Of a DNA stretch of 64,000 bases, positions 1 to 64,000 are shown one piece after another. A model generated the notes under the pieces. That model was given only the letters and a program-made list of their open reading frames with translations. It made no database searches and was not told the origin of the DNA. Numbering within the stretch: position 1 is the first letter of the stretch; each line of letters begins with the position of its first letter. A program made the position numbers and the translations under genes. The stretch is from Mesomycoplasma hyopneumoniae J (GTDB lineage: Bacteria; Bacillota_I; Bacilli_A; Mycoplasmatales; Metamycoplasmataceae): NCBI RefSeq assembly GCF_000008205.1, contig NC_007295.1:186001-250000 (forward strand), given 5' to 3'.

Positions 1-73
1 TTTTTAATAAAAGTGATTCAATTGTGCCCTTGCCAACCCCTGAAGGTCCAGACAAAATTATTAATTTACTCAT
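1..73 (-). CDS. gmk: Guanylate kinase, N-terminal part (cut by window edge)
   Basis: Only the first 24 codons are inside the window, read leftwards from the ATG at 73-71. They contain the P-loop GPSGVGKG at residues 9-16, preceded by the hydrophobic strand LIILS, the usual start of guanylate kinase (GMP + ATP to GDP + ADP, purine salvage). The start codon lies inside the end of rsmD: the rsmD stop is at 68-66, so the genes overlap by 8 bases and are probably translationally coupled. Another P-loop kinase cannot be excluded from so short a piece, but the GPSGVGKG form is typical of Gmk. Confidence 0.85.
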   Translation of the reverse strand, partial: MSKLIILSGPSGVGKGTIESLLLK

Positions 74-626
74 TTTTACCTTCATTGTAATATTTTAGGA
101 AAAAAACGCTGTTTTTACCGTATTTTTTTATTTGATGGATTGAAAAAATGTCCGGAATTAGTTTAGAGCCTAAATTTGTTTTATAAATTATAAGTCCATT
201 TTTTGCTAATAAATTATTTTCTGCAATTTTTCAGAAACATTTTTTTGTAATTTCTTCTTCACTATGGGGAGGATCTAGGAAAATGAAGTCAAATTTTTTA
301 TTTTTAAGATCATTAATTAAAAAAATTGCACTTTTATTAAAAATTTGATAATTTTTAATATTATATTTTTTACAAAAATCTACTATATTTTGGTAAGCTT
401 TTTGGTTTAATTCGGTTGCTACCACCTTTTTAGCGCCACGAGAAGTCGCCTCCAGCCCAATCGCTCCAGTACCGGCAAATAAATCAAGCACCTTAGAATT
501 AGGAATTTCAAATTGAAGTTGGGAAAAAATTGCTTCACGACAACGACTAGACATTGGACGCACCACTGAAAATTCAGGATTTTTAATAACCGCACCACGA
601 TAATTTCCGGAAATAATTCTAATCAT
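66..626 (-). CDS. rsmD: 16S rRNA (guanine966-N2)-methyltransferase RsmD
   Basis: Predicted 186-residue SAM-dependent methyltransferase that modifies G966 of 16S rRNA during 30S assembly. Starts MIRIISGNYRG, the conserved RsmD opening. The SAM-binding loop DLFAGTGAIGLEA begins at residue 48, and the catalytic motif IV is DPPH at 118-121 (RsmD normally has DPPY/F/H). The frame needs one TGA codon (233-231) read as Trp to reach its TAA. It lies between recO (26-base gap) and gmk (8-base overlap), all leftward, so it is probably one transcript. Length matches the family. Regulation is not visible. Confidence 0.93.
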
Positions 627-652
627 AAATTTTTAAAAATTATACCAAAAGT

Positions 653-1333
653 TTATAGAAAAATGTATGAATTTTTATTTAAAAATAATTTTAAAACATC
701 AAACAAAGAATAAATATAATAAAAATCAATTTTTTCTAAAAATAAATCTAAACTAAAATCTGATCAATAAATAATTTCTAATTCTTTTGGATTAAAACGA
801 ATTAAAGGTTTTAAGCTTCGATGGCGAAAACATTCCATCCCCCCAGCAAAATCAAAATTCACTAATCGTTGGTTGGTTTTGCAAACCTTACAACTTGTAA
901 GATTTGCAATTCAACCATTAAATTTAATCCAGTTAATAATTGTATAAACCTTAATTGCATCAGCATTTTTGGCGTTAATTTTAAAAAATGCTTGTTCTAA
1001 AATTGGAAAAATTTTAGGTTCAAAATTTTGCTCATGCATAATTTGTGAGGAAAATTTTCAAAAGTTATAAATATTTTTATTAACTAAATCCAAATGCAGA
1101 AAACATTCGCCCTTTTTTAATTTTGATAATTTATTAGGATTTTTTGCTAAAAAAATCTCAAATTCACCTAAACAACCAAGATTTAGTATATAAATATTTT
1201 TGCTTGTTGTTTTTCTAACGCCTAATGCTACCATTTTTATAATGCCAAAATTAGTGGCTAATTTAATTATTAGATCAAAATCACGAAAATTAAGTCGATC
1301 AACAATAATTCCTTTAATAATTTTTTCAGCCAT
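653..1333 (-). CDS. recO: DNA repair protein RecO
   Basis: Predicted 226-residue RecO, which loads RecA with RecR at gaps during recombinational repair. The N-terminal OB-fold is recognisable (AEKIIKGIIVDRLNFRDFD, then VALGVRKTTSKN). The C-terminal part carries a Cys cluster (CKVCKTN) with later Cys and His (ECFRHR), like the zinc site of Gram-positive RecO. Three TGA codons are read as Trp. The first is at 1060-1058, where a standard-code reading would end the protein after 91 residues. Sequence conservation is low, as usual for RecO, so the call rests on the N-terminal domain, the Cys motif and length. Confidence 0.82.
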
Positions 1334-1443
1334 ATTCTAAGAAAAAATTCCTATATATTAGTGATAAAAAATAAGTATTTAAATTTAATTTGGATTTTAA
1401 TATTAATTTAATTAAAAAAATTTAAAAAATTTTTAATTAATTT

Positions 1444-1471
1444 TTGTTAAAAAAATAAAATTTGGTATAAT
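1444..1471 (+). promoter_or_regulatory. Promoter-like sequence with no downstream gene
   Basis: TTGTTA at 1444-1449, a 16-base spacer, and TATAAT at 1466-1471 preceded by TGG, giving an extended -10 (TGGTATAAT). It points rightwards, where the only gene (era) lies on the opposite strand. A start near 1478 would coincide with the first base of the hairpin at 1479. Such AT-rich matches occur by chance in this genome, but a good -35, spacer and extended -10 together are less common. Confidence 0.4.
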
Positions 1472-1478
1472 TATTTTT

Positions 1479-1506
1479 GGTTAGTAACAATTAAAAGTTA
1501 CTAACC
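1479..1506. repeat. Perfect 10-bp stem hairpin, GTTAGTAAC core
   Basis: GGTTAGTAAC at 1479-1488 and GTTACTAACC at 1497-1506 are exact inverted copies around an 8-base loop. The same core is found in the hairpins at 1725-1795 and 42795-42846. Confidence 0.8.
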
Positions 1507-1724
1507 AATTACAAACATTTAATTATTTCTCTATTTTACTATTTTTTCTTATTTGTATTTGGTAAAAATTACTTTATTCTAATTAATAACATATTTTACT
1601 CCAAAATCCTAGTATTTTTTTTATTATTAACTGCCTTTTGTTGTTACTGTAAATTTTATTTACATTGTATTTGGGAAAGTAGTTAGGGTAGATTTAATAA
1701 TTCCATTTTCATATATTTATTTCC

Positions 1725-1795
1725 TTCTAATTAAATGAAATAAAGTTAGTAACAAAAACAATTTTAGTTGCTAACTTTATTTTATTTAATTAAAA
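1725..1795. repeat. Long imperfect hairpin downstream of era
   Basis: Bases 1725-1753 pair with 1767-1795, a 29-base stem with three mismatches or wobbles around a 13-base loop. The inner part is the GTTAGTAAC core. Its position 18 bases beyond the era stop suggests a transcription end for the era operon, but no clean U-tract follows on either strand, so it could equally be the end of a transcript from the orphan promoter at 1444. Confidence 0.6.
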
Positions 1796-1812
1796 TATAA
1801 AATAAAAATGAC

Positions 1813-2694
1813 TTAATACCCGAATCTTTTTATCATTTTAGGGTTATTAAATCATTTTTTCGCTATAGACACGCGGTTTTTTAGAACAACTTTTTTGCCG
1901 AAAATCTCTTCAAGTTCTCTACGGGCATCTGTTCCGATTTTTCCTAAAACCGAACCACCCTTACCAATTATTATTGGTAAATGTGATTTTTTTCCTACAT
2001 AAATTGTTGCCTCAATTTTTACAAAACGGTTATCTGATTCATCAAAATTATCAATTAAAACTGCGCTTTGATGGGGGATTTCGTCTTCAAGATTTAAAAG
2101 TATTTGTTTTCTAATAATTTCTTTGGCAAAAAAACGTGAACTTTGATCAGTAACATCCAAATTACTATAAAAATGTTCGGATGGATAAGCAAACTTTTCA
2201 ATTTCTAATAGTAAATTAATACGTAAGTCTTCTGAATTTGTTGAAAAGGGTAAAATTTTTTCAAAATTAAGTTCACGAAAATTTTTCTCCTGAATTTTAA
2301 AATTTAATTTATCATTTTCTAGGTCAGTTTTAGTTATCAAAACAATTTTATTCATATTTTTAGCAATTTTTTTTGCCAAAAATCTAGTATTTTGGTCAAC
2401 TGGTTTATCAACCGGGTGCAAAAAAAGGACCAGATCAATTCCTTCAAGTGTTGAGTTAATCGCATAATTTAAGGAATTACTTAAATTATTAATTCGCATA
2501 TGAAAGCCGGGAGTATCGACAAATAAAATTTGAAGATTATCCTTATTATAAATTGCATTTATGGCATCGCGGGTAGTTTGTGACTTTAAACTTACAATTG
2601 AGACTGGAAATTCCACAAGCGAATTTATAAGTGAGGACTTACCAACATTAGGTAAACCAACAATTGCTACAAAACATGTTTTTTTTATATCCAT
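1813..2694 (-). CDS. era: GTPase Era
   Basis: Predicted 293-residue Era, a GTPase that binds the 3' end of 16S rRNA and acts in 30S maturation. G1 is GLPNVGKSS at residues 13-21, G3 is DTPGF and G4 is TKTD. The C-terminal KH domain contains PIIIGKGGSVLGKIG. Decoding TGA at 1854-1852 as Trp adds 13 residues ending KRFGY. This restores the conserved Era C-terminus (Trp then ...GY) and is strong internal evidence for UGA=Trp. The start ATG (2694-2692) is 6 bases beyond the cdd stop; the genes form a leftward cluster ybeY-cdd-era. Confidence 0.96.
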
Positions 2695-2700
2695 AAATTA

Positions 2701-3096
2701 TTAAAAGAAATCCTTGTTAAACTGGTTTGGCAATAGTTGATTTAATGTTCTTTCCCTAAATTCTGACTTGGAATTATAAAGAAAAATACTAACTTTTTCT
2801 GAAAAAAATTCAGCACAAACTTGCAAACACTGACCACAAGGGATAATGAATTTATCTGTATTTGGGCTATAAATGTGAATTTCTTTGAAAGTTTTAGGTT
2901 CAATTTCGCTTGCAATTGCCTGGGTTATTGCAACCCTTTCAGCGCAAATTGTTGCGGGAAAAACGGCATTTTCAACATTTACGCCTTTAAAAAATTGGCC
3001 AGAAGTAGTCACTAAAATTGCAGCAACGGCAAAACCTGAATAAGGACAGTAGGCTTTTTTACTTAATTTTTCTAGTTCTAAAAAAATTTTTTTCAT
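2701..3096 (-). CDS. cdd: Cytidine deaminase
   Basis: Predicted 131-residue homotetrameric zinc cytidine deaminase (cytidine or deoxycytidine to uridine, pyrimidine salvage). The signature is complete: substrate-binding FKGVNVENA, the catalytic zinc motif CAER, and the second zinc pair PCGQC. Length is that of the small, tetrameric class. The start ATG overlaps the ybeY stop in a TAATG arrangement, and era follows after 6 bases, so the three are probably cotranscribed. The ybeY-cdd-era order is also common in Firmicutes. Confidence 0.96.
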   Translation of the reverse strand: MKKIFLELEKLSKKAYCPYSGFAVAAILVTTSGQFFKGVNVENAVFPATICAERVAITQAIASEIEPKTFKEIHIYSPNTDKFIIPCGQCLQVCAEFFSEKVSIFLYNSKSEFRERTLNQLLPNQFNKDFF

Positions 3097-3548
3097 TATC
3101 GATTAATTCCTAAATTTATTAAAATATTTTCAACTTTTTCATCCATTAACTTATTTGTTTTTTCATCCTGGTGATCAAAGCCAAGCAAATGATAGATGCT
3201 ATGAACAAAAAGATAAGAAAACTCACGCTCTTCTGAGTGGCCATATTCATTTGCTTGTTTTATAATTTTTGCTGGGGTCATAAAAATTTCTCCTAGAAAA
3301 TGAAGGCGAAAATTTTTTTTAGCAATTATTAAATTACTTGGAAAAGACAAAACATCAGGGATATAATTGATATTTTTGAATTTAATGGCTAATTTTTGAG
3401 CTTTTCTTTGAGTTATTAACATCAAATCTAGACTAATTTCACCTGTTATTTGCTCTTTTTCGACTAAAAGTTTAAAAATTTTCCTAAACAACTTTAAATA
3501 TTTAAACTTAATTCTGCTTTGATTAAGGAAATTAATTTTTGCCTTCAT
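3096..3548 (-). CDS. ybeY: Endoribonuclease YbeY (rRNA maturation)
   Basis: Predicted 150-residue zinc metallo-endoribonuclease involved in 16S rRNA 3'-end maturation and ribosome quality control. The H-x3-H-x5-H zinc signature is intact in HSIYHLLGFDH, and the preceding core shows the family pattern (DVLSFP, LGEIFM). Translationally coupled to cdd through a TAATG overlap. The start at 3548 follows the upstream small membrane gene by 17 bases. Confidence 0.93.
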   Translation of the reverse strand: MKAKINFLNQSRIKFKYLKLFRKIFKLLVEKEQITGEISLDLMLITQRKAQKLAIKFKNINYIPDVLSFPSNLIIAKKNFRLHFLGEIFMTPAKIIKQANEYGHSEEREFSYLFVHSIYHLLGFDHQDEKTNKLMDEKVENILINLGINR

Positions 3549-3565
3549 TTAATATAATTTTACAA

Positions 3566-3949
3566 TTATTTTATAAAAAGATCAAAAAAATTTCCATTAT
3601 CCTTAAGAAAAAGTACTGCCGGTATTTGTGTTTTCGGTTTAAGTAAGAGTGATTTTGTAAATTCAATAATAAATTCATTTTGTTTTGTATTAGTTATTTT
3701 TATAAGTTCAAGTCTAATACTGCGGTCCTGAAATTGGAATTGAGCAAAGGAATCTTTATTTAACAAATAATAAATATCAGAATTTATTTTTGCAAAAGTT
3801 TTGTGTTTTTCATCAATTTCAAGTATAAAATTAATTGTTTTATATGTTTTTATTTGGAAAAAATAATAAAGACTAATCGACATTAAAATTAATAAAATTA
3901 TACTAATTAATAATGAAATTTTACTGTTTTGATATATTTTTGATATCAA
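3566..3949 (-). CDS. Small single-pass membrane protein, partner of the C39 ABC exporter
   Basis: Predicted 127 residues with one strongly hydrophobic N-terminal segment (about residues 12-32) followed by a soluble, beta-rich domain of roughly 95 residues. I do not recognise a named family. Its start overlaps the end of the C39 ABC transporter gene by 29 bases, so the two are almost certainly translationally coupled. Bacteriocin or peptide exporters of the C39 type often have a membrane-fusion subunit with one N-terminal helix, and this could be a reduced analogue, since no outer membrane needs to be crossed. That is inference from position and topology only. Confidence 0.6.
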   Translation of the reverse strand: MISKIYQNSKISLLISIILLILMSISLYYFFQIKTYKTINFILEIDEKHKTFAKINSDIYYLLNKDSFAQFQFQDRSIRLELIKITNTKQNEFIIEFTKSLLLKPKTQIPAVLFLKDNGNFFDLFIK

Positions 3950-5960
3950 GTATTTCTCCTTCCTCGTTTATAAATCTTTTTGAGTGGGAAATTTCGATAA
4001 AAAAAGCATTTTTTTGATAATTTGTAATAACTTTTTTTAAAAATTCAAAATTTTTTTCATCAATATTTTCAAAAGCCTCATCAAGTAAAATTAAGTCAAA
4101 ATCTTGTGTTAATAATTGCAAAAGTGCGATTATTTGCTTTTGCCCACTTGAAAAATTTGAGCCATTATTAACAAATTTTGCATCAAGTGAAATTTGTCAT
4201 TCATAAAGCATTTCCTGAATATCAAAACGCTGAAAATTATTTATTAAATTCTGAATTTTTTCAGGATTTTCGTTTGTAATAAAAGAAAGAACCGAAATAC
4301 TTGGAAAGTAATTATGGGATTTTATATAACAAATTCTTTTGCGAAGTTCGTTTTGGTCATAATACTTTAGATCAAGATTATTAATTAAAAACTCGCCATT
4401 ATAGACAATATCTTGATTTAAAAGTCTTAAAAAAGTGGATTTCCCACTTCCATTTTTCCCAATTATTCGTAAATTCCCGTTAATCCGCATTTTATCAATA
4501 TAAAAAAGTGTCTTGTTTTTATAGTAACTAACGCTTAAATCTTTTAATTTAATATCAGAAATTTTTTGGTGGTATTTACCTTTTGCTTCCTTGTCAATAT
4601 TTAAAACAAAATTTAATAGTTCTAATTCTCTTAAAAATATCGGTAAATTTGTAACTATATCGACAAAAGATGAGAGTGGATTGATAAAAAAACTAAAAAA
4701 ACTTAAAAAAAGCAAAAGTTCTCCAATCGATAATTTTTTATCAAAAATTCAAAATGAAGACACTAAAACAATTAGGATTGGCGAAATTGAAAAAATAAAA
4801 TTATTAAAACTTGACAAATAATTTTCTTTTTTTCAAATGTTAAATTCAGTATTTTTATAACGGTAGTATTTTTCATCAAATTGACGCTTTAAATTTTTAT
4901 AAACATCATCCCGCTTTAAATTTTCAATTGAAAAAATTAAATCATTAGTGCTTGTAAGACTATTTAATTGATCTTCCATTAAAAATCGATGGTTTTTTGT
5001 GATATTTTTTCTAACAAATATACTAACTAAAAGATAAACTATACTGATAGCAATAATTAGCCCAAAAATTTTTACATCAATTCAAATAAGAATAAAAAAT
5101 GAAATTAAAAAAGTGATTAATTCATTAAAAATATGGTAATAAAAGCTAGCAGAAAAACTAGCAAAACTAGGAATTAAATTTATTCGTCGAATATAATCAT
5201 GATTATCTAATTTTAAAAGTTGAAAATTTTCCCCTGTTTTTAAGGCGCTAAAAAATCGATCAAAAATTTCCTTTTCAATTTTAAGTTCAATTTTATGAAT
5301 ATAAGTTTTTTTAAAAATATCTTGTAAAATCCGCCAAAAAGCAATCCAGATAAAAAAAATACAAACTTTGACCAAAAGCGAAAATTCAGTCTGCGGGAAA
5401 ACTTTATCAATAACAGTTTTCATAAATAATGAGGAGACAAAATTACTAACCGCAGTAATAAAAAATAAAAAAAGTAAATACCAATTACTTTTTGCCTCAA
5501 GGAAAAACCACCAATTATTTCAGCTTTTATCTTTTTTTTTTGATTTTTTATAATCAAAATCTTTTTGGGCAAAAATCACGACGTTTTGGAAAATTTTCTG
5601 CATTTCAGTTTTAGTAATTTTCATTTTTCCTTTTAAAGGGTCGATAATTTCAAATTTCCTTTTTGTAATTTTTGTTAGTAAAACATAATGATTTAGATCG
5701 CCTGTTTTAATTAAAATAATTGTTGGTTTTCCGAGTTCTAGTTCTTGTAGATTTTCAAATGATCCGCCATATGATTCAAGAATAATGCCAAAATCCTTGG
5801 CAACACGTTCAAGATTTGCAATATTTATGCCATCATGTGAATAAAATGCCTTTGTTTTTAGGTCATTTATTGAGATTTTTTTATCATAAAAATGATAATA
5901 AATTGATTGGAGAACCGCAAGTCCGCAATCCCTTAAGTCTTTTTGCAAAAATAATTTCAT
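3921..5960 (-). CDS. ABC exporter with N-terminal C39 peptidase domain
   Basis: Predicted 679 residues in one frame with several TGA Trp codons. Residues 1-135 are a C39 cysteine peptidase: Q6, the nucleophile C12 in DCGLAVLQSI, the His in LNHYVLLT and the Asp in IIDPLKG. A membrane domain (about 150-430) follows. The nucleotide-binding domain has Walker A GKNGSGKST from residue 501, a weak signature (FSSGQKQ instead of LSGGQ), Walker B LILLDEAFENID and an H-loop (ISHS). Members cleave double-glycine-type leaders while exporting peptides. No candidate precursor gene is visible nearby, so the cargo is unknown. The following 127-residue membrane gene overlaps it. Confidence 0.88.
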
Positions 5961-6037
5961 TCTCTGTTGGAAATTATGATAAAAATAGTAAAATTATAAA
6001 AAAAAGTGAAAAAAATAGGAAAAACAAAAGTAAAATT

Positions 6038-7234
6038 ATGAAAAACTATAAATTTAAAAGAATTTTTTTAATTGTAACTGACTCGCTTGGAATTGGTGAT
6101 GATGGTTTCCAAAAAAAATTTAATGATCAAGGCGCAAACACTTTATATTCTGTCTCTAAAACTGGGGAACTAAAAATTCCTTTTTGAAAAAAAATGGGGA
6201 TAGGAAATATCGCCAAAATTGAAAATTTTGGCAAAAAAAATAAACAACCACTTGCTTATGTCTCAAAAATAATCGTAAAATCCAAAGCAAAAGATACTCT
6301 TGCTGGCCATCTTGAAATGATGGGAATCGAAACTGTTAAGCCTAGCCCAAATTTTGATGATGGATTTCCAGATGAATTAATTAATGAACTCCAAAAAGCC
6401 TTTGATAATCGTCAGATTATTGGTAATAAATCAATTAGTGGAACTGTTATTCTTGCAGAATTAGGGCAAAAAGCAATTGATGAAAATAAAATAATTGTTT
6501 ATACCTCACCAGATTCGACTTTACAAATTTGTGGACATGAGGAAAAATTAGGGCTTGAAAATCTTTATCGGTATGCAAAAGCGGCCCGAAAAATTTGTAG
6601 CTCTCGGCCAGAATGAAATGTTGCTCGTGTAATTGCAAGACCTTATATAGGTGAAAACGGAAATTTTAAACGCACCTTCAACCGGCATGATTATGCAAAT
6701 ATTCCGCCGAAATCAATTCTTGATTCCTTACAGAAAAACGGAATTGAAACTATTGGAATTGGAAAAATTGGGGATATTTTCTCAAATCAAGGTCTAGATA
6801 AAATTTTTGGGCCTAATAGTGATGAAAATAATATGGATATCGCAATTGATATTGCAAGTCAAGAAAGTGAAAATCAATTCATTTTTGTTAATTTAGTTGA
6901 ATTTGACTCAAGTTATGGCCACCGTCGCGATGTTATGGGATATTGTCAAAATTTAAACAATTTTGATATTAAATTAGCTAAACTAACAAATGCCCTAAAA
7001 GATGATGATTTACTAATAATTTCATCTGATCATGGAAATGATCCTTGTTTTCCCGGGACAAATCACACCCGCGAGGCGCTACCGCTTACAATTTTTTCAA
7101 AAAAATTTAAATCAAAAACTAAAGAATTAAAAAATCCAATTTCTTCACTGGCCACAATCGGCAATTTAATTGCAAAAAATTTTGGAATTGAAATGGCTGA
7201 AATTGGCGAAGATATTTTTGATTTCCTAGACTAA
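6038..7234 (+). CDS. deoB: Phosphopentomutase
   Basis: Predicted 398-residue enzyme interconverting ribose/deoxyribose 1-phosphate and 5-phosphate, linking nucleoside breakdown to the pentose pathway. It belongs to the alkaline phosphatase superfamily: DSLGIGDD near the N-terminus supplies metal ligands, CGHEE and DTLAGHLEMMG are DeoB motifs, and SSDHGNDP with GTNHTRE supply the later metal ligands. Two TGA codons are read as Trp. The frame is open further upstream, but the ATG at 6038 follows a purine-rich AGGAAAAAC and starts just before the first conserved strand, so it is preferred. Divergent from the C39 exporter (77-base gap). Confidence 0.95.
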
Positions 7235-7269
7235 ATTTTTAAATTTTAACTAATAAAATTGAAAAATTA

Positions 7270-7278
7270 TGTTAAAAT
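7270..7278 (+). promoter_or_regulatory. Possible extended -10 upstream of nusB
   Basis: TGTTAAAAT matches the TGnTATAAT extended -10 pattern at one mismatch, 121 bases before the nusB start in the 165-base deoB-nusB gap. No convincing -35 is seen. Confidence 0.25.
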
Positions 7279-7399
7279 AGTTTAATCTATTGAATGAAGT
7301 TTTTCAATTTGTTTTGTAAAAATTCAAAAGAAGTAAAATTATAAACATCTAAATTTATTATTTAATTTGATCAAAATTAACTAAATAGAGCGGACTGAG

Positions 7400-8161
7400 A
7401 TGAAGGAATCGGAGATAAAGTATTTTAGCAACAAAAAAAATCAACACAAAAATAAAGTCAAAAATAGTGAAAAAATAGTAAATTTGTCTAAAAAATTAAA
7501 GGTTAATTTTAATGTTGAAAAAAATTTAAAAAATAATGTCTCTAATTTTAAGGAAAAAAAATTAAAAAGCAAAAATAAAAAAAATATTAGTCAAGTAAGA
7601 AAAGAAAATGAAATTAGTGTAAAAACTGAAAAAAAAACTAAAATTTTAGCTAAAAATAATCAAAAACCGAAAAATGCTATTGAAAAATTAGATAATGAAA
7701 ATTTTAAAGCTAAAGCTATAGAAAATAATAAAAAAATAGAATTTCGAAACTTAACTAAACGACGTTTAGGACGAATGGGGGTTATTTCTGTAATTTATAT
7801 TTGACAACTTTTTGACAAAAATATCGATATTAAAGAGATAAAAACAAAATATTTTGAACTAACAATTGACCAATTAAAGTTGCTTAATTTTATAAAAAAA
7901 AATTATAGTTTTTTAAGAAAAGTTATTAATTTACAGTTAAAATCCAACTGAAATTGAGAAAGAATTTTGCCATTAATTAGGTCAATTTTACTAGTAGGTG
8001 CCGCGGAGTTATTTTTTGTGCCTAGTCGAATTGTTTTTAATGAGGCAGTTGAGATAACTAAAATTTTTAGCATTGCTGGTGACAATGAATTTTGCTTTGT
8101 AAATGCTGTTTTACAAAAAATATACAATTATTATGAAATCAAAAATCTTTTTAGAAATTAA
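7400..8161 (+). CDS. nusB: Transcription antitermination factor NusB with Lys-rich N-terminal extension
   Basis: Predicted 253 residues. The last 140 or so are NusB: RRLGRMGVISVIYIWQLF (the RRxxR...LYxxE-type opening helix), LPLIRSILLVGAAEL, and the closing FNEAVEITKIFSIAGDNEFCFVNAVLQKI, matching the NusB core that binds boxA RNA with NusE/S10. The first 115 residues are almost only Lys, Asn, Glu and Ser with no predicted globular core. No strong Shine-Dalgarno precedes ATG 7400, so translation might begin later, but no good alternative start precedes the core. Three TGA Trp codons. Confidence 0.82.
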
Positions 8162-8594
8162 AAATAAGTCCGAAATTAAGCGTTTTATTAAAAATGAAAT
8201 GAAATTTAGAAATTATCGTCGAATTTTAGGTAAAAAATTCAAATTTTTATTTTATAATTTATCAAAAATTCTTGAAGTTGAAATTTCAAATTATAAATCT
8301 GCGATTCTTGATCTAGAACTAATTAAAAATATTAATAAAATTAGTAATTGGATTTTTTGTATGAGTAAATTTTTAAATGAAAATTTAATTATAAATTTTC
8401 GTATTTATAAAAATTTAGCAATTTTTTTATATTATAGTTGAAAAATACACCTTAAAAAATTTAAACTGCATACAAAATTAACAAATTACGAAGACAAGCG
8501 CCGGGACGCTTTTAATGCCTTATCAATTGAATGAATTAAAGTTGATTCGGTGTTTAATCTTAAAATTATTGCGATTTTAAAGAGGTGAAAATAA
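8133..8594 (+). CDS. Unknown Lys/Asn-rich protein between nusB and tlyA
   Basis: Predicted 153 residues (three TGA Trp codons, the last one codon before the stop), starting inside the end of nusB (29-base overlap) and ending with a TAA directly before the tlyA ATG. I recognise no family. It is basic, probably helical (LEIKNKSEIKRF, LDLELIKNINKI) and has no membrane segment. In Bacillus the same interval between nusB and tlyA contains xseA, xseB and ispA, but nothing here resembles their motifs. Tight overlaps at both ends support it as a real, cotranslated gene. Confidence 0.65.
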
Positions 8595-9308
8595 ATGACC
8601 CTACTCGAAAAGGTTTTAAAAATGGGCTTTGAAAAGGCAGAATCACTAATTCGTACAGGTTATGTAAAGCTCAATAATCAAACTTGTTATTTTCCAGGTC
8701 AAAAAATTTCAAATTTAGATTCCATTAATATTAAAGAAAAACAAAAATATGTCTCTCGGGGCGCCTTAAAATTACAAGCCGCATATGATTATTTCAAACT
8801 TAATTTTCAAGATAAAATTATCCTTGATATTGGCGCTTCTAAAGGGGGTTTTACTCAATTTTGTCTTGAAAAAGGAGCTAAAAAAGTTTATGCACTAGAT
8901 TCAGGGACTAACCAACTTGATTATTCACTGCGAATTAACCCTAAAGTTTGTGTAAAAGAAAAGACAAATATCAAATTTGTTGATAAAAGTTTTTTTAATG
9001 ATGAAATTGATCTAATAGTTTGTGATGTTTCGTTTATTAGTCTTAAAAAAGTTTTAGTGGTAGTTAAAAATTTGTTAACACAAGGTAAAAATTGTATCAC
9101 ACTTTTAAAACCGCAATTCGAAGCAAATTCAAAATATGTCCAAAAGGGTGGAATTGTTCCAAAACTATACCATAAATTTTTAATTAATAGAATTATTGAA
9201 TTTGCAAAACCAAGTTTTGAATTTCTCAATTTTTTTGAATCACCAATTAAAGGACAAAAATCCAAAAATACAGAGTATTTTTTACATTTTATTAGAAAGA
9301 ATGACTAA
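8595..9308 (+). CDS. tlyA: TlyA-family rRNA 2'-O-methyltransferase (S4 + FtsJ domains)
   Basis: Predicted 237 residues. The N-terminal S4 RNA-binding domain is LLEKVLKMGFEKAESLIRTG followed by VKLNNQ. An FtsJ/RrmJ-type methyltransferase follows: KYVSRGALKLQAA, SAM loop LDIGASKGGFTQFCLEKGA, then CDVSFISL and LLKPQFEA, which carry the catalytic Asp and Lys. Family members methylate rRNA riboses; older annotation calls them hemolysin. The gene abuts the preceding ORF, and its stop overlaps the sufS start by 8 bases (ATGACTAA), indicating one operon nusB to rluB. Confidence 0.92.
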   Translation: MTLLEKVLKMGFEKAESLIRTGYVKLNNQTCYFPGQKISNLDSINIKEKQKYVSRGALKLQAAYDYFKLNFQDKIILDIGASKGGFTQFCLEKGAKKVYALDSGTNQLDYSLRINPKVCVKEKTNIKFVDKSFFNDEIDLIVCDVSFISLKKVLVVVKNLLTQGKNCITLLKPQFEANSKYVQKGGIVPKLYHKFLINRIIEFAKPSFEFLNFFESPIKGQKSKNTEYFLHFIRKND

Positions 9309-10446
9309 CTTTAAAAATAATTTTCCTTTTCTTAACAAGGTTACTTACCTTGATTCTGCAGCAATGATGCAAAAACCACTTTCTGTAATTAAAAAAATTA
9401 GTGACTTTTACTTAAATTCAGCTATAAATATTCATTCACAGAATTCAAAAATAGGCTATGAAAATAGTGATAAAATCGGAAAAATTAGGGAAAAAATTGC
9501 CAGATTTATCAATGCCGAATCAGAAGAAATTATTTTTAATTCTGGAACAACCGAAGCAATTAACTTATTTGCTAATATGATTAAAAAATTCCTAAAAAAG
9601 GGTGATCAGATTTTACTTTCGCCTCTAAATCATTCATCAAATTTAATAATTTGAATAAAAATAGCAGCTAAAATAGGTGCCGAAATTATTTATAGTAAAA
9701 AAATAATTGATAAAATTTCACCAAAAACTAAAATTATTGCTTTTTCACAAACGAATAATTCAATTTTAGTTAATCTGAATTTGGTGGAGATTTGGAAAAA
9801 GGCTCTAAAATACCACGCTTTTGTATTTAATGATGCTACTCAGGCAATAAATTATCAAAAAGTTAGTCTGAAATTATGCCATGGCCTTGCTTTCAGTTCA
9901 AATAAATTTTATGGGCCAACCGGCCTTGGAGTCTTAGCAATAAAAAAGGAACTTCTTAATAAATTAGAGCCAGTTAAATTTGGAGGAGGAACAGTTGCAG
10001 AAATAAATTCTAAAAATATAGTTTATTATAATGGTTATCGAAAATTTGAGGCAGGAACCTTGAATTTAGCAGCAATTTGGGGGCTTGGTGCTGCAGTTGA
10101 TTTTATAAATGCTATCGGAATTAAAAAAATTGCCAAAAAACTACAAGTTTTAAGTATTTATTTATACGAAAAACTTGAAAAAATTGAAAAAATTGAAATT
10201 TTTTCTAAAAAAGGCAATCATATTATAATTTTTAATATTAAAGAATTTAACGCATCGGATGTTGTCTCATATCTAGGAAATAATAATATTTATGTTCGCA
10301 GTGGGACGTTTTGCGTTCCTTTTTTAGAAAAAATACTAAAGAAAAGAAGCTTTATTCGTGTTTCACTAGCATTTTACAATGATTTTAACGATATTGATAG
10401 ACTAATTTCGGTTTTAGAAAAAAAGGAGTTTTTGAATTTTGTATAA
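9301..10446 (+). CDS. sufS: Cysteine desulfurase (SufS/Csd class)
   Basis: Predicted 381-residue PLP enzyme that removes sulfur from cysteine for Fe-S cluster assembly. The PLP lysine is K202 in SSNKFYGPTGLGVL. The cofactor-stacking His lies in SPLNHSSN, the cofactor Asp in NDATQAINY, and the persulfide-accepting cysteine is C338 in RSGTFCVPF, a short-loop form as in SufS. One TGA Trp. Overlaps tlyA by 8 bases and the sufU-like gene by 8 bases, so desulfurase and scaffold are made together. Two genes alone suggest a minimal Suf system. Confidence 0.93.
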
Positions 10447-10867
10447 GGATTTCAGCAAAAGGCGTGATATTATTTTAAGTTCAAATAAAAAATTTAATGA
10501 AAAAAAACGAATTTGTCTAACAAAAAATAGTCAAATAAATGAAAATTGTGATGATAGGGCAAGTCTTGATTTAGAAATTTTTGAGAAAAAAATTGAAAAA
10601 ATTCAATTTTGCGCTTCAGGATGCAGCCTTTTGATTGCAAGTTGTTATTTATTTGAGAAAATTCTAATTAAAAAAACTATAAATCAAGTCAAAATTTTAC
10701 TAGATAAATATGAAAAAATGATAAATTTTCAGGAAATTATTCCTGAATTAGACAGTCTTAATGCTTTAGTTATGGTAAAAAATCACCCAAATCGCCTAGT
10801 ATGTGTGAATATACCAGTAAAATTATTAAAAAATCAACTAGGAAATTATGAAAAAAATCAGAATTAA
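10439..10867 (+). CDS. sufU: Iron-sulfur scaffold protein, SufU/IscU type
   Basis: Predicted 142 residues carrying the three scaffold cysteines: C37 in NENCDDR (the usual C-G-D motif with Asp two residues on), C62 in FCASGCSLLIAS and C122 in HPNRLVCVNIP. It would accept persulfide sulfur from the adjacent SufS and, in SufU proteins, bind zinc at this site. There is no ATG; the start is taken as TTG 10439, with AGGAG at 10424-10428 ten bases upstream. The first 25 residues are Lys-rich and unlike other SufU proteins. Overlaps sufS at its start and rluB at its end. Confidence 0.82.
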   Translation: MYKDFSKRRDIILSSNKKFNEKKRICLTKNSQINENCDDRASLDLEIFEKKIEKIQFCASGCSLLIASCYLFEKILIKKTINQVKILLDKYEKMINFQEIIPELDSLNALVMVKNHPNRLVCVNIPVKLLKNQLGNYEKNQN

Positions 10868-11570
10868 CAAATTTTTATCGGAAATGGGGGTTTGCTCGCG
10901 TAGGCAATCTGAGAAATTAATTTTACAAGGTCGGATAAAAATAAATAACGAAACTGCGAAAATTGGACAAATAATTAGTCAAAATGATGTAATTGAACTT
11001 GATCAGCAAAAAATTACTAAAAAACCACCAATTTTTTGATATGCATTAAATAAGCCAAAAAATTACATTACAAGCCGGTTTGATCCAGAAAATAGACCAA
11101 CAATAATGGAATTTTTTAGTAAAAATGAATATCTTTTTCCTGTTGGAAGATTAGATTTCCAAACTACCGGGTTAATTTTGATCACAAATGATGGAAAAAC
11201 TACAAATAAATTATTACATCCAAGCTCAAAAATCGAGAGAACATATTTAGTAAAAACAGATTTTAGTCTCAGTGATAAAGAAATTCGCTTCTTAAATGAT
11301 AATAAAATCCAACTTGATAGTGTTAAATCCATCCAAAAAATTAAAAAATGTAGCTCCAGAACTTACCTTGTAACAGTTTGGCAAGGTTCTAACCATCATA
11401 TCAAAAAACTATTTTTGTCAATAAGTAAAAAAGTTCTAAAGCTGAAGAGGGTAAGTTTTGCAAATATTAAACTAGATAACATCAGCGAAGGCAAGTACCG
11501 AAAACTAACAAATCAAGAAATTAAATCACTCGAGAATCAAGTAAAAAATACGACTAGATTAGGTGACTAA
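10848..11570 (+). CDS. rluB: RluB/RsuA-family rRNA pseudouridine synthase
   Basis: Predicted 240 residues. The N-terminal S4 domain is IRINKFLSEMGVCSRRQSEKL. The catalytic Asp is D103 in GRLDFQTTGLILITNDG, the signature of the RsuA/RluB/RluE group, and HHIKKLF corresponds to the conserved RQIRRMF region, which is reduced here. It modifies a uridine in 23S rRNA (RluB) or 16S rRNA (RsuA); which one cannot be told from sequence alone. One TGA Trp. It begins 20 bases inside sufU and is the last gene of the rightward operon. Confidence 0.88.
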
Positions 11571-11597
11571 AAAATTAAAAATTTACATCAATTTACG

Positions 11598-11650
11598 TAT
11601 TCTTTTTGATTTTTATATTAAATTTTTTGATATAAAAATCAAAAAGAATA
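11598..11650. terminator. Perfect 21-bp hairpin between convergent operons
   Basis: Bases 11598-11618 and 11630-11650 are exact inverted copies around an 11-base loop, 27 bases beyond the rluB stop. No long U-tract follows on the plus strand, so it may act as an RNA 3'-end or stability structure as well as a terminator for the nusB-rluB operon. Confidence 0.7.
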
Positions 11651-11723
11651 GGAAAATTTGCCTCGCAACCCTAAAGGTTTTTTTTCTTTAATTCTTAAAA
11701 TAAAAATTATTATATAAAATTAA

Positions 11724-11752
11724 AAAAACACTTGTTTTTAAAGTGTTTTTTT
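11724..11752 (-). terminator. Intrinsic terminator of the ribosomal protein operon
   Basis: AAAAACACTT (11724-11733) and AAGTGTTTTT (11741-11750) form a 10-bp stem with a 7-base loop. In the leftward direction the stem is followed by further T residues. It lies 27 bases after the rplQ stop. Confidence 0.8.
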
Positions 11753-11778
11753 TACTTTATAAGCACTAAAAGAATTAT

Positions 11779-12141
11779 CTAGACTAGTTCAATTATTGCC
11801 ATTTTTGAATTATCACCTAATCGACTTGGAATTCTAACAATCCGAGTATATCCCCCGTTTCTTTCTTGATAACGAGGTGCGACTTTGTTAAATAAATAAG
11901 GCATAACTTTAACTCCATCTCTGGTTTTTAGGCCATAAAGGAAGCTAAGAATTTGCCGACGGGCGGCAAGATCGTTTTTTTTTGCCTTTGTAATTAGTTT
12001 TTCAACTACCGAACGAAGTCGTTTTGCGCGATCAAGGGTTGTTTTAATATGTCCATGTAAAATTAAAGAGGTTGCAAGTGAACGAAAAACTTGGCGATCT
12101 CAGGCCGCATCATGCCGATAAATTTGATGTGGATTTGCCAT
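11779..12141 (-). CDS. rplQ: 50S ribosomal protein L17
   Basis: Predicted 120 residues: starts ANPHQIYRHDAAWDRQVFR, a divergent form of the L17 opening (normally MRHxxxxxKLxRxxxHR), then LATSLILHGHIKTTLDRAKRLRSVVEKLITKAK, and ends GGYTRIVRIPSRLGDNSKMAIIELV, all characteristic of L17 near the peptide exit. It follows rpoA by 2 bases, the classical alpha-operon end. One TGA Trp near the N-terminus. A terminator hairpin follows. Confidence 0.95.
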
Positions 12142-12143
12142 TT

Positions 12144-13142
12144 TTAATTTTCTCCTTTATTTTCGTTTTTATAGTTTTGTAGTTTTTCCATTATCTCTTG
12201 CACCGATTTTCGTCCAAGATTTTTAATATTCTCAAAATCATCTTGACTAAGTTTTTCAATATCTGAAATTTTATAATACTGCGCGCGACGAAGGGCATTA
12301 AGTGAACGCACAGAAAGATCAAGTGCATCAATACTATTTGAAAAACGGCGGATAGGTTCTTCTTTAATCTCTTGATCACCAAAGAAATCAGCACTGAATT
12401 TATTAAGGTTTTCAACATCGGCAAGCAAATTAAGGTGGGCAATAAGAATTTTTGCCCCCTGCGAAAGAGCATCTTTTGCAAAAATAGATCCATCAGTTTT
12501 AATTGAAAAATTTAGTTTTTCTTCAATTATTGGACTTGCTGAGTTAATTTCAACAGCTTGATAATTTGCATTTAATACAGGCGAAAAATCACTATCAACG
12601 GCTAAAACAGACCCTTCAATTTGGGACTCAAGCAGCGAAATTACCTCATTTACATACTTTTTGTTTGTTTCAAAATCTACAAATCCTTTACCATTTGTAA
12701 TAAAAAGTTCAAATTTTAAAGCTCCTACTTTGGAAACATCAGCAATATATAAATCCGGATTTACAATTTTAAGACCACTGTGAGATTCAATATCACGGGC
12801 ATAAATTTGCCCTGCTTTTTGACCTAAAAAACTTGCCACGTGGATTGAATTTTGACTAAAAACACTTGGATTATAGAAAAAACGTACTCTTTTTAAATTA
12901 TTAAGAATTGTGACAACATCTTCAATTACATCATCAAGAACGGTAAATTCATGTTTTATTCCCTCAATTTTAACCCCAAAAACTGCACAGGAAGGAATTG
13001 ACGATAAAACTGTTCGGCGAAGCGCATTTCCTAAGGTATTACCGAGTCCGCGTTCGAGTGGTTTTATTTCAAAGCTTGTTTCAAATTCATTAACTTGTTC
13101 AACAAGATTTTCAGAATAATAAACTTTTGCGTGTTTTTTCAT
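12144..13142 (-). CDS. rpoA: DNA-directed RNA polymerase subunit alpha
   Basis: Predicted 332 residues. The N-terminal dimerisation domain has FEIKPLERGLGNTLGNALRR and SSIPSCAVFGVKIEG. The C-terminal domain begins near residue 260 with SIDALDLSVRSLNALRRAQ and has the helix-hairpin-helix NLGRKSVQEIMEKL. Alpha nucleates core polymerase assembly and contacts upstream promoter DNA. Length is normal. It sits between rpsK (6-base gap) and rplQ (2-base gap). Confidence 0.98.
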   Translation of the reverse strand: MKKHAKVYYSENLVEQVNEFETSFEIKPLERGLGNTLGNALRRTVLSSIPSCAVFGVKIEGIKHEFTVLDDVIEDVVTILNNLKRVRFFYNPSVFSQNSIHVASFLGQKAGQIYARDIESHSGLKIVNPDLYIADVSKVGALKFELFITNGKGFVDFETNKKYVNEVISLLESQIEGSVLAVDSDFSPVLNANYQAVEINSASPIIEEKLNFSIKTDGSIFAKDALSQGAKILIAHLNLLADVENLNKFSADFFGDQEIKEEPIRRFSNSIDALDLSVRSLNALRRAQYYKISDIEKLSQDDFENIKNLGRKSVQEIMEKLQNYKNENKGEN

Positions 13143-13148
13143 AAGTTT

Positions 13149-13553
13149 TTACCTTTTTTCCTGGCGTTTAAATCATTTTCGAGGTGGGCGTGTTCCATTA
13201 TGTGGAACTGGAGTTACATCTTTTGTTAATAAAATGTTAAGTCCGGAGGTAATAATTTGTTTTCGGGCCGCTTCTTTGCCCTGTCCTGTCCCTTTTAGTT
13301 CGACAATCACCTCCCGAATTCCATGTTCGCGCGCTTTTTGAGCCGCTGCAGCAGTTGCTAAAGTTGCTGCATAGGCTGTCTTCTTCTTTGTTCCTTTAAA
13401 TCCAACTGATCCTGAAGATGCCCAAGAAATTACATTTCCTTGTTTATCAGTAAAAGAAATAATAGTATTTTGGTGCGAAGAATGAATATGAGCGATGCCG
13501 ACGGTAACATTTTTTGGACGAAGTTTTTTAACTTTTTTTACATTAGTTGCCAT
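13149..13553 (-). CDS. rpsK: 30S ribosomal protein S11
   Basis: Predicted 134 residues: [38 protein letters not shown], and the C-terminal [13 protein letters not shown] followed by WFKRQEKR. The Trp is a TGA at 13175-13173. Reading through it gives the expected basic S11 tail in the 16S platform region. Two bases separate it from rpsM. Confidence 0.97.
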
Positions 13554-13555
13554 TT

Positions 13556-13969
13556 TTATTTACCTTTATCCTTTTTAGCCATAATTGTTTTTCGCGGTCC
13601 TTTACGAGTTCGGGCATTTTTTTGGGTAACTTGACCACGAACAGGTAAGCCTTTTCGGTGGCGAATTCCACGATAACATTTAATTTCAATTAATCTTTTA
13701 ATATTTGACTGAACCTCGCGGTGAAGATCACCTTCGGTCTTATAAGTTTTAGCAACATCACGGATGACTTGTAAAACTTCTTCATTTATTTCTTTTACCT
13801 TGGTGTTTTCGGTTAAAATTGGGAATTTTTTTCCAAATTTTTCTTCCTGTAACTTTGCCGTTTTTTCAACAATTTCTGTTGCCAGCGATTTACCAATTCC
13901 AAAAATGCTACAAAGAGCAATCACAATCCTTTTATGATTTGGAATTTCAACATTTAAAACACGTGCCAT
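13556..13969 (-). CDS. rpsM: 30S ribosomal protein S13
   Basis: Predicted 137 residues: starts [18 protein letters not shown], contains the helix-hairpin-helix [12 protein letters not shown], and ends with the basic tail [15 protein letters not shown] then TRKGPRK. S13 sits in the 30S head and contacts tRNA and L5. It is slightly longer than the bacterial average because of an insert around residues 30-55 ([19 protein letters not shown]). A 145-base gap separates it from rpmJ. Confidence 0.97.
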
Positions 13970-14032
13970 TTTGAATATTTAGTTAAATATTTCTCCTTTT
14001 TTTAGATTTTTGTAAAAAATGAAATTTTTTTT

Positions 14033-14079
14033 AAAAATCAAAATTTTTTAGTTTTTTTAAATAAAAAAATTTTTGATTT
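14033..14079 (-). repeat. AT-only hairpin between rpmJ and rpsM
   Basis: Roughly 14033-14049 and 14063-14079 are inverted copies with one bulge, about 16 bp. It sits in the widest gap of the alpha operon, but lacks a following U-tract in the leftward direction, so an attenuator or processing site is only a possibility. Confidence 0.4.
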
Positions 14080-14114
14080 CTATTTGAAAAAGATTAAAAC
14101 TATAAAAATCTAGC

Positions 14115-14228
14115 CTAACCTTGTCTTTGCTTATGCTTTTTTATTAAACAAATAACACGATTAATTGAGCGTCGTTTAATAATTTTACAATCTTTGCAAA
14201 TTTTTTTAATACTTGCACGAACTTTCAT
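14115..14228 (-). CDS. rpmJ: 50S ribosomal protein L36
   Basis: Predicted 37 residues, [20 protein letters not shown] to KKHKQRQG. The four zinc ligands of the C+ form are present: C11, C14, C27 and H32. Size, motif and place between infA and rpsM identify it. Start ATG at 14228; stop TAG at 14117-14115. Confidence 0.97.
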
Positions 14229-14272
14229 ATTTTTATCCTTTAAAATTTATTTAAACAATTTAGTTATATAAA

Positions 14273-14500
14273 TTATTTAAACCGGTAAACTATTCTTCCT
14301 TTTGATAAGTCATAAGGCGAAATTTCCACCTTTACCATATCACCAATAATAATTTTTATATGATGAATTTTCATTTTTCCCGCGATATGACAGTTTAATT
14401 TAATCCCATTTTCGAGAGTTACCTCATATTCCTGGGCATTAAAAACGTGGGTGACTTTTCCCTGAAATAATAGTTTTTGTTCTTTTGGTAAATTTGCCAT
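14273..14500 (-). CDS. infA: Translation initiation factor IF-1
   Basis: Predicted 75 residues with the single OB-fold of IF-1: FQGKVTHVFNAQEYEVTLENG, the conserved HIAGKMK (usually HISGKMR), IIIGDMVKVEISPYDLSKGRIVYRFK. IF-1 occupies the 30S A site during initiation. Its ATG directly abuts the map stop codon (no gap). Confidence 0.96.
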   Translation of the reverse strand: MANLPKEQKLLFQGKVTHVFNAQEYEVTLENGIKLNCHIAGKMKIHHIKIIIGDMVKVEISPYDLSKGRIVYRFK

Positions 14501-15253
14501 CTAGTTTTGAGCCATTTCTGTAAGAATTATCCCTCTACCATCCTTAATTAAAATTGTCTCTTCATAATGGGAGGTTTTTCTGCCATCTTTTGCTTTTACC
14601 GACCATCCATCCTTTAAAATTTTAATATGCGGCGAGGTTTGTAGAATCATTGGTTCAATGCAGATAACCATATTATCAACTAACTCTATCCCTTTTTTGG
14701 GGATGCCGAAATTATAAATGTTTGGATTTTCGTGTAATTTTTTGCCTATCCCATGACCAGAAAATTCATAGGGAGTGAAAAATCCATAGGATTTTATTAC
14801 GTTGTTAATTGCAAAACCGATATCACCTGTTTTTGCTCCAGGTTTTATCGCTTTAAAACCGGCAAAAAATGCTTCTTTTGCGCAGTTAATTAATTTTTGA
14901 TTTTCTTGATCTGGTCCAAGTGATTTTGTAAATGCACTATCTACAAAAAAACCATTATAAGAAAGTCCTAAATCGATTGAAACAAGATCATTTTCTTTAA
15001 TGACATATTCACTGGGGATTCCATGGATAAGAATTTCATTAACACTTGCACAAATTGTTGCCGGAAAACCGTGATAATTTAGAAAAGCTGGTTTTGCATT
15101 TCGGCTTTTAATCTCTTCAAAAGCTATGGCATCCAGTTCTTTTAAAGAGATTCCTGGTCTTACAAAGTCATAAATTTTTGCCTTAACTTCTGCCAAGATT
15201 TTGCCAGCAATTTTCAACTGGCTTATTTCAAATTCATTTTTAATTATAGCCAT
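14501..15253 (-). CDS. map: Methionine aminopeptidase, type I
   Basis: Predicted 250 residues. The five metal ligands are visible: Asp in VSIDLGLSYNGFFVDSAFT (two Asp), His in FSGHGIGKKLHENP, Glu in CIEPM and Glu in HYEETILI. It removes the N-terminal Met cotranslationally. No N-terminal SH3-binding or zinc extension. Its start overlaps the end of adk by 10 bases. Confidence 0.97.
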   Translation of the reverse strand: MAIIKNEFEISQLKIAGKILAEVKAKIYDFVRPGISLKELDAIAFEEIKSRNAKPAFLNYHGFPATICASVNEILIHGIPSEYVIKENDLVSIDLGLSYNGFFVDSAFTKSLGPDQENQKLINCAKEAFFAGFKAIKPGAKTGDIGFAINNVIKSYGFFTPYEFSGHGIGKKLHENPNIYNFGIPKKGIELVDNMVICIEPMILQTSPHIKILKDGWSVKAKDGRKTSHYEETILIKDGRGIILTEMAQN

Positions 15254-15882
15254 TTTTCAATTTCTATAACTGTTTCTTCAAGGGTTTGCTCGGCATCTAG
15301 ATAATATATTATACCACTTTTTTTGAAAAATTCAACAATTGGAATCACTGAATTATTGAATTTTTCAATTCGATGTGTGATAATTTCGGGACGATCATCA
15401 TTTCTGGTAATTAAATCGGTGCTATCAAGGTCACATTTTAGTTCGTTTTTCGGTTTTGCAAGCAATAAATTATAAGATTTTTGACATTTTTGACAAAAAA
15501 GTCGCTGAGAAAGACGCGAAATTATCGTCTCATTTTTTATTTTTAGATAAAAAACACAATCTAGATTGATGCCATTTTTGATCATAAATTCCAACTGTTG
15601 AAGCGTTCGAGGATAACCATCAAGAATATAACCTTGATTTTTAGGGATTTTTTTGATAAAATCAGCAACTAATTTATTTGTTATTTCATCAGGGACATAA
15701 CTTCCTGAACTTAAATAATTTTGAATTTGTGCTGCAAATTGGGAATCTTCACTAATTTTTTTTCGAAAAAGATCACCTGTAGAAATATGAACTAACTTGT
15801 ATTTTTCAACTAAAATTTTTGAAATAGTTCCTTTACCTGAGCCAGGAGCTCCTATAAAAAGAATTTTTTTATTGCTTTTCAT
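15244..15882 (-). CDS. adk: Adenylate kinase
   Basis: Predicted 212 residues: P-loop GAPGSGKGT at the N-terminus, NMP-binding region (ISTGDLFRK, GYILDGYPRTLQQ), and a LID with CQKC followed by C and D (CQKCQKSYN, LKCDLDSTD), i.e. a zinc-type LID as in Gram-positives; then the catalytic arginines in RNDDRPEII and the usual closing region. Converts AMP + ATP to 2 ADP. Place between secY and map is the Gram-positive order. Confidence 0.96.
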   Translation of the reverse strand: MKSNKKILFIGAPGSGKGTISKILVEKYKLVHISTGDLFRKKISEDSQFAAQIQNYLSSGSYVPDEITNKLVADFIKKIPKNQGYILDGYPRTLQQLEFMIKNGINLDCVFYLKIKNETIISRLSQRLFCQKCQKSYNLLLAKPKNELKCDLDSTDLITRNDDRPEIITHRIEKFNNSVIPIVEFFKKSGIIYYLDAEQTLEETVIEIEKWL

Positions 15883-15927
15883 TTTTAAGTTTGCCTTCTT
15901 TTAATCAAAAATGTTAAAAATTAAATT

Positions 15928-17349
15928 TTACCATAAAAGATCCTGATTTGAATCAATAGAAGGAGAATTTTTTCGAACTTGTAAATTTTTGCGGATCTTT
16001 TTACTTTGTTTTAGAACTTTTTGTGCATCATAACGGGCTTTGATCTGCGAAATCGTTTCAAGTGTAGTTGTTGCTAAAATTATTATCGAAGTTCCTGAAA
16101 TTGTGATTGCCGAAGGAAGACCTAACATAATTTCAACAGGTTGGAGAATTCCTAAAAAGGTAAGATAAATCGCACTGAAAACTGAAAGTCGCAAAACCAC
16201 TGAAATTAAATAATCTTCAGTCTGTTCTCCTGGGCGAATCCCAGGGATAAAAGTTGAATTTTTGGCAAAATCCTGTGCAATTTTATCAACTCGGGATTGT
16301 TGTAAGGACATTATTATTGAAAAGGAGACATTAAAAACAATAAAAATGATAAGACCGATTGGGTGATAAATTTGCATATTATTATCTATTCAATTCCGAA
16401 CTGCTGAGGTATTTCTATCAAGAAATCCGCTAAAAAGTGTCGGCAGTGAAACGATAATTAAGGCAAAAATTACAGGCATAATTCCAGCAGGATTTAATTT
16501 AAGGGGTAGGATTGAAATTTCCTTAATATTTTTTGACATACCTGATCCGGTTTGTTGAATTGGAATTTTTCTTTCAGCTAAATACACATAAATCGCAATT
16601 AATAAAATAAGTAAAAATCCAAAAATATAAAGAATAAAACTTAAAACCTGAGAAATTAGCGAAGAGGAGAAACTAAGATCGACAAGATACTCAAAAGCGT
16701 GTTGAAAACGACGAGGTAGACCCACTACAATTCCAGAAAAAATTAGTAACGAAGTACCATTTCCAACGCCTTTATCCGTAATTTGTTCGGCAAGAAATAA
16801 AGAAAAAAGTGAACCTGCTACTAAAACAAGCGGCAAAACCAACCAGATAAAAACTGGTGTATTAATTTCGAGGCGAACAAACCCATAATCAGGATTAAGA
16901 ATGACTGTTCGTATTAGCACAACAGCCTGGATAACTGCCACTAACAAGGTAAGAAATCGCGTTATTATGTTAATTTTTCTTCTACCTGCAGGGCCTGATT
17001 GTGATAGCCGATGGATTGGAGGGAATAATTTTGTCTGGGCAATTAGCATAAATAAAGATGCCGTAATGAACGGGCTAATTCCAAGAGCAACTACTGAAAA
17101 ATTCAGCAACCCGCCACCGCCGACGGTATTTATAATTCCTAAAAAGGAATTAGAATCAAGTTGAAACTGTAGCAATTTCAACCCTGGGATAGTAATTGTA
17201 CCACAAACTATAAAAATTACAAGTAAAAAAAATGTAAAAATTAATTTGCGGGCTAAAATTTTTTCCCTATAGGCAAAATAGGCTCGATTTTTCAGACTAA
17301 CATAGGCAGAATTTATTCCAAGTCAAACCTTAGCCAATAATTTTAGCAC
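15928..17349 (-). CDS. secY: Protein translocase subunit SecY
   Basis: Predicted 473 residues with about ten membrane helices, the channel of the Sec translocon. Conserved parts: the plug region after the first helix (GGGGLLNFSVVALGISPFITASL), YLAERKIPIQQTGSGM, SILPLKLNPAGIMPVIFA and FIPGIRPGEQTEDYL. Two TGA codons are read as Trp. The start is GTG at 17349-17347, overlapping the rplO stop (TAGTG). No ATG in a suitable place exists upstream, and this start gives a normal cytosolic N-terminus before the first helix. Confidence 0.95.
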
Positions 17350-17792
17350 TAGCGAACCTCGATTTTTCCACCCTTTTCTTCGATTTTTTTCTGCGCGGCT
17401 ATTGAAAAAGCATTCGTGGTAACTGTTAACTTTTTAGTTAGATCCCCGTTTGCAAGTAATTTAGCTTTCATATTTCGTTTTTTGAGGACCTTTTTAAGAT
17501 ACAATGACTCTAAACTAACAGTATCCCCGTCTTGGTAGCGGCTCTCAAGGTCACTAATATTGAAAATTTCGTATTCTTTTTTGTTAAAGTTTCGAAATCC
17601 TCTTTTTGGAACCCGGCGAAACCAAGGATTCTGACCTCCCTCAAATCCAAGACGGACTGTTGAACGTTTTTTTTGCCCCGACTGACCTCTACCGGCTTGT
17701 TTACCTTTTCCGGCGGCATGTCCACGTCCTTTTCGGTGTTTTTCTTTTCTTGCCCCAGGGGTATAACTAAGATTTTCAAGTCTAATTGACAT
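17349..17792 (-). CDS. rplO: 50S ribosomal protein L15
   Basis: Predicted 147 residues: SIRLENLSYTPGARKEKHRK, GRGHAAGKGKQAGRGQSGQKKRS, FEGGQNPWFRRVPKRGFRN and the C-terminal AFSIAAQKKIEEKGGKIEV. It is directly preceded by its own promoter-like sequence and a hairpin, and followed by secY with overlapping stop and start. No L30 gene precedes it. Confidence 0.97.
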   Translation of the reverse strand: MSIRLENLSYTPGARKEKHRKGRGHAAGKGKQAGRGQSGQKKRSTVRLGFEGGQNPWFRRVPKRGFRNFNKKEYEIFNISDLESRYQDGDTVSLESLYLKKVLKKRNMKAKLLANGDLTKKLTVTTNAFSIAAQKKIEEKGGKIEVR

Positions 17793-17822
17793 TTTTCTTC
17801 CTTATTTTCTCTAAGTTTGATA

Positions 17823-17850
17823 ATTATACTGTATTTTTTTAAAAAACCAA
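17823..17850 (-). promoter_or_regulatory. Internal promoter in front of rplO-secY
   Basis: Leftward: TTGGTT (17850-17845), a 16-base spacer, and a perfect TATAAT (17828-17823), 31 bases before the rplO start. It lies directly downstream of the hairpin after rpsE, so rplO-secY-adk-map could be transcribed separately from the upstream ribosomal genes. Confidence 0.5.
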
Positions 17851-17870
17851 GTTTTTTTTAAAAAAAAGGA

Positions 17871-17906
17871 AAAATTTGGGAAAATTAGCCAGTTTTTCCA
17901 AATTTT
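17871..17906 (-). terminator. Hairpin after rpsE (possible partial terminator)
   Basis: Bases 17893-17906 pair with 17871-17884 with one mismatch. Leftward, the stem is followed within a few bases by a run of eight T residues (17867-17860), giving intrinsic-terminator form immediately after the rpsE stop and before the internal promoter. Confidence 0.5.
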
Positions 17907-18555
17907 AAACTTTTTGCGCCTGCGCTTGCTGTGGGCTTAAATCACGTAATTCGGCTACTTGATTAATTGTTCTTAGTTTCAAAAGTGCTTTTAAGGTTGC
18001 TCTGACCACGTTGATTTTTGTTCTTGATCCGTAAGTTTTTGTATAAATATCGGTATATCCGGCAAGTTCGACTACAGCTCGCACTGTATTTGAAGCCACA
18101 ATTCCTTTTCCTCTTGGAGCTGGTTTTATTAGAATTTTTGAGGCTAGATACTTAACAGCAATTTCATGAGGAACAGTGGATTTTCGATAAATTGGTACAC
18201 TTACAAGGCGATTTTGGGCGTCTTTTATTGCTTTTTTAACTGCATCTTGGACCTCATTAGCTTTGCCATGACCAAAACCGACTCTTCCTTTTTTATTACC
18301 AACTACCGCAAAGGCACTAAAAGAAAAGCGACGACCACCTTTTACCACTTTAACAACACGGTGAATTGCAATTACTCTTTCTTCGAATTCAGGTTTAGAA
18401 TTTTTATCCCGCGAATTTTTTCTAAGCGGTCTACGCCGTTGAATTGGTTTAACTTCACGTGAATTTAAAGGGTTTTTTGCAACTGATTGGGAATTTAGTT
18501 CTACTTTTGGATCTTGATTTAGTAGATCTTTTTGGTTTTCAAGTTTTCTATCCAT
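17905..18555 (-). CDS. rpsE: 30S ribosomal protein S5
   Basis: Predicted 216 residues. The S5 core starts near residue 55 with [20 protein letters not shown] and includes [33 protein letters not shown]-like and [16 protein letters not shown]. The first 50 or so residues (Gln/Asn/Lys/Arg-rich, ending [14 protein letters not shown]) are an extension absent from most bacteria. Starts one base beyond the rplR stop. Confidence 0.95.
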
Positions 18556-18556
18556 A

Positions 18557-18922
18557 CTAGAATTTTACTCCTTGATCTCGCAGGGCATTTGCAAATGCTT
18601 TAACCCGACCATGAAAAAGATAACCACCGCGATCAAAAATATAAGACTCATTTTCCAAATTAAGCTTTTTCATCTTTTTATATAAATCAGGGGCTAAACT
18701 TGAAGCTGAGACAATATTACCTTTATATCCATTTGACTTATCAAGAGTTGAGACCGAAGTTATTACCTTATTTTTTCAAGGATCAAAAATATAAGCATAA
18801 AAGTTGCGTAAGGATTTATAAATACCAATTCGATATTTTTGCTTGTCTTCACGGTTTGATTTTAATTTTTTCAAAATCCGGACATGTTTTGCTTTACGAT
18901 AATAGTTACGTGATTTTTGCAT
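18557..18922 (-). CDS. rplR: 50S ribosomal protein L18
   Basis: Predicted 121 residues: begins [20 protein letters not shown], contains [18 protein letters not shown] (the L18 R-L-x-V-x-R-S-x-x-H-I-Y-A-Q-V-I-D equivalent), [11 protein letters not shown] and ends with the highly typical [21 protein letters not shown]. Binds 5S rRNA with L5. One TGA Trp (FDPWKNK). It lies between rplF (2-base gap) and rpsE. Confidence 0.95.
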
Positions 18923-18924
18923 AA

Positions 18925-19464
18925 TTATTTTGAAGCTTTTTTCCCTTCTTTGAGTTTAAGAATTTCATCTTGATAAGAAATTCCTTTTCCTGAATAAGCA
19001 TTTGGTTTGCGCACTTGTCGAATTTGGGCAGCAAACTGACCGACTTTTTGTTTGTCGATCCCTTTGATTAAAATAGTGGTTGGATTTGGAACTAAAACAT
19101 CAAGTTCTTGCGGAATTCTGATCTCAACAGGATGAGAATAACCGACTAAAAGTTCAATTAAATTTTCTTTTAGACTTACTTTATAACCAACCCCTTTGAT
19201 TTTTAATTCTTTCTGAAATCCTTTAGAGACCCCGATTATCATCGCAGATAAATGCGAATTTGTAGTCCCATGTAGTTGTTTTATTTGTTTTGTTTCAGAA
19301 TTTCTTGTTGTTTTTAGACTTTGATTTTCAAGTAAAATTGTTATTTCCTTTGCAAATTGTCTTTCGAGGATACCTAAAGGTCCTTGAACTTTGACAGATG
19401 ATCCTTGAATTTCAATTCTAACTTGTTCAGGAACTTTCAAAATACGATTACCGACTCGTGACAT
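18925..19464 (-). CDS. rplF: 50S ribosomal protein L6
   Basis: Predicted 179 residues: SRVGNRILKVPEQVRIEIQG at the N-terminus and the C-terminal signature VGQFAAQIRQVRKPNAYSGKGISYQDE, which contacts the 23S sarcin-ricin region. No unusual features. Six bases separate it from rpsH. Confidence 0.97.
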   Translation of the reverse strand: MSRVGNRILKVPEQVRIEIQGSSVKVQGPLGILERQFAKEITILLENQSLKTTRNSETKQIKQLHGTTNSHLSAMIIGVSKGFQKELKIKGVGYKVSLKENLIELLVGYSHPVEIRIPQELDVLVPNPTTILIKGIDKQKVGQFAAQIRQVRKPNAYSGKGISYQDEILKLKEGKKASK

Positions 19465-19470
19465 AATTTT

Positions 19471-19866
19471 TTACCAAATATAGGCGATAATTTCACCACC
19501 TACATTTTCCTTTCTTGCTTGTGAATCAGTTAGAAGACCTTTTGAAGTCGAAAGAATTGCAATTCCAAAACCTGATTGAACAAAAGGAATTTTTGATGCA
19601 CTTGTATAAACCCGCAAAGAAGGTTTGGAAATTCTTTTAAGACCAGAAATGGAAGAAAGATTTCCTTTGTATTTAAGCTCAACAGTGATATTTTTTTTAA
19701 GATCACCTTCAACTTGAAAATCCTTAATATAACCAGCTTTTTGGATAATTTCTAAAATTTTTACTTTTGTTTTTGAATGCTGAAATGAAACATTTTTATG
19801 TTTTCTAATTGTTGCGTTCCGAATTCGGGTGAGCATATCAGCAATTGGATCTGTTATAAAAGCCAT
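19471..19866 (-). CDS. rpsH: 30S ribosomal protein S8
   Basis: Predicted 131 residues: [18 protein letters not shown] at the start, the C-terminal [20 protein letters not shown] and [11 protein letters not shown]8 binds the central domain of 16S rRNA and in many bacteria is the spc-operon repressor. The ATG at 19866 is preferred to an in-frame TTG 12 bases upstream because it gives the canonical M-x-x-x-D-P-I-A-D-M-L start and lies beyond the rpsN stop. Confidence 0.97.
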
Positions 19867-19871
19867 AATTT

Positions 19872-20057
19872 TTACCAACTCGCTTTCTTAATTCCAGGAA
19901 TTCGTCCTTGGTGCGCTAAAACTCGAAAACAAATCCGGCAAATTCGAAATTTTCTTAGAACTGAATGAGAACGGCCACATAACTGACAACGAGTATAGGC
20001 GCGAACTTTGAATTTGGGAGCCCGATTTGCTTTAACTTTTCAGGATGTTTTTGCCAT
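19872..20057 (-). CDS. rpsN: 30S ribosomal protein S14 type Z
   Basis: Predicted 61 residues: [20 protein letters not shown] then two zinc CxxC pairs (RCQLCGR and RICRICF) and the S14 tail [11 protein letters not shown]. This is the short zinc-containing form common in Gram-positives and mollicutes. Trp6 is a TGA codon, which would hide the gene under the standard code. Confidence 0.96.
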
Positions 20058-20103
20058 ATTTTTCCTTTTTTTTTATTTAAAATTAGTAATTTTATGCTAA
20101 AAA

Positions 20104-20649
20104 TTATACTTTTTTAGCAAAAGGGAAACCTAATAATTCTAGTAATTTAAAACCTTCTTGATCATTTTTTGCACTTGTAACAATTATTACATCAAGTCCC
20201 CGAATTTTGCTGATTTTATCAAAAGTAATCTCAGGAAAAACGATTGATTCTTTAAATCCAAGGGCAAAATTTCCATTTCCATCAAAAGATTTCGGGGAAA
20301 GTCCACGGAAATCACGAACCCTTGGAATTGCAATGTGCAGAACTTTTGCTAAAAAGTTTCACATCTGCTGTCTTCTTAAAGTGACTTTACCACCCATTGG
20401 CATTCCTTGGCGTAATTTTCAAGTTGCCAAGGATTTTTTTGCTACAGTTTTATAGGCTTTTTGGCCGGTGATTTTTGCTAGATCTTCAAGAACAGCTTCA
20501 ATCGCTTTGGCATTACTTGACTGGTTTCCGGCGGTCATATTGACGACAACTTTAGTAATTTTTGGCACTTGCGAAGGCGATTTGAAGTTAAAATGTGCTT
20601 TTAATTGACCAAAAACCTTTTCATAATAATGTTTTTCAAGTTCTATCAT
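20104..20649 (-). CDS. rplE: 50S ribosomal protein L5
   Basis: Predicted 181 residues: [31 protein letters not shown], then [16 protein letters not shown] and the closing [29 protein letters not shown]5 binds 5S rRNA and contacts S13 and P-site tRNA. Two TGA codons are read as Trp (ATWKLRQG and QMWNFL). Three bases beyond the rplX stop. Confidence 0.96.
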
Positions 20650-20652
20650 AAC

Positions 20653-20976
20653 CTAAATTGCCTTTCCGGTTTTTTTTGCAATGCGGATTTTTTTCTTATT
20701 TTCAATCTTAAAACCAACTCGGGTAGGAATTGCGGGCTTATCTTTTGTTGCTTTTTTGGCAACTAAAGCCAATTTTGAAAGCAAAATTGGGGCTTCAAAA
20801 GTGATAATTTCGCCACTTGTATTTTTATTTGAAGGTTTTCTGTGTTTTGTTTTGATATTAACTCCTTTAACAATCGCTGCTTTTTTTGCTGGGATTAGTT
20901 CTAAGACCGCGCCTTGCTTTCCTTTATCATCACCAGATAAAACCACAACTGTATCATTTTTACGAATTTTTCCCAT
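20653..20976 (-). CDS. rplX: 50S ribosomal protein L24
   Basis: Predicted 107 residues: the KOW motif [38 protein letters not shown], and the C-terminal [20 protein letters not shown]. An assembly-initiator protein of the 50S subunit, near the exit tunnel. Normal length. Confidence 0.97.
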
Positions 20977-20980
20977 TTTT

Positions 20981-21349
20981 TTATAAAACCTCCTGCGCTA
21001 ATGAAGCTATTTTAAGATAACCTTTTTCCCGAATTTCCCGGGCAATCGGACCAAAAACCCTTGTTCCCCGGGGAGTTCCGTCCTCTTTTATGATCACCAC
21101 AGCATTATCATCAAATTTTATATGAGTTCCATTTTTTCTTCTAAGTCCATAAGTTGACCGAACAATTAAAGCTTTGACTACTTGACCTTCTTTGAGCATT
21201 CCGTTAGGAATTGCTTTTTTAACAGAAACTACAACAATATCACCAATATTTGAAGTTTTTTTTACCGAACCACCTAGATTGCGAATTACACCCACGATTT
21301 TTGCACCGGTATTATCGGCAACATTAAGGCGCGAAAGTTCTTGTAGCAT
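20981..21349 (-). CDS. rplN: 50S ribosomal protein L14
   Basis: Predicted 122 residues: [20 protein letters not shown] and the strongly conserved middle [25 protein letters not shown] and [24 protein letters not shown]. Forms part of the inter-subunit bridge with 16S h14. Exact family length. Confidence 0.98.
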
Positions 21350-21350
21350 T

Positions 21351-21638
21351 CTAGATTTCTCCTTTTTTCTGTAAGACTTCGACTAAACGGAAGTGTTTTG
21401 TCTTTGAAATTGGCCGACATTCGGCAATTTTGACAAAATCACCTACTTCTGCCAGGTTTTTTTCATCGTGAGTGTTAAATTTTTTGCGCTTTTTAAACCT
21501 TTTTGCATAAAGTTTATGTTTGTAGGCGGTTTCAACTTCAACCATAATTGTTTTTGGGGAGGTTCTAATGACAATTCCTTGTAAAGTTTTCCGAAGATTT
21601 CGGGTTTGAGCTTTTTTTTCTAAAGTTAAATTATTCAT
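21351..21638 (-). CDS. rpsQ: 30S ribosomal protein S17
   Basis: Predicted 95 residues: [67 protein letters not shown], an OB-fold S17. ATG 21638 is preferred over an in-frame GTG at 21647; it overlaps the rpmC stop by 8 bases (ATGAATAA), the coupling pattern seen repeatedly in this operon. Confidence 0.96.
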
Positions 21639-21996
21639 TTTCAGCACTCATTTCTTGCTTTTTAACTAGATTTTTTTGAATTTTTGGGACTAAAAGTGGT
21701 TTTAGTTCATCTCTAAAATGGGACTTAAGTGATTTTGGCTTTACCAAAGAGGAAATTTTTCCCACCTTTTTCGCTTTTTTTCTTGGTTTTTTCAGCTTTG
21801 GTACTTCTTCAAGTTTTCTTTGGGAAATAATTGTTAAAACTCTGGCAATCATTTTCCGCATCTCGCCAATTTTATGACTTTGATCTAAATTTGAGCTTTG
21901 ATTTTTAAAACGTAAGGTGAATAACTCGGAACGATATTCAAGAAGTAATGAATTTAATTCGCTTGCTGTTTTTTTTAAAAGTTCTTTAAATTCCAT
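21631..21996 (-). CDS. rpmC: 50S ribosomal protein L29 with C-terminal extension
   Basis: Predicted 121 residues, nearly twice the usual 60-70. Residues 1-65 are L29 (MEFKELLKKTASELNSLLLE, LRFKNQSSNLDQSHKIGEMRKMIARVLTIISQRK). The remaining 55 are basic (PKLKKPRKKAKKVGKISSLV) with an acidic last few residues. L29 sits at the peptide exit tunnel beside L23. Mycoplasma L29 proteins are known to be extended. Between rplP (7-base gap) and rpsQ. Confidence 0.95.
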   Translation of the reverse strand: MEFKELLKKTASELNSLLLEYRSELFTLRFKNQSSNLDQSHKIGEMRKMIARVLTIISQRKLEEVPKLKKPRKKAKKVGKISSLVKPKSLKSHFRDELKPLLVPKIQKNLVKKQEMSAENE

Positions 21997-22003
21997 AATT
22001 TTC

Positions 22004-22414
22004 CTAAACTGTTGCTACAATTTTTCATTTAAGCGGTAATTTATGTCCGCCAAGTCGTAAGGCATCCCGGGCAATTTCATCTTTTACCCCTCTGACTTCA
22101 AATAAAATCGTATTTCTTTTAACCACAGCGACTCAACGATCAACCGAACCTTTTCCCGAACCCATTCTGACCCCAATCGGTTTTGAAGTTAGTGCTAAAT
22201 GCGGGAAAACCCGAATAATAACTTGCCCTTCACGACCCATCCTTCTAGTAATTGCGATCCGAGCAGCTTCAATTTGGGCAGCTGAAACCCAAGCCGATCC
22301 AGTAGCTTGAAGACCATAATCACCAAAAGCAACAAAATTACCAGAATGCGCATCGCGTTTGTCATGATAAAGTCGAAAAGTTTTGCGGTGTTTTGTTTTT
22401 TTGGGTTGTAGCAT
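22004..22414 (-). CDS. rplP: 50S ribosomal protein L16
   Basis: Predicted 136 residues: [67 protein letters not shown] and the tail [19 protein letters not shown]. Two TGA Trp codons, one at residue 94 directly after the GKGSVDR motif and one near the C-terminus. L16 organises the A site and the peptidyl transferase surroundings. Confidence 0.97.
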
Positions 22415-22416
22415 TT

Positions 22417-23100
22417 CTATCTCCTTTTATCAGCTCGTATAATTGCATCAATATCAGTTTTTTCTTTGATTTCTCCAAGTGAAACTCAAACCTTTACCCC
22501 TAGAATCCCGTAAGTAGTTTTGGCGATTGCAGTTGCATATTCAACATTTTGCCTTAAAGTATGTAATTTCATTTCACCTTCAGCATATCCTTCACAGCGA
22601 GCCATTTCAACTCCATTGAGTCGGCCACAGACAATCGTTTTCACACCGGTTGCCCCGTTTTTTAGGGCAGTTCGAATTGCAAATTTTTGGGCAATTCGAT
22701 AGGATTTACGCTGCTCGAGTTTTTCGGCAATTAATTCTGCCATTAATTTTGCATTTAATTCCGGACTTTGGATATCAACTGCATCAACATTTATAACAAT
22801 TTTGCGATTTTTTAGAGTTTTTCTTAATTTTTCAACTATTTTTTTCAGATTTTCGCCTGAAGCACCAAGAAAAGAACCTAATTTTGCTGTATAAACAAGT
22901 ACAGTGATTGCATTATTTCGGTCACGGCGAATCACCGTATTTCCAATTTGATATTCACGGGTCAACTTTTCAAAAAAGCGGTGGATTTTGACATCTTCTA
23001 ATAAATTTATCGAAAATTTATTTTTATCTGCATACCAAATTGCATTATGATTTCTTGTGATTCCAAAACGAAAACCGTTTGGATTGACTTTTTGTCCCAT
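22417..23100 (-). CDS. rpsC: 30S ribosomal protein S3
   Basis: Predicted 227 residues: [27 protein letters not shown]-type opening, a KH domain ([15 protein letters not shown]), and the C-terminal [38 protein letters not shown]. Trp205 (TGA) is followed by [16 protein letters not shown] and a basic end. Its ATG overlaps the rplV stop in TAATG. Confidence 0.97.
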
Positions 23101-23711
23101 TATTTAACCTCTTTTTCTTGCGCTAAAACCGTGTTTGTGGCATCGTTTTTAGTATTATTATCCGCTAAATCAGTTTTTTTGGCGGTTGTAATACTATTTG
23201 TTTTTGCTGATAATTGGGAATCAACCCCATTTTCGGGGTCATTTTGGGGTTGTTCAGCCTGGCTTTGCTGGGAGAGCGCCCCACTTTGGGTATTTTCCGG
23301 GGATTTTGAAACTAGATTTTTTTCTGTTTCTTGATATTCTTGATTTTGACTTTCTCCGCCGTTTTGACTGGCTAAAATAACTTTAAAATGGGATGTTCTT
23401 TTTAAAATTTGGCTCGCTGCCCCTTTAGCGCGGGGACGAAAACGCTTTAAAGTTGGACCCTCATTGACAATTGCAGCCTTGATAATTAAGTTTGAATGTT
23501 CAAAACCGTGGTTGTTAATCGCATTTGCAACTGCTGAATTAATCAATTTTGTAAAAATGGGTGAAGCCTTTTTTTTGGTATGACTAAGAATTGCTAGGGC
23601 ATCAGAAACTTTTTTCCCCTTGAGTAAAACCGCCACAAGGCGGGCTTTGAATGCGGAAATTCGCTGTGTTTTGAGTGAAGCGACTGCTAAATTATGATTT
23701 TCTACCTTCAT
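23100..23711 (-). CDS. rplV: 50S ribosomal protein L22 with long low-complexity tail
   Basis: Predicted 203 residues. The first 115 are L22: [27 protein letters not shown], then the beta-hairpin [29 protein letters not shown] that lines the exit tunnel. The last 90 residues are rich in Gln, Asn, Ser, Ala and Glu ([37 protein letters not shown]) and look disordered. Ordinary L22 is about 110 residues. The tail codes with the same AT-rich usage as its neighbours, although the plus-strand complement is locally richer in C and G. Confidence 0.96.
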
Positions 23712-23724
23712 TTATTTACCTTTT

Positions 23725-23997
23725 TTATTTTTTTGCCTTATCTTTTCCATGCCCGTGATAAGTTCTTGTTGGGGAAAACTCACCTAACTTGTGACCAACC
23801 ATATCATCAGTTACATAAACCTCGTTAAAAATTTTTCCATTATGAACCAAAAAAGTTAGTCCAACAAACTGGGGAAAAATAGTTGACCTACGAGATCAAG
23901 TCTTAATTGGTTTTCTTGAGTTTTTCGCAATTGCTTCATCGACTTTTTTCAAAAGATGATCATCAGCAAAAGGTCCTTTTTTTAGTGAACGAGCCAT
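23725..23997 (-). CDS. rpsS: 30S ribosomal protein S19
   Basis: Predicted 90 residues: [75 protein letters not shown]19 is in the 30S head near S13. The Trp is TGA, which masks the frame under the standard code. Start overlaps the rplB stop (TAATG). Confidence 0.97.
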
Positions 23998-24845
23998 TAT
24001 TTTTTAGTTTCCTTTCTTGAGCGGATTATCAATTTAGTTGAAGGTTTTTTCGGGTTTCTTGTCTTAACTCCAAGTGCTTTTTTCCCCCATGGAGTCAGCG
24101 GTGATTTTCTTCCAATTGGCTGTTTTCCTTCACCACCTCCATGAGGGTGATCGTTAGGGTTCATAACCGAACCGCGAACTGTCGGTCTTATTCCTTTATG
24201 GCGATTTCTTCCGGCTTTCCCGATATTAACAAGTGAATTTTCTTCATTACCGACAACGCCAATTGTTGCCCGGCAAGTTGCTAAAATCCGACGGTATTCT
24301 CCGGATTTTAGCTTTAAAATTACGTATTTTCCGTTCTCATCGCGACCTTGAATTTGGGCTCAAGTTCCTGCTGAGCGAATTAGTTTTGCTCCCGCACCCG
24401 GTTTTAACTCGATATTATGAACAAAAGTTCCTTCCGGAATTTTAGCCAGTGGAAGTGCATTTCCCACTAAAATATCAGATTTGGGTCCTGAACTTATTTT
24501 TTGGCCCACTTTGAGGTTTTTTGGAGCTAAAATATAACGTTTTTCCCCGTCAATATAGGAAATTAGGGCAATATTTGCTGACCTATTTGGATCATATTCG
24601 ATTGTTTTAACAATTCCAGTAATATCATCCTTGTTTCTTTTAAAATCAATTAAGCGATATTTTCTTTTATGTCTTCCGCCTTGATGACGAACTGTAATTT
24701 TTCCTTGCGAATTTCGACCTGAATGTTTTTTTAGAATTGTAAGCAGCGATTTTTCGGGCTTATTTGTTGTTAAATTTGCCCCAAAATCAAGCGAAGACAT
24801 ATGACGGCGGCCGTTTGTTGTCGGTTTATAATACTTAAGTGCCAT
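23997..24845 (-). CDS. rplB: 50S ribosomal protein L2
   Basis: Predicted 282 residues: [45 protein letters not shown], and the C-terminal domain with [29 protein letters not shown], including the conserved His required near the peptidyl transferase centre. One TGA Trp (SAGTWAQIQG). Starts with TAATG overlap with a short Lys-rich frame that follows rplW. Confidence 0.98.
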
Positions 24846-24847
24846 TA

Positions 24848-24967
24848 TTTGTTTCTCCTTTCTGAAGATTTTTTTGTCTTTATTTTTCCGAGCGCTAAAC
24901 TAGACATTTTTTTGGTCTTTTTTAGTTTTTGTGTTTTCTTTTCTTTGAAATATTTTCCGGCTCGGCC
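24848..24967 (-). other. In-frame Lys-rich continuation after the rplW stop
   Basis: After the rplW TAA (24970-24968) the same reading frame stays open for 40 sense codons to a TAA that overlaps the rplB ATG. The hypothetical sequence is very basic (AGKYFKEKKTQKLKKTKK, then an in-frame ATG giving [20 protein letters not shown]). It resembles the composition of the L23 tail. Either the L23 extension was shortened by a nonsense mutation, or the last 20 codons are a micro-gene coupled to rplB, or it is chance in A-rich DNA. Confidence 0.35.
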
Positions 24968-25471
24968 TTAATTAGCACTATTTTCCTGGTTTTCGGTTTG
25001 ATTTTCAATCCTTTTTTCTTGATTTTCGTTAGTTTCAGAATCTTTTTTTGCTAATTCGGCTTGTTTTTTAGCTAATTTCTCTGCAATCTCTTTGTTTTTA
25101 GCCTCTAATTCGGCTTTTTTCTTGGCAATTTTTGCTTTTTCTTCAGTATTTTCGCTTACAGTTTCAGAATCTTTTTGATCTTGAGGACTTTCGTCTTCAA
25201 AAAGATTAATTGTATAACCGGGCATCAATTTTACAAGCGCCTTTTTATATTTGGTAGTAAACCCTTTTGATTTTCCTAGTTTTTTTTCTTTTTTTGGGAC
25301 AGTAAAAATATTTACCTTTTCAACTTTTACATTAAAAATGTATTCAACTGCTTTTTTTGTCTCAGAACGGTTAGTTTTTGGACTAACTTTAAAAGAATAA
25401 ACGCCACTAGACATTAATTGATAAGATTTTTCAGTTAAAATTGGACCTTTTATTATTTCATTTACATTCAT
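24968..25471 (-). CDS. rplW: 50S ribosomal protein L23 with charged C-terminal extension
   Basis: Predicted 167 residues. The L23 core (about 1-95) has [48 protein letters not shown] and the loop [23 protein letters not shown]. From about residue 100 a Lys/Glu/Ala/Asn-rich, probably coiled-coil tail follows ([20 protein letters not shown]). L23 is the docking site for trigger factor and SRP at the exit tunnel, so the tail projects where nascent chains emerge. Confidence 0.95.
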
Positions 25472-25474
25472 TTT

Positions 25475-26119
25475 TTAGATTCTCTTCTCCAAATTAGTAA
25501 TTTCATTTTTGGAAATTATTAACAAATCGGCCTTAATTAGTGATTCAACTGTTAGCGAATTCGTTTTTACCAGCTCAACATTTGGTAGGTTTCGTGCCGA
25601 TAAAAACAAATTCGGATCACTAGAAGCGATTAAAATGTGACGAAGTTGGTCAATTTTAAAAATTTTTAATTGATCAACTAGTAATTTTGTTGAAATTTTA
25701 TTCATTGAAAAATCATTTACAAGAATTTGTTGATTTTGAGCTAGTTGGGAAAGCGCTGAAATAAAAGCTAATTTTTTTACTTTTTTATTTACTTTTAAAT
25801 TATAATTTCTTTGGGTAGTTGGCCCAAAAGCCCGACCACCACCTACGAAAATTGGTGATCTTTTAGATCCAGCTCTCGCCTTTCCTGTCGATTTTTGCTT
25901 TCAGGGTTTTTTTCCGGTTCCAGAAACTTCAGCGCGGTTTTTTACTTTATGAGTAGAGAGTCTTTTTGAGGCCCTTTCTGATAAAATCGAGTCAAAAATT
26001 GCTTGAAAATGTGGTTCTTTTTGCTCAAATAATGACTTGGGTAAGTCATCATTAGCATTAAATTTAACTAAATTTTCAGTTTTCTGACTTTGAATGCTAA
26101 TTTCTGAAATTTTATTCAT
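25475..26119 (-). CDS. rplD: 50S ribosomal protein L4
   Basis: Predicted 214 residues in one frame across a TGA Trp: [60 protein letters not shown] is the L4 signature region, here described by its motifs [22 protein letters not shown] and GGGRAFGP. The C-terminus has [24 protein letters not shown]4 reaches into the exit tunnel and in many bacteria represses its own operon. Overlaps rplC by 8 bases. Confidence 0.97.
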
Positions 26120-26804
26120 TTTTTACCTCTTTATCCGAATTTGGCACAAAAAGACTAACTGGATTTTTTGGATTAGGTTTTTTTATCGCTGATTTTATCA
26201 CTAAAAAAGATTTTTTTGGACCAGGAACTGAACCTTTTAAGACTAATAAGTTATTTTCCTTATCAACTTTTATAATTTCTAATGATTGTTTTGTAACTTT
26301 TTCATGTCCTAAACGCCCTGGCATTGTCATCCCTTTAACAACTTTATTACCAGAGATATCTCCAAGCGATCCAGTTTGACGAATCGGTTTTGATCCACCT
26401 CCACCCCCATGGGATCTAGGTCCGATTGCTTGGTTATATCGCTTAATTGTTCCGGCAAACCCTTTTCCCTTTGAAGTTCCGGTTACATCAACAAATTCAC
26501 CAGGACTAAAAATTGAGACATCAACAGTTTGGCCTAATTTATAACCTTGAAAATCACGGAATTCCTTGATAAATCGCTTTGGCTTTGTATTTGCTTTTGC
26601 AAAATGACCAATTTCTGGCTTTAAAAAACGGGACTGTTTTTTATCAAAAGCTGCAAGTTGAATCGCATCATAACTATTTTTTTCTTTTGTAATAATTTTA
26701 GTTACAATATTTTCAGGAACCTCAATTATACTTACAGGAATTGCAATTCCTTCTGTTGTAAAAAGTTGGCTCATTCCAACCTTTTTTCCTAGAATTCCTT
26801 TCAT
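26112..26804 (-). CDS. rplC: 50S ribosomal protein L3
   Basis: Predicted 230 residues: [60 protein letters not shown] and [17 protein letters not shown]. The tip loop reaches the peptidyl transferase centre. The C-terminus has a short charged addition ([12 protein letters not shown]). Start ATG is one base beyond the rpsJ stop. Confidence 0.97.
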
Positions 26805-26805
26805 T

Positions 26806-27126
26806 TTAGCTTACCTCGATTTCTATTCAAACCCCAGCAGGAAGTTGTGATCTTGAAATTTTTTCTGTTACTAGTTTTTGATTTGTAGGTAAAACTTTCA
26901 AAATTACAAGTCTTTTGTGTGTTCGACTTTCAAATTGCTCACGTGATTTTTTATTAATATGCACTGATCTAAGAATTGTATAAATTGCTCTTGAAGTCGG
27001 TAGAGGCACCGGCCCCCGAGTTTCTATATTAAGTTCGCGAGCTAGAAGAATAATTTTTTTAGCCGCAGCATCGATTTGACGATGATCAAATGATTTTAAC
27101 TTAATTTTAATTGATGTTGTATTCAT
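26806..27126 (-). CDS. rpsJ: 30S ribosomal protein S10
   Basis: Predicted 106 residues: [55 protein letters not shown] and QLPAGVWIEIEVS, with the Trp encoded by TGA. S10 is also NusE, the partner of NusB. The ATG at 27126 gives the normal start; the frame is open further upstream, but that sequence is unlike S10. The nearest AGGAG (27149-27145) is 18 bases away, farther than usual. First gene of the superoperon. Confidence 0.96.
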
Positions 27127-27137
27127 AAAAATATAGT

Positions 27138-27260
27138 TGAGTTGCTCCTGTTCATAAATTTTGAACGAACTCCACATAAAAACCAATACACGATAACAAC
27201 TCACTCTCGCGTACTGCAACCTTATGCATCATCATCCTTTAACGGTAAGATTAAATTATA
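27138..27260 (-). promoter_or_regulatory. S10 operon promoter -10 and structured leader
   Basis: Leftward TATAAT at 27260-27255, about 130 bases before rpsJ; a TTGAAT lies 14 bases upstream (27280-27275), a short spacer. The implied leader of about 120 bases has a potential closing stem, TGAGTTG (27204-27198) with CAACTCA (27144-27138), which ends beside the only AGGAG. S10 leaders often carry an L4-binding structure; whether this one does is unknown. Confidence 0.45.
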
Positions 27261-27369
27261 CACAAAAAATAAAAATTCAATAATTTTTTTAAAAAATTTT
27301 TTTACCCTTAGCAGCTAAAACTAGTAAGTTTGAAAAGTCTGAATATTATTACTATTTTTCCAAATTTTT

Positions 27370-27394
27370 AAAAAAAAAAAAAAAAAAAAAAAAA
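27370..27394 (+). repeat. Homopolymer tract of 25 A
   Basis: Twenty-five consecutive adenines, the longest homopolymer in the window. It lies between the start of the S10 operon and the P102 remnant, with no gene that it would obviously switch. Confidence 0.9.
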
Positions 27395-27412
27395 TTCTCT
27401 AAAAATGATTAA

Positions 27413-27637
27413 AGGTATTGTAAAAATTCCAAAGAAGAGGTTCTTAAAGTCATTTATTTATATTATACAGGAAAATATTTAGTTGATCAAGACCAGAAAA
27501 GTATAAAATCTGAGATAAAAAACGTGATTGTCAGCTTAATATCAAAGGTAAATATCCAAAAACTAGAAAAAAATAATGCCACAGTAAGCAAAAATCCAGT
27601 GGTTTTGCAAGCTAAATTAAAATCCAAAACTTGTTAA
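27413..27637 (+). pseudogene. Remnant of a P102-like adhesin gene
   Basis: Bases from about 27431 to 27617 align by eye with P102 bases from about 33291 to 33477. Both read KEEVLK/SEEVLK, IYL, TGKYLVDQDQ, then a matching but drifted region (IKNVIVSLISKVNIQKLEKN against LKTVIEGLKSKANTQKTEKN). The frame is still open from 27413 to a TAA at 27635-27637 but has no start codon or ribosome site. A terminator-type hairpin begins just before its stop. It is best explained as the tail of an old P102 paralogue left just upstream of the present P97-P102 operon. Confidence 0.8.
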
Positions 27638-27663
27638 TAACAACCAAGTTTTGGATTTTTTGT
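27619..27663 (+). terminator. Intrinsic terminator after the P102 remnant
   Basis: A perfect 15-bp stem (27619-27633 with 27645-27659), 11-base loop, T-rich continuation. It overlaps the last codons of the remnant. Confidence 0.75.
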
Positions 27664-27665
27664 TG

Positions 27666-27671
27666 TATAAT
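27666..27671 (+). promoter_or_regulatory. -10 hexamer before the small membrane gene
   Basis: TATAAT preceded by TTG, 41 bases upstream of the ATG at 27712. No good -35 at normal spacing. Confidence 0.35.
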
Positions 27672-27711
27672 AATATCAAAATTATTTATAATTTATTATT
27701 GGTGATTTTAT

Positions 27712-28140
27712 ATGAAAGCTAATTTTTCTTTCTTTTTTAATTCGATTTTTCGGAGAAAATTACAAAAACGCTCAATTTTAGCGCTTATTTTTTGACTAAT
27801 TTTTTTAATAATAATTGCTGTTGTAATTATTGTTGTTCAAAAAAAAGCTTGATATGATGCAATCTCCATTTGTGGGCTTTTAGCCATCTCGCTTTCTGCC
27901 CTTGGCAGCGTTCTTAGACTTGGATTGTTTAGTAGTTTTTCGGTTTCTTATCATAAATGAAGAATTAATTCCCAGAATAAAATTTTAGAAAAACGGGGAT
28001 TTAAAACAGAAACTCCAAAAATTGACTATGCTTTTATTAAAAAAAAACAGAAAGAACTCTCACTTTTACCTATTTTTTTAGGATTTATTTTTGGATTTTT
28101 ACTTTTAATTATTAGTCTTCCTTTTTTAATTCAAAATTAA
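27712..28140 (+). CDS. Small multi-pass membrane protein (DUF3899-like)
   Basis: Predicted 142 residues, hidden under the standard code by three TGA Trp codons. There are three hydrophobic segments: about 21-43 (ILALIFWLIFLIIIAVVIIVV), 49-75 (ISICGLLAISLSALGSVLRLGLF) and 117-140 (PIFLGFIFGFLLLIISLPFLI), with a basic soluble linker between. The pattern of two adjacent helices, a linker and one helix resembles mollicute DUF3899 proteins of unknown function; that family call is from memory. It has its own -10 and its own terminator, so it is a monocistronic unit. Confidence 0.75.
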
Positions 28141-28181
28141 TAAAAAAATATAGAAGAAAATTTCCTAGTAAAGTTCTAAAA

Positions 28182-28223
28182 TTATTAAAAAAACAGCATT
28201 AAAAACTGCTGTTTTTTTAATAA
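28182..28223 (+). terminator. Intrinsic terminator, 17-bp stem
   Basis: Bases 28182-28198 and 28207-28223 are exact inverted copies around an 8-base loop, with seven T residues in the right arm. It ends the 27712 gene 41 bases after its stop. Confidence 0.8.
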
Positions 28224-28375
28224 TCCTAATTTTAATATTGGATTATTTATTTAAATTGTTCAAATTTTTTTATACTAAAATAAATTATAAAAGAAGACTG
28301 ATTAGAAATTTAGAACTATTCAAATCTTTCAAAAAAGTGGCCTAAAAACAATGATAAAAAAATTTCCAAACTTTT

Positions 28376-28406
28376 TTGTTGCAAAAAAAAAAAAAAAAAG
28401 TATAAT
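28376..28406 (+). promoter_or_regulatory. P97 promoter with 17-A spacer (candidate phase-variable)
   Basis: TTGTTG (28376-28381), then C, seventeen A, G, and a perfect TATAAT (28401-28406). The homopolymer fills almost the whole 19-base spacer. In Mycoplasma hyorhinis vlp genes, poly(A) length change in this position turns promoters on and off. Here it is the best promoter candidate in front of P97, about 145 bases upstream of the ATG. Confidence 0.5.
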
Positions 28407-28494
28407 TTTAATTGTACAAGTTAAATAAATTTTTCACTTATCTTTTTTTATTTTGCAAAACTTTTAAAAAAATTAGATATCTAAATTATATTAT

Positions 28495-28548
28495 ATGATT
28501 GAGAAAATGAAAAATTTATTTCCTAGAACCAAGATAATTGAGGTTTAA
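28495..28548 (+). CDS. Upstream mini-ORF overlapping the P97 ribosome site
   Basis: ATG at 28495 opens a 17-codon frame, MIEKMKNLFPRTKIIEV, stopping at 28546-28548, three bases before the P97 ATG. The P97 Shine-Dalgarno GAGG (28540-28543) lies inside its last codons. No clear ribosome site precedes the mini-ORF, so it may be incidental. Confidence 0.25.
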   Translation: MIEKMKNLFPRTKIIEV

Positions 28549-28551
28549 AAT

Positions 28552-31500
28552 ATGAGTAAAAAATCAAAAACATTTAAAATTGGTTTGACTGCCGGAATTG
28601 TTGGTCTTGGAGTTTTTGGCCTAACTGTCGGACTTAGCAGCTTGGCAAAATACAGATCAGAAAGCCCACGAAAGATTGCAAATGATTTTGCCGCAAAAGT
28701 TTCAACATTAGCTTTTAGTCCTTATGCTTTTGAGACTGATTCTGATTATAAAATAGTCAAAAGGTGACTAGTTGATTCTAATAACAATATTAGAAATAAA
28801 GAAAAAGTTATTGATTCCTTTTCCTTTTTTACTAAAAACGGTGATCAGTTAGAAAAAATTAATTTTCAAGATCCTGAATATACCAAAGCGAAAATAACTT
28901 TTGAGATTCTTGAAATTATCCCTGATGATGTCAATCAAAATTTTAAGGTAAAATTTCAGGCATTACAAAAACTTCATAATGGTGATATTGCCAAATCTGA
29001 TATTTATGAGCAAACAGTTGCTTTTGCCAAACAGTCAAATCTTTTAGTTGCCGAATTTAATTTTTCGCTTAAAAAAATTACCGAAAAATTAAATCAACAA
29101 ATTGAAAATTTATCAACAAAAATTACAAATTTTGCTGATGAAAAAACAAGCAGCCAAAAAGATCCCTCAACTCTAAGAGCTATTGATTTCCAATACGATT
29201 TAAATACAGCGCGAAATGCTGAGGATTTAGATATAAAGCTTGCTAATTATTTTCCAGTACTTAAAAATTTAATAAACAGACTAAATAATGCTCCTGAGAA
29301 TAAATTACCTAATAATTTAGGTAATATTTTTGAATTTAGCTTTGCAAAAGATAGTTCAACTAATCAATATGTAAGTATCCAGAACCAAATTCCTTCGCTG
29401 TTTTTAAAAGCAGATCTTAGTCAAAGTGCCCGTGAAATTTTAGCTAGCCCAGATGAAGTTCAGCCAGTTATTAACATTTTAAGATTAATGAAAAAAGATA
29501 ATTCTTCTTATTTTCTAAATTTTGAGGATTTTGTTAATAATTTAACACTGAAAAATATGCAAAAAGAAGATTTAAATGCAAAGGGTCAAAATCTTTCTGC
29601 CTATGAATTTCTAGCAGATATTAAATCTGGATTTTTCCCTGGAGACAAGAGATCCAGTCATACCAAGGCAGAAATTAGTAATCTTTTAAATAAAAAAGAA
29701 AATATTTATGACTTTGGTAAATACAATGGAAAATTCAACGACCGTCTTAACTCGCCAAATTTAGAATATAGCCTAGATGCAGCAAGCGCAAGTCTTGATA
29801 AAAAAGATAAATCAATAATTTTAATTCCCTACCGCCTTGAAATTAAAGATAAATTTTTTGCCGATGATTTATATCCAGATACAAAAGATAATATTCTTGT
29901 AAAAGAAGGGATTCTTAAATTAACTGGATTTAAAAAAGGTCCAAAAATTGATCTCCCTAATATCAATCAGCAAATTTTTAAAACCGAATATTTACCATTT
30001 TTTGAAAAAGGTAAAGAAGAACAAGCAAAATTAGACTATGGTAATATCTTAAATCCATATAATACTCAACTTGCCAAAGTTGAAGTTGAAGCTCTTTTTA
30101 AAGGGAATAAAAACCAAGAAATCTATCAAGCACTTGATGGAAATTATGCCTATGAATTCGGGGCCTTTAAATCCGTGCTTAATTCCTGAACAGGAAAAAT
30201 TCAGCATCCTGAAAAAGCTGATATCCAAAGATTTACAAGACATTTAGAACAAGTTAAATTGGGTTCTAATTCAGTTTTAAATCAACCACAAACAACAAAA
30301 GAACAAGTAATTTCAAGTCTTAAAAGTAATAACTTTTTTAAAAATGGACATCAAGTTGCTAGTTATTTCCAGGATTTACTCACCAAGGACAAATTAACAG
30401 TTCTAGAGACTCTTTATGATCTAGCAAAAAAATGGGGACTAGAAACTAACAGGGCGCAATTCCCGAAAGAGGTTTTCCAATATACAAAAGATATTTTTGC
30501 AGAAGCAGATAAATTAAAATTTTTGGAAGGGAAAAAAAAGGATCCTTACAATCAGATAAAAGAAATTCACCAACTTTCCTTTAATATTTTAGCTCGTAAT
30601 GATGTAATAAAATCTGATGGATTTTACGGAGTTTTATTATTGCCCCAAAGTGTAAAAACTGAATTAGAAGGCAAAAATGAGGCGCAAATTTTTGAAGCTC
30701 TTAAAAAATATTCTTTAATTGAGAACTCGGCTTTTAAAACTACTATTTTAGATAAAAATCTACTTGAAGGGACTGATTTTAAAACCTTCGGTGATTTTTT
30801 AAAAGCATTTTTCCTTAAAGCAGCCCAATTTAATAATTTTGCTCCTTGAGCAAAATTAGACGATAATCTTCAGTATTCATTTGAAGCTATCAAAAAAGGG
30901 GAAACTACAAAAGAAGGTAAAAGAGAAGAAGTAGATAAAAAAGTTAAAGAATTAGATAATAAAATAAAAGGTATATTACCTCAGCCCCCAGCAGCTAAAC
31001 CTGAAGCGGCTAAACCAGTAGCAGCAAAACCTGAAGCAGCTAAACCTGAAACAACAAAACCAGTAGCAGCTAAACCTGAAGCAGCAAAACCAGTAGCAGC
31101 AAAACCAGTAGCAGCAAAACCAGTTGCTACTAATACTAATACTAATACTGGCTTTTCACTTACAAATAAACCAAAAGAAGACTATTTCCCAATGGCTTTT
31201 AGTTATAAATTAGAATATACTGACGAAAATAAATTAAGCCTAAAAACACCGGAAATTAATGTATTTTTAGAACTAGTTCATCAAAGCGAGTATGAAGAAC
31301 AAAAAATAATAAAGGAACTAGATAAAACTGTTTTAAATCTTCAATATCAATTCCAGGAAGTCAAGGTAACTAGTGAACAATATCAGAAACTTAGCCACCC
31401 AATGATGACCGAGGGATCTCCTAATCAAGGTAAAAAAGCCGAAGGCGCTCCTAACCAAGGCAAAAAAGCCGAAGGCGCACCTAGTCAAGGGAAAAAAGCC

Positions 31501-31830
31501 GAAGGCGCTCCTAACCAAGGCAAAAAAGCCGAAGGCGCACCTAGTCAAGGGAAAAAAGCAGAGGGTGCTTCTAATCAACAAAGCACAACTACCGAATTAA
31601 CTAATTACCTTCCTGAATTAGGTAAAAAAATTGACGAAATCATTAAAAAACAAGGTAAAAATTGGAAAACAGAGGTTGAACTAATCGAGGATAATATCGC
31701 TGGAGATGCTAAATTGCTATACTTTGTCCTAAGGGATGATTCAAAATCCGGTGATCCTAAAAAATCAAGTCTAAAAGTTAAAATAACAGTAAAACAAAGT
31801 AATAATAATCAGGAATTAAAATCTAAATAA
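28552..31830 (+). CDS. p97: Cilium adhesin P97
   Basis: Predicted 1092 residues, the P97 adhesin that binds swine respiratory cilia. I recognise the sequence from its N-terminus (SKKSKTFKIGLTAGIVGLG, a membrane anchor or uncleaved signal of about 12-32) to its end. Repeat region R1 (residues 814-858) has nine AAKPV/E-type pentapeptides; R2 (954-1003) has five EGxPxQGKKA decapeptides. R1 mediates cilium binding and needs about eight copies. P97 family proteins are processed by proteolysis at the cell surface. Several TGA Trp codons; none disrupts the frame. GAGG ribosome site at 8 bases. First gene of the P97-P102 operon. Confidence 0.98.
30991..31125 (+). repeat. P97 R1 tandem repeat, 9 pentapeptide units
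   Basis: Nine 15-base units encode AAKPE, AAKPV, AAKPE, AAKPE, TTKPV, AAKPE, AAKPV, AAKPV, AAKPV. They are followed by an Asn-Thr run (ATNTNTNTG). Copy number differs between strains and is used for typing. Confidence 0.97.
31411..31560 (+). repeat. P97 R2 tandem repeat, 5 decapeptide units
   Basis: Five 30-base units encode EG-x-P-(N/S)-QGKKA, followed by a partial sixth (EGASNQ). At DNA level 31441-31500 and 31501-31560 are 60-base duplicates that differ only in the last base, which indicates a recent expansion of a two-unit block. Confidence 0.97.
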
Positions 31831-31850
31831 AACCCGGAGGTATTTATCCT

Positions 31851-34565
31851 ATGAAGTTAGCAAAATTACTTAAAAAACCTTTTTGATTAATAACAACAAT
31901 TGCCGGAATTAGTCTTAGTTTATCAGCCGCTGTTGGTATAGTTGTCGGAATTAATTCTTATAATAAATCATATTATTCTTATCTAAATCAGATCCCAAGT
32001 CAGCTAAAAGTAACAAAAAATGCTAAAATTAGTCAGGAAAAATTTGATTCAATTGTTTTAAATCTTAAAATTAAAGATAATTTTAAAAAATGATCGGCAA
32101 AAACAGTTTTAACTGCTGCCAAAAGCGATCTTTATCGTTATAATCTTGTTTCTGCTTTTGATTTAAGTGAACTAATAAACAATGATTATTCAGTTAGTTT
32201 TGATTTAGAAAATGCAGTAGTTGATCAAAATTCAATTAAAAATGTTGTTATTTATGCAAAATCTGATAAGGATCAAATAACTTATTCAAAACAAATTGTA
32301 CTTAAAGGCTTTGGAAATACAGAACAAGCTAGAACTAATTTTGATTTTAGCCAAATTGATTCAAGCAAGTCTTTTGTTGATCTTTCAAGGGCAAATCTAA
32401 CTTTGATGGAATTCCAAATTTTACTTGCCCAAAATTTTGAAAATGAAAGAGGAAGTAATTGATTTTCACGACTTGAAAGAGCCTTGGTTGCATCAAAAGC
32501 GAGTCTTTCACTTTATAATTCCTTAGGAGAACCCGTATTTTTAGGTCCAGATTATCAATTAGACCCAGTTTTGGATCGAAAAAAATTATTAACTTTGTTA
32601 AATAAAGATGGAAAATTAGTTCTTGGACTTAATTTAGTGCAAATTTCAACTAAAAAAACTATGAATTTAAATCTTGAAGTTCGCGGCGCGATTTCAAATC
32701 AGGAAATTTCTAAAATTCTAAAATCCTGACTTGAAACAAATCTTCAAGGCAAATTAAAAACCAAAGATGATTTGCAAATGGCACTAGTAAAAGATAAAAT
32801 TAGCCTCTCTGATTATTGATATGGATCTCCAAATTCAAAAGCAAATACATCCCAAATTTTAACAAAAAGTAAAGAATTTAAAGATCTTTTTGATTTAAGT
32901 GAGACAAATTTTTTTCTTAATACCAAAATCGGAACTGTCTATTTAAGTATTATTCCCAAACTTTTAGATCCAAGTCAGATCTCTGTTGTTGATAAGAAAA
33001 AACTAGTTGAAAATCAAAAAATTCGCTTTGAAATTACTGCTTCTTTAAAACGAAAAGCTATTGATAAAAAATTTATCATCCAGGATCTTCCAGTTTTTGT
33101 TGATCTAAAAGTTGATTTTAATAAATACCAAGCCGCTGTTGCCCAAATGTTTGGAACGATAAAAGCAGTTAAAGAATTTTCAATGCCTGAAGATCAAGAT
33201 GCAAAAACTTTATCCTCAAATGAAATAAAACAGCGAGTTGATCGTCTTTTTGAACTAGCAAAAACAGTGACTAATTTGGAAAATCCAAGTGAAGAAGTTC
33301 TTAAAAGCATTTATTTATTAAATACGGGAAAATATTTAGTTGACCAAGACCAGGAAAAAGTAAAACAAGAGCTAAAAACCGTGATTGAGGGCTTAAAATC
33401 AAAGGCAAATACTCAAAAAACAGAAAAAAATAGCCCCACACAACCGAAAAAACCAGAGGTTTCACTAGCTAAAACAACAGAAAATTCAGCAAAAACAGTC
33501 AAGGTAAGCACTTTTGCAGAAGAAGCTAAGGGACAAAGTCAAAGTCAGCAAACACAACCAGTTTCCACTTCATCCCCTCAAACTAGTCAAAATTTGAATT
33601 CTAATTCCACAACCAGTACGAATTTAGCCTTAGAAAATGAAAAATTTGGGACAAGCATTTGAACAGCTTTTAATTTCGCTAATATTTATAATCTTGAAAA
33701 TACAAAAAGCGAATATGAGATCTCAACTTTAGGAAATAAGCTATTTTTTGATTTTAAATTAGTTGATAAAACTAATCAAAATCTAATTTTGGCCCAGTCC
33801 AAAATTAGTCTTAATAATATTATTAATTCTAATAAATCTGCCTATGATATAATTAAGAAATTCAATCCCGATGTATTTCTAGATGGAACAATTAATTATC
33901 AAGATCAAGGAAAAGATAAAAAAGAATTTATCCTAAAAGATTTAAGTGATAATAAATTAATATTTAAATCAGAAGATGCAATTCAAACTGATCAAGGTTT
34001 AGAGCTAAGGAAACCTTTGAAATTACAGTCAAAACCGTCTAATCCAGAAAAAGAAATATCAACTTCTTTATATACCGGAGCAATTTATTTAGTTTTTGAT
34101 GCAAAAAATATTTCTGATGGTAATTGGATTAATCTTTTAGCCGATAGAAAAGGAAAAGGACTTGTAATTAAAGTTAAAAATTCAGATAATAACATACCTA
34201 AAACCAAAGAAATTGTTGAAAATGGTACTTATTTATATGAAATTCTTGCTGGTAAGGATTCAATTAAGGTAAATTCTTATTTTTTTCCAACAAAGTACCC
34301 AAAACGTGTAAAACGTCTTAATTTCAAGATTAACCCTAAAGACACCTTGCCAAATTTCTTTACTTTAGAATGATTTCATCTTGATTGGTATCAAATCGGC
34401 CCAGGCGAACAAAATAAAAAACCACAACAAAACGCTAAAAAAGAACCTACAATTATATTAAAAACGCTGGCAATATTTAATGATAAATCATTTGCAGAGA
34501 AAGGAAGTTTAACAAAAAGAAGTGAATTAATTAACGGGTTGATTAGAAACTATGTTAAAAAGTAA
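31851..34565 (+). CDS. p102: P102, partner of P97
   Basis: Predicted 904 residues, cotranscribed with P97 and starting 20 bases after it with a strong GGAGG ribosome site (31836-31840). N-terminal signal or anchor LITTIAGISLSLSAAVGIVVG (about residues 12-32). The middle has a Gln/Ser/Thr-rich linker (about residues 540-600; QSQSQQTQPVSTSS). P102 family proteins are surface exposed, processed, and reported to bind host plasminogen and fibronectin. Several TGA Trp codons. A terminator follows. A partial, degenerate copy lies upstream at 27413. Confidence 0.97.
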
Positions 34566-34661
34566 CGATCAAATTTTTGTTAAAAAACAGAATTTAGTAA
34601 AAATTCCAGTTTAAAAAATAAATTAAAATTAAAAAAAGTACAATAAAAACAAAGAAGAATT

Positions 34662-34692
34662 AATCTCCAAAAACTTATTTGGAGATTTTTTA
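34662..34692 (+). terminator. Terminator of the P97-P102 operon
   Basis: AATCTCCAAA (34662-34671) and TTTGGAGATT (34678-34687) form a 10-bp stem with a 6-base loop, followed by TTTTTATTT. Confidence 0.88.
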
Positions 34693-34842
34693 TTTAAATT
34701 ATAAAAAGCAAACCCTAATTAAAAGTGGAAAAAATTAGGAAAAAGAAGCTATTTTTACTTTTTTTTGATTATTTTATAATTTTTTGATAATATTGGTGAT
34801 ATATTATTAAATCTATTTTTTCGTTGAAAAAGGATGTTTAAT

Positions 34843-34870
34843 AATGCAAATTTTTATAAAAATTTGCATT
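34843..34870. repeat. 28-base perfect palindrome beside the rsmE stop
   Basis: AATGCAAATTTTT and its exact complement, with TATA-like centre, 11 bases from the rsmE stop. It can form a hairpin on either strand and may end transcription of rsmE, though the following U-tract is weak. Confidence 0.6.
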
Positions 34871-34881
34871 TCTAGCCAAAA

Positions 34882-35565
34882 TTAATCTTTTATACATTTT
34901 GTTAAAAGAAAAATTGCTGCTGTCTCCGATCTAAGAATTCTTTTCCCGAGTGTGATACTTTGAAACCCTAATTTTTCTGCTTGTTGGATTTCAACATCAT
35001 CAAACCCACCTTCAGGCCCAATGATTATAATTGTATTTTGGGGGTTATCAGGGATATTTATATTATTTTTTGCTCTTTCAAAACTGATTAATTTTACTGG
35101 AAAATTTTTGGCTTGTTCTAAAAGATCCTTATAATTTATAGGTAAATTTATTTTCGGGATCAAATTGCGGAAACTTTGTTGGGCGCTATGAAGACAAATT
35201 TGTTCTCATCTTTTGAGTTTTTTTTCAAGATCTCCGCTTATTTTTTGGGAAACATTTTTACTATAAAAAGGTCAAATTTCACTAACCCCAATTTCAACAG
35301 CTTTCTGGATTGCAAATTCAAATGATTTTGTCTTCAAAATTGCAAGCGCGAGAACAACTTTGTTTTTTGGTTCGTTATTCCCCTTAATTTTTTCAATTAT
35401 TTCTGCTTTGTTTGAATTAGGCACTAATCTCACAAGGTAGAATTCATTTTGATAAACACAAATAAAATTTTCATTTCTAATTCTTACAGTTTTAATATGG
35501 TTTAAGGTTATATTTGTTAAGATAAAGAAATTTTCTTGTTTTTCATTGACAAAAAAGCGATACAT
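34882..35565 (-). CDS. rsmE: 16S rRNA (uracil1498-N3)-methyltransferase RsmE
   Basis: Predicted 227 residues. The SPOUT-fold signature is in the C-terminal half: IIIIGPEGGFDDVEI and the knot end LGKRILRSETAA. The N-terminal PUA-like part has FFVNEKQENFFILTNITLNHIKTVRIR. Methylates U1498 in 16S rRNA. Two TGA Trp codons interrupt the standard-code frame. Monocistronic and divergent from alaS. Confidence 0.95.
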
Positions 35566-35590
35566 AATAAAAATTTTAAAGGAAAATTGA

Positions 35591-35613
35591 TAAACTATTT
35601 AAAAAATAGTTTA
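35591..35613. repeat. Palindrome between divergent rsmE and alaS
   Basis: TAAACTATTT and AAATAGTTTA with a 3-base centre, in the 74-base divergent gap. It could be an operator for either gene or a short RNA hairpin before alaS; nothing else distinguishes these. Confidence 0.4.
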
Positions 35614-35639
35614 AAATTATTAAAAAAGAAGGAAAAACT

Positions 35640-38291
35640 ATGGAAAAATTATCAGCAAACAAAATAAGACAACTTTGAATTGATTTTTTTCGCGAAAGAA
35701 ATCATTTTTTTATCGAATCAAAACCACTTGTTCCCCAAAATGATGACTCACTTCTTTGAATAAATTCAGGAGTTGCCACTTTAAAAGATTATTTTACTGG
35801 CAAAAAAATTCCCCCATCAAAACGACTTGTAAACTCCCAAAAAGCCTTAAGAACAAATGACATTGAAAATGTTGGTCTAACCTCGCGCCATCACACCTTA
35901 TTTGAAATGCTTGGGAATTTTTCAATTGGTGACTATTTTAAAACAGAAGCAATTGACTATGCTTATGAATTTTTAACTAAAAAGTTAAAATTAGATCCCA
36001 AAAATTTGTTTATTACTTATTATGATGGTGATGATATAACTTTTGAAAAATGAAAAAGTTTGGGATTTTCTAATGAAAAATTAATAAAAGGTAGCAGAAA
36101 AACAAATTTTTGGGATTTAGGTCAGGGGCCTTGTGGTCCTTGTAGTGAAATTTATTTTGACCGCGGGCCAAAATTTGATAGTCGAGGGAGCGAACTAATC
36201 AAAAATGAGATTGAAAATGACCGTTTTATTGAAATCTGAAATATAGTTTTTTCTGAATTTAACAATGATGGCCAGCAAAATTATACACCATTAAAATCAA
36301 AAAATATTGATACCGGAGCTGGCTTTGAACGGATTGTTTCGATTTTACAAGATGGCCCAACTAATTATGATACCGATCTTTTTCTACCAATTATTGCTGA
36401 AATTGAGAAAAACACTGTTTTTCGATACAAAATTGAGAACTATTTTCTAAAAGAACCTCGACAAACACAAATTAATAAAAGTTTTCGCATAATTGCCGAT
36501 CATATTAGAGCAATAACTTTAGCAATAAATGACGGGGTTCAACCTTCAAATTTACACCGGGGATATATCATTCGCCGCTTGATTCGTCGAGCATATTGGA
36601 ATGGAAAAGAATTAGGAATTAGTCACCCTTTTCTTTATAAATTAGTGGAAATTGTTGGCAAAACTTTAGATTATCGTTTTGATATTCCAACAATTAGCAA
36701 AATTATTCTCAATGAAGAAGAAAATTTTGCAAAAACCTTGGAAATAGGGTATAATTTACTTGAAAGTCAACTAAAAATTAACAAAAATCAGATAAAACCT
36801 GTGACTGTGTTCAAACTTTTTGAAACTTATGGTTTTCCGGTTGAACTAACAAAGGAAATTCTTGCTGAAAAGAACATTGATTTTGATCTTAGTCAATTAG
36901 TGGAATTTCAAGAAAAACATTCACAGATTTCAAGGGCAAAAAAAACTACTGGGATGCAAAAAGTGATTAATTCACTAACTCAAATTAAAGCTAAAATTTC
37001 GGATTTTATTGGTTATCATACTCATCATATTGAGACCAAAATTAGCTTTTTAGCGAATAAAGACGAAGAAGTAGCTGAAACAAACGGTGAAAATTTATCT
37101 TATGTAATTTTTGAAAAAACTCCTTTTTATGCAACAGCCGGTGGTCAAAAACATGATCAAGGCTGAATTATTCAAAATAATTCAACAATTGAAATTCTTG
37201 ATGTTTTTAAAGATAAATTTTTAAATAATATTCATGTCTTTAAAGGGAAAATTGTTAAAAATCAGCCGGTTTTTCTTAAATTAGATACAAAAAACCGGCT
37301 GAATTTAGAGAGAAACCATTCAGGCACCCACCTTTTATTTGCCTCACTTAGACAAGAATTTGGCTCTGAGATTAAACAGTTAGGATCTGATAATAATGAA
37401 GATCGCCTAACTTTCGATTTTCCACTTAATCGAAAACCAAGTGATCAAGAAATAAAATCGGTTGAAAATCGCATAAATTCTTACATAAATCAGAAAATTA
37501 AACGGAAATACCTAGTTACAAATCTTGAAGAGGCCCAAAAACTCAATGCAATTATGACACTGGAAGAATCAGAATATATGGACCCAAATTCGTTACGGTT
37601 GGTGATTTTTGATAAAATCACAACTGATTTATGTGGGGGAACTCATATTGAAAATACAGAATTACTTGAAAAATTTACAATTTTAAGCTGCCAAAGCAAA
37701 GGGTCGGGAATTTATCGAATCAGAGCAGTTACTTCCTGGAATAAATATTTTGAGTTTTTGAAAGGAAAAATTCAGGAAATTTTAAGTAAAATTTCCGCAT
37801 TGAAAAACAAAATTAAGAAAATTGAGCCTAATTTTGGCCTAAATTTACCAAATTTAGTTGATTTAGAGCAACAATTTGATTACCTAAAAAAAATAGAAGA
37901 TGATCTAAGAATTTATTATAAAAAACTTCTAAAATCACAATTAAGAATAGCAAAATCGGAACTTGATGCAAATAAAATAATTGAAATTGGCAAATTTAGT
38001 TTTTATTTAGATTTTAACCTTCCACTGCATAATTTAAAGCAAATAGCCGCCACCTGAAGAGAACAAAATCCAAGAATATCCTTTATTTTAGGTGCTAATT
38101 TAGTTAATAATGAATTTTTAATCATTGTTTCTTCTGCAATTTTAGCTTCTAATCAAATTCTTGAAAAAATTTTTGAAATTTTTACTGGCTCAGGAGGTGG
38201 AAATTATAAGATTGCCCAGGGAAAAATTCAAAAAAAACCAGAAAAAGAGGTGTTCATTAAACTTTTATGGGAAAATATAACCGAATTTTAG
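35640..38291 (+). CDS. alaS: Alanyl-tRNA synthetase
   Basis: Predicted 883 residues, near full length: N-terminal class II core ([46 protein letters not shown]), tRNA-recognition domain, the editing domain with zinc ligands ([13 protein letters not shown], then [13 protein letters not shown]), and a C-terminal C-Ala domain ending [12 protein letters not shown]. Several TGA Trp codons. AAGGAAAA ribosome site. Overlaps ruvX by 25 bases. The alaS-ruvX-yrzB order matches Firmicutes, except that ireB is missing. Confidence 0.97.
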
Positions 38292-38698
38292 CACTTGATC
38301 TTGGCATCAAAACTTGTGGATTTGCAATTTCTGATCAAAACTGAAAAATTTCCTATCCACTTGAACAGTTTAATTTTAATCGTTATGATTTTGCCAGTGT
38401 AATTTCCCGAATTGCATTTTGAATGAAGGAATATCCAATTTCAATCTTAGTTCTAGGTTATCCTTTAACCTTAGCTGGTAAAATTTCCCCGCGGACAAAA
38501 ATGGTTGAATACTTTGCTGATTTAGTAAAAAAAAACTATGAAATTAAAGTGGTTTTTCAAGATGAGCGGCTGACTACAAAACAAGCTCAAACTTTTTTAT
38601 TAGATTTAGGAATTTCCTTTAAAAAACGGCAAAAAGTAATTGATAAATTAGCCGCTCAGATAATATTAGAAAGATTTTTAAATACAAAAAAAGGATAA
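38267..38698 (+). CDS. ruvX: Putative Holliday junction resolvase RuvX/YqgF
   Basis: Predicted 143 residues with an RNase H fold: [18 protein letters not shown] (first catalytic Asp), ILVLGYPLTLAG, VVFQDERLTTKQA and DKLAAQIILERFL (last catalytic Asp region). YqgF proteins process 16S rRNA 5' ends and may resolve junctions. Two TGA Trp. Starts within alaS, with AGAGGTG 12 bases upstream. Confidence 0.92.
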
Positions 38699-38703
38699 AA
38701 AAA

Positions 38704-39132
38704 ATGGATAAAACCGACAACAAACCAGAAATTAACCTATCCGATGAAGCTCGTTTAATCATAAAACATAACAAGCTCAAGGGAAAACAACCCGTCTATG
38801 AGAAATTTTATTTAATTTTTTATAAAGAATTAGAAAATAAACGTCTTTTTTCTGTGATGTTTGATGAAGAAAGAAATATTTTAGTCTTTGAAGTTGATAG
38901 TAAAACCTTAGTTCCTATTAAGCCAATTTCTGAATTAGATCAAGAAATTCATCAAATTATTGAGAAGGAGATTCGAGGATTTTTTAAAGACCATTATTTT
39001 ACTTTTGAGGGCCAAAGAATTTTTCCTGAAATTTTTTTTAATAATTTTGATCCTATTTCCGAATTTGATGATATAATAAATTTTTTGCGTGATGATGAAG
39101 TAATTAGCCTTCCAATTTGACTCCAAAAATAA
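38704..39132 (+). CDS. Unknown protein, YrzB/DUF1292-like by position
   Basis: Predicted 142 residues; the last four (WLQK) follow a TGA Trp. Acidic, no membrane segment. The middle (KFYLIFYKELENKRLFSVMF, ILVFEVDSKTLVPIKPISE) has the beta-rich pattern of DUF1292, and in Bacillus the gene after alaS-ruvX is yrzB (DUF1292). Similarity is weak, so the name is only suggested by synteny. Five bases after ruvX. Confidence 0.6.
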
Positions 39133-39165
39133 AAAAATAATATAAAAACAAAGGTAAATTTAGAA

Positions 39166-39720
39166 ATGAAACTAATTGTCGGCCTTGGTAATCCCGGGGA
39201 GAAATATGCTAAAACCAAACATAATGTCGGCTATTGAGTTCTCGATTTACTAGCGGAAAAATTAGCTCTTAGTTTTGATCAGAAAACCGAAAATGGAATT
39301 TATGTAAAACAGCCCGATTTTATTCTAGCAAAACCGACAACTTTTATGAATAAGTCCGGCGATTTTGTCGAGGAATTAATTAAATTTTATAAAATTAATA
39401 CTCAAGATTTAATGATTATCTATGATGATATGAATTTTGAGGTCGGCCAGGCAGCAATCAAAACAACCGGCAGTGCCGGTGGTCAACGCGGTATGGCCCA
39501 TATTATCGAAAAATGCAAAACAAAAGAAATTAAAAGGCTAAAAATTGGTATTTCTCGGGGCGAAAATGCAAAAGAATATGTTTTATCACCCTTTTTACCT
39601 AAAGATAATGCAAAAATTAAACTTGTAATTGAAGAAGCAGCTAATATTCTGATTTTTTATTTATCTAATAGTTTTATTACAACAATCGAAAAATTTAATG
39701 CAAATAAAAATAAAGTCTAA
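39166..39720 (+). CDS. pth: Peptidyl-tRNA hydrolase
   Basis: Predicted 184 residues: [24 protein letters not shown] with the catalytic His20, [38 protein letters not shown] and KIGISRGE. It recycles peptidyl-tRNAs released from stalled ribosomes. Its end overlaps tilS by 23 bases, a pairing seen in many Gram-positives. Confidence 0.97.
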
Positions 39721-40591
39721 AGAAAAATATTTAATAGGTGTCTCAGGTGGCTCTGATTCAATGTTTTTGCTCAATAAATATAAAAATCAGGATGTAATTG
39801 TAGCTCATATAAATTACAATTTGCGCCCTGAAGCAATTTTTGAGACACTTTTGGTTTCAAAATTTTGTCAAAAATACAATTTAGAGCTGAAAATTCTATC
39901 ATTTGATAGTTTTAAGATTAAAAAAAATTTACAAAGCGGGCTTAGGTTGGGCCGTTATCAATTTTTTGAAAAAATTTATAAAGAATTTAATTGTACTAAA
40001 TTATTGGTTGGTCACCACCGTGATGATTTTCTTGAGACAGTTTTTTTGCAGAAAAAACAGAAAAAAATTGTCACTTTTTGAGGAATACATAAAAAAAATA
40101 ACCTTTTTAATATGGAGATTTTGCGTCCTTTTTTGTATTGGAGAACAAAAAAACAAATTATTCAAATTTGTCAACAAAAAAAAATTCCCTATCTTGATGA
40201 TCAATCAAATTTTACGGGCAAATATCAACGTAATCAAATCAGGTTTTTATTGGAAAAGAAGAGTGATTTTTCACTTTTTTTTCTTTTTTTATTTTATTAT
40301 TTAATAAACATATTTAAATTAATAATATTAAAAAATCAGAAAAAAATTTTGCAAAATTGACAGAAAACAGGGTATAATATAAATTTCTTTAAGAAGATAA
40401 AAATTAAGTCAAAAATTATTTTTTTATTTGTTAATCAAAATTTTGATAATGTTAAATTAACTAGGGGGAAAATTAACGAAATTATTAATTTTATTTGCGG
40501 GAAATCGACTAGTGGGGCTTTTTTACTAAAAAAAAACAATTATATTATAAAAAAAAAGTGAAAAATATTGCCAAAATCTAGTAAAATTTAG
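39698..40591 (+). CDS. tilS: tRNA(Ile)-lysidine synthetase
   Basis: Predicted 297 residues. PP-loop ATPase motif GVSGGSDSMFLL at residues 14-25, then VAHINYNLRPEA and VGHHRDDFLET, the TilS signature for lysidine formation at the anticodon of tRNA-Ile (CAU). The C-terminal domains are short and Lys/Phe-rich, as in mycoplasmas. Three TGA Trp codons. Starts inside pth. Confidence 0.9.
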
Positions 40592-40630
40592 TAATAATTT
40601 GTATTTTATTTATAAACTGGAGGGTAAATT

Positions 40631-42778
40631 ATGGCAGCGAAAACAAGAAAAAAACCTTCAATTGGCCTGATAATTTTTTTAGTAATTACTTTGTCAATAG
40701 TAGGTTATATAATTTATCAATATTTGCAGCCGCAACTTAAGGTTGTAAATCTTTCTTTTTTTGAACGTAGATTAATCGAAAATGCTCAAAGTGCAACTGA
40801 TAAAAACTTTTTTTATGCTGTTATTTTCGATATTAATGACTACAGAATTAAGGTTGTTGATTCCGTTAATGGCGAATTAGATGCCTATACAGTCATTGCT
40901 AATCCCCATGTGATTGGTAAATTTCAGGCAGGAAATGCACTAATTAGCCCGGCAATTAAAAATCAACTCGAAAATACCAATATTACAACTTATTCTGAGT
41001 TAGTCTCACTTGCAATTAAAACTAGCCCATCAAGTTATACTGGCCTTTCACTTGAAAAAATCAGCGCGCTTAATAAATTATTAGATCTCGCAGGTGGAGA
41101 ACGCTATTCAAAAAGTTTTCTCCCTTCAATTGCTTCAGCTGACCGCCCATATCCTTCACTTTTTCAAATTATTCTCTCATATCTTCCAGTCGCAGTTACC
41201 ATTTTTGTATTCCTTTATTTTGTTTTCAGGGTTAATCGTGGATCTCAAGGGGGGGCCGGATTTTTTAATCCTGGTAAAAACCAAGCAATAAGAATTAAAT
41301 CCGATAAAAAATACACTGATGTTGCCGGAAATGTTGAGGCAAAAGAAGAAATTGCCGAATTTATCGACTATTTAAAAAATCCAACAAAATATGCTGCTGC
41401 TGGTGCAAAAATCCCGCGCGGGATTTTATTAGGCGGCCCACCGGGAACAGGAAAAACTTTATTAGCAAAAGCAACTGCTGGTGAAGCGAATGTTCCATTT
41501 TTCTTTATTTCGGCATCAAATTTTGTTGAATTATATGTCGGAGTTGGTGCTAAAAGAGTCCGTGAATTATTCAAAGATGCCCGAAATGACTCCCCTGCAA
41601 TAATTTTTATTGACGAACTTGATGCGATTGGCCGTTCCCGTGGGTCAGGAATCGGTGGCGGAAATGATGAAAGGGAACAAACTTTAAACCAACTTTTAGT
41701 CGAAATGGATGGAATGGTGGAAAATTCCGGACTTTTGGTAATTGCAGCAACAAATCGAACCGATGTTCTTGATCCAGCACTTTTACGTCCGGGAAGATTC
41801 GATCGATCAATAATTGTTAATCTACCCGATATAAAAGAACGCGAAGCAATTTTAAAATTACATGCAAAAGGTAAAAGAATCTCCAAAAATATTACTTTGG
41901 CAAACATAGCCAAACGAACACCAGGATTTTCTGGGGCCCAACTGGCAAATGTGATCAATGAAGCAACTTTACTTTCAGTTCGTGAGCAGACTCAAGTGAT
42001 AACAAACGAACAAATTGATGAGGCAATCGATCGGGTAATCGGTGGCCCAGCCAAAAAAAACCGGGTTATAACTGAAAAAGAAAGAATTATGGTTGCCTAC
42101 CATGAAGCTGGCCATGCCGTAGTGGGACTTAAATTAAAATCAGGGGTAAAAGTCCAGAAAATTACAATTGTACCTCGTGGAAACAGTGGTGGGTATAACC
42201 TTATGCTTCCAGAAGAGGAAAAGTACAATAGTACAAAATCGGAACTTTTAGCCTCAATTGCTGCATTTATGGGTGGTCGAGCTGCTGAGGAAATTAAGTA
42301 TGGCAAGTCGGAAATTTCTTCTGGTGCAGCAAATGATATTGAAAAGGCAACAAAAATTGCCCGAAAAATGGTAACTGAATGAGGGATGTCTTCACTTGGC
42401 CCAATTCAGTATGAACAGGATCAATCATCCCCATTTTTAGGGCGTGATTATATAAAAAATGCCTCTTTTTCCTCCAAAGTCGGCCATGAAATTGACATTG
42501 AAATTCGTCAGATTATCTCTGAATCATATAAAAAAGCTTTTGCAACAATTAATGAAAATTTATTGCTTCTTGAATTAATTAAAGATACTTTATTAGAAAA
42601 AGAGACAATTGTTTACGAGGAAATCCAACAATTAGCCGAGACATTAATGCCGCTTCCGGAAGTTAGTAAAACCGAAAATAATGCTATAAAACCCGATGAG
42701 ATTCTTAATCAAATTCTTAAATCCCAACCAGAAACTAGTCCAGAAACAGGAACAGATTCAAGTCAAGAAAATTTCTAA
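40631..42778 (+). CDS. ftsH: ATP-dependent zinc metalloprotease FtsH
   Basis: Predicted 715 residues. Two membrane helices (about 14-32 and 184-202), an AAA+ domain with Walker A GPPGTGKT (269-276), Walker B IIFIDELDAIG, SRH TNRTDVLDPALLRPGRFDR, and the zinc-binding HEAGH at 491-495. It degrades misfolded membrane and short-lived proteins. Strong GGAGGG ribosome site 6 bases before ATG. One TGA Trp in the peptidase domain (TEWGMS). The C-terminal tail is Ser/Glu/Thr-rich. Confidence 0.98.
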
Positions 42779-42794
42779 TTACAAAAAAACTCTA

Positions 42795-42846
42795 TTTTTA
42801 CTAACTTTTATAAATTATTTTTGAAATTTGCAAAAGTTAGTAAAAA
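42795..42846 (+). terminator. 15-bp hairpin after ftsH, GTTAGTAA core
   Basis: Bases 42795-42809 and 42832-42846 are exact inverted copies around a 22-base loop, 17 bases beyond the ftsH stop. The stem contains the same GTTAGTAA core as the hairpins at 1479 and 1725. It probably ends part of the ftsH transcript. Confidence 0.6.
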
Positions 42847-42899
42847 TTAAAAAGTTTTTTCAAAAAAAGCTTTTTAATTTTATTAAGGTGATGAAAATT

Positions 42900-44366
42900 A
42901 TGTCAAAACTAAATGATCAACAACAATTTCGCCGGGATAAGCTTAAAAATTTAGTTAAAAATGGTTTTAATTTCCCTAGTTCAACTTTTGAGCATGATAA
43001 TTTAGTAGAAATAAATGAAAAATTTAGTCAAAAATCGAAGGAATTTTTCCTTGAAAATCAAGTAAAAATTGCTTTTGCTGGTCGACTTATTCGCCAACGC
43101 GGCCCATTTTTTATAATTTTTAGTCAAAACTTGCAATTTCAAGCTTATATTTCAAAAGAATTTCAAAAAAAAAATGAATTTATCTTTGCAAATTTAGATC
43201 TTGGTGATATAATTGAGGTTTCAGGTTATCTTTTCAAGACGCAAACTGGTCAACTTAGTATTAAAGTTAATAATTTTTCTCTGCTTACAAAGTCCTTGCA
43301 CCCTTTACCAGATCAGTATTATGGTATTGAAAATCCAGATGAGAAATACAGGAAACGTTATCTTGACCTGCTTGTAAATTCAGAATCTGCAAAAACTTTT
43401 CGACTTAGAAGTAAAATTATCTCCTTAATCCGTACATTTTTTGATTCCCAAGGTTTTTTAGAAGTTGATACTCCCGTTTTACAGCCAGTTTTAGGCGGGG
43501 CATCAGCAAAACCTTTTATTACTTATTATAATTCTCTTAGTCAAAATTTTTATCTCCGAATTGCCACGGAATTACCGCTGAAAAAATTATTAGTTGCCGG
43601 TTTTGACCGTGTCTATGAAATTGGTAAAATTTTTCGTAATGAAGGTTTTGATTCAACTCATAATCCCGAATTCACCTCAATTGAATTTTATCAGGCTTAT
43701 GCAAATTTAGAGAAAATAATGGATCAAACCGAAAATTTATTTCGTTTTTTATTTGAAAAATTAAATCTTGATCCGGCAAATTTTGATTTTTCAAATAAAA
43801 AAATTAATTTCTTGGAAAAATTTGCCCGTTATGATATGATTGAGATTACTTCAAAATTAATGAACTTCGATTTAAAAAGTGCTAATTTTGCTGATTTAGT
43901 CGAAAAAGCAAAAAAAGAAGGGGTGAAGATCGAGCCATTTTTCAAAAAAGGGCATCTAATCAACAAATTTTTTGAAAAATTTGTTGAACCAACACTAATA
44001 AATCCAACTTTTATCATAGGTCATCCAATTGAAATTTCCCCGCTAGCCAAGTCAAATCCAAACAATCCTAATTTTACTCTCAGGGCCGAATTATTTATCT
44101 GTGGTAAAGAATTTGCGAATATGTTTGATGAATTAAATGATCCAATTGACCAATTAAGTCGTTTTCAAGCCCAAATTATCGAAAAAAATCAGGGAAATCA
44201 AGAAGCAAGTGAGATCGACAATGAATTTGTTCAAGCACTTGAATATGGAATGCCACCCGCCGGGGGTTGTGGCATTGGCATTGACAGATTGACAATGCTT
44301 TTAACAAAGAATGAATCAATCCGTGAGGTAATTTTATTCCCACAGCTAAAACCAAAAAAGGACTAA
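42900..44366 (+). CDS. lysS: Lysyl-tRNA synthetase, class II
   Basis: Predicted 488 residues: N-terminal OB-fold anticodon-binding domain (KIAFAGRLIRQRGPFFIIF), motif 1 region ending LEVDTPVLQP, motif 2 FRNEGFDSTHNPEFTSIEFYQ and motif 3 GGCGIGIDRLTMLL. The frame extends 24 codons upstream, but ATG 42900 follows AAGGTG at the right distance and starts like other LysS proteins. The stop is one base before the next gene. Confidence 0.97.
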   Translation: MSKLNDQQQFRRDKLKNLVKNGFNFPSSTFEHDNLVEINEKFSQKSKEFFLENQVKIAFAGRLIRQRGPFFIIFSQNLQFQAYISKEFQKKNEFIFANLDLGDIIEVSGYLFKTQTGQLSIKVNNFSLLTKSLHPLPDQYYGIENPDEKYRKRYLDLLVNSESAKTFRLRSKIISLIRTFFDSQGFLEVDTPVLQPVLGGASAKPFITYYNSLSQNFYLRIATELPLKKLLVAGFDRVYEIGKIFRNEGFDSTHNPEFTSIEFYQAYANLEKIMDQTENLFRFLFEKLNLDPANFDFSNKKINFLEKFARYDMIEITSKLMNFDLKSANFADLVEKAKKEGVKIEPFFKKGHLINKFFEKFVEPTLINPTFIIGHPIEISPLAKSNPNNPNFTLRAELFICGKEFANMFDELNDPIDQLSRFQAQIIEKNQGNQEASEIDNEFVQALEYGMPPAGGCGIGIDRLTMLLTKNESIREVILFPQLKPKKD

Positions 44367-44367
44367 A

Positions 44368-45198
44368 ATGAAACTATTTTTTGCTTTTGACCTGGATGGA
44401 ACTTTATTACGTTATGATAATACAATTCATCCTGAAAATGTAGAGATTTTAAAAAAACTCTATGAATTAGGCCACTTTTTAGCTCTAGCCACCGGCCGAG
44501 GACTTTCTGGCTGCCTTGATTTAGCCAAAAAATATCCTTATTTTCATTATCTAGTTTCAAATAATGGAACCTTAGTCCATGATACTAAAACCCAAAAAAC
44601 CATCAATAATGGTAGCCTTAGCAAAGAAATTATCTTTGATTTGATCAAAGATTGTAAAGCAACTGATTCGATTTGTGCTTTCTCGAGTCCTAATAACCTT
44701 TTTGAATTTTCAAGTACAAACAATCATCCCTGACTAAAAAAACAGAAAATAATGGACCTGCACTTCTATGAAAAAGTAGATCAGGATAAATTATATGAAA
44801 TCATCGAAAAAGAGGAAATTACCCAAGTTGCCTTCCGTAATGATATTCCAGTGATTGCTGAACTTTATAAAAAATGGTCAAAAAAACTAAAAAATATCTA
44901 TAAAGTAACAATTACAAACCGTATTTTTCTTGACATAAACCCTTTAAATGTTGATAAAGCTAACGGAATTAAGATGCTATTAGAAAAAAATAACCTAAAA
45001 CCTGACCAGTTAATCGCTTTTGGTGATAGTTCAAATGATTATTTTATGGTAAAATTAGCTCGTTTTGGTTATGCAATGGAAGATTCAACCCCTGATTTGT
45101 TAAGCGTTGCTTATCAAAAAATTGGCAATTGTAACTCCGGATCAATTGCCAAAACGATAAAATCACTTTTAGAAAAACAAGAAGAGCTATTTTCCTAG
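44368..45198 (+). CDS. Cof-type HAD hydrolase
   Basis: Predicted 276-residue haloacid dehalogenase phosphatase: motif I DLDGTLL with nucleophile D8, motif II ATGR, the C2-type cap, and motifs III/IV in NVDKANGIKMLL and AFGDSSNDYFMV. Substrates of Cof proteins are sugar phosphates, FMN or other small phosphates; specificity cannot be inferred. One TGA Trp. Its end overlaps the convergent mnmE end by 12 bases. Confidence 0.92.
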
Positions 45199-46515
45199 GC
45201 AAAATTTTGAAAAAATTGAATCAAGAAGATTTTCATCATCAACTCGGCCAAAAATAGTTTTTAATTCTTTTCAGGCAATTCTGAGATCAACAATTGCAAT
45301 TTCAGGACCAAAACCAGATTCTAAACTGGTTTTTGCATCTAGAATTGCTAATTTTCCTAGCTCAATTTGCGAAATTTGGAAGGAATTAGCAACAAATTCT
45401 TTGTTTTTTCCTAAAAAAGCAAAAATTGACTTGATTTTTTCAAGTAAATTTTCAATTTTTTGATATTTTGCACTGATTAAAATTTCATCTTTAAATTCCT
45501 CTTGATTTTCAAGAAGATCTGATTTATTATAAATTTTAAGATAAATCTGATCAGGTCGCGTTTTTGCTTTTAGATCTAAATTTTGCCTGTTTTTTTCACT
45601 AGCATCAATAATGTGCAGAATTAAATCCGCTTTTTTGATACTTTCATAAGATTTTTCAATACCGATTTGTTCAATTTTTTCAGTAGTTTTTCTAATTCCG
45701 GCGGTATCAAAAAGTTTAAAAAGAAGACCGTCAAGGACAAAATTTCCCTCAACAACATCGCGTGTAGTGCCTGGAATTTCGCTGATAATTGCCTTATTTT
45801 CGTTAATTAAAATATTTAAAAGTGAGGATTTTCCGCTGTTGGGCGCTCCGACAAGACAAGTTTTTATCCCTTGATAAATCAGGCGCGAATTATTTGCGAT
45901 TTTTATTAACTGATCAAAATCGGCTAATAATTGGTTAATTCTTGGCAAAAGCACATCTGAGGTTAAAATTTCAACATCATCATATTCTGGATAGTCAATA
46001 TTTACTTCAATTATCCCGATAATTTCCTCAATTTTTTCAATTAAATTTTTAATAAAATTAGAACTTTTTCCTAAAAATTGATTTAAAGCTGCTTGATGTT
46101 GAACTTTTACCTCAGCATGTATTAGATCATTAATGGCTTGGGCTTTTACTAGATCAATTTTCCCATTTAAAAAAGCGCGGAGACTAAACTCACCTGGATT
46201 TGCAAGGCGGGCGAGTTTGGTTTTTAAAATAAGCTCAAGAATTAAATTTGTATTTAGAACACCGCCGTGAGCATTAATTTCTACAGTGTCTTCACCGACA
46301 AAATTTTTATTTCCAGCAAATCAGAGCACTAAAACTTGGTCAATTTTTTGGTTATCATCATGAATTCAACCAAAAGTTATCTCCATTGACCTTCCGACTT
46401 TACCTAAAAAAATTTTTTCCATAATTTTAAAGGCATTAGGGCCAGAAATCCGAATGATTGAAATTGCCTGGTTTATTTGCCCAGAAGCGATTGCACAAAT
46501 TGTATCAGAAAGCAA
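45187..46515 (-). CDS. mnmE: tRNA modification GTPase MnmE
   Basis: Predicted 442 residues. The N-terminal formyl-THF-binding domain ([22 protein letters not shown]), the helical domain, and the inserted G domain: [28 protein letters not shown], and IYNKSDLL. The C-terminal FCLGK holds the family's invariant Cys. With MnmG it makes the xm5U modification at tRNA wobble position 34. The start is TTG 46515, eight bases after AGGAG; no ATG fits. Two TGA Trp codons, at least. Confidence 0.95.
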
Positions 46516-46558
46516 CTTAAATTCTCCTATAAAAAATAAAAAATAGAAAAAATTAAAG

Positions 46559-48175
<1,617 letters not shown>

Positions 48176-48203
48176 TTTATTTTCCTTTAATTCTAATTTT
48201 TTA

Positions 48204-48218
48204 TGGTATAATATTATA
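48204..48218. promoter_or_regulatory. Back-to-back divergent -10 elements
   Basis: Rightward TGGTATAAT at 48204-48212 (extended -10, towards the lipoprotein) and leftward TATAAT at 48218-48213 (towards the ABC-F gene) directly abut in the 169-base divergent gap. Two polymerases could not bind at once, so the two genes may compete. Confidence 0.45.
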
Positions 48219-48344
48219 CAATAAAATTGAAAAATAACTAGTTTAAATTTTCATCTTTTTCCATTTATTTATTGTCTCTTATTAAATTTATCAAAAAAGA
48301 AAGTGAAGTTTAAAAAATATCGCTCTTTTTAATTAAAAATCAAA

Positions 48345-49397
48345 ATGTTAAAAAAAAAATTTAGAAAAATTTTAGCTTTATTCTTGCCAGTTCCACTTGT
48401 TTTTTTAACTTCTTATTCTTGTTGAAGTTCACGAATTAAATCAATTAGATCAGCAATTAATGAAAATTTTGGGCCAGATTTTGAACTACCAGAAAAACAG
48501 GGAGTTTTTAAAAAACAAGATCCAAGATCATTTGATCTTTATGTATCCGAAGTTAATGCAATGCAGTTAAAATGATTTTTAAATAAGTCAAGTTTAATTG
48601 ACTTATCCCAGGAAGAAAAAAACAAAATTTATGCTTCAAAACTCGCAAGATATTATGTTTTTGATAACAAAAATCGAATATTAGCAGATGAGGATAAATT
48701 TAAGGCAGAGCAGGACATTAACCCTACCTTTTTAAAAAAAGTCTTTGAAAAAGCAGCTAATTCTTACTCAGGAGACAAAACAAATAATCAAGGAGAGTCT
48801 AATAAAAATAGTTTTGAGAAACTAGATAATTTTAAAATTTACCGCGAGATTTCAAAAATTTTTGATTCTAACTGGCGTTTTCTTGAGGTTAGACTTATAA
48901 AACCAGGGATAATTGTACCTGATAAAAAAAATTATATTTTAATAAATGCTTATAAGATTTATTATACAAATCCTGTTGATTTTGAAAAGAAAAATGAGGC
49001 AGAAAAAACTGAAAATACTGAAAATCAAGCCCAAAACAATAAAAACTGGCGAATTAAAGCTCCAAATCAAAAACCAGTCACGCTTTTACGACTTCATTGA
49101 TATAATAAAAATTTAGAAAATCCTTTTAAAATTGAGTTTAATTCAATTGAAAATCCAAATTCTGAATATGACTTACAAATGATAAATGATATTGACCAAC
49201 CCGAGTCAATAGCTGATTTTGACTTTAATTTTTCAAGGATAAATTCTAAAAATACCTCAGAACCACTTGAAATTTTCCATTCAGAACCATTTATTCGTCT
49301 AGTTTCGCAAAGTTTTGCAATCCCTTTTGATGGTGAAATTACAGATTTTGAAGCTGAGGATTTTAAATTTAAATACGTGTTTAACGAAAAAAATTAA
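48345..49397 (+). CDS. Lipoprotein of unknown function
   Basis: Predicted 350 residues, hidden by TGA Trp codons. N-terminus MLKKKFRKI followed by a hydrophobic stretch and a Cys at residue 26 (LTSYSC), a mycoplasma-type lipoprotein signal; the next codon is a TGA Trp. The mature part is Asn/Lys/Glu-rich, with three or more Trp. I recognise no domain. It is surface exposed if lipidated. Own extended -10 upstream and a palindromic terminator downstream; next rightward unit is the opp operon. Confidence 0.8.
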
Positions 49398-49481
49398 ATT
49401 TTTTATAATTTTATATTAAATTTACTATTTTTCTTCAATATAATAAAAAAAATTTCAGATTTTTCCATTATGGTAGAAAAA

Positions 49482-49509
49482 AACGTAAAAAATTATAATT
49501 TTTTACGTT
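49482..49509 (+). terminator. 28-base perfect palindrome after the lipoprotein gene
   Basis: AACGTAAAAAATTA and its exact complement, 84 bases beyond the stop codon. Forms a 12-bp or longer hairpin; the following sequence is A-rich, so termination strength is uncertain. Confidence 0.55.
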
Positions 49510-49561
49510 AAAAATAAAAAATAGCAAAATTTTTACCAATTTTTATTTTTTATGGTATATT

Positions 49562-49567
49562 TATAAT
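49562..49567 (+). promoter_or_regulatory. -10 of the opp operon leader
   Basis: Perfect TATAAT 33 bases upstream of the leader ORF ATG and about 290 bases upstream of oppB. The preceding sequence (TTTTTATGGTATATT) is T-rich without a clear -35. Confidence 0.45.
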
Positions 49568-49594
49568 TAGTCTTTAAAAAACGAAAGGGTGAAG

Positions 49595-49774
49595 ATGCAA
49601 GCAAAAAACAATTTATCTCAATTTGTGAATATGATTTTTTCTTATAAAATCAATTTTTTTGCATTTTTATTTTTGAATATTTTTTCTAGATCTTTCTCAA
49701 TTAATAAAATTAAGCAAATTTTGAATAATAAATCAATTAACTGTTTGCCGTTTTCGAATCTAATAATTATATAA
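49595..49774 (+). CDS. 59-codon leader ORF before oppB (candidate leader peptide)
   Basis: ATG 49595 follows AAAGGG (49584-49589) at a proper distance; a GTG at 49589 could also start it. The 59 residues are hydrophobic and rich in Phe, Ile and Asn (NFFAFLFLNIF in the middle; NLIII at the end) without being a recognised protein. Its last seven codons (49748-49771) form the left arm of a hairpin that excludes the terminator following at 49797. It therefore has the geometry of an attenuation leader peptide. It could also be a small membrane peptide or a non-coding stretch. Confidence 0.5.
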   Translation: MQAKNNLSQFVNMIFSYKINFFAFLFLNIFSRSFSINKIKQILNNKSINCLPFSNLIII

Positions 49775-49802
49775 TTTAAAAAAAATATTAGATGAGAAAC
49801 GG
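49748..49802 (+). promoter_or_regulatory. Candidate antiterminator hairpin of the opp leader
   Basis: ATCTAATA (49758-49765) pairs with TATTAGAT (49786-49793), and CCGTTT (49748-49753) with AAACGG (49797-49802), separated by a small internal loop. AAACGG is also the left arm of the terminator at 49797-49818, so the two structures cannot coexist. Confidence 0.5.
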
Positions 49803-49822
49803 GTTAAAAAACCCGTTTTTTT
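49797..49822 (+). terminator. Intrinsic terminator in front of oppB
   Basis: AAACGGGTT (49797-49805) and AACCCGTTT (49810-49818), 9-bp stem with four G/C pairs, AAAA loop and a run of seven T (49816-49822). It ends 34 bases before the oppB ATG and is the most GC-rich hairpin in the window. Confidence 0.88.
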
Positions 49823-49855
49823 ATTTTAAATATAAATAACGAAGAAAGGAACAAA

Positions 49856-50956
49856 ATGTCTTTAAAAAACGAAGAAGGCCAGCGTCTTGGGCCAGGTTCT
49901 AATATCCTAAATTTTTCGGTTTCGAAAATAAATCCAAAAAGTATCGATTATAATCTCATTTATTCAGTTGTAAAACATAAAAAAAGTCGGTTTTCTTGAC
50001 TTAAATATATAAACTTTGAATCTTTTGCATTTCGATTTTTTAAGAAAATTACTAAAATTTTTCTTGAATTTGTAATAGTAGCTTGAATAGTTGCAACTTT
50101 GGTTTTCTTGTTAATTGATTCTATTCCCGGAGATCCAAGTTTTCTTGATGGACTAACAGAGGCCCAAAAAACAGCAGAAAAACAACTTTATGGACTAGAT
50201 TTACCACAAGCACAACGTTATTTTAATTATTTATGAAAGTTTATCCATTTTGATTTTGGAATTTCTTATAGTTTAAGGCCGCGTGTTGAAATTAGTGATT
50301 TTATTTGGCAAAGATTTTTTACCTCATTTTCAATTGGTATTGTCTCAGTTGTTCTTACAATTCTAATCGGTGTTCCCCTCGGAATTGCTGTTGGTAAAAA
50401 TCCAGGTAAATTTTTGGATAATTTTGCAACAATTTGGATTGCGGTTTTTTCATCAATTCCGTCACTAGTTTTTGCTTTACTTTTATTAATTTTTGGCCAA
50501 AAGACTGGAATTCCTTATATTTTTAATATTCAGGATTTTTCTACTTTTGTCCTTCCAGCGATTGCACTTTCAATTGGATCGGTAATTAGTTATGTCCGTT
50601 ATATTCGGTTTGAGCTAAATAATGAGCTAAATTCGATGCATGCAAAGTTTGCTTATCTAAAAAATTTAACAAGAAATCGTTTTGTTTGAACTCATGCTCT
50701 TAAAGCTTCGCTTTTTCCAATTGCAACTTTTTTCCCAATTGTTGTTCTTGGCTCATTTATTGGATCAATTTTTGTTGAAAAGATTTTTTTAATTACCGGT
50801 TCAGGAGGTATTATGATCGATGCAATTCAGTCAAAAGATAATAATATCATTCTTTTTTTGGTAATAGTTTATTCACTTTTGACAATAATTTCCTATACTT
50901 TAAGAGATATAAGTTATGAATTACTTGATCCGCGAATTAGAAGGAGAGCAAAATAA
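49856..50956 (+). CDS. oppB: Oligopeptide ABC transporter permease OppB
   Basis: Predicted 366 residues. After a 75-residue cytosolic N-terminus there are about six membrane helices. The first periplasm-side conserved part is LIDSIPGDPSFLDGLT, then YGLDLPQAQRYFNYLWKFIHFDFGISY, and the cytosolic EAA-type loop is around YIRFELNNELNSMHAKFAYLKNL, followed by GSFIGSIFVEKIFLITGSGGIMIDAI. Imports peptides with OppC, D, F and A. Several TGA Trp codons. AGAAAGGA ribosome site. Stop overlaps oppC (TAATG). Confidence 0.95.
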
Positions 50957-51921
50957 TGACCCATTTTCCTTCAATTGAGAAATATATTGACCAAAACTTA
51001 AAACCAAACCCATTTTTACAACCTTTTTCTTATAAAATGTGGAAATTGATGGTTGCTCAGGCCAAAAACTTTGATCGAAATTATTTTGGTAAACCTCGGA
51101 ATAATTTCTATGAAGTTTTTTTAAGATTTTCACGTTCATTTTCCGGAGTTTTTGGTCTTGTTACTATTGGATTTATGCTAATTTTAGCACTAATTATTCC
51201 ATTTACAACCGGATCGCCGACAGAATTACGTCCTAATATGAAAAATATTAACTATTTTAGTCAAGGATTTATTCTTGGAACTGACTCACAAGGTCGCGAT
51301 GTTTGGGCATTTTTATGGCACGGGCTGCGTTTTTCGTTAATTTTAAGTTTTATTGTTGCTCTTTTTGATGTAGCCTTAGGGACTTTATTTGGGACCTTAA
51401 TGGGAAATTTTGATCTTTTTGATAAAATTTTTACTTTTATTATTAAGATAATTTCTAATATCCCAACAATCTTAGTAATTATTTTGATGACTTTGGTTCT
51501 TCGGCCAAGTTTTTGAGTTCTAATTTTGTCTTTTTCACTTACAGGGTGAATTGGACTTGCAAATCAAGTTCGAGCCCAAATTAAAAGAGCAAGAAATTTT
51601 ACTTGGGTGATTGCCTCTAGAGTTTTAGGTACCCCTTCTTATAAAATTCTTTATAATTTTGTCCCGGTAATTATTCCGCTTTTAATTACAAATATCGTTT
51701 TTGTAATTCCTGGAACAATTCTTGGTGAAACTGGACTTGCATTTATTGGACTTTCACTTCCAAATGTTGCTACTTTAGGTAATGCAATTAATGCGGGAAT
51801 TCCAATTGTAACTTTATATCCCCGTTATGTTTTAATTCCTGCATTTTTCTTAATTTTACTTACCTCTTCAATTCAAATGATTGGAAATTCAGTTCAGGAT
51901 GCCCTAAGGAGGCAAAGATAA
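50956..51921 (+). CDS. oppC: Oligopeptide ABC transporter permease OppC
   Basis: Predicted 321 residues: N-terminal region, then six helices; LGTDSQGRDVWAFLWHGLRFSLIL is the OppC signature, GTLFGTLMGNFDLFDKIF follows, and the cytosolic loop RARNFTWVIASRVLGTPSYKILYNFVPVIIPLLI contacts the ATPases; then GETGLAFIGLSLPNVATLGNAI. Two TGA Trp codons. It overlaps oppB by one base and is one base from oppD. Confidence 0.95.
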
Positions 51922-51922
51922 A

Positions 51923-53335
51923 ATGATTTCGTATTTTTATTCAAAATCAGCACCGCAGTGTCTTAAAACTGAAAATCCCAGATTTTGTTATAAACTAAAT
52001 AAAAATTTAGTAAAATTTCAAAAAGAATTAGATCTATTAAAACAGAAAAAACTTGCACCAAAAGAATATGAAAGCCAGTTTAGTGATCTAAAAGAAAAAT
52101 TTTTAGCTTATGAAGTTAATATAAAAAAACATTATCAGGCAAAAAAATCCTATAAATTACGTGCTATTTGAGATCGGATTCAAAAATATTGACATACAAG
52201 CTTTAACAGATCCCATTTTGATTTTGAAGCATTTTCTAAAAATGTTGAATATAAACAAATAGGAAATAAACGTCATAAAATTGTTGCCCAGATCAAAAAT
52301 TTAAACCTTTCCTTTGTCAATCCAGCAAATCCCGAGATTAGAAATATCGTGATTCGTAATGCCTCAATTGATTTTTATGAAGGCGAAATTCATGCCTTAA
52401 TTGGCGAGTCTGGTTCAGGAAAATCAGTAATTACTTCTTGTCTTTATGGTCTTGTCGGTCAAAACGGGGTAATTGAATCAGGTGAAATCAAACTTTTTAA
52501 CAATCCAGTGCAAAATTTTGATTTTCGTGCTTGAGAACTTTCAAATTATCGGGGAAAAGTTATTTCAGCTGTCTTCCAGAATCCGATGTCAACTTTAAAT
52601 CCAACAAAAAAAATAGGCATCCAAATTATGGAAGGAATGTTATTAAACAAGATTGTTAAAACGAAAAAAGAAGCCTATGAAAAAGCACTTTTATATCTTA
52701 GAATGACCAAAATTGCTAACCCGGAAATGGTTATGAAATTATATCCCCATGAGCTTTCAGGAGGTATGATTCAAAGAATTGTGATCTCAGCAATTTTATC
52801 ACTTGAACCTAAAATTATCGTTATGGATGAACCAACAACAGCTTTGGATACAACCGTGCAAGCTTTAGTTCTTGATATTATCCGCGATCTCCAAAAAAGA
52901 CTAAAAATTACAATTATTTTCATTACTCACGACCTTGGAGTTGTCGCTTCTCTTGCAACTTATATCTCAATTATGTATGCTGGTCAAGTTGTCGAGGAAG
53001 GTACAAGAGATGAAATTCTTTTAAATCCAAGACATCCATATACTTGAGGGCTAATTACTTCAATGCCTGATGTCAATAAAGGCGAACGACTTCAGTCAAT
53101 TCGCGGGGTTGTTCCTTCTTCTTTAAATTCAATTGTTGGCGATGCTTTTGCAGTTAGAAACGATTATGCCTTAGAACAAGATTTTTTTATTGAACCTAAA
53201 TTTTACAGAATAAGTCCAACTCACCGAGTCAAATCAGCTTTACTTGATCCAAAAGCACCAAAAGTTGTCCCACCAAAAATTATTTACCAAAAATGACTGC
53301 AATTTGCAAAGATGAGGCAAGAAAATGGAAGATAA
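51923..53335 (+). CDS. oppD: Oligopeptide ABC transporter ATPase OppD
   Basis: Predicted 470 residues, longer than the usual 330 because of a 120-residue N-terminal, Lys-rich and partly coiled region before the ABC domain (starting near residue 115). Walker A GESGSGKS at 161-168, Q-loop FQNPMSTLNP, signature HELSGGMIQR, Walker B IIVMDEPTTALD, H-loop THD. The C-terminus has the OppD tail (RHPYTWGLITSMPD) but no obvious Cys4 Fe-S motif. Several TGA Trp. Its end overlaps oppF by 11 bases. Confidence 0.95.
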
Positions 53336-54656
53336 AAAAAGATTTTACCTAGAAAAAAATAGTTATTTTTTTGGCAAGATAGTAAAAAATATTTACCGCG
53401 CCCTTACACCCGGTATTGAAAAAATGCTTGAATTTAAAGGCAAATCACCAATTGTCAGCTTTCGAAATGTTGATATTACCTATGGAAGTGGTTCAAGAAA
53501 AAACAAAGTAATTCATGATATTAGTTTTAATATTTATGAAGGTGAAGTTCTATCCTTTGTTGGTGAATCTGGTTCTGGAAAATCAACAACAGGTTCAGCA
53601 CTTGCGGGTTTAGTTCCCCGTAGTTTTGGTCAAATTGTAATTAACGGATTTGAGCTACCAAAAAATATCCGGAAAATAAAGGCAAAAATTCTTGGAAAAC
53701 TAGTCTCAAATGTGCAAATGATTTTTCAAGATCCATTATCTTCATTAAATCCTTATAAAAATATTTATGATGTAATTACAGAAGGTCTTGTAAATTTAGA
53801 ACAACGCCAAAAAGGTTCAACGAAAATTTTATTTTCACAACATTATTACCAAAATACATTTGAATCTTTAGTTTCTGCCCTTAAAAAGCAAAAAATTTCT
53901 CCAGAAATTATCCAGCAAATTAATAATAATTTCTATAAAAATACAAAGGACATTCCTGTTGAAAATTTGTTTAAAACTCTAATAAATTACCTTGAAAAAC
54001 TAAGAGTTATCGAGACTAAAATTATTGACTATATTCAAAAAAAGTCTTTATTTTTACAGGATTTTTTAAAAAAACCACTAAAAGATATTACCTATAAATA
54101 TGTTATTGACATGTTAGCCTCTGTTGGACTTGATAGCTCAGTTTTATCCCGTTATCCACTTGAATTCTCAGGGGGTCAACAACAAAGAATTGGAATTTGC
54201 CGGGCTTTATTATTAAGACCAAAAATTCTTGTTGCCGATGAACCAATTTCAGCTCTTGATGTTTCAATTCAAGCACAAATTATTAATATTTTTAAGGATT
54301 TAAAAGAAAAATATAACCTGACAATCTTTTTTATTTCCCATGATCTACGAATGGTTGAATATATCTCTGATCGAATTGCGGTAATTTATCGGGGAAGAAT
54401 TTTAGAAATTGGGCCTTCAAAGGAAATAATTAAAAATTTTTTGCATCCTTATACAAAATCATTAATTGAATCAATTCCAACAATTGAATCAAAACGAGGA
54501 TCGCTTGCTGGTTATGTCTATGATCCAAAAATACATCAATATGATGAAAAAAATCAACCTCAATGAATTAATTTAGGAAATAATCACTATATTTTAGCAA
54601 CTTTTGCCGAACTAAAAAGGTGAAAATTAGGAGACTATAATTATGAAAAAATCTAA
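53325..54656 (+). CDS. oppF: Oligopeptide ABC transporter ATPase OppF with large insertion
   Basis: Predicted 443 residues. Walker A GESGSGKS starts at residue 80, Q-loop FQDPLSSLNPYKN, signature FSGGQQQRIGICRALLLRPK at 281-300, Walker B ILVADEPISALD, H-loop SHD, and the tail HPYTKSLIESIPTIES. The distance from Walker A to the signature is about 195 residues, roughly 90-100 more than usual; the insert (about 150-245) is helical and Lys/Gln/Asn-rich. The last 30 residues follow a TGA Trp. Its end overlaps the next gene by 14 bases. Confidence 0.94.
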
Positions 54657-57600
54657 TATTTTGCTTAGTTATTTATTAGCAGGCGGAATTCTTGCTGGGG
54701 CTTCAGCCGGAATTATGGGTGGAATTAAAATCTATTCAGAAAATAATGAACTAGGTGTCTATGATATTGATGTCCAATCAGATGAAAAAGTTGATATTAA
54801 AGATGATCAACTAGTCTATGCAAATTTTAAAAATGCCCAGGGCCAAACAGTTGCTGCTTTTGAGAATCTAAAAGATCCAAAAACAATTTTACTTGATCCT
54901 AAAGTAAAATCTGAAAAAAGACGGTTTAATGAAGTCGAATTTGCCGATTGGTTTGCCGATAATTATAATCGGCAAACACCAATTTTTGAACTAAAAATTG
55001 GATCAATGCGTTTTGTTAATGAATATTGAGATTCACTTTTACCTTCAGAATTTATCAAATATGCCCAATGATTTAACAAAAATGTTGCTTGAGGACCAGA
55101 TGCAATTACTCTTGAACATTTTGCCTTAAAAAAAGGGGTTACAAGATCTGGGAATAATTTATTATTAGGACAACATGCAACTGAAAGAAAAGAAGTGACA
55201 AAAATTGAGTTCTATCCTGATTCATTTTTTGGTTCTTTTCCAATTTATTCAGCCCTTACTGGAAAAGGAAATAGCGATGATAATCTAACTTATAAAATTT
55301 TTCATAATCCAATTTCAAAAGAATCACTTGATAAGTATTTTGAATCAATTCCAACTCAGCAAGTTTTAGCAAATTATGATAAATCCAAAGTAAGTGCCGG
55401 AATTCCGGCAATTGATTTAGTCGAAAATGAAGATATTTATTTTTATGATTTAGTAAAAATTCTTAAAAAATCTTTTCCACAAAACAAAGAGATTCAAGAT
55501 AAATTAGCCAAAATTACAAATGAGGAAAATTTTTTTGTCTTTGCCGATCCAAAGCAAAATCTTGATCAAGTCAAGAAAAAATTTGAATTAGCAATTCTAA
55601 TGCTTGCCGATGAAAAGGATATCCAATTACCGCAGAATTTTCAACTTATTTTCCCAGAAGATTTTACAAAAACTCGGAAAATTAAGTGAATTCGAAGCGC
55701 ATTATCTCCCTTCAATCAACAAATAAAACATGATGCAAATAATATTCCCCAAGGTGTTTTTTTACTTAAACTTGAAGATTTAATGTCAGAAAATCCTTCT
55801 AAACAACCAAAAGATCTTCAAAATCAAGCACAAAAACCAACACAAACTAGTGATCAAGGAAAAAAACCACAAGTTCAGCAACCAAATCAAAGCCAAGCTC
55901 AAACAAAAGATTTCCGCTTTTCAATAAATCAGCAAATGAAAGCGAATCGTGTTGCCCTCATAGTTGGGGAATTAACAACGAAAATTCACCAAAAAGCTGA
56001 AAAAATTGCAAAAGAAGGGTTTTTTGATCTTTATAATATTAATCATCCTGTTGGAAAAATAATTGCAATTTACCAAAATAGTCCAGAAAATCGCTTATTT
56101 TTGCCAGTTGATTCCAAAAATCCAGCCTTAGAAGCCGAAAATGAATTTATAACCCAATTTGATGCAAGTAAATTTTCCACCTATGAAATAAAAACAGCAA
56201 AAAAATTATCAAATTATAAATTAGAAATTGAACTTGTTGACCAAAAAGATAAAAAGTCAATTAAAAAAATTATTTTTGACCTTGATCCAAAAGGTAAAAA
56301 TTATCAAAGTCAACTTGAAGAATTTAGTAGTTTTAAAATTGCAATTGACTGGAAAAACCGGGCAATTCCAAGAGTTATTCAGGAAATTGAAACTTTAAAA
56401 GACGGTAAATCAACAACTGTTTATCAACTTTATGCTGAAGTTTTTGATGGACTAATTGATAAAGTTCTAAACCATCGAAAAACTAATGGTGAAAAACTTG
56501 TCGGAACTTATATTATATCAGAAGTTGATCCAAAAACAGGACTAAAAACCTATCAAACAAAACAAGGTAGTTTTATTGGATATTCCCAATCATCCCGAAT
56601 TCCTTATATTTCCCTTTTAAAAGCCTCCTCGCCATTTTTTAAAACTACGGGAATTAACTACCTTAAATATGTAGGCGCTCATGAATATGGTCATCACCAA
56701 ACACTAAATTATGCCCAGGATATTTCCGATCCAGATTCAAGTATTATTCTTGATGCGATCTCAACAAATACCGGGATTGGTTTGCAATCTTTTTATAATT
56801 TAGATGTTCTAAGAAAATATCTCCATGCACGTTCTTCGGGTCTAGACTTAAGAAAAGCAGGGCCGAGTTTAGAAGCGCAAAAAAATGGAATTTATCCAAA
56901 TTTTACTTTTAATCGCGATAATAAATTTGAAAGTGAAGTCGATATTTATGGATCAAATGAAAATGATGAGGTTGATTCATTATTAACTAATAAATCTCGG
57001 CGTTTTTTGCAGACAATTGATGGTCTAAAAACCGCGGCTGACTTAAGAAAGTTAAAATTATACGATCTTTTCCTTTTAAATTCAATTGATCCAGAATCTG
57101 CAACTATTAATCCTTCAATTAAAGATTCAGCAAAATTTTTTAGAAATGACTGGCAGACAATCGAGGATCAAAGTAAAAAAGGATTTATAAATTCTACTGA
57201 ATCCAAAAGTTTATTTGGAAATTCATTAACAGATGCAGCAGGAAACTTACTTGAATTTGATGAAAAAGGTAAATTAATCGTTGCCGAATTTAAGGAATCT
57301 GAGGATAAAAGAACCTTCAGTGATCTTAAAGTAAAAGTGTTTTTTGCAAATGGAAGACCAGCAATTGATTCGACAATTTTTACAAAACCAAACAGCCTTA
57401 GTGAATTAAAAGCAAAAATTGCTGAGATTCAAAAAGCATTTTCTGATAATGTTGTTTCTAACTTCGACAATAATGGCTGAGATACAAAAGCCGAAGGATT
57501 CTCCCGTTTTCTTCCTTCTAATCCTTTTTTTGCTAAATCACTTAGTGCAATTTTAGCAAATAATGCCGAAAAAGAAGCATTTTATGGGACAAAAATTGCC

Positions 57601-60600
57601 GATAATCCATCTAAATTAGAAATTAGTGTTGAACTTCCTAGTTCAGTTTTTGATCCTAGTCAAATTCTTAGTATTGTAAAAAGGTATATAAAAGATGAAG
57701 AAGCAATTAAATTAGGTGAAAAATTAGTTCAAGATAGTAAAGGCAAATTAGATTTTCCTACTTTTCTTTCAATTTTAAATAAAGAAGAACTTACTAATGG
57801 TAATTCTTCAGCAATAACCAAATTATTTGAAAAAATTTTTCTAACTCCGATAACAGAGAAAAAAGATTTATATACCGATCTTAGAAATATCACCTATTTC
57901 CGTGATTCTTTAGTTGGAAAAATTGATTTAGCTGTTGAATTTATTCAAAATATTTATAATATTTATTTTGAATGACTCCAAAATCAAAGCCTCGGGATAA
58001 ATCAGGCCCTAAATACTCCAAAACCAAATACTACCCCGGATAGAAAAGCTCTTGTTTTAAAAAGTTACTGAAACTTTGTAGTTTCTGACCAGATTTGGAA
58101 TAATTTAGACAAAATTTTTATTATCAAAGGTGAAAAAAATCCTGAAAAAATACCTTCTCGGTTTTTTTCTGCAATCCGAAATTTCCATCGATTAACACCG
58201 AATGTTTATGATAAAAATTTTGTTAACTTAACACAGGGGGCAGTTTTCGCTTCAAGTCACCTTGGAAAATTAATTTCAATTAATGGAAATGAATATTATC
58301 AAAATCCAAAATATGACTTTCTTGCTACAGTTACAAGTGGGGGAAAAAATTATCTTGTCCTTGATCATTCAGAATTTGATGTAAAAATTCGATCTTTAAT
58401 GCGAAGATGAATTTCGCCACTTGGGAATTTGCTTAAATTTGATAAGGTTTTACTTGAGGATAAAAATACAAATCCGAAATTAAATCCATTTTTTGGAATT
58501 GCTCAGGATTTTAAATTTAAAATAGGTCCAGATCAAAAAATTGATACTTCAAAAATTTATTTAGATGCCTGGGATAAAACGCTTTTTGGTTTTGATTATA
58601 ATAATAATTATTTTGGATTTCAAAATGAACAAAAAGAAACTGTATTTTCAAGTATTTCTGATTTTATTGAGTTTATCTCAATTGATCCTTTCGCCCTTAG
58701 AGTAACAAAAAATGGCGAAGATTTTATCCGAAATTGAAGTCTTGATTATGTAAATTCTAAATTTGATTTATATAGATATGCTTTTGATAGGCTTCAAAAA
58801 GAAAAATTTGTTCTAAAATCTAGCACAAATAATCAACTTACCTGGAAAAAGGAGCTAAAATCTACAGAAATTATTGGAAAACTTTTAGCTAATTTTGAAA
58901 TTAGCTCTGAAAAATTATTAGAAAATTTACAAAAATATGCAAATTTTCTAATGGAAGCTTTCGATAAATCAACGCTTAATTTGTTACTTAAAAATTCTAA
59001 AATTGAAAACAAAAATATTGATCCTTTATTTTTATCTTCAATTGGATTTATGGGATTTAAAAATTATGCCCGTAAAGTTGATGAAAATTCATTACCAGCA
59101 ACAAAATTTGGTAAATTAACAAATCTTGATAGAATTAAAACACCTGAGACAACTTGGTTGACTTTTTCAACTTTCCTAAAAGAAAATTCACTTGTTTTCG
59201 ATAATGAAGATTTTGTTAATGATGATCTTAATAATTCAAATAAATCACTTGTATATAAATGGATTTTAAATTTCTTAGAGGATAAAAAAATTGAATTTAA
59301 AGATCTTGATTTATTTAGATTACAATATCTAGTCGGAACAAAAACCTTTGCTGATTATACACAGGAAGATGGTCTTATTAAACAAATCCAAAGAATGGAT
59401 GTCGATCTTGGACTTTCTTGGCTAAGATCGAAAAATTTAGCAAGATTTGAAACTCGTGCCGATGATTTCTTCTCTAATTATGTCTATTCTTTCCCTGAAT
59501 CTCTAACTCGTGATTTTGTCCAAATTCATTATTCGCCAAGTACCGAGGAACTTGATAATATCTCCCCATTATTTAAAAAAATGACGGAAGCAAATACTGG
59601 AAATGAGTATTTTGTTGATGGAATTTATACAAGAAAATGAATAAAAAATTTCATTCCGGCCTTTGATATTTCCCAGGCCTATGCCCAAAATTTAATTTCC
59701 CGGTTTAGCAATTTCTTCCTTACAAGTTTTGTAATAACAAGAAACAACGAGAATCTTGAAAAATTATATCAAAATTTACTAAAAGCATTTAAAAATGCCC
59801 AAAGTAAAAATTTATATCAAAAATTCAATGACTTATCCAGTCAGCAAGAAGCTGAAATTAAGAAAATTATTGGATCTCAAGAAATTCCGTCTAAATTCAT
59901 TGATAAAGTTCTCCAAGAAATTGAAAACGTAGACAAAATCAATGAGATCTCCAGTAAAATCAATAGGCAAAAAGCCGATCTTTTCAGCGAACTAACAATT
60001 GAAGTTAACCGAATTATGCAAGATTATCAAGGCGAACTTGGAAATTATAAAAATTATCATAATCTTAATATTCAGCCAGTTGTCGGAAATAAAACCTGAA
60101 TAAACGGCTATATTAATAAAAATGTCTTAACAAATAACGGGTTTTTCAAAGATCGTTTCCAAAGAAAAGTACTTAATTGAGAATTATATGATGATAATTT
60201 AGAGTCGGTAAAAGATCCAAATATTCGAATTAAAAATCTAAATGGAGAAAAAGTCGATAATCGTGCCGAGGCATTTTGGTATTATTCTCTTAAAACTCAA
60301 GGTGTAGGCCAAAGATCAGTTTCGGGAATCTGGCGGGATTCAAAACATGATAAGGTTGCTTTTTGGGGATTCTTTAAATCTCAAGATGCAAATAAGGCCC
60401 ATTTTCTAACATTAGAAGATGAATCTACTGGTCAAAAATTCTACATTCAACTAGCTACAAAAGGGACAAACAATATTTTTTATCTAAAAAAACAAGCAGA
60501 TCTTAGCTCTAAATGAACGCTTGAAAATGAAGGTTATAAATCCTGAGTTTCAGCTTGGTCAATTATTGGGGAGTTTAAAAATGCCCTTTTAAGACCCGGT

Positions 60601-60786
60601 GTTTCTGGAATTAAAAGATTTAGAATTTATTTCTCTGATCAAAAAAGACAAGAAATTAAAGGATTATTTACTTTAGGTAATACAAAATTCATCGCCGAAA
60701 ATGGAAAAAACTATCAAACAGCACCAACTTATATTGAAAAAACCGCAAAAGGTAACTATTTGGTAATAAGGCCACAATTTAAATAA
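54643..60786 (+). CDS. Giant surface protein with PDxFFG and HExxH motifs
   Basis: Predicted 2047 residues, with many TGA Trp codons. N-terminal hydrophobic segment (about 7-28) without a lipobox, so anchored or secreted. FYPDSFFG at 190-197 matches the mycoplasma 'PDxFFG protein' family known by that motif. A zincin motif HEYGHH (680-685) is followed by ISDPDSSIILDAIST, compatible with a metalloprotease. A Gln/Pro-rich linker lies at about 385-420. The start overlaps oppF and it precedes an OppA-like gene, so it belongs to the opp operon. Protease activity is inference; no closer family was recognised. Confidence 0.85.
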
Positions 60787-60796
60787 AGGGAAAATC

Positions 60797-63475
60797 ATGA
60801 AAAAAATAAAAAAACTTTTAATTTTAAACACTTTTTTTCCAATTTCGCTGCTTTCATTAGTTTCTTGTAAAAGCGCCCTTGAAAAAAATCGGCAAGATTT
60901 TGACTTTGGTGTTGCAACTCCGACAGTTAATACACTAAATTATATAAAGAATAATTCAGCTCATGATATTTTAAATTCACTTGTTGAATCATTTGTAAAA
61001 CCTGGGCCTTCGGCTTCTAAATCTTATGGAGCAAAACTAAATCTGCCCGGAATTTCTTTTGAATTATATAAAACAAGTCTTCCTTCTTCAAGTGGAAATG
61101 AAATTATGGAAAATCCTGCTTTGATCTCAACAGCTGCATCTTCTTATCAAATTAGTGATTTTGGAATGACTGCGGGGGTAGTTTCTCCTTCAAATGGCGG
61201 AGGTAAATCCTTTATTGGAATTCAGAATGAGAGTCAATCAATTGTTTCAACAACAATTTTTTTAAATCAAGGGGCCTCAAAATGATCAAATAAACAACCT
61301 GTGGTTGCCCAAAATTTTATTGATTATATTCTTTATGTGCTAAATATTAATGTTGCCTCCCCAAATTTAGTTAAAACTTTATCGCTAAATATCAAAAATG
61401 CCCAACAAATTAACTCGCTTCAACAAGATTATGTCTCAAAATTTGGAAGTCCTTATCGTAATCCTTTTGGTCAAAAAAGTTATAAAAAAGATGCAAAAAC
61501 TGGGAAAGTCAGTCTTGATTTTGACCAAAAAGTTTTCCAGTCACAAAATAAAGGTGATCAAGATTTTGTCGATCAATTTCAGAAACTTGCAAGTGGCTTT
61601 GGAATGTATACAGGTCAAATTTTTGAGCAGATGACAAATAAAGAAGTAGTCGAACTTGTTCAGGCAAACTTATCACTAAATCCAGATTTTAACTATAAAT
61701 CCAAAGAAATTTATGTAATTGAAAATGGTAAAAAAACTACGATAAAACTTACAAGAAATCCATTTTTAGATCCAAGCCAAGTTTTTGATGGCCCAAATTT
61801 AGTCCCAAGATATGATTTTTTACCTGGTGATGAATATGGACTTCGAATCCAATTTGAAGACTCAGGTGCCAAAAAATTTATTAATTTATTCCAGCAAATT
61901 ATCAGACCTGAATCCCTAAGACCGATTAATCGTGAATTTGTTGAGATTAATGCCGGGGGAATTGATAATTTTGGAACTGATCTTTCAAAATTTATGACAA
62001 ATGGCCCCTTTGATATCACCGAGATCAACTGGGGTTCCCAAGGTTCAATGATTCTTGAAAAAAATCAAAGTTATTATTCGGCTGATAAAACAATTCCAAG
62101 TAAAATTAAAATATTTTTTGCCGAACAGCCCGAACTTCTTTCTTCACTTTTTTTAGATGGGTATATCGCCAAAACAAAAATTCCAACTACTTTTCAATCA
62201 AAATTTTGATCTGAAAACAAAACAAGACAGTATATGCAAAAATTAACCGGTTATGGGACGATTGGAATTCAACTAAACCTTGATAATGTTAAAAAAGGAC
62301 AGTCCTGATTACAAGATCCAGATCTTAGAAGAGCAATTTTATATGGGATTAATAGGGTTGATCTTTTGAATTTATACGGCCTTGATCATTCTTTTGCCCA
62401 AACTACTTGGTCAAATTTTGACGGGATTCTAACCGCTCGGGGTTATCCACTTGAGACTTTCTTAGGAGATCGAAAATATAAATCTGAGTTTAAAGGAAAA
62501 GATGGTAAAGAGCTTGAATTTCCTGTTTTAGCCCAGAATTATAAAAAACATTTAGCAAAAAGTGTATGATTTGAGGCTGTTCCAAGAAAAGATGAAATTT
62601 ATAATCCTCAAGTTGCAAAGTTTTTCCTTGATCGGTTTAGGAAAAAATACCCAAAAGTTGCTAAGGTTAGTCTAAATTTTATTTATAAAGATGATAATGA
62701 AGAAAAAGTTGCCACTGGTCTTCAAGATATTCTTTCGCCAAATACAAATAATTTTATCCAGATTGAACCAGTAAGACTTCCTGATGGGATTTATCAACAA
62801 CGGATTGCTAAAGGTGAATTTGATTTTACAATGAAAAATTTTGACTTTTTCAACATCGGAAGTGCCCAACCCCATTCTTATATTAAAGCTTTTTTTAATT
62901 CTGATGAGATTTCTCCCCGCGATAATAAGTTTTCCGGACTTGAGTCAAATCCAGCCGCTTCACTTACTTATTGGAAAATGTGGAACTCACTTACAAAAGA
63001 GGAGAAAAATGCTTTAGTAAAAAGGCTTGAAATTTCTCCTATTTATCTTGCAAAATTTGAGGAGTTAATTACAAGAAAAATTAAGCTAGATAATCAAAAA
63101 AATCCGATTTTTAAAGAGGTTTTTCTAAATAAAGAACTAAAAGACAAAGCACTAGATATTAATCAAAAGCCAATTTTAATACCGGAATATGAAGAAAGTC
63201 TTGATCAATATAATGCTCGGATTGATGCTTTTTTTAATGGTCTTTTTAGTGAACAAGAGAAAAAAGAGGGTTGGACCCAAAATAAGGTTTTTGATTTTAT
63301 AGTTATTTTTGAAAAAATTATCCGCGAATTTGTTCCAATTATCCCAATTATGGAGGTTGATACTTACTGAATTATTAACCGAATTCGTGCAGGCGATAGT
63401 AACTCTTTCCAATTTGCATTTGATGTTGAAAACATCAAAGTTAATTATCTAAGTCCTGAAGATGGTAAAGAATAG
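60797..63475 (+). CDS. oppA: OppA-like peptide-binding lipoprotein
   Basis: Predicted 892 residues. N-terminal MKKIKKLLILNTFFPI then LVSC with lipid-acceptor C24. The substrate-binding-protein type 5 pattern is visible: FMTNGPFDITEINWGSQGSMILEKNQSYYS (the G-P-F-x-I motif with N-x-x-Y), DPDLRRAILYGINRVDLLNLYG (the R-x-A-I-x-x-A-I-d-R motif), and a C-terminal lobe. It is much larger than typical OppA (about 540), as in other mycoplasmas. Several TGA Trp. Ten bases after the giant gene, AAGGGAAAA ribosome site; last gene of the opp operon. Confidence 0.92.
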
Positions 63476-63500
63476 AAGCTAATTTTAGTCTCTGAATTTA

Positions 63501-63534
63501 AAAAAGTACTATAAATTTATAGTACTTTTTTATT
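63501..63534 (+). terminator. Terminator of the opp operon
   Basis: A 30-base perfect palindrome (63501-63530: AAAAAGTACTATAAA and its complement), followed by TTATTTTT. It lies between the convergent oppA and the membrane gene, so it may work for both. Confidence 0.88.
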
Positions 63535-63565
63535 TTTGAGGTTAAAAATTTAGCATATAAAAGAT

Positions 63566-63979
63566 TTAAATTTCAGGTTTGGGAAAAAATATAGCCATAG
63601 ATTTTCTAAAATAATTATAAACCGAATTAGTAGAATTTCTCATAAGTTGGTAAGAAATCTTGTATAAAAAGTTTCTTGTAAAAATAACTACCACTAACGT
63701 AAAACAAAAATATGGTATAAAAAGAAGAAATAAGCCAAGACCTTTAAGGGAATTTTTATCAGATTTTGTTGCCATAGCAAATCTAGTAAACCATCCTTTT
63801 TCGATTATATTCGGAATAGTTTCAATAAGAATTGTTAATAAGACAAAAAAAGTAAATAAGATAAAAAAAGAACAAATTCGAGAATAAAAAATTCGTAAAT
63901 GAACTTTATATAGGAATTGTTTTTTGTCGTTTTCGAATTGAATTTCGTCCGGATTTAATTCAATTTCACGAATAATCAT
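63566..63979 (-). CDS. Membrane protein of unknown function at the right edge
   Basis: Predicted 137 residues from ATG 63979, with two membrane segments (about 35-57 ICSFFILFTFFVLLTILIETI, and 80-104 GLGLFLLFIPYFCFTLVVVIF) and a basic C-terminus. I recognise no family. The frame remains open upstream to the window edge (seven codons), so the true start may lie outside. Convergent with oppA. Confidence 0.6.
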   Translation of the reverse strand: MIIREIELNPDEIQFENDKKQFLYKVHLRIFYSRICSFFILFTFFVLLTILIETIPNIIEKGWFTRFAMATKSDKNSLKGLGLFLLFIPYFCFTLVVVIFTRNFLYKISYQLMRNSTNSVYNYFRKSMAIFFPKPEI

Positions 63980-64000
63980 ATTAAATCGATTAAGAAATAG

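Follow-up and report, generated by a model that had tools for sequence, protein, structure and literature searches.

The closest described system to the one reported here is the bmrB leader of Bacillus subtilis, a 53-codon reading frame before the ABC-transporter genes bmrCD whose efficient translation leads to termination and whose slowed translation leads to read-through (PMC4191407). In B. subtilis vmlR, translation of an upstream open reading frame (uORF) likewise sets the choice between an antiterminator and an intrinsic terminator (PMC9226507). The position of the ribosome on the leader ORF makes the same choice in the trp, his and pheA leaders of Escherichia coli, and T-box and other Rfam leaders place terminator and antiterminator before amino-acid-related genes in Gram-positives. 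Protein regulators are few in mycoplasmas, which rely on peptides taken up from outside, and to our knowledge few regulatory uses of ribosome–polymerase coupling are known in the Mollicutes. Here we describe a candidate attenuator before the oligopeptide-uptake (opp) operon of Mesomycoplasma hyopneumoniae, a mycoplasma of the pig lung.

The opp leader resembles bmrB in having a leader ORF before ABC-transporter genes, mutually exclusive terminator and antiterminator, and a decision that would be made by the ribosome (PMC4191407). The bmrB terminator, however, is internal to the ORF; that leader also has a predicted anti-antiterminator, is induced by antibiotics that target the ribosome, and controls a multidrug exporter, as tested by experiment (PMC4191407). 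The putative opp attenuator has its terminator 3′ of the ORF and would serve a peptide importer. The vmlR uORF differs again, lying within an anti-antiterminator hairpin in a response to antibiotics that involves NusG pausing and (p)ppGpp (PMC9226507). The E. coli leaders are short, with codon runs for the amino acid under control and an extra hairpin (1:2), none of which is seen in the opp leader. Unlike the T-box and Rfam leaders, the opp leader includes an ORF in its decision region and gives no Rfam match of useful score: at gathering and relaxed thresholds no real match, to T-boxes or to known riboswitches, was found.

We found no report of opp attenuation in mycoplasmas in the searchable literature, and papers on the terminators, repeats, sRNAs and transcriptome of M. 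hyopneumoniae mention no such leader in their main texts. Within that literature, an opp attenuator of the classical kind appears to be new for mycoplasmas. It would bring ribosome-mediated attenuation into the Mollicutes, and its conservation would offer a concrete answer to how mycoplasmas match peptide import to demand.

Architecture of the opp leader

Coordinates refer to the window, the 64,000-nucleotide stretch of the M. hyopneumoniae J genome that was analysed. The promoter hexamer and the ribosome site were read from the sequence, and the features of the leader and operon are as follows.

49562 to 49567, plus strand: −10 hexamer TATAAT of the leader promoter (predicted)
49582 to 49588, plus strand: Shine–Dalgarno-like ribosome site of the uORF, CGAAAGG
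49595 to 49774, plus strand: leader uORF of 59 codons (ATG at 49595, stop TAA at 49772-49774)
49748 to 49765, plus strand: 5′ arm of the antiterminator (arm A), CCGTTTTCGAATCTAATA, made of the last uORF codons
49786 to 49802, plus strand: 3′ arm of the antiterminator (arm B), whose 3′ part AAACGG (49797-49802) doubles as the left arm of the terminator
49794 to 49821, plus strand: predicted intrinsic terminator hairpin (B with C), about −14 kcal/mol, followed by a U run
49856 to 50956, plus strand: oppB, first gene of the operon (ATG at 49856)
50956 to 51921, 51923 to 53335 and 53244 to 54656, plus strand: oppC, oppD and oppF, downstream of oppB

Transcription is predicted to start at about 49574, some 20 nt 5′ of the uORF, which has no in-frame TGA and reads identically in translation tables 4 and 11. 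Arm A contains CCGTTT (49748-49753), complementary to AAACGG at 49797-49802, and an adjoining stem pairs ATCTAATA (49758-49765) with TATTAGAT (49786-49793). The terminator, with 12 pairs, was recovered independently of the original prediction, all of whose coordinates match the sequence: the stop codon, CCGTTT, the 8-bp stem, AAACGG and a terminator before oppB are where they had been placed. The identities of the Opp genes were confirmed with the Pfam models BPD_transp_1, ABC_tran and oligo_HPY and with the NCBIfam Opp models.

We note two further sequence features near the leader. An exact 16-bp direct repeat, GTCTTTAAAAAACGAA, occurs at 49570-49585, near the expected RNA start, and at 49858-49873, over codons 1-6 of oppB. 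A perfect 28-bp palindrome, AACGTAAAAAATTATAATTTTTTACGTT, lies at 49482-49509, in the gap that separates the upstream gene from the leader promoter, and is possibly an AT-rich terminator of that gene or an operator site.

The competing pairing against chance and across the genome

When the 5′ arm of the terminator pairs within the 110 nt that precede it, the energy gain is 8.4 kcal/mol. Dinucleotide shuffles gain 3.3 ± 1.6, and 2 of 300 reach the observed value. A scan of both strands of the complete 897,405-bp genome gives 82 terminator-like sites, and of these the opp terminator ranks first in its upstream competing pairing. Other high-ranking "antiterminators" in the genome (at 622174, 624159, 625368 and 279080) look accidental and were set aside.

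A covariance model searched against 15 genomes of the genus returned a single convincing site per genome, solely at opp and with no convincing second copy, which indicates a dedicated element and not a repeat. The model also matches the minus strand weakly at these sites; such matches mirror the hairpins and were discarded. In the rest of the family the model gave one weak match (G023, E = 0.005). The second opp-like locus of each genome carries no such element, L016 having one weak hairpin.

Conservation across the genus

The gene oppB is present in all 15 species genomes of the genus, and in 13 of them it is preceded by the full architecture in the same order: a −10-like hexamer, a ribosome site, an ORF of 44-62 codons, an antiterminator with its 5′ arm at the ORF end, and an intrinsic terminator. 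Every one of these 13 leaders has a TATAAT/TAAAAT-like hexamer about 25-50 nt 5′ of the uORF start and a GGA/GGG motif at the position of the ribosome site; the terminator of L012 was missed by a stricter scan and found by a later one. The relatives include G014 (Moose RK) and G007 (M. ovipneumoniae SC01), together with G004, G003, G001 and G002, which we take to be M. flocculare, M. dispar, M. bovoculi and M. conjunctivae, respectively. The element is absent from M. hyorhinis (G005; upstream region L015) and from G013 (L014), where a different gene lies directly upstream of oppB. In other genera of the family, an upstream terminator candidate was found in 1 of 70 oppB upstream regions (L138). 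The element may therefore have arisen within the genus, or it may have been lost in the hyorhinis branch.

Over 10 aligned leaders, 87% of the antiterminator cells are paired, seven cells show double changes, and the covariation score is matched by 1 of 500 shuffles, a count that is not a probability because the sequences are related. The register is sharply defined: sliding it by one column lowers pairing to 56-65%, and the drop is sharp for slides of 1-3 columns. The original prediction had staked itself on the competing stems being kept in relatives, and they are indeed kept, both hairpins persisting through compensatory changes. RNAalifold on the leader alignment gives the terminator alone, as the two structures are mutually exclusive.

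Two leaders deserve separate mention. In L013 (probably M. conjunctivae), which falls outside the alignment, the whole stem is replaced (AACTTGCT with AGCAAGTT) and both alternatives still form; 2 of 300 shuffles give an equally good antiterminator. L012 keeps the layout, with an antiterminator energy no better than that of shuffles (69/300).

The leader ORF

The uORF is open in 13 of 13 leaders, while the other two frames of the sequences examined carry 1-8 stops. In most informative leader pairs dS exceeds dN, and amino-acid identity is above a column-permutation null (p < 0.05) in 6 of 10 pairs, which are not independent of one another. The coding signal is moderate, and the uORF looks translated.

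Its stop lies in or beside arm A in every one of the 13 leaders: in M. hyopneumoniae it follows the arm by a few nucleotides, in Moose RK and L012 it falls within the arm, and in L013 it coincides with the first bases of the arm. This constancy is the strongest hint that the arrival of a ribosome at the ORF end matters. The peptide itself is weakly conserved and drifts far between lineages, with a hydrophobic, Phe-rich core common to most, a pattern suggesting that translation as such is what matters. It has no match in Pfam or NCBIfam, and no convincing relatives of it were found elsewhere in the genus.

Folding energetics

As long as arm A is free, the energies of the ON and OFF folds lie −5.5 to +4.5 kcal/mol apart in 12 leaders. 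When about 30 nt around the stop are blocked, 8 of the 12 favour OFF (termination) by 4.7-13.5 kcal/mol. The exceptions are the four leaders of the ovipneumoniae group, whose stop is displaced about 9 nt downstream; a ribosome parked there would leave part of arm A free, and the antiterminator would persist. The idea that a ribosome at the stop covers the alternative arm and allows termination therefore holds for the blocked folds of eight leaders and fails for these four; in them, either the ribosome would act by unwinding in transit or a larger footprint should have been assumed. For M. hyopneumoniae itself, the equilibrium favours the terminator (+4.5 kcal/mol). Consequently, antitermination there would need kinetic trapping, for which the order of synthesis provides, since A:B can form before C is made.

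Proposed mechanism

From this anatomy, its conservation and its covariation we infer that the uORF is translated, that polymerase terminates or reads through, and in which direction and to what signal the switch responds. RNA polymerase would start about 20 nt 5′ of the uORF, with a ribosome loading and following it. The uORF end (arm A) could then pair with B to give the antiterminator, or B with C to give the terminator before oppB. Brisk translation to the uORF end would open or cover A, allowing B:C to form, transcription to stop and opp to be off. If translation were slow, stalled upstream or never initiated, A:B would form as B emerges, and polymerase would read through into oppBCDF, turning opp on. 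The signal would most likely be the general translational or amino-acid supply of the cell, not one amino acid, given the lack of a codon run and the mild Phe enrichment described below.

We give a probability of roughly 0.72 to the reading of the opp leader as a ribosome-mediated transcription attenuator whose signal is most likely general translation or amino-acid supply. Counting against it are the four ovipneumoniae-group leaders, the antiterminator energy of L012, the equilibrium preference for the terminator in M. hyopneumoniae, and a leader that at 59 codons is long for classical amino-acid attenuation and has no codon run. The element looks real, conserved and functional, and would be a circuit of known type in an unexpected lineage and operon. 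Ribosome–polymerase coupling, linked to NusA, has been seen in M. pneumoniae (PMC8116511), and mycoplasma genomes were found to lack a gene for Rho (PMC4411717). Ribosome-mediated attenuation agrees with both observations.

A second layer of control is conceivable. By folding of 49583-49676, the ribosome site and start of the M. hyopneumoniae uORF can pair with the U-rich codons 22-30 of the same ORF, an arrangement striking by eye. Against a codon-permutation null, such a hairpin is clear in L003 (0/200), suggestive in L013 (7/200) and not above the null in most leaders. We also observe that in L013 an unrelated sequence can form the corresponding pairing. We consider it doubtful that this hairpin hides the ribosome site once polymerase is beyond about codon 30, leaving a lone pioneer ribosome (or one physically cued) to decide the fate of each opp transcript. 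If it did, a genome-reduced parasite would meter peptide import by the speed of a single ribosome, using no dedicated protein regulator.

Alternative readings of the leader

The original prediction had the ribosome stall on scarce Phe, Ile or Asn codons. In its most specific form, scarce charged tRNA-Phe would stall the ribosome in the Phe-rich core (codons about 20-33), leave arm A free and turn opp on. Phe is enriched 2.2- to 3.5-fold in 10 of 13 leaders, most of which share that core. The enrichment is, however, missing from L009, L012 and L013, and an equal Phe count is reached by 183 of 3822 ordinary 59-residue windows of the proteome (4.8%). No leader has a run of codons for a regulated amino acid; the Phe codons are scattered and not adjacent as in trp or his leaders. 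A single amino acid would also be an odd signal for a general peptide importer. We therefore regard Phe-specific attenuation as unlikely. Of the attenuation originally proposed for opp, the terminator and antiterminator, the translated-looking uORF ending in an arm and the clade-wide presence of both stand, and it is the sensing through scarce codons that we would drop.

Very unlikely, in our judgement, is a choice of hairpin made not by the ribosome but by a protein or small molecule bound to the leader, with the uORF incidental. The antiterminator is by itself a complete switch, and a dedicated regulator is possible; such a factor would nevertheless leave unexplained why the uORF, its ribosome site and the position of its stop are kept in all 13 leaders, with frame-biased substitutions. 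The leaders also match no Rfam riboswitch, and those examined show no clearly conserved structure outside arms A and B.

Sensing by the nascent peptide is, to our mind, a still poorer prospect. Here the hydrophobic core would arrest the ribosome, by a ligand or by membrane insertion as in TnaC and MifM, and so set the choice of hairpin. A length of 44-62 residues would indeed put the core near the tunnel exit with the ribosome at the stop in most leaders. Against this, the peptide drifts strongly between lineages, its C-terminal part, which would fill the tunnel, is unconserved, and the core keeps no fixed spacing to the stop.

Finally, we find it scarcely credible that the leader holds a plain terminator, or a hairpin protecting the RNA end, with no regulation and with an accidental alternative pairing. 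AT-rich RNA does pair readily, and M. hyopneumoniae has many predicted internal terminators, with read-through considered for some (PMC4411717). Against accident stand the first rank among 82 sites, the shuffles, the covariation, and L013, where a stem of different sequence still makes both pairings. Ribosome-mediated attenuation by general supply thus remains our preferred reading.

Neighbouring loci

Upstream of the leader, a 350-residue lipoprotein-like gene (48345-49397) has similar sequence at the same place in several relatives; it gave no Pfam or NCBIfam match. Downstream, overlapping the end of oppF, 54643-60786 encodes a 2047-residue PDxFFG protein (NCBIfam NF012210) with an HEXXH-like motif, AHEYGHH. 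This protein may be part of the opp operon and is possibly a surface peptidase feeding Opp.

An A tract of 15-19 bases lies about 68 nt 5′ of the uORF start in L004, L005, L006, L008, L009 and L012. It ends at one place, just 5′ of the expected −35 region, and its length differs between genomes, making phase variation of opp transcription possible. In L007 and L010 the A tract is lost beside unrelated, partly transposase-like upstream sequence.

Elsewhere in the genome, the rimP-nusA operon (about 758,137-757,980 on G000:C1, minus strand; upstream regions L149-L160) likewise shows a terminator directly behind the promoter (AGGTTGTC...GACGACCT), seen by eye in 12 of 15 genomes. Upstream of it, AACCTT can pair with the AAGGTT arm in most leaders of hyopneumoniae, flocculare and the ovipneumoniae group, and this leader may be a NusA-autoregulated attenuator.
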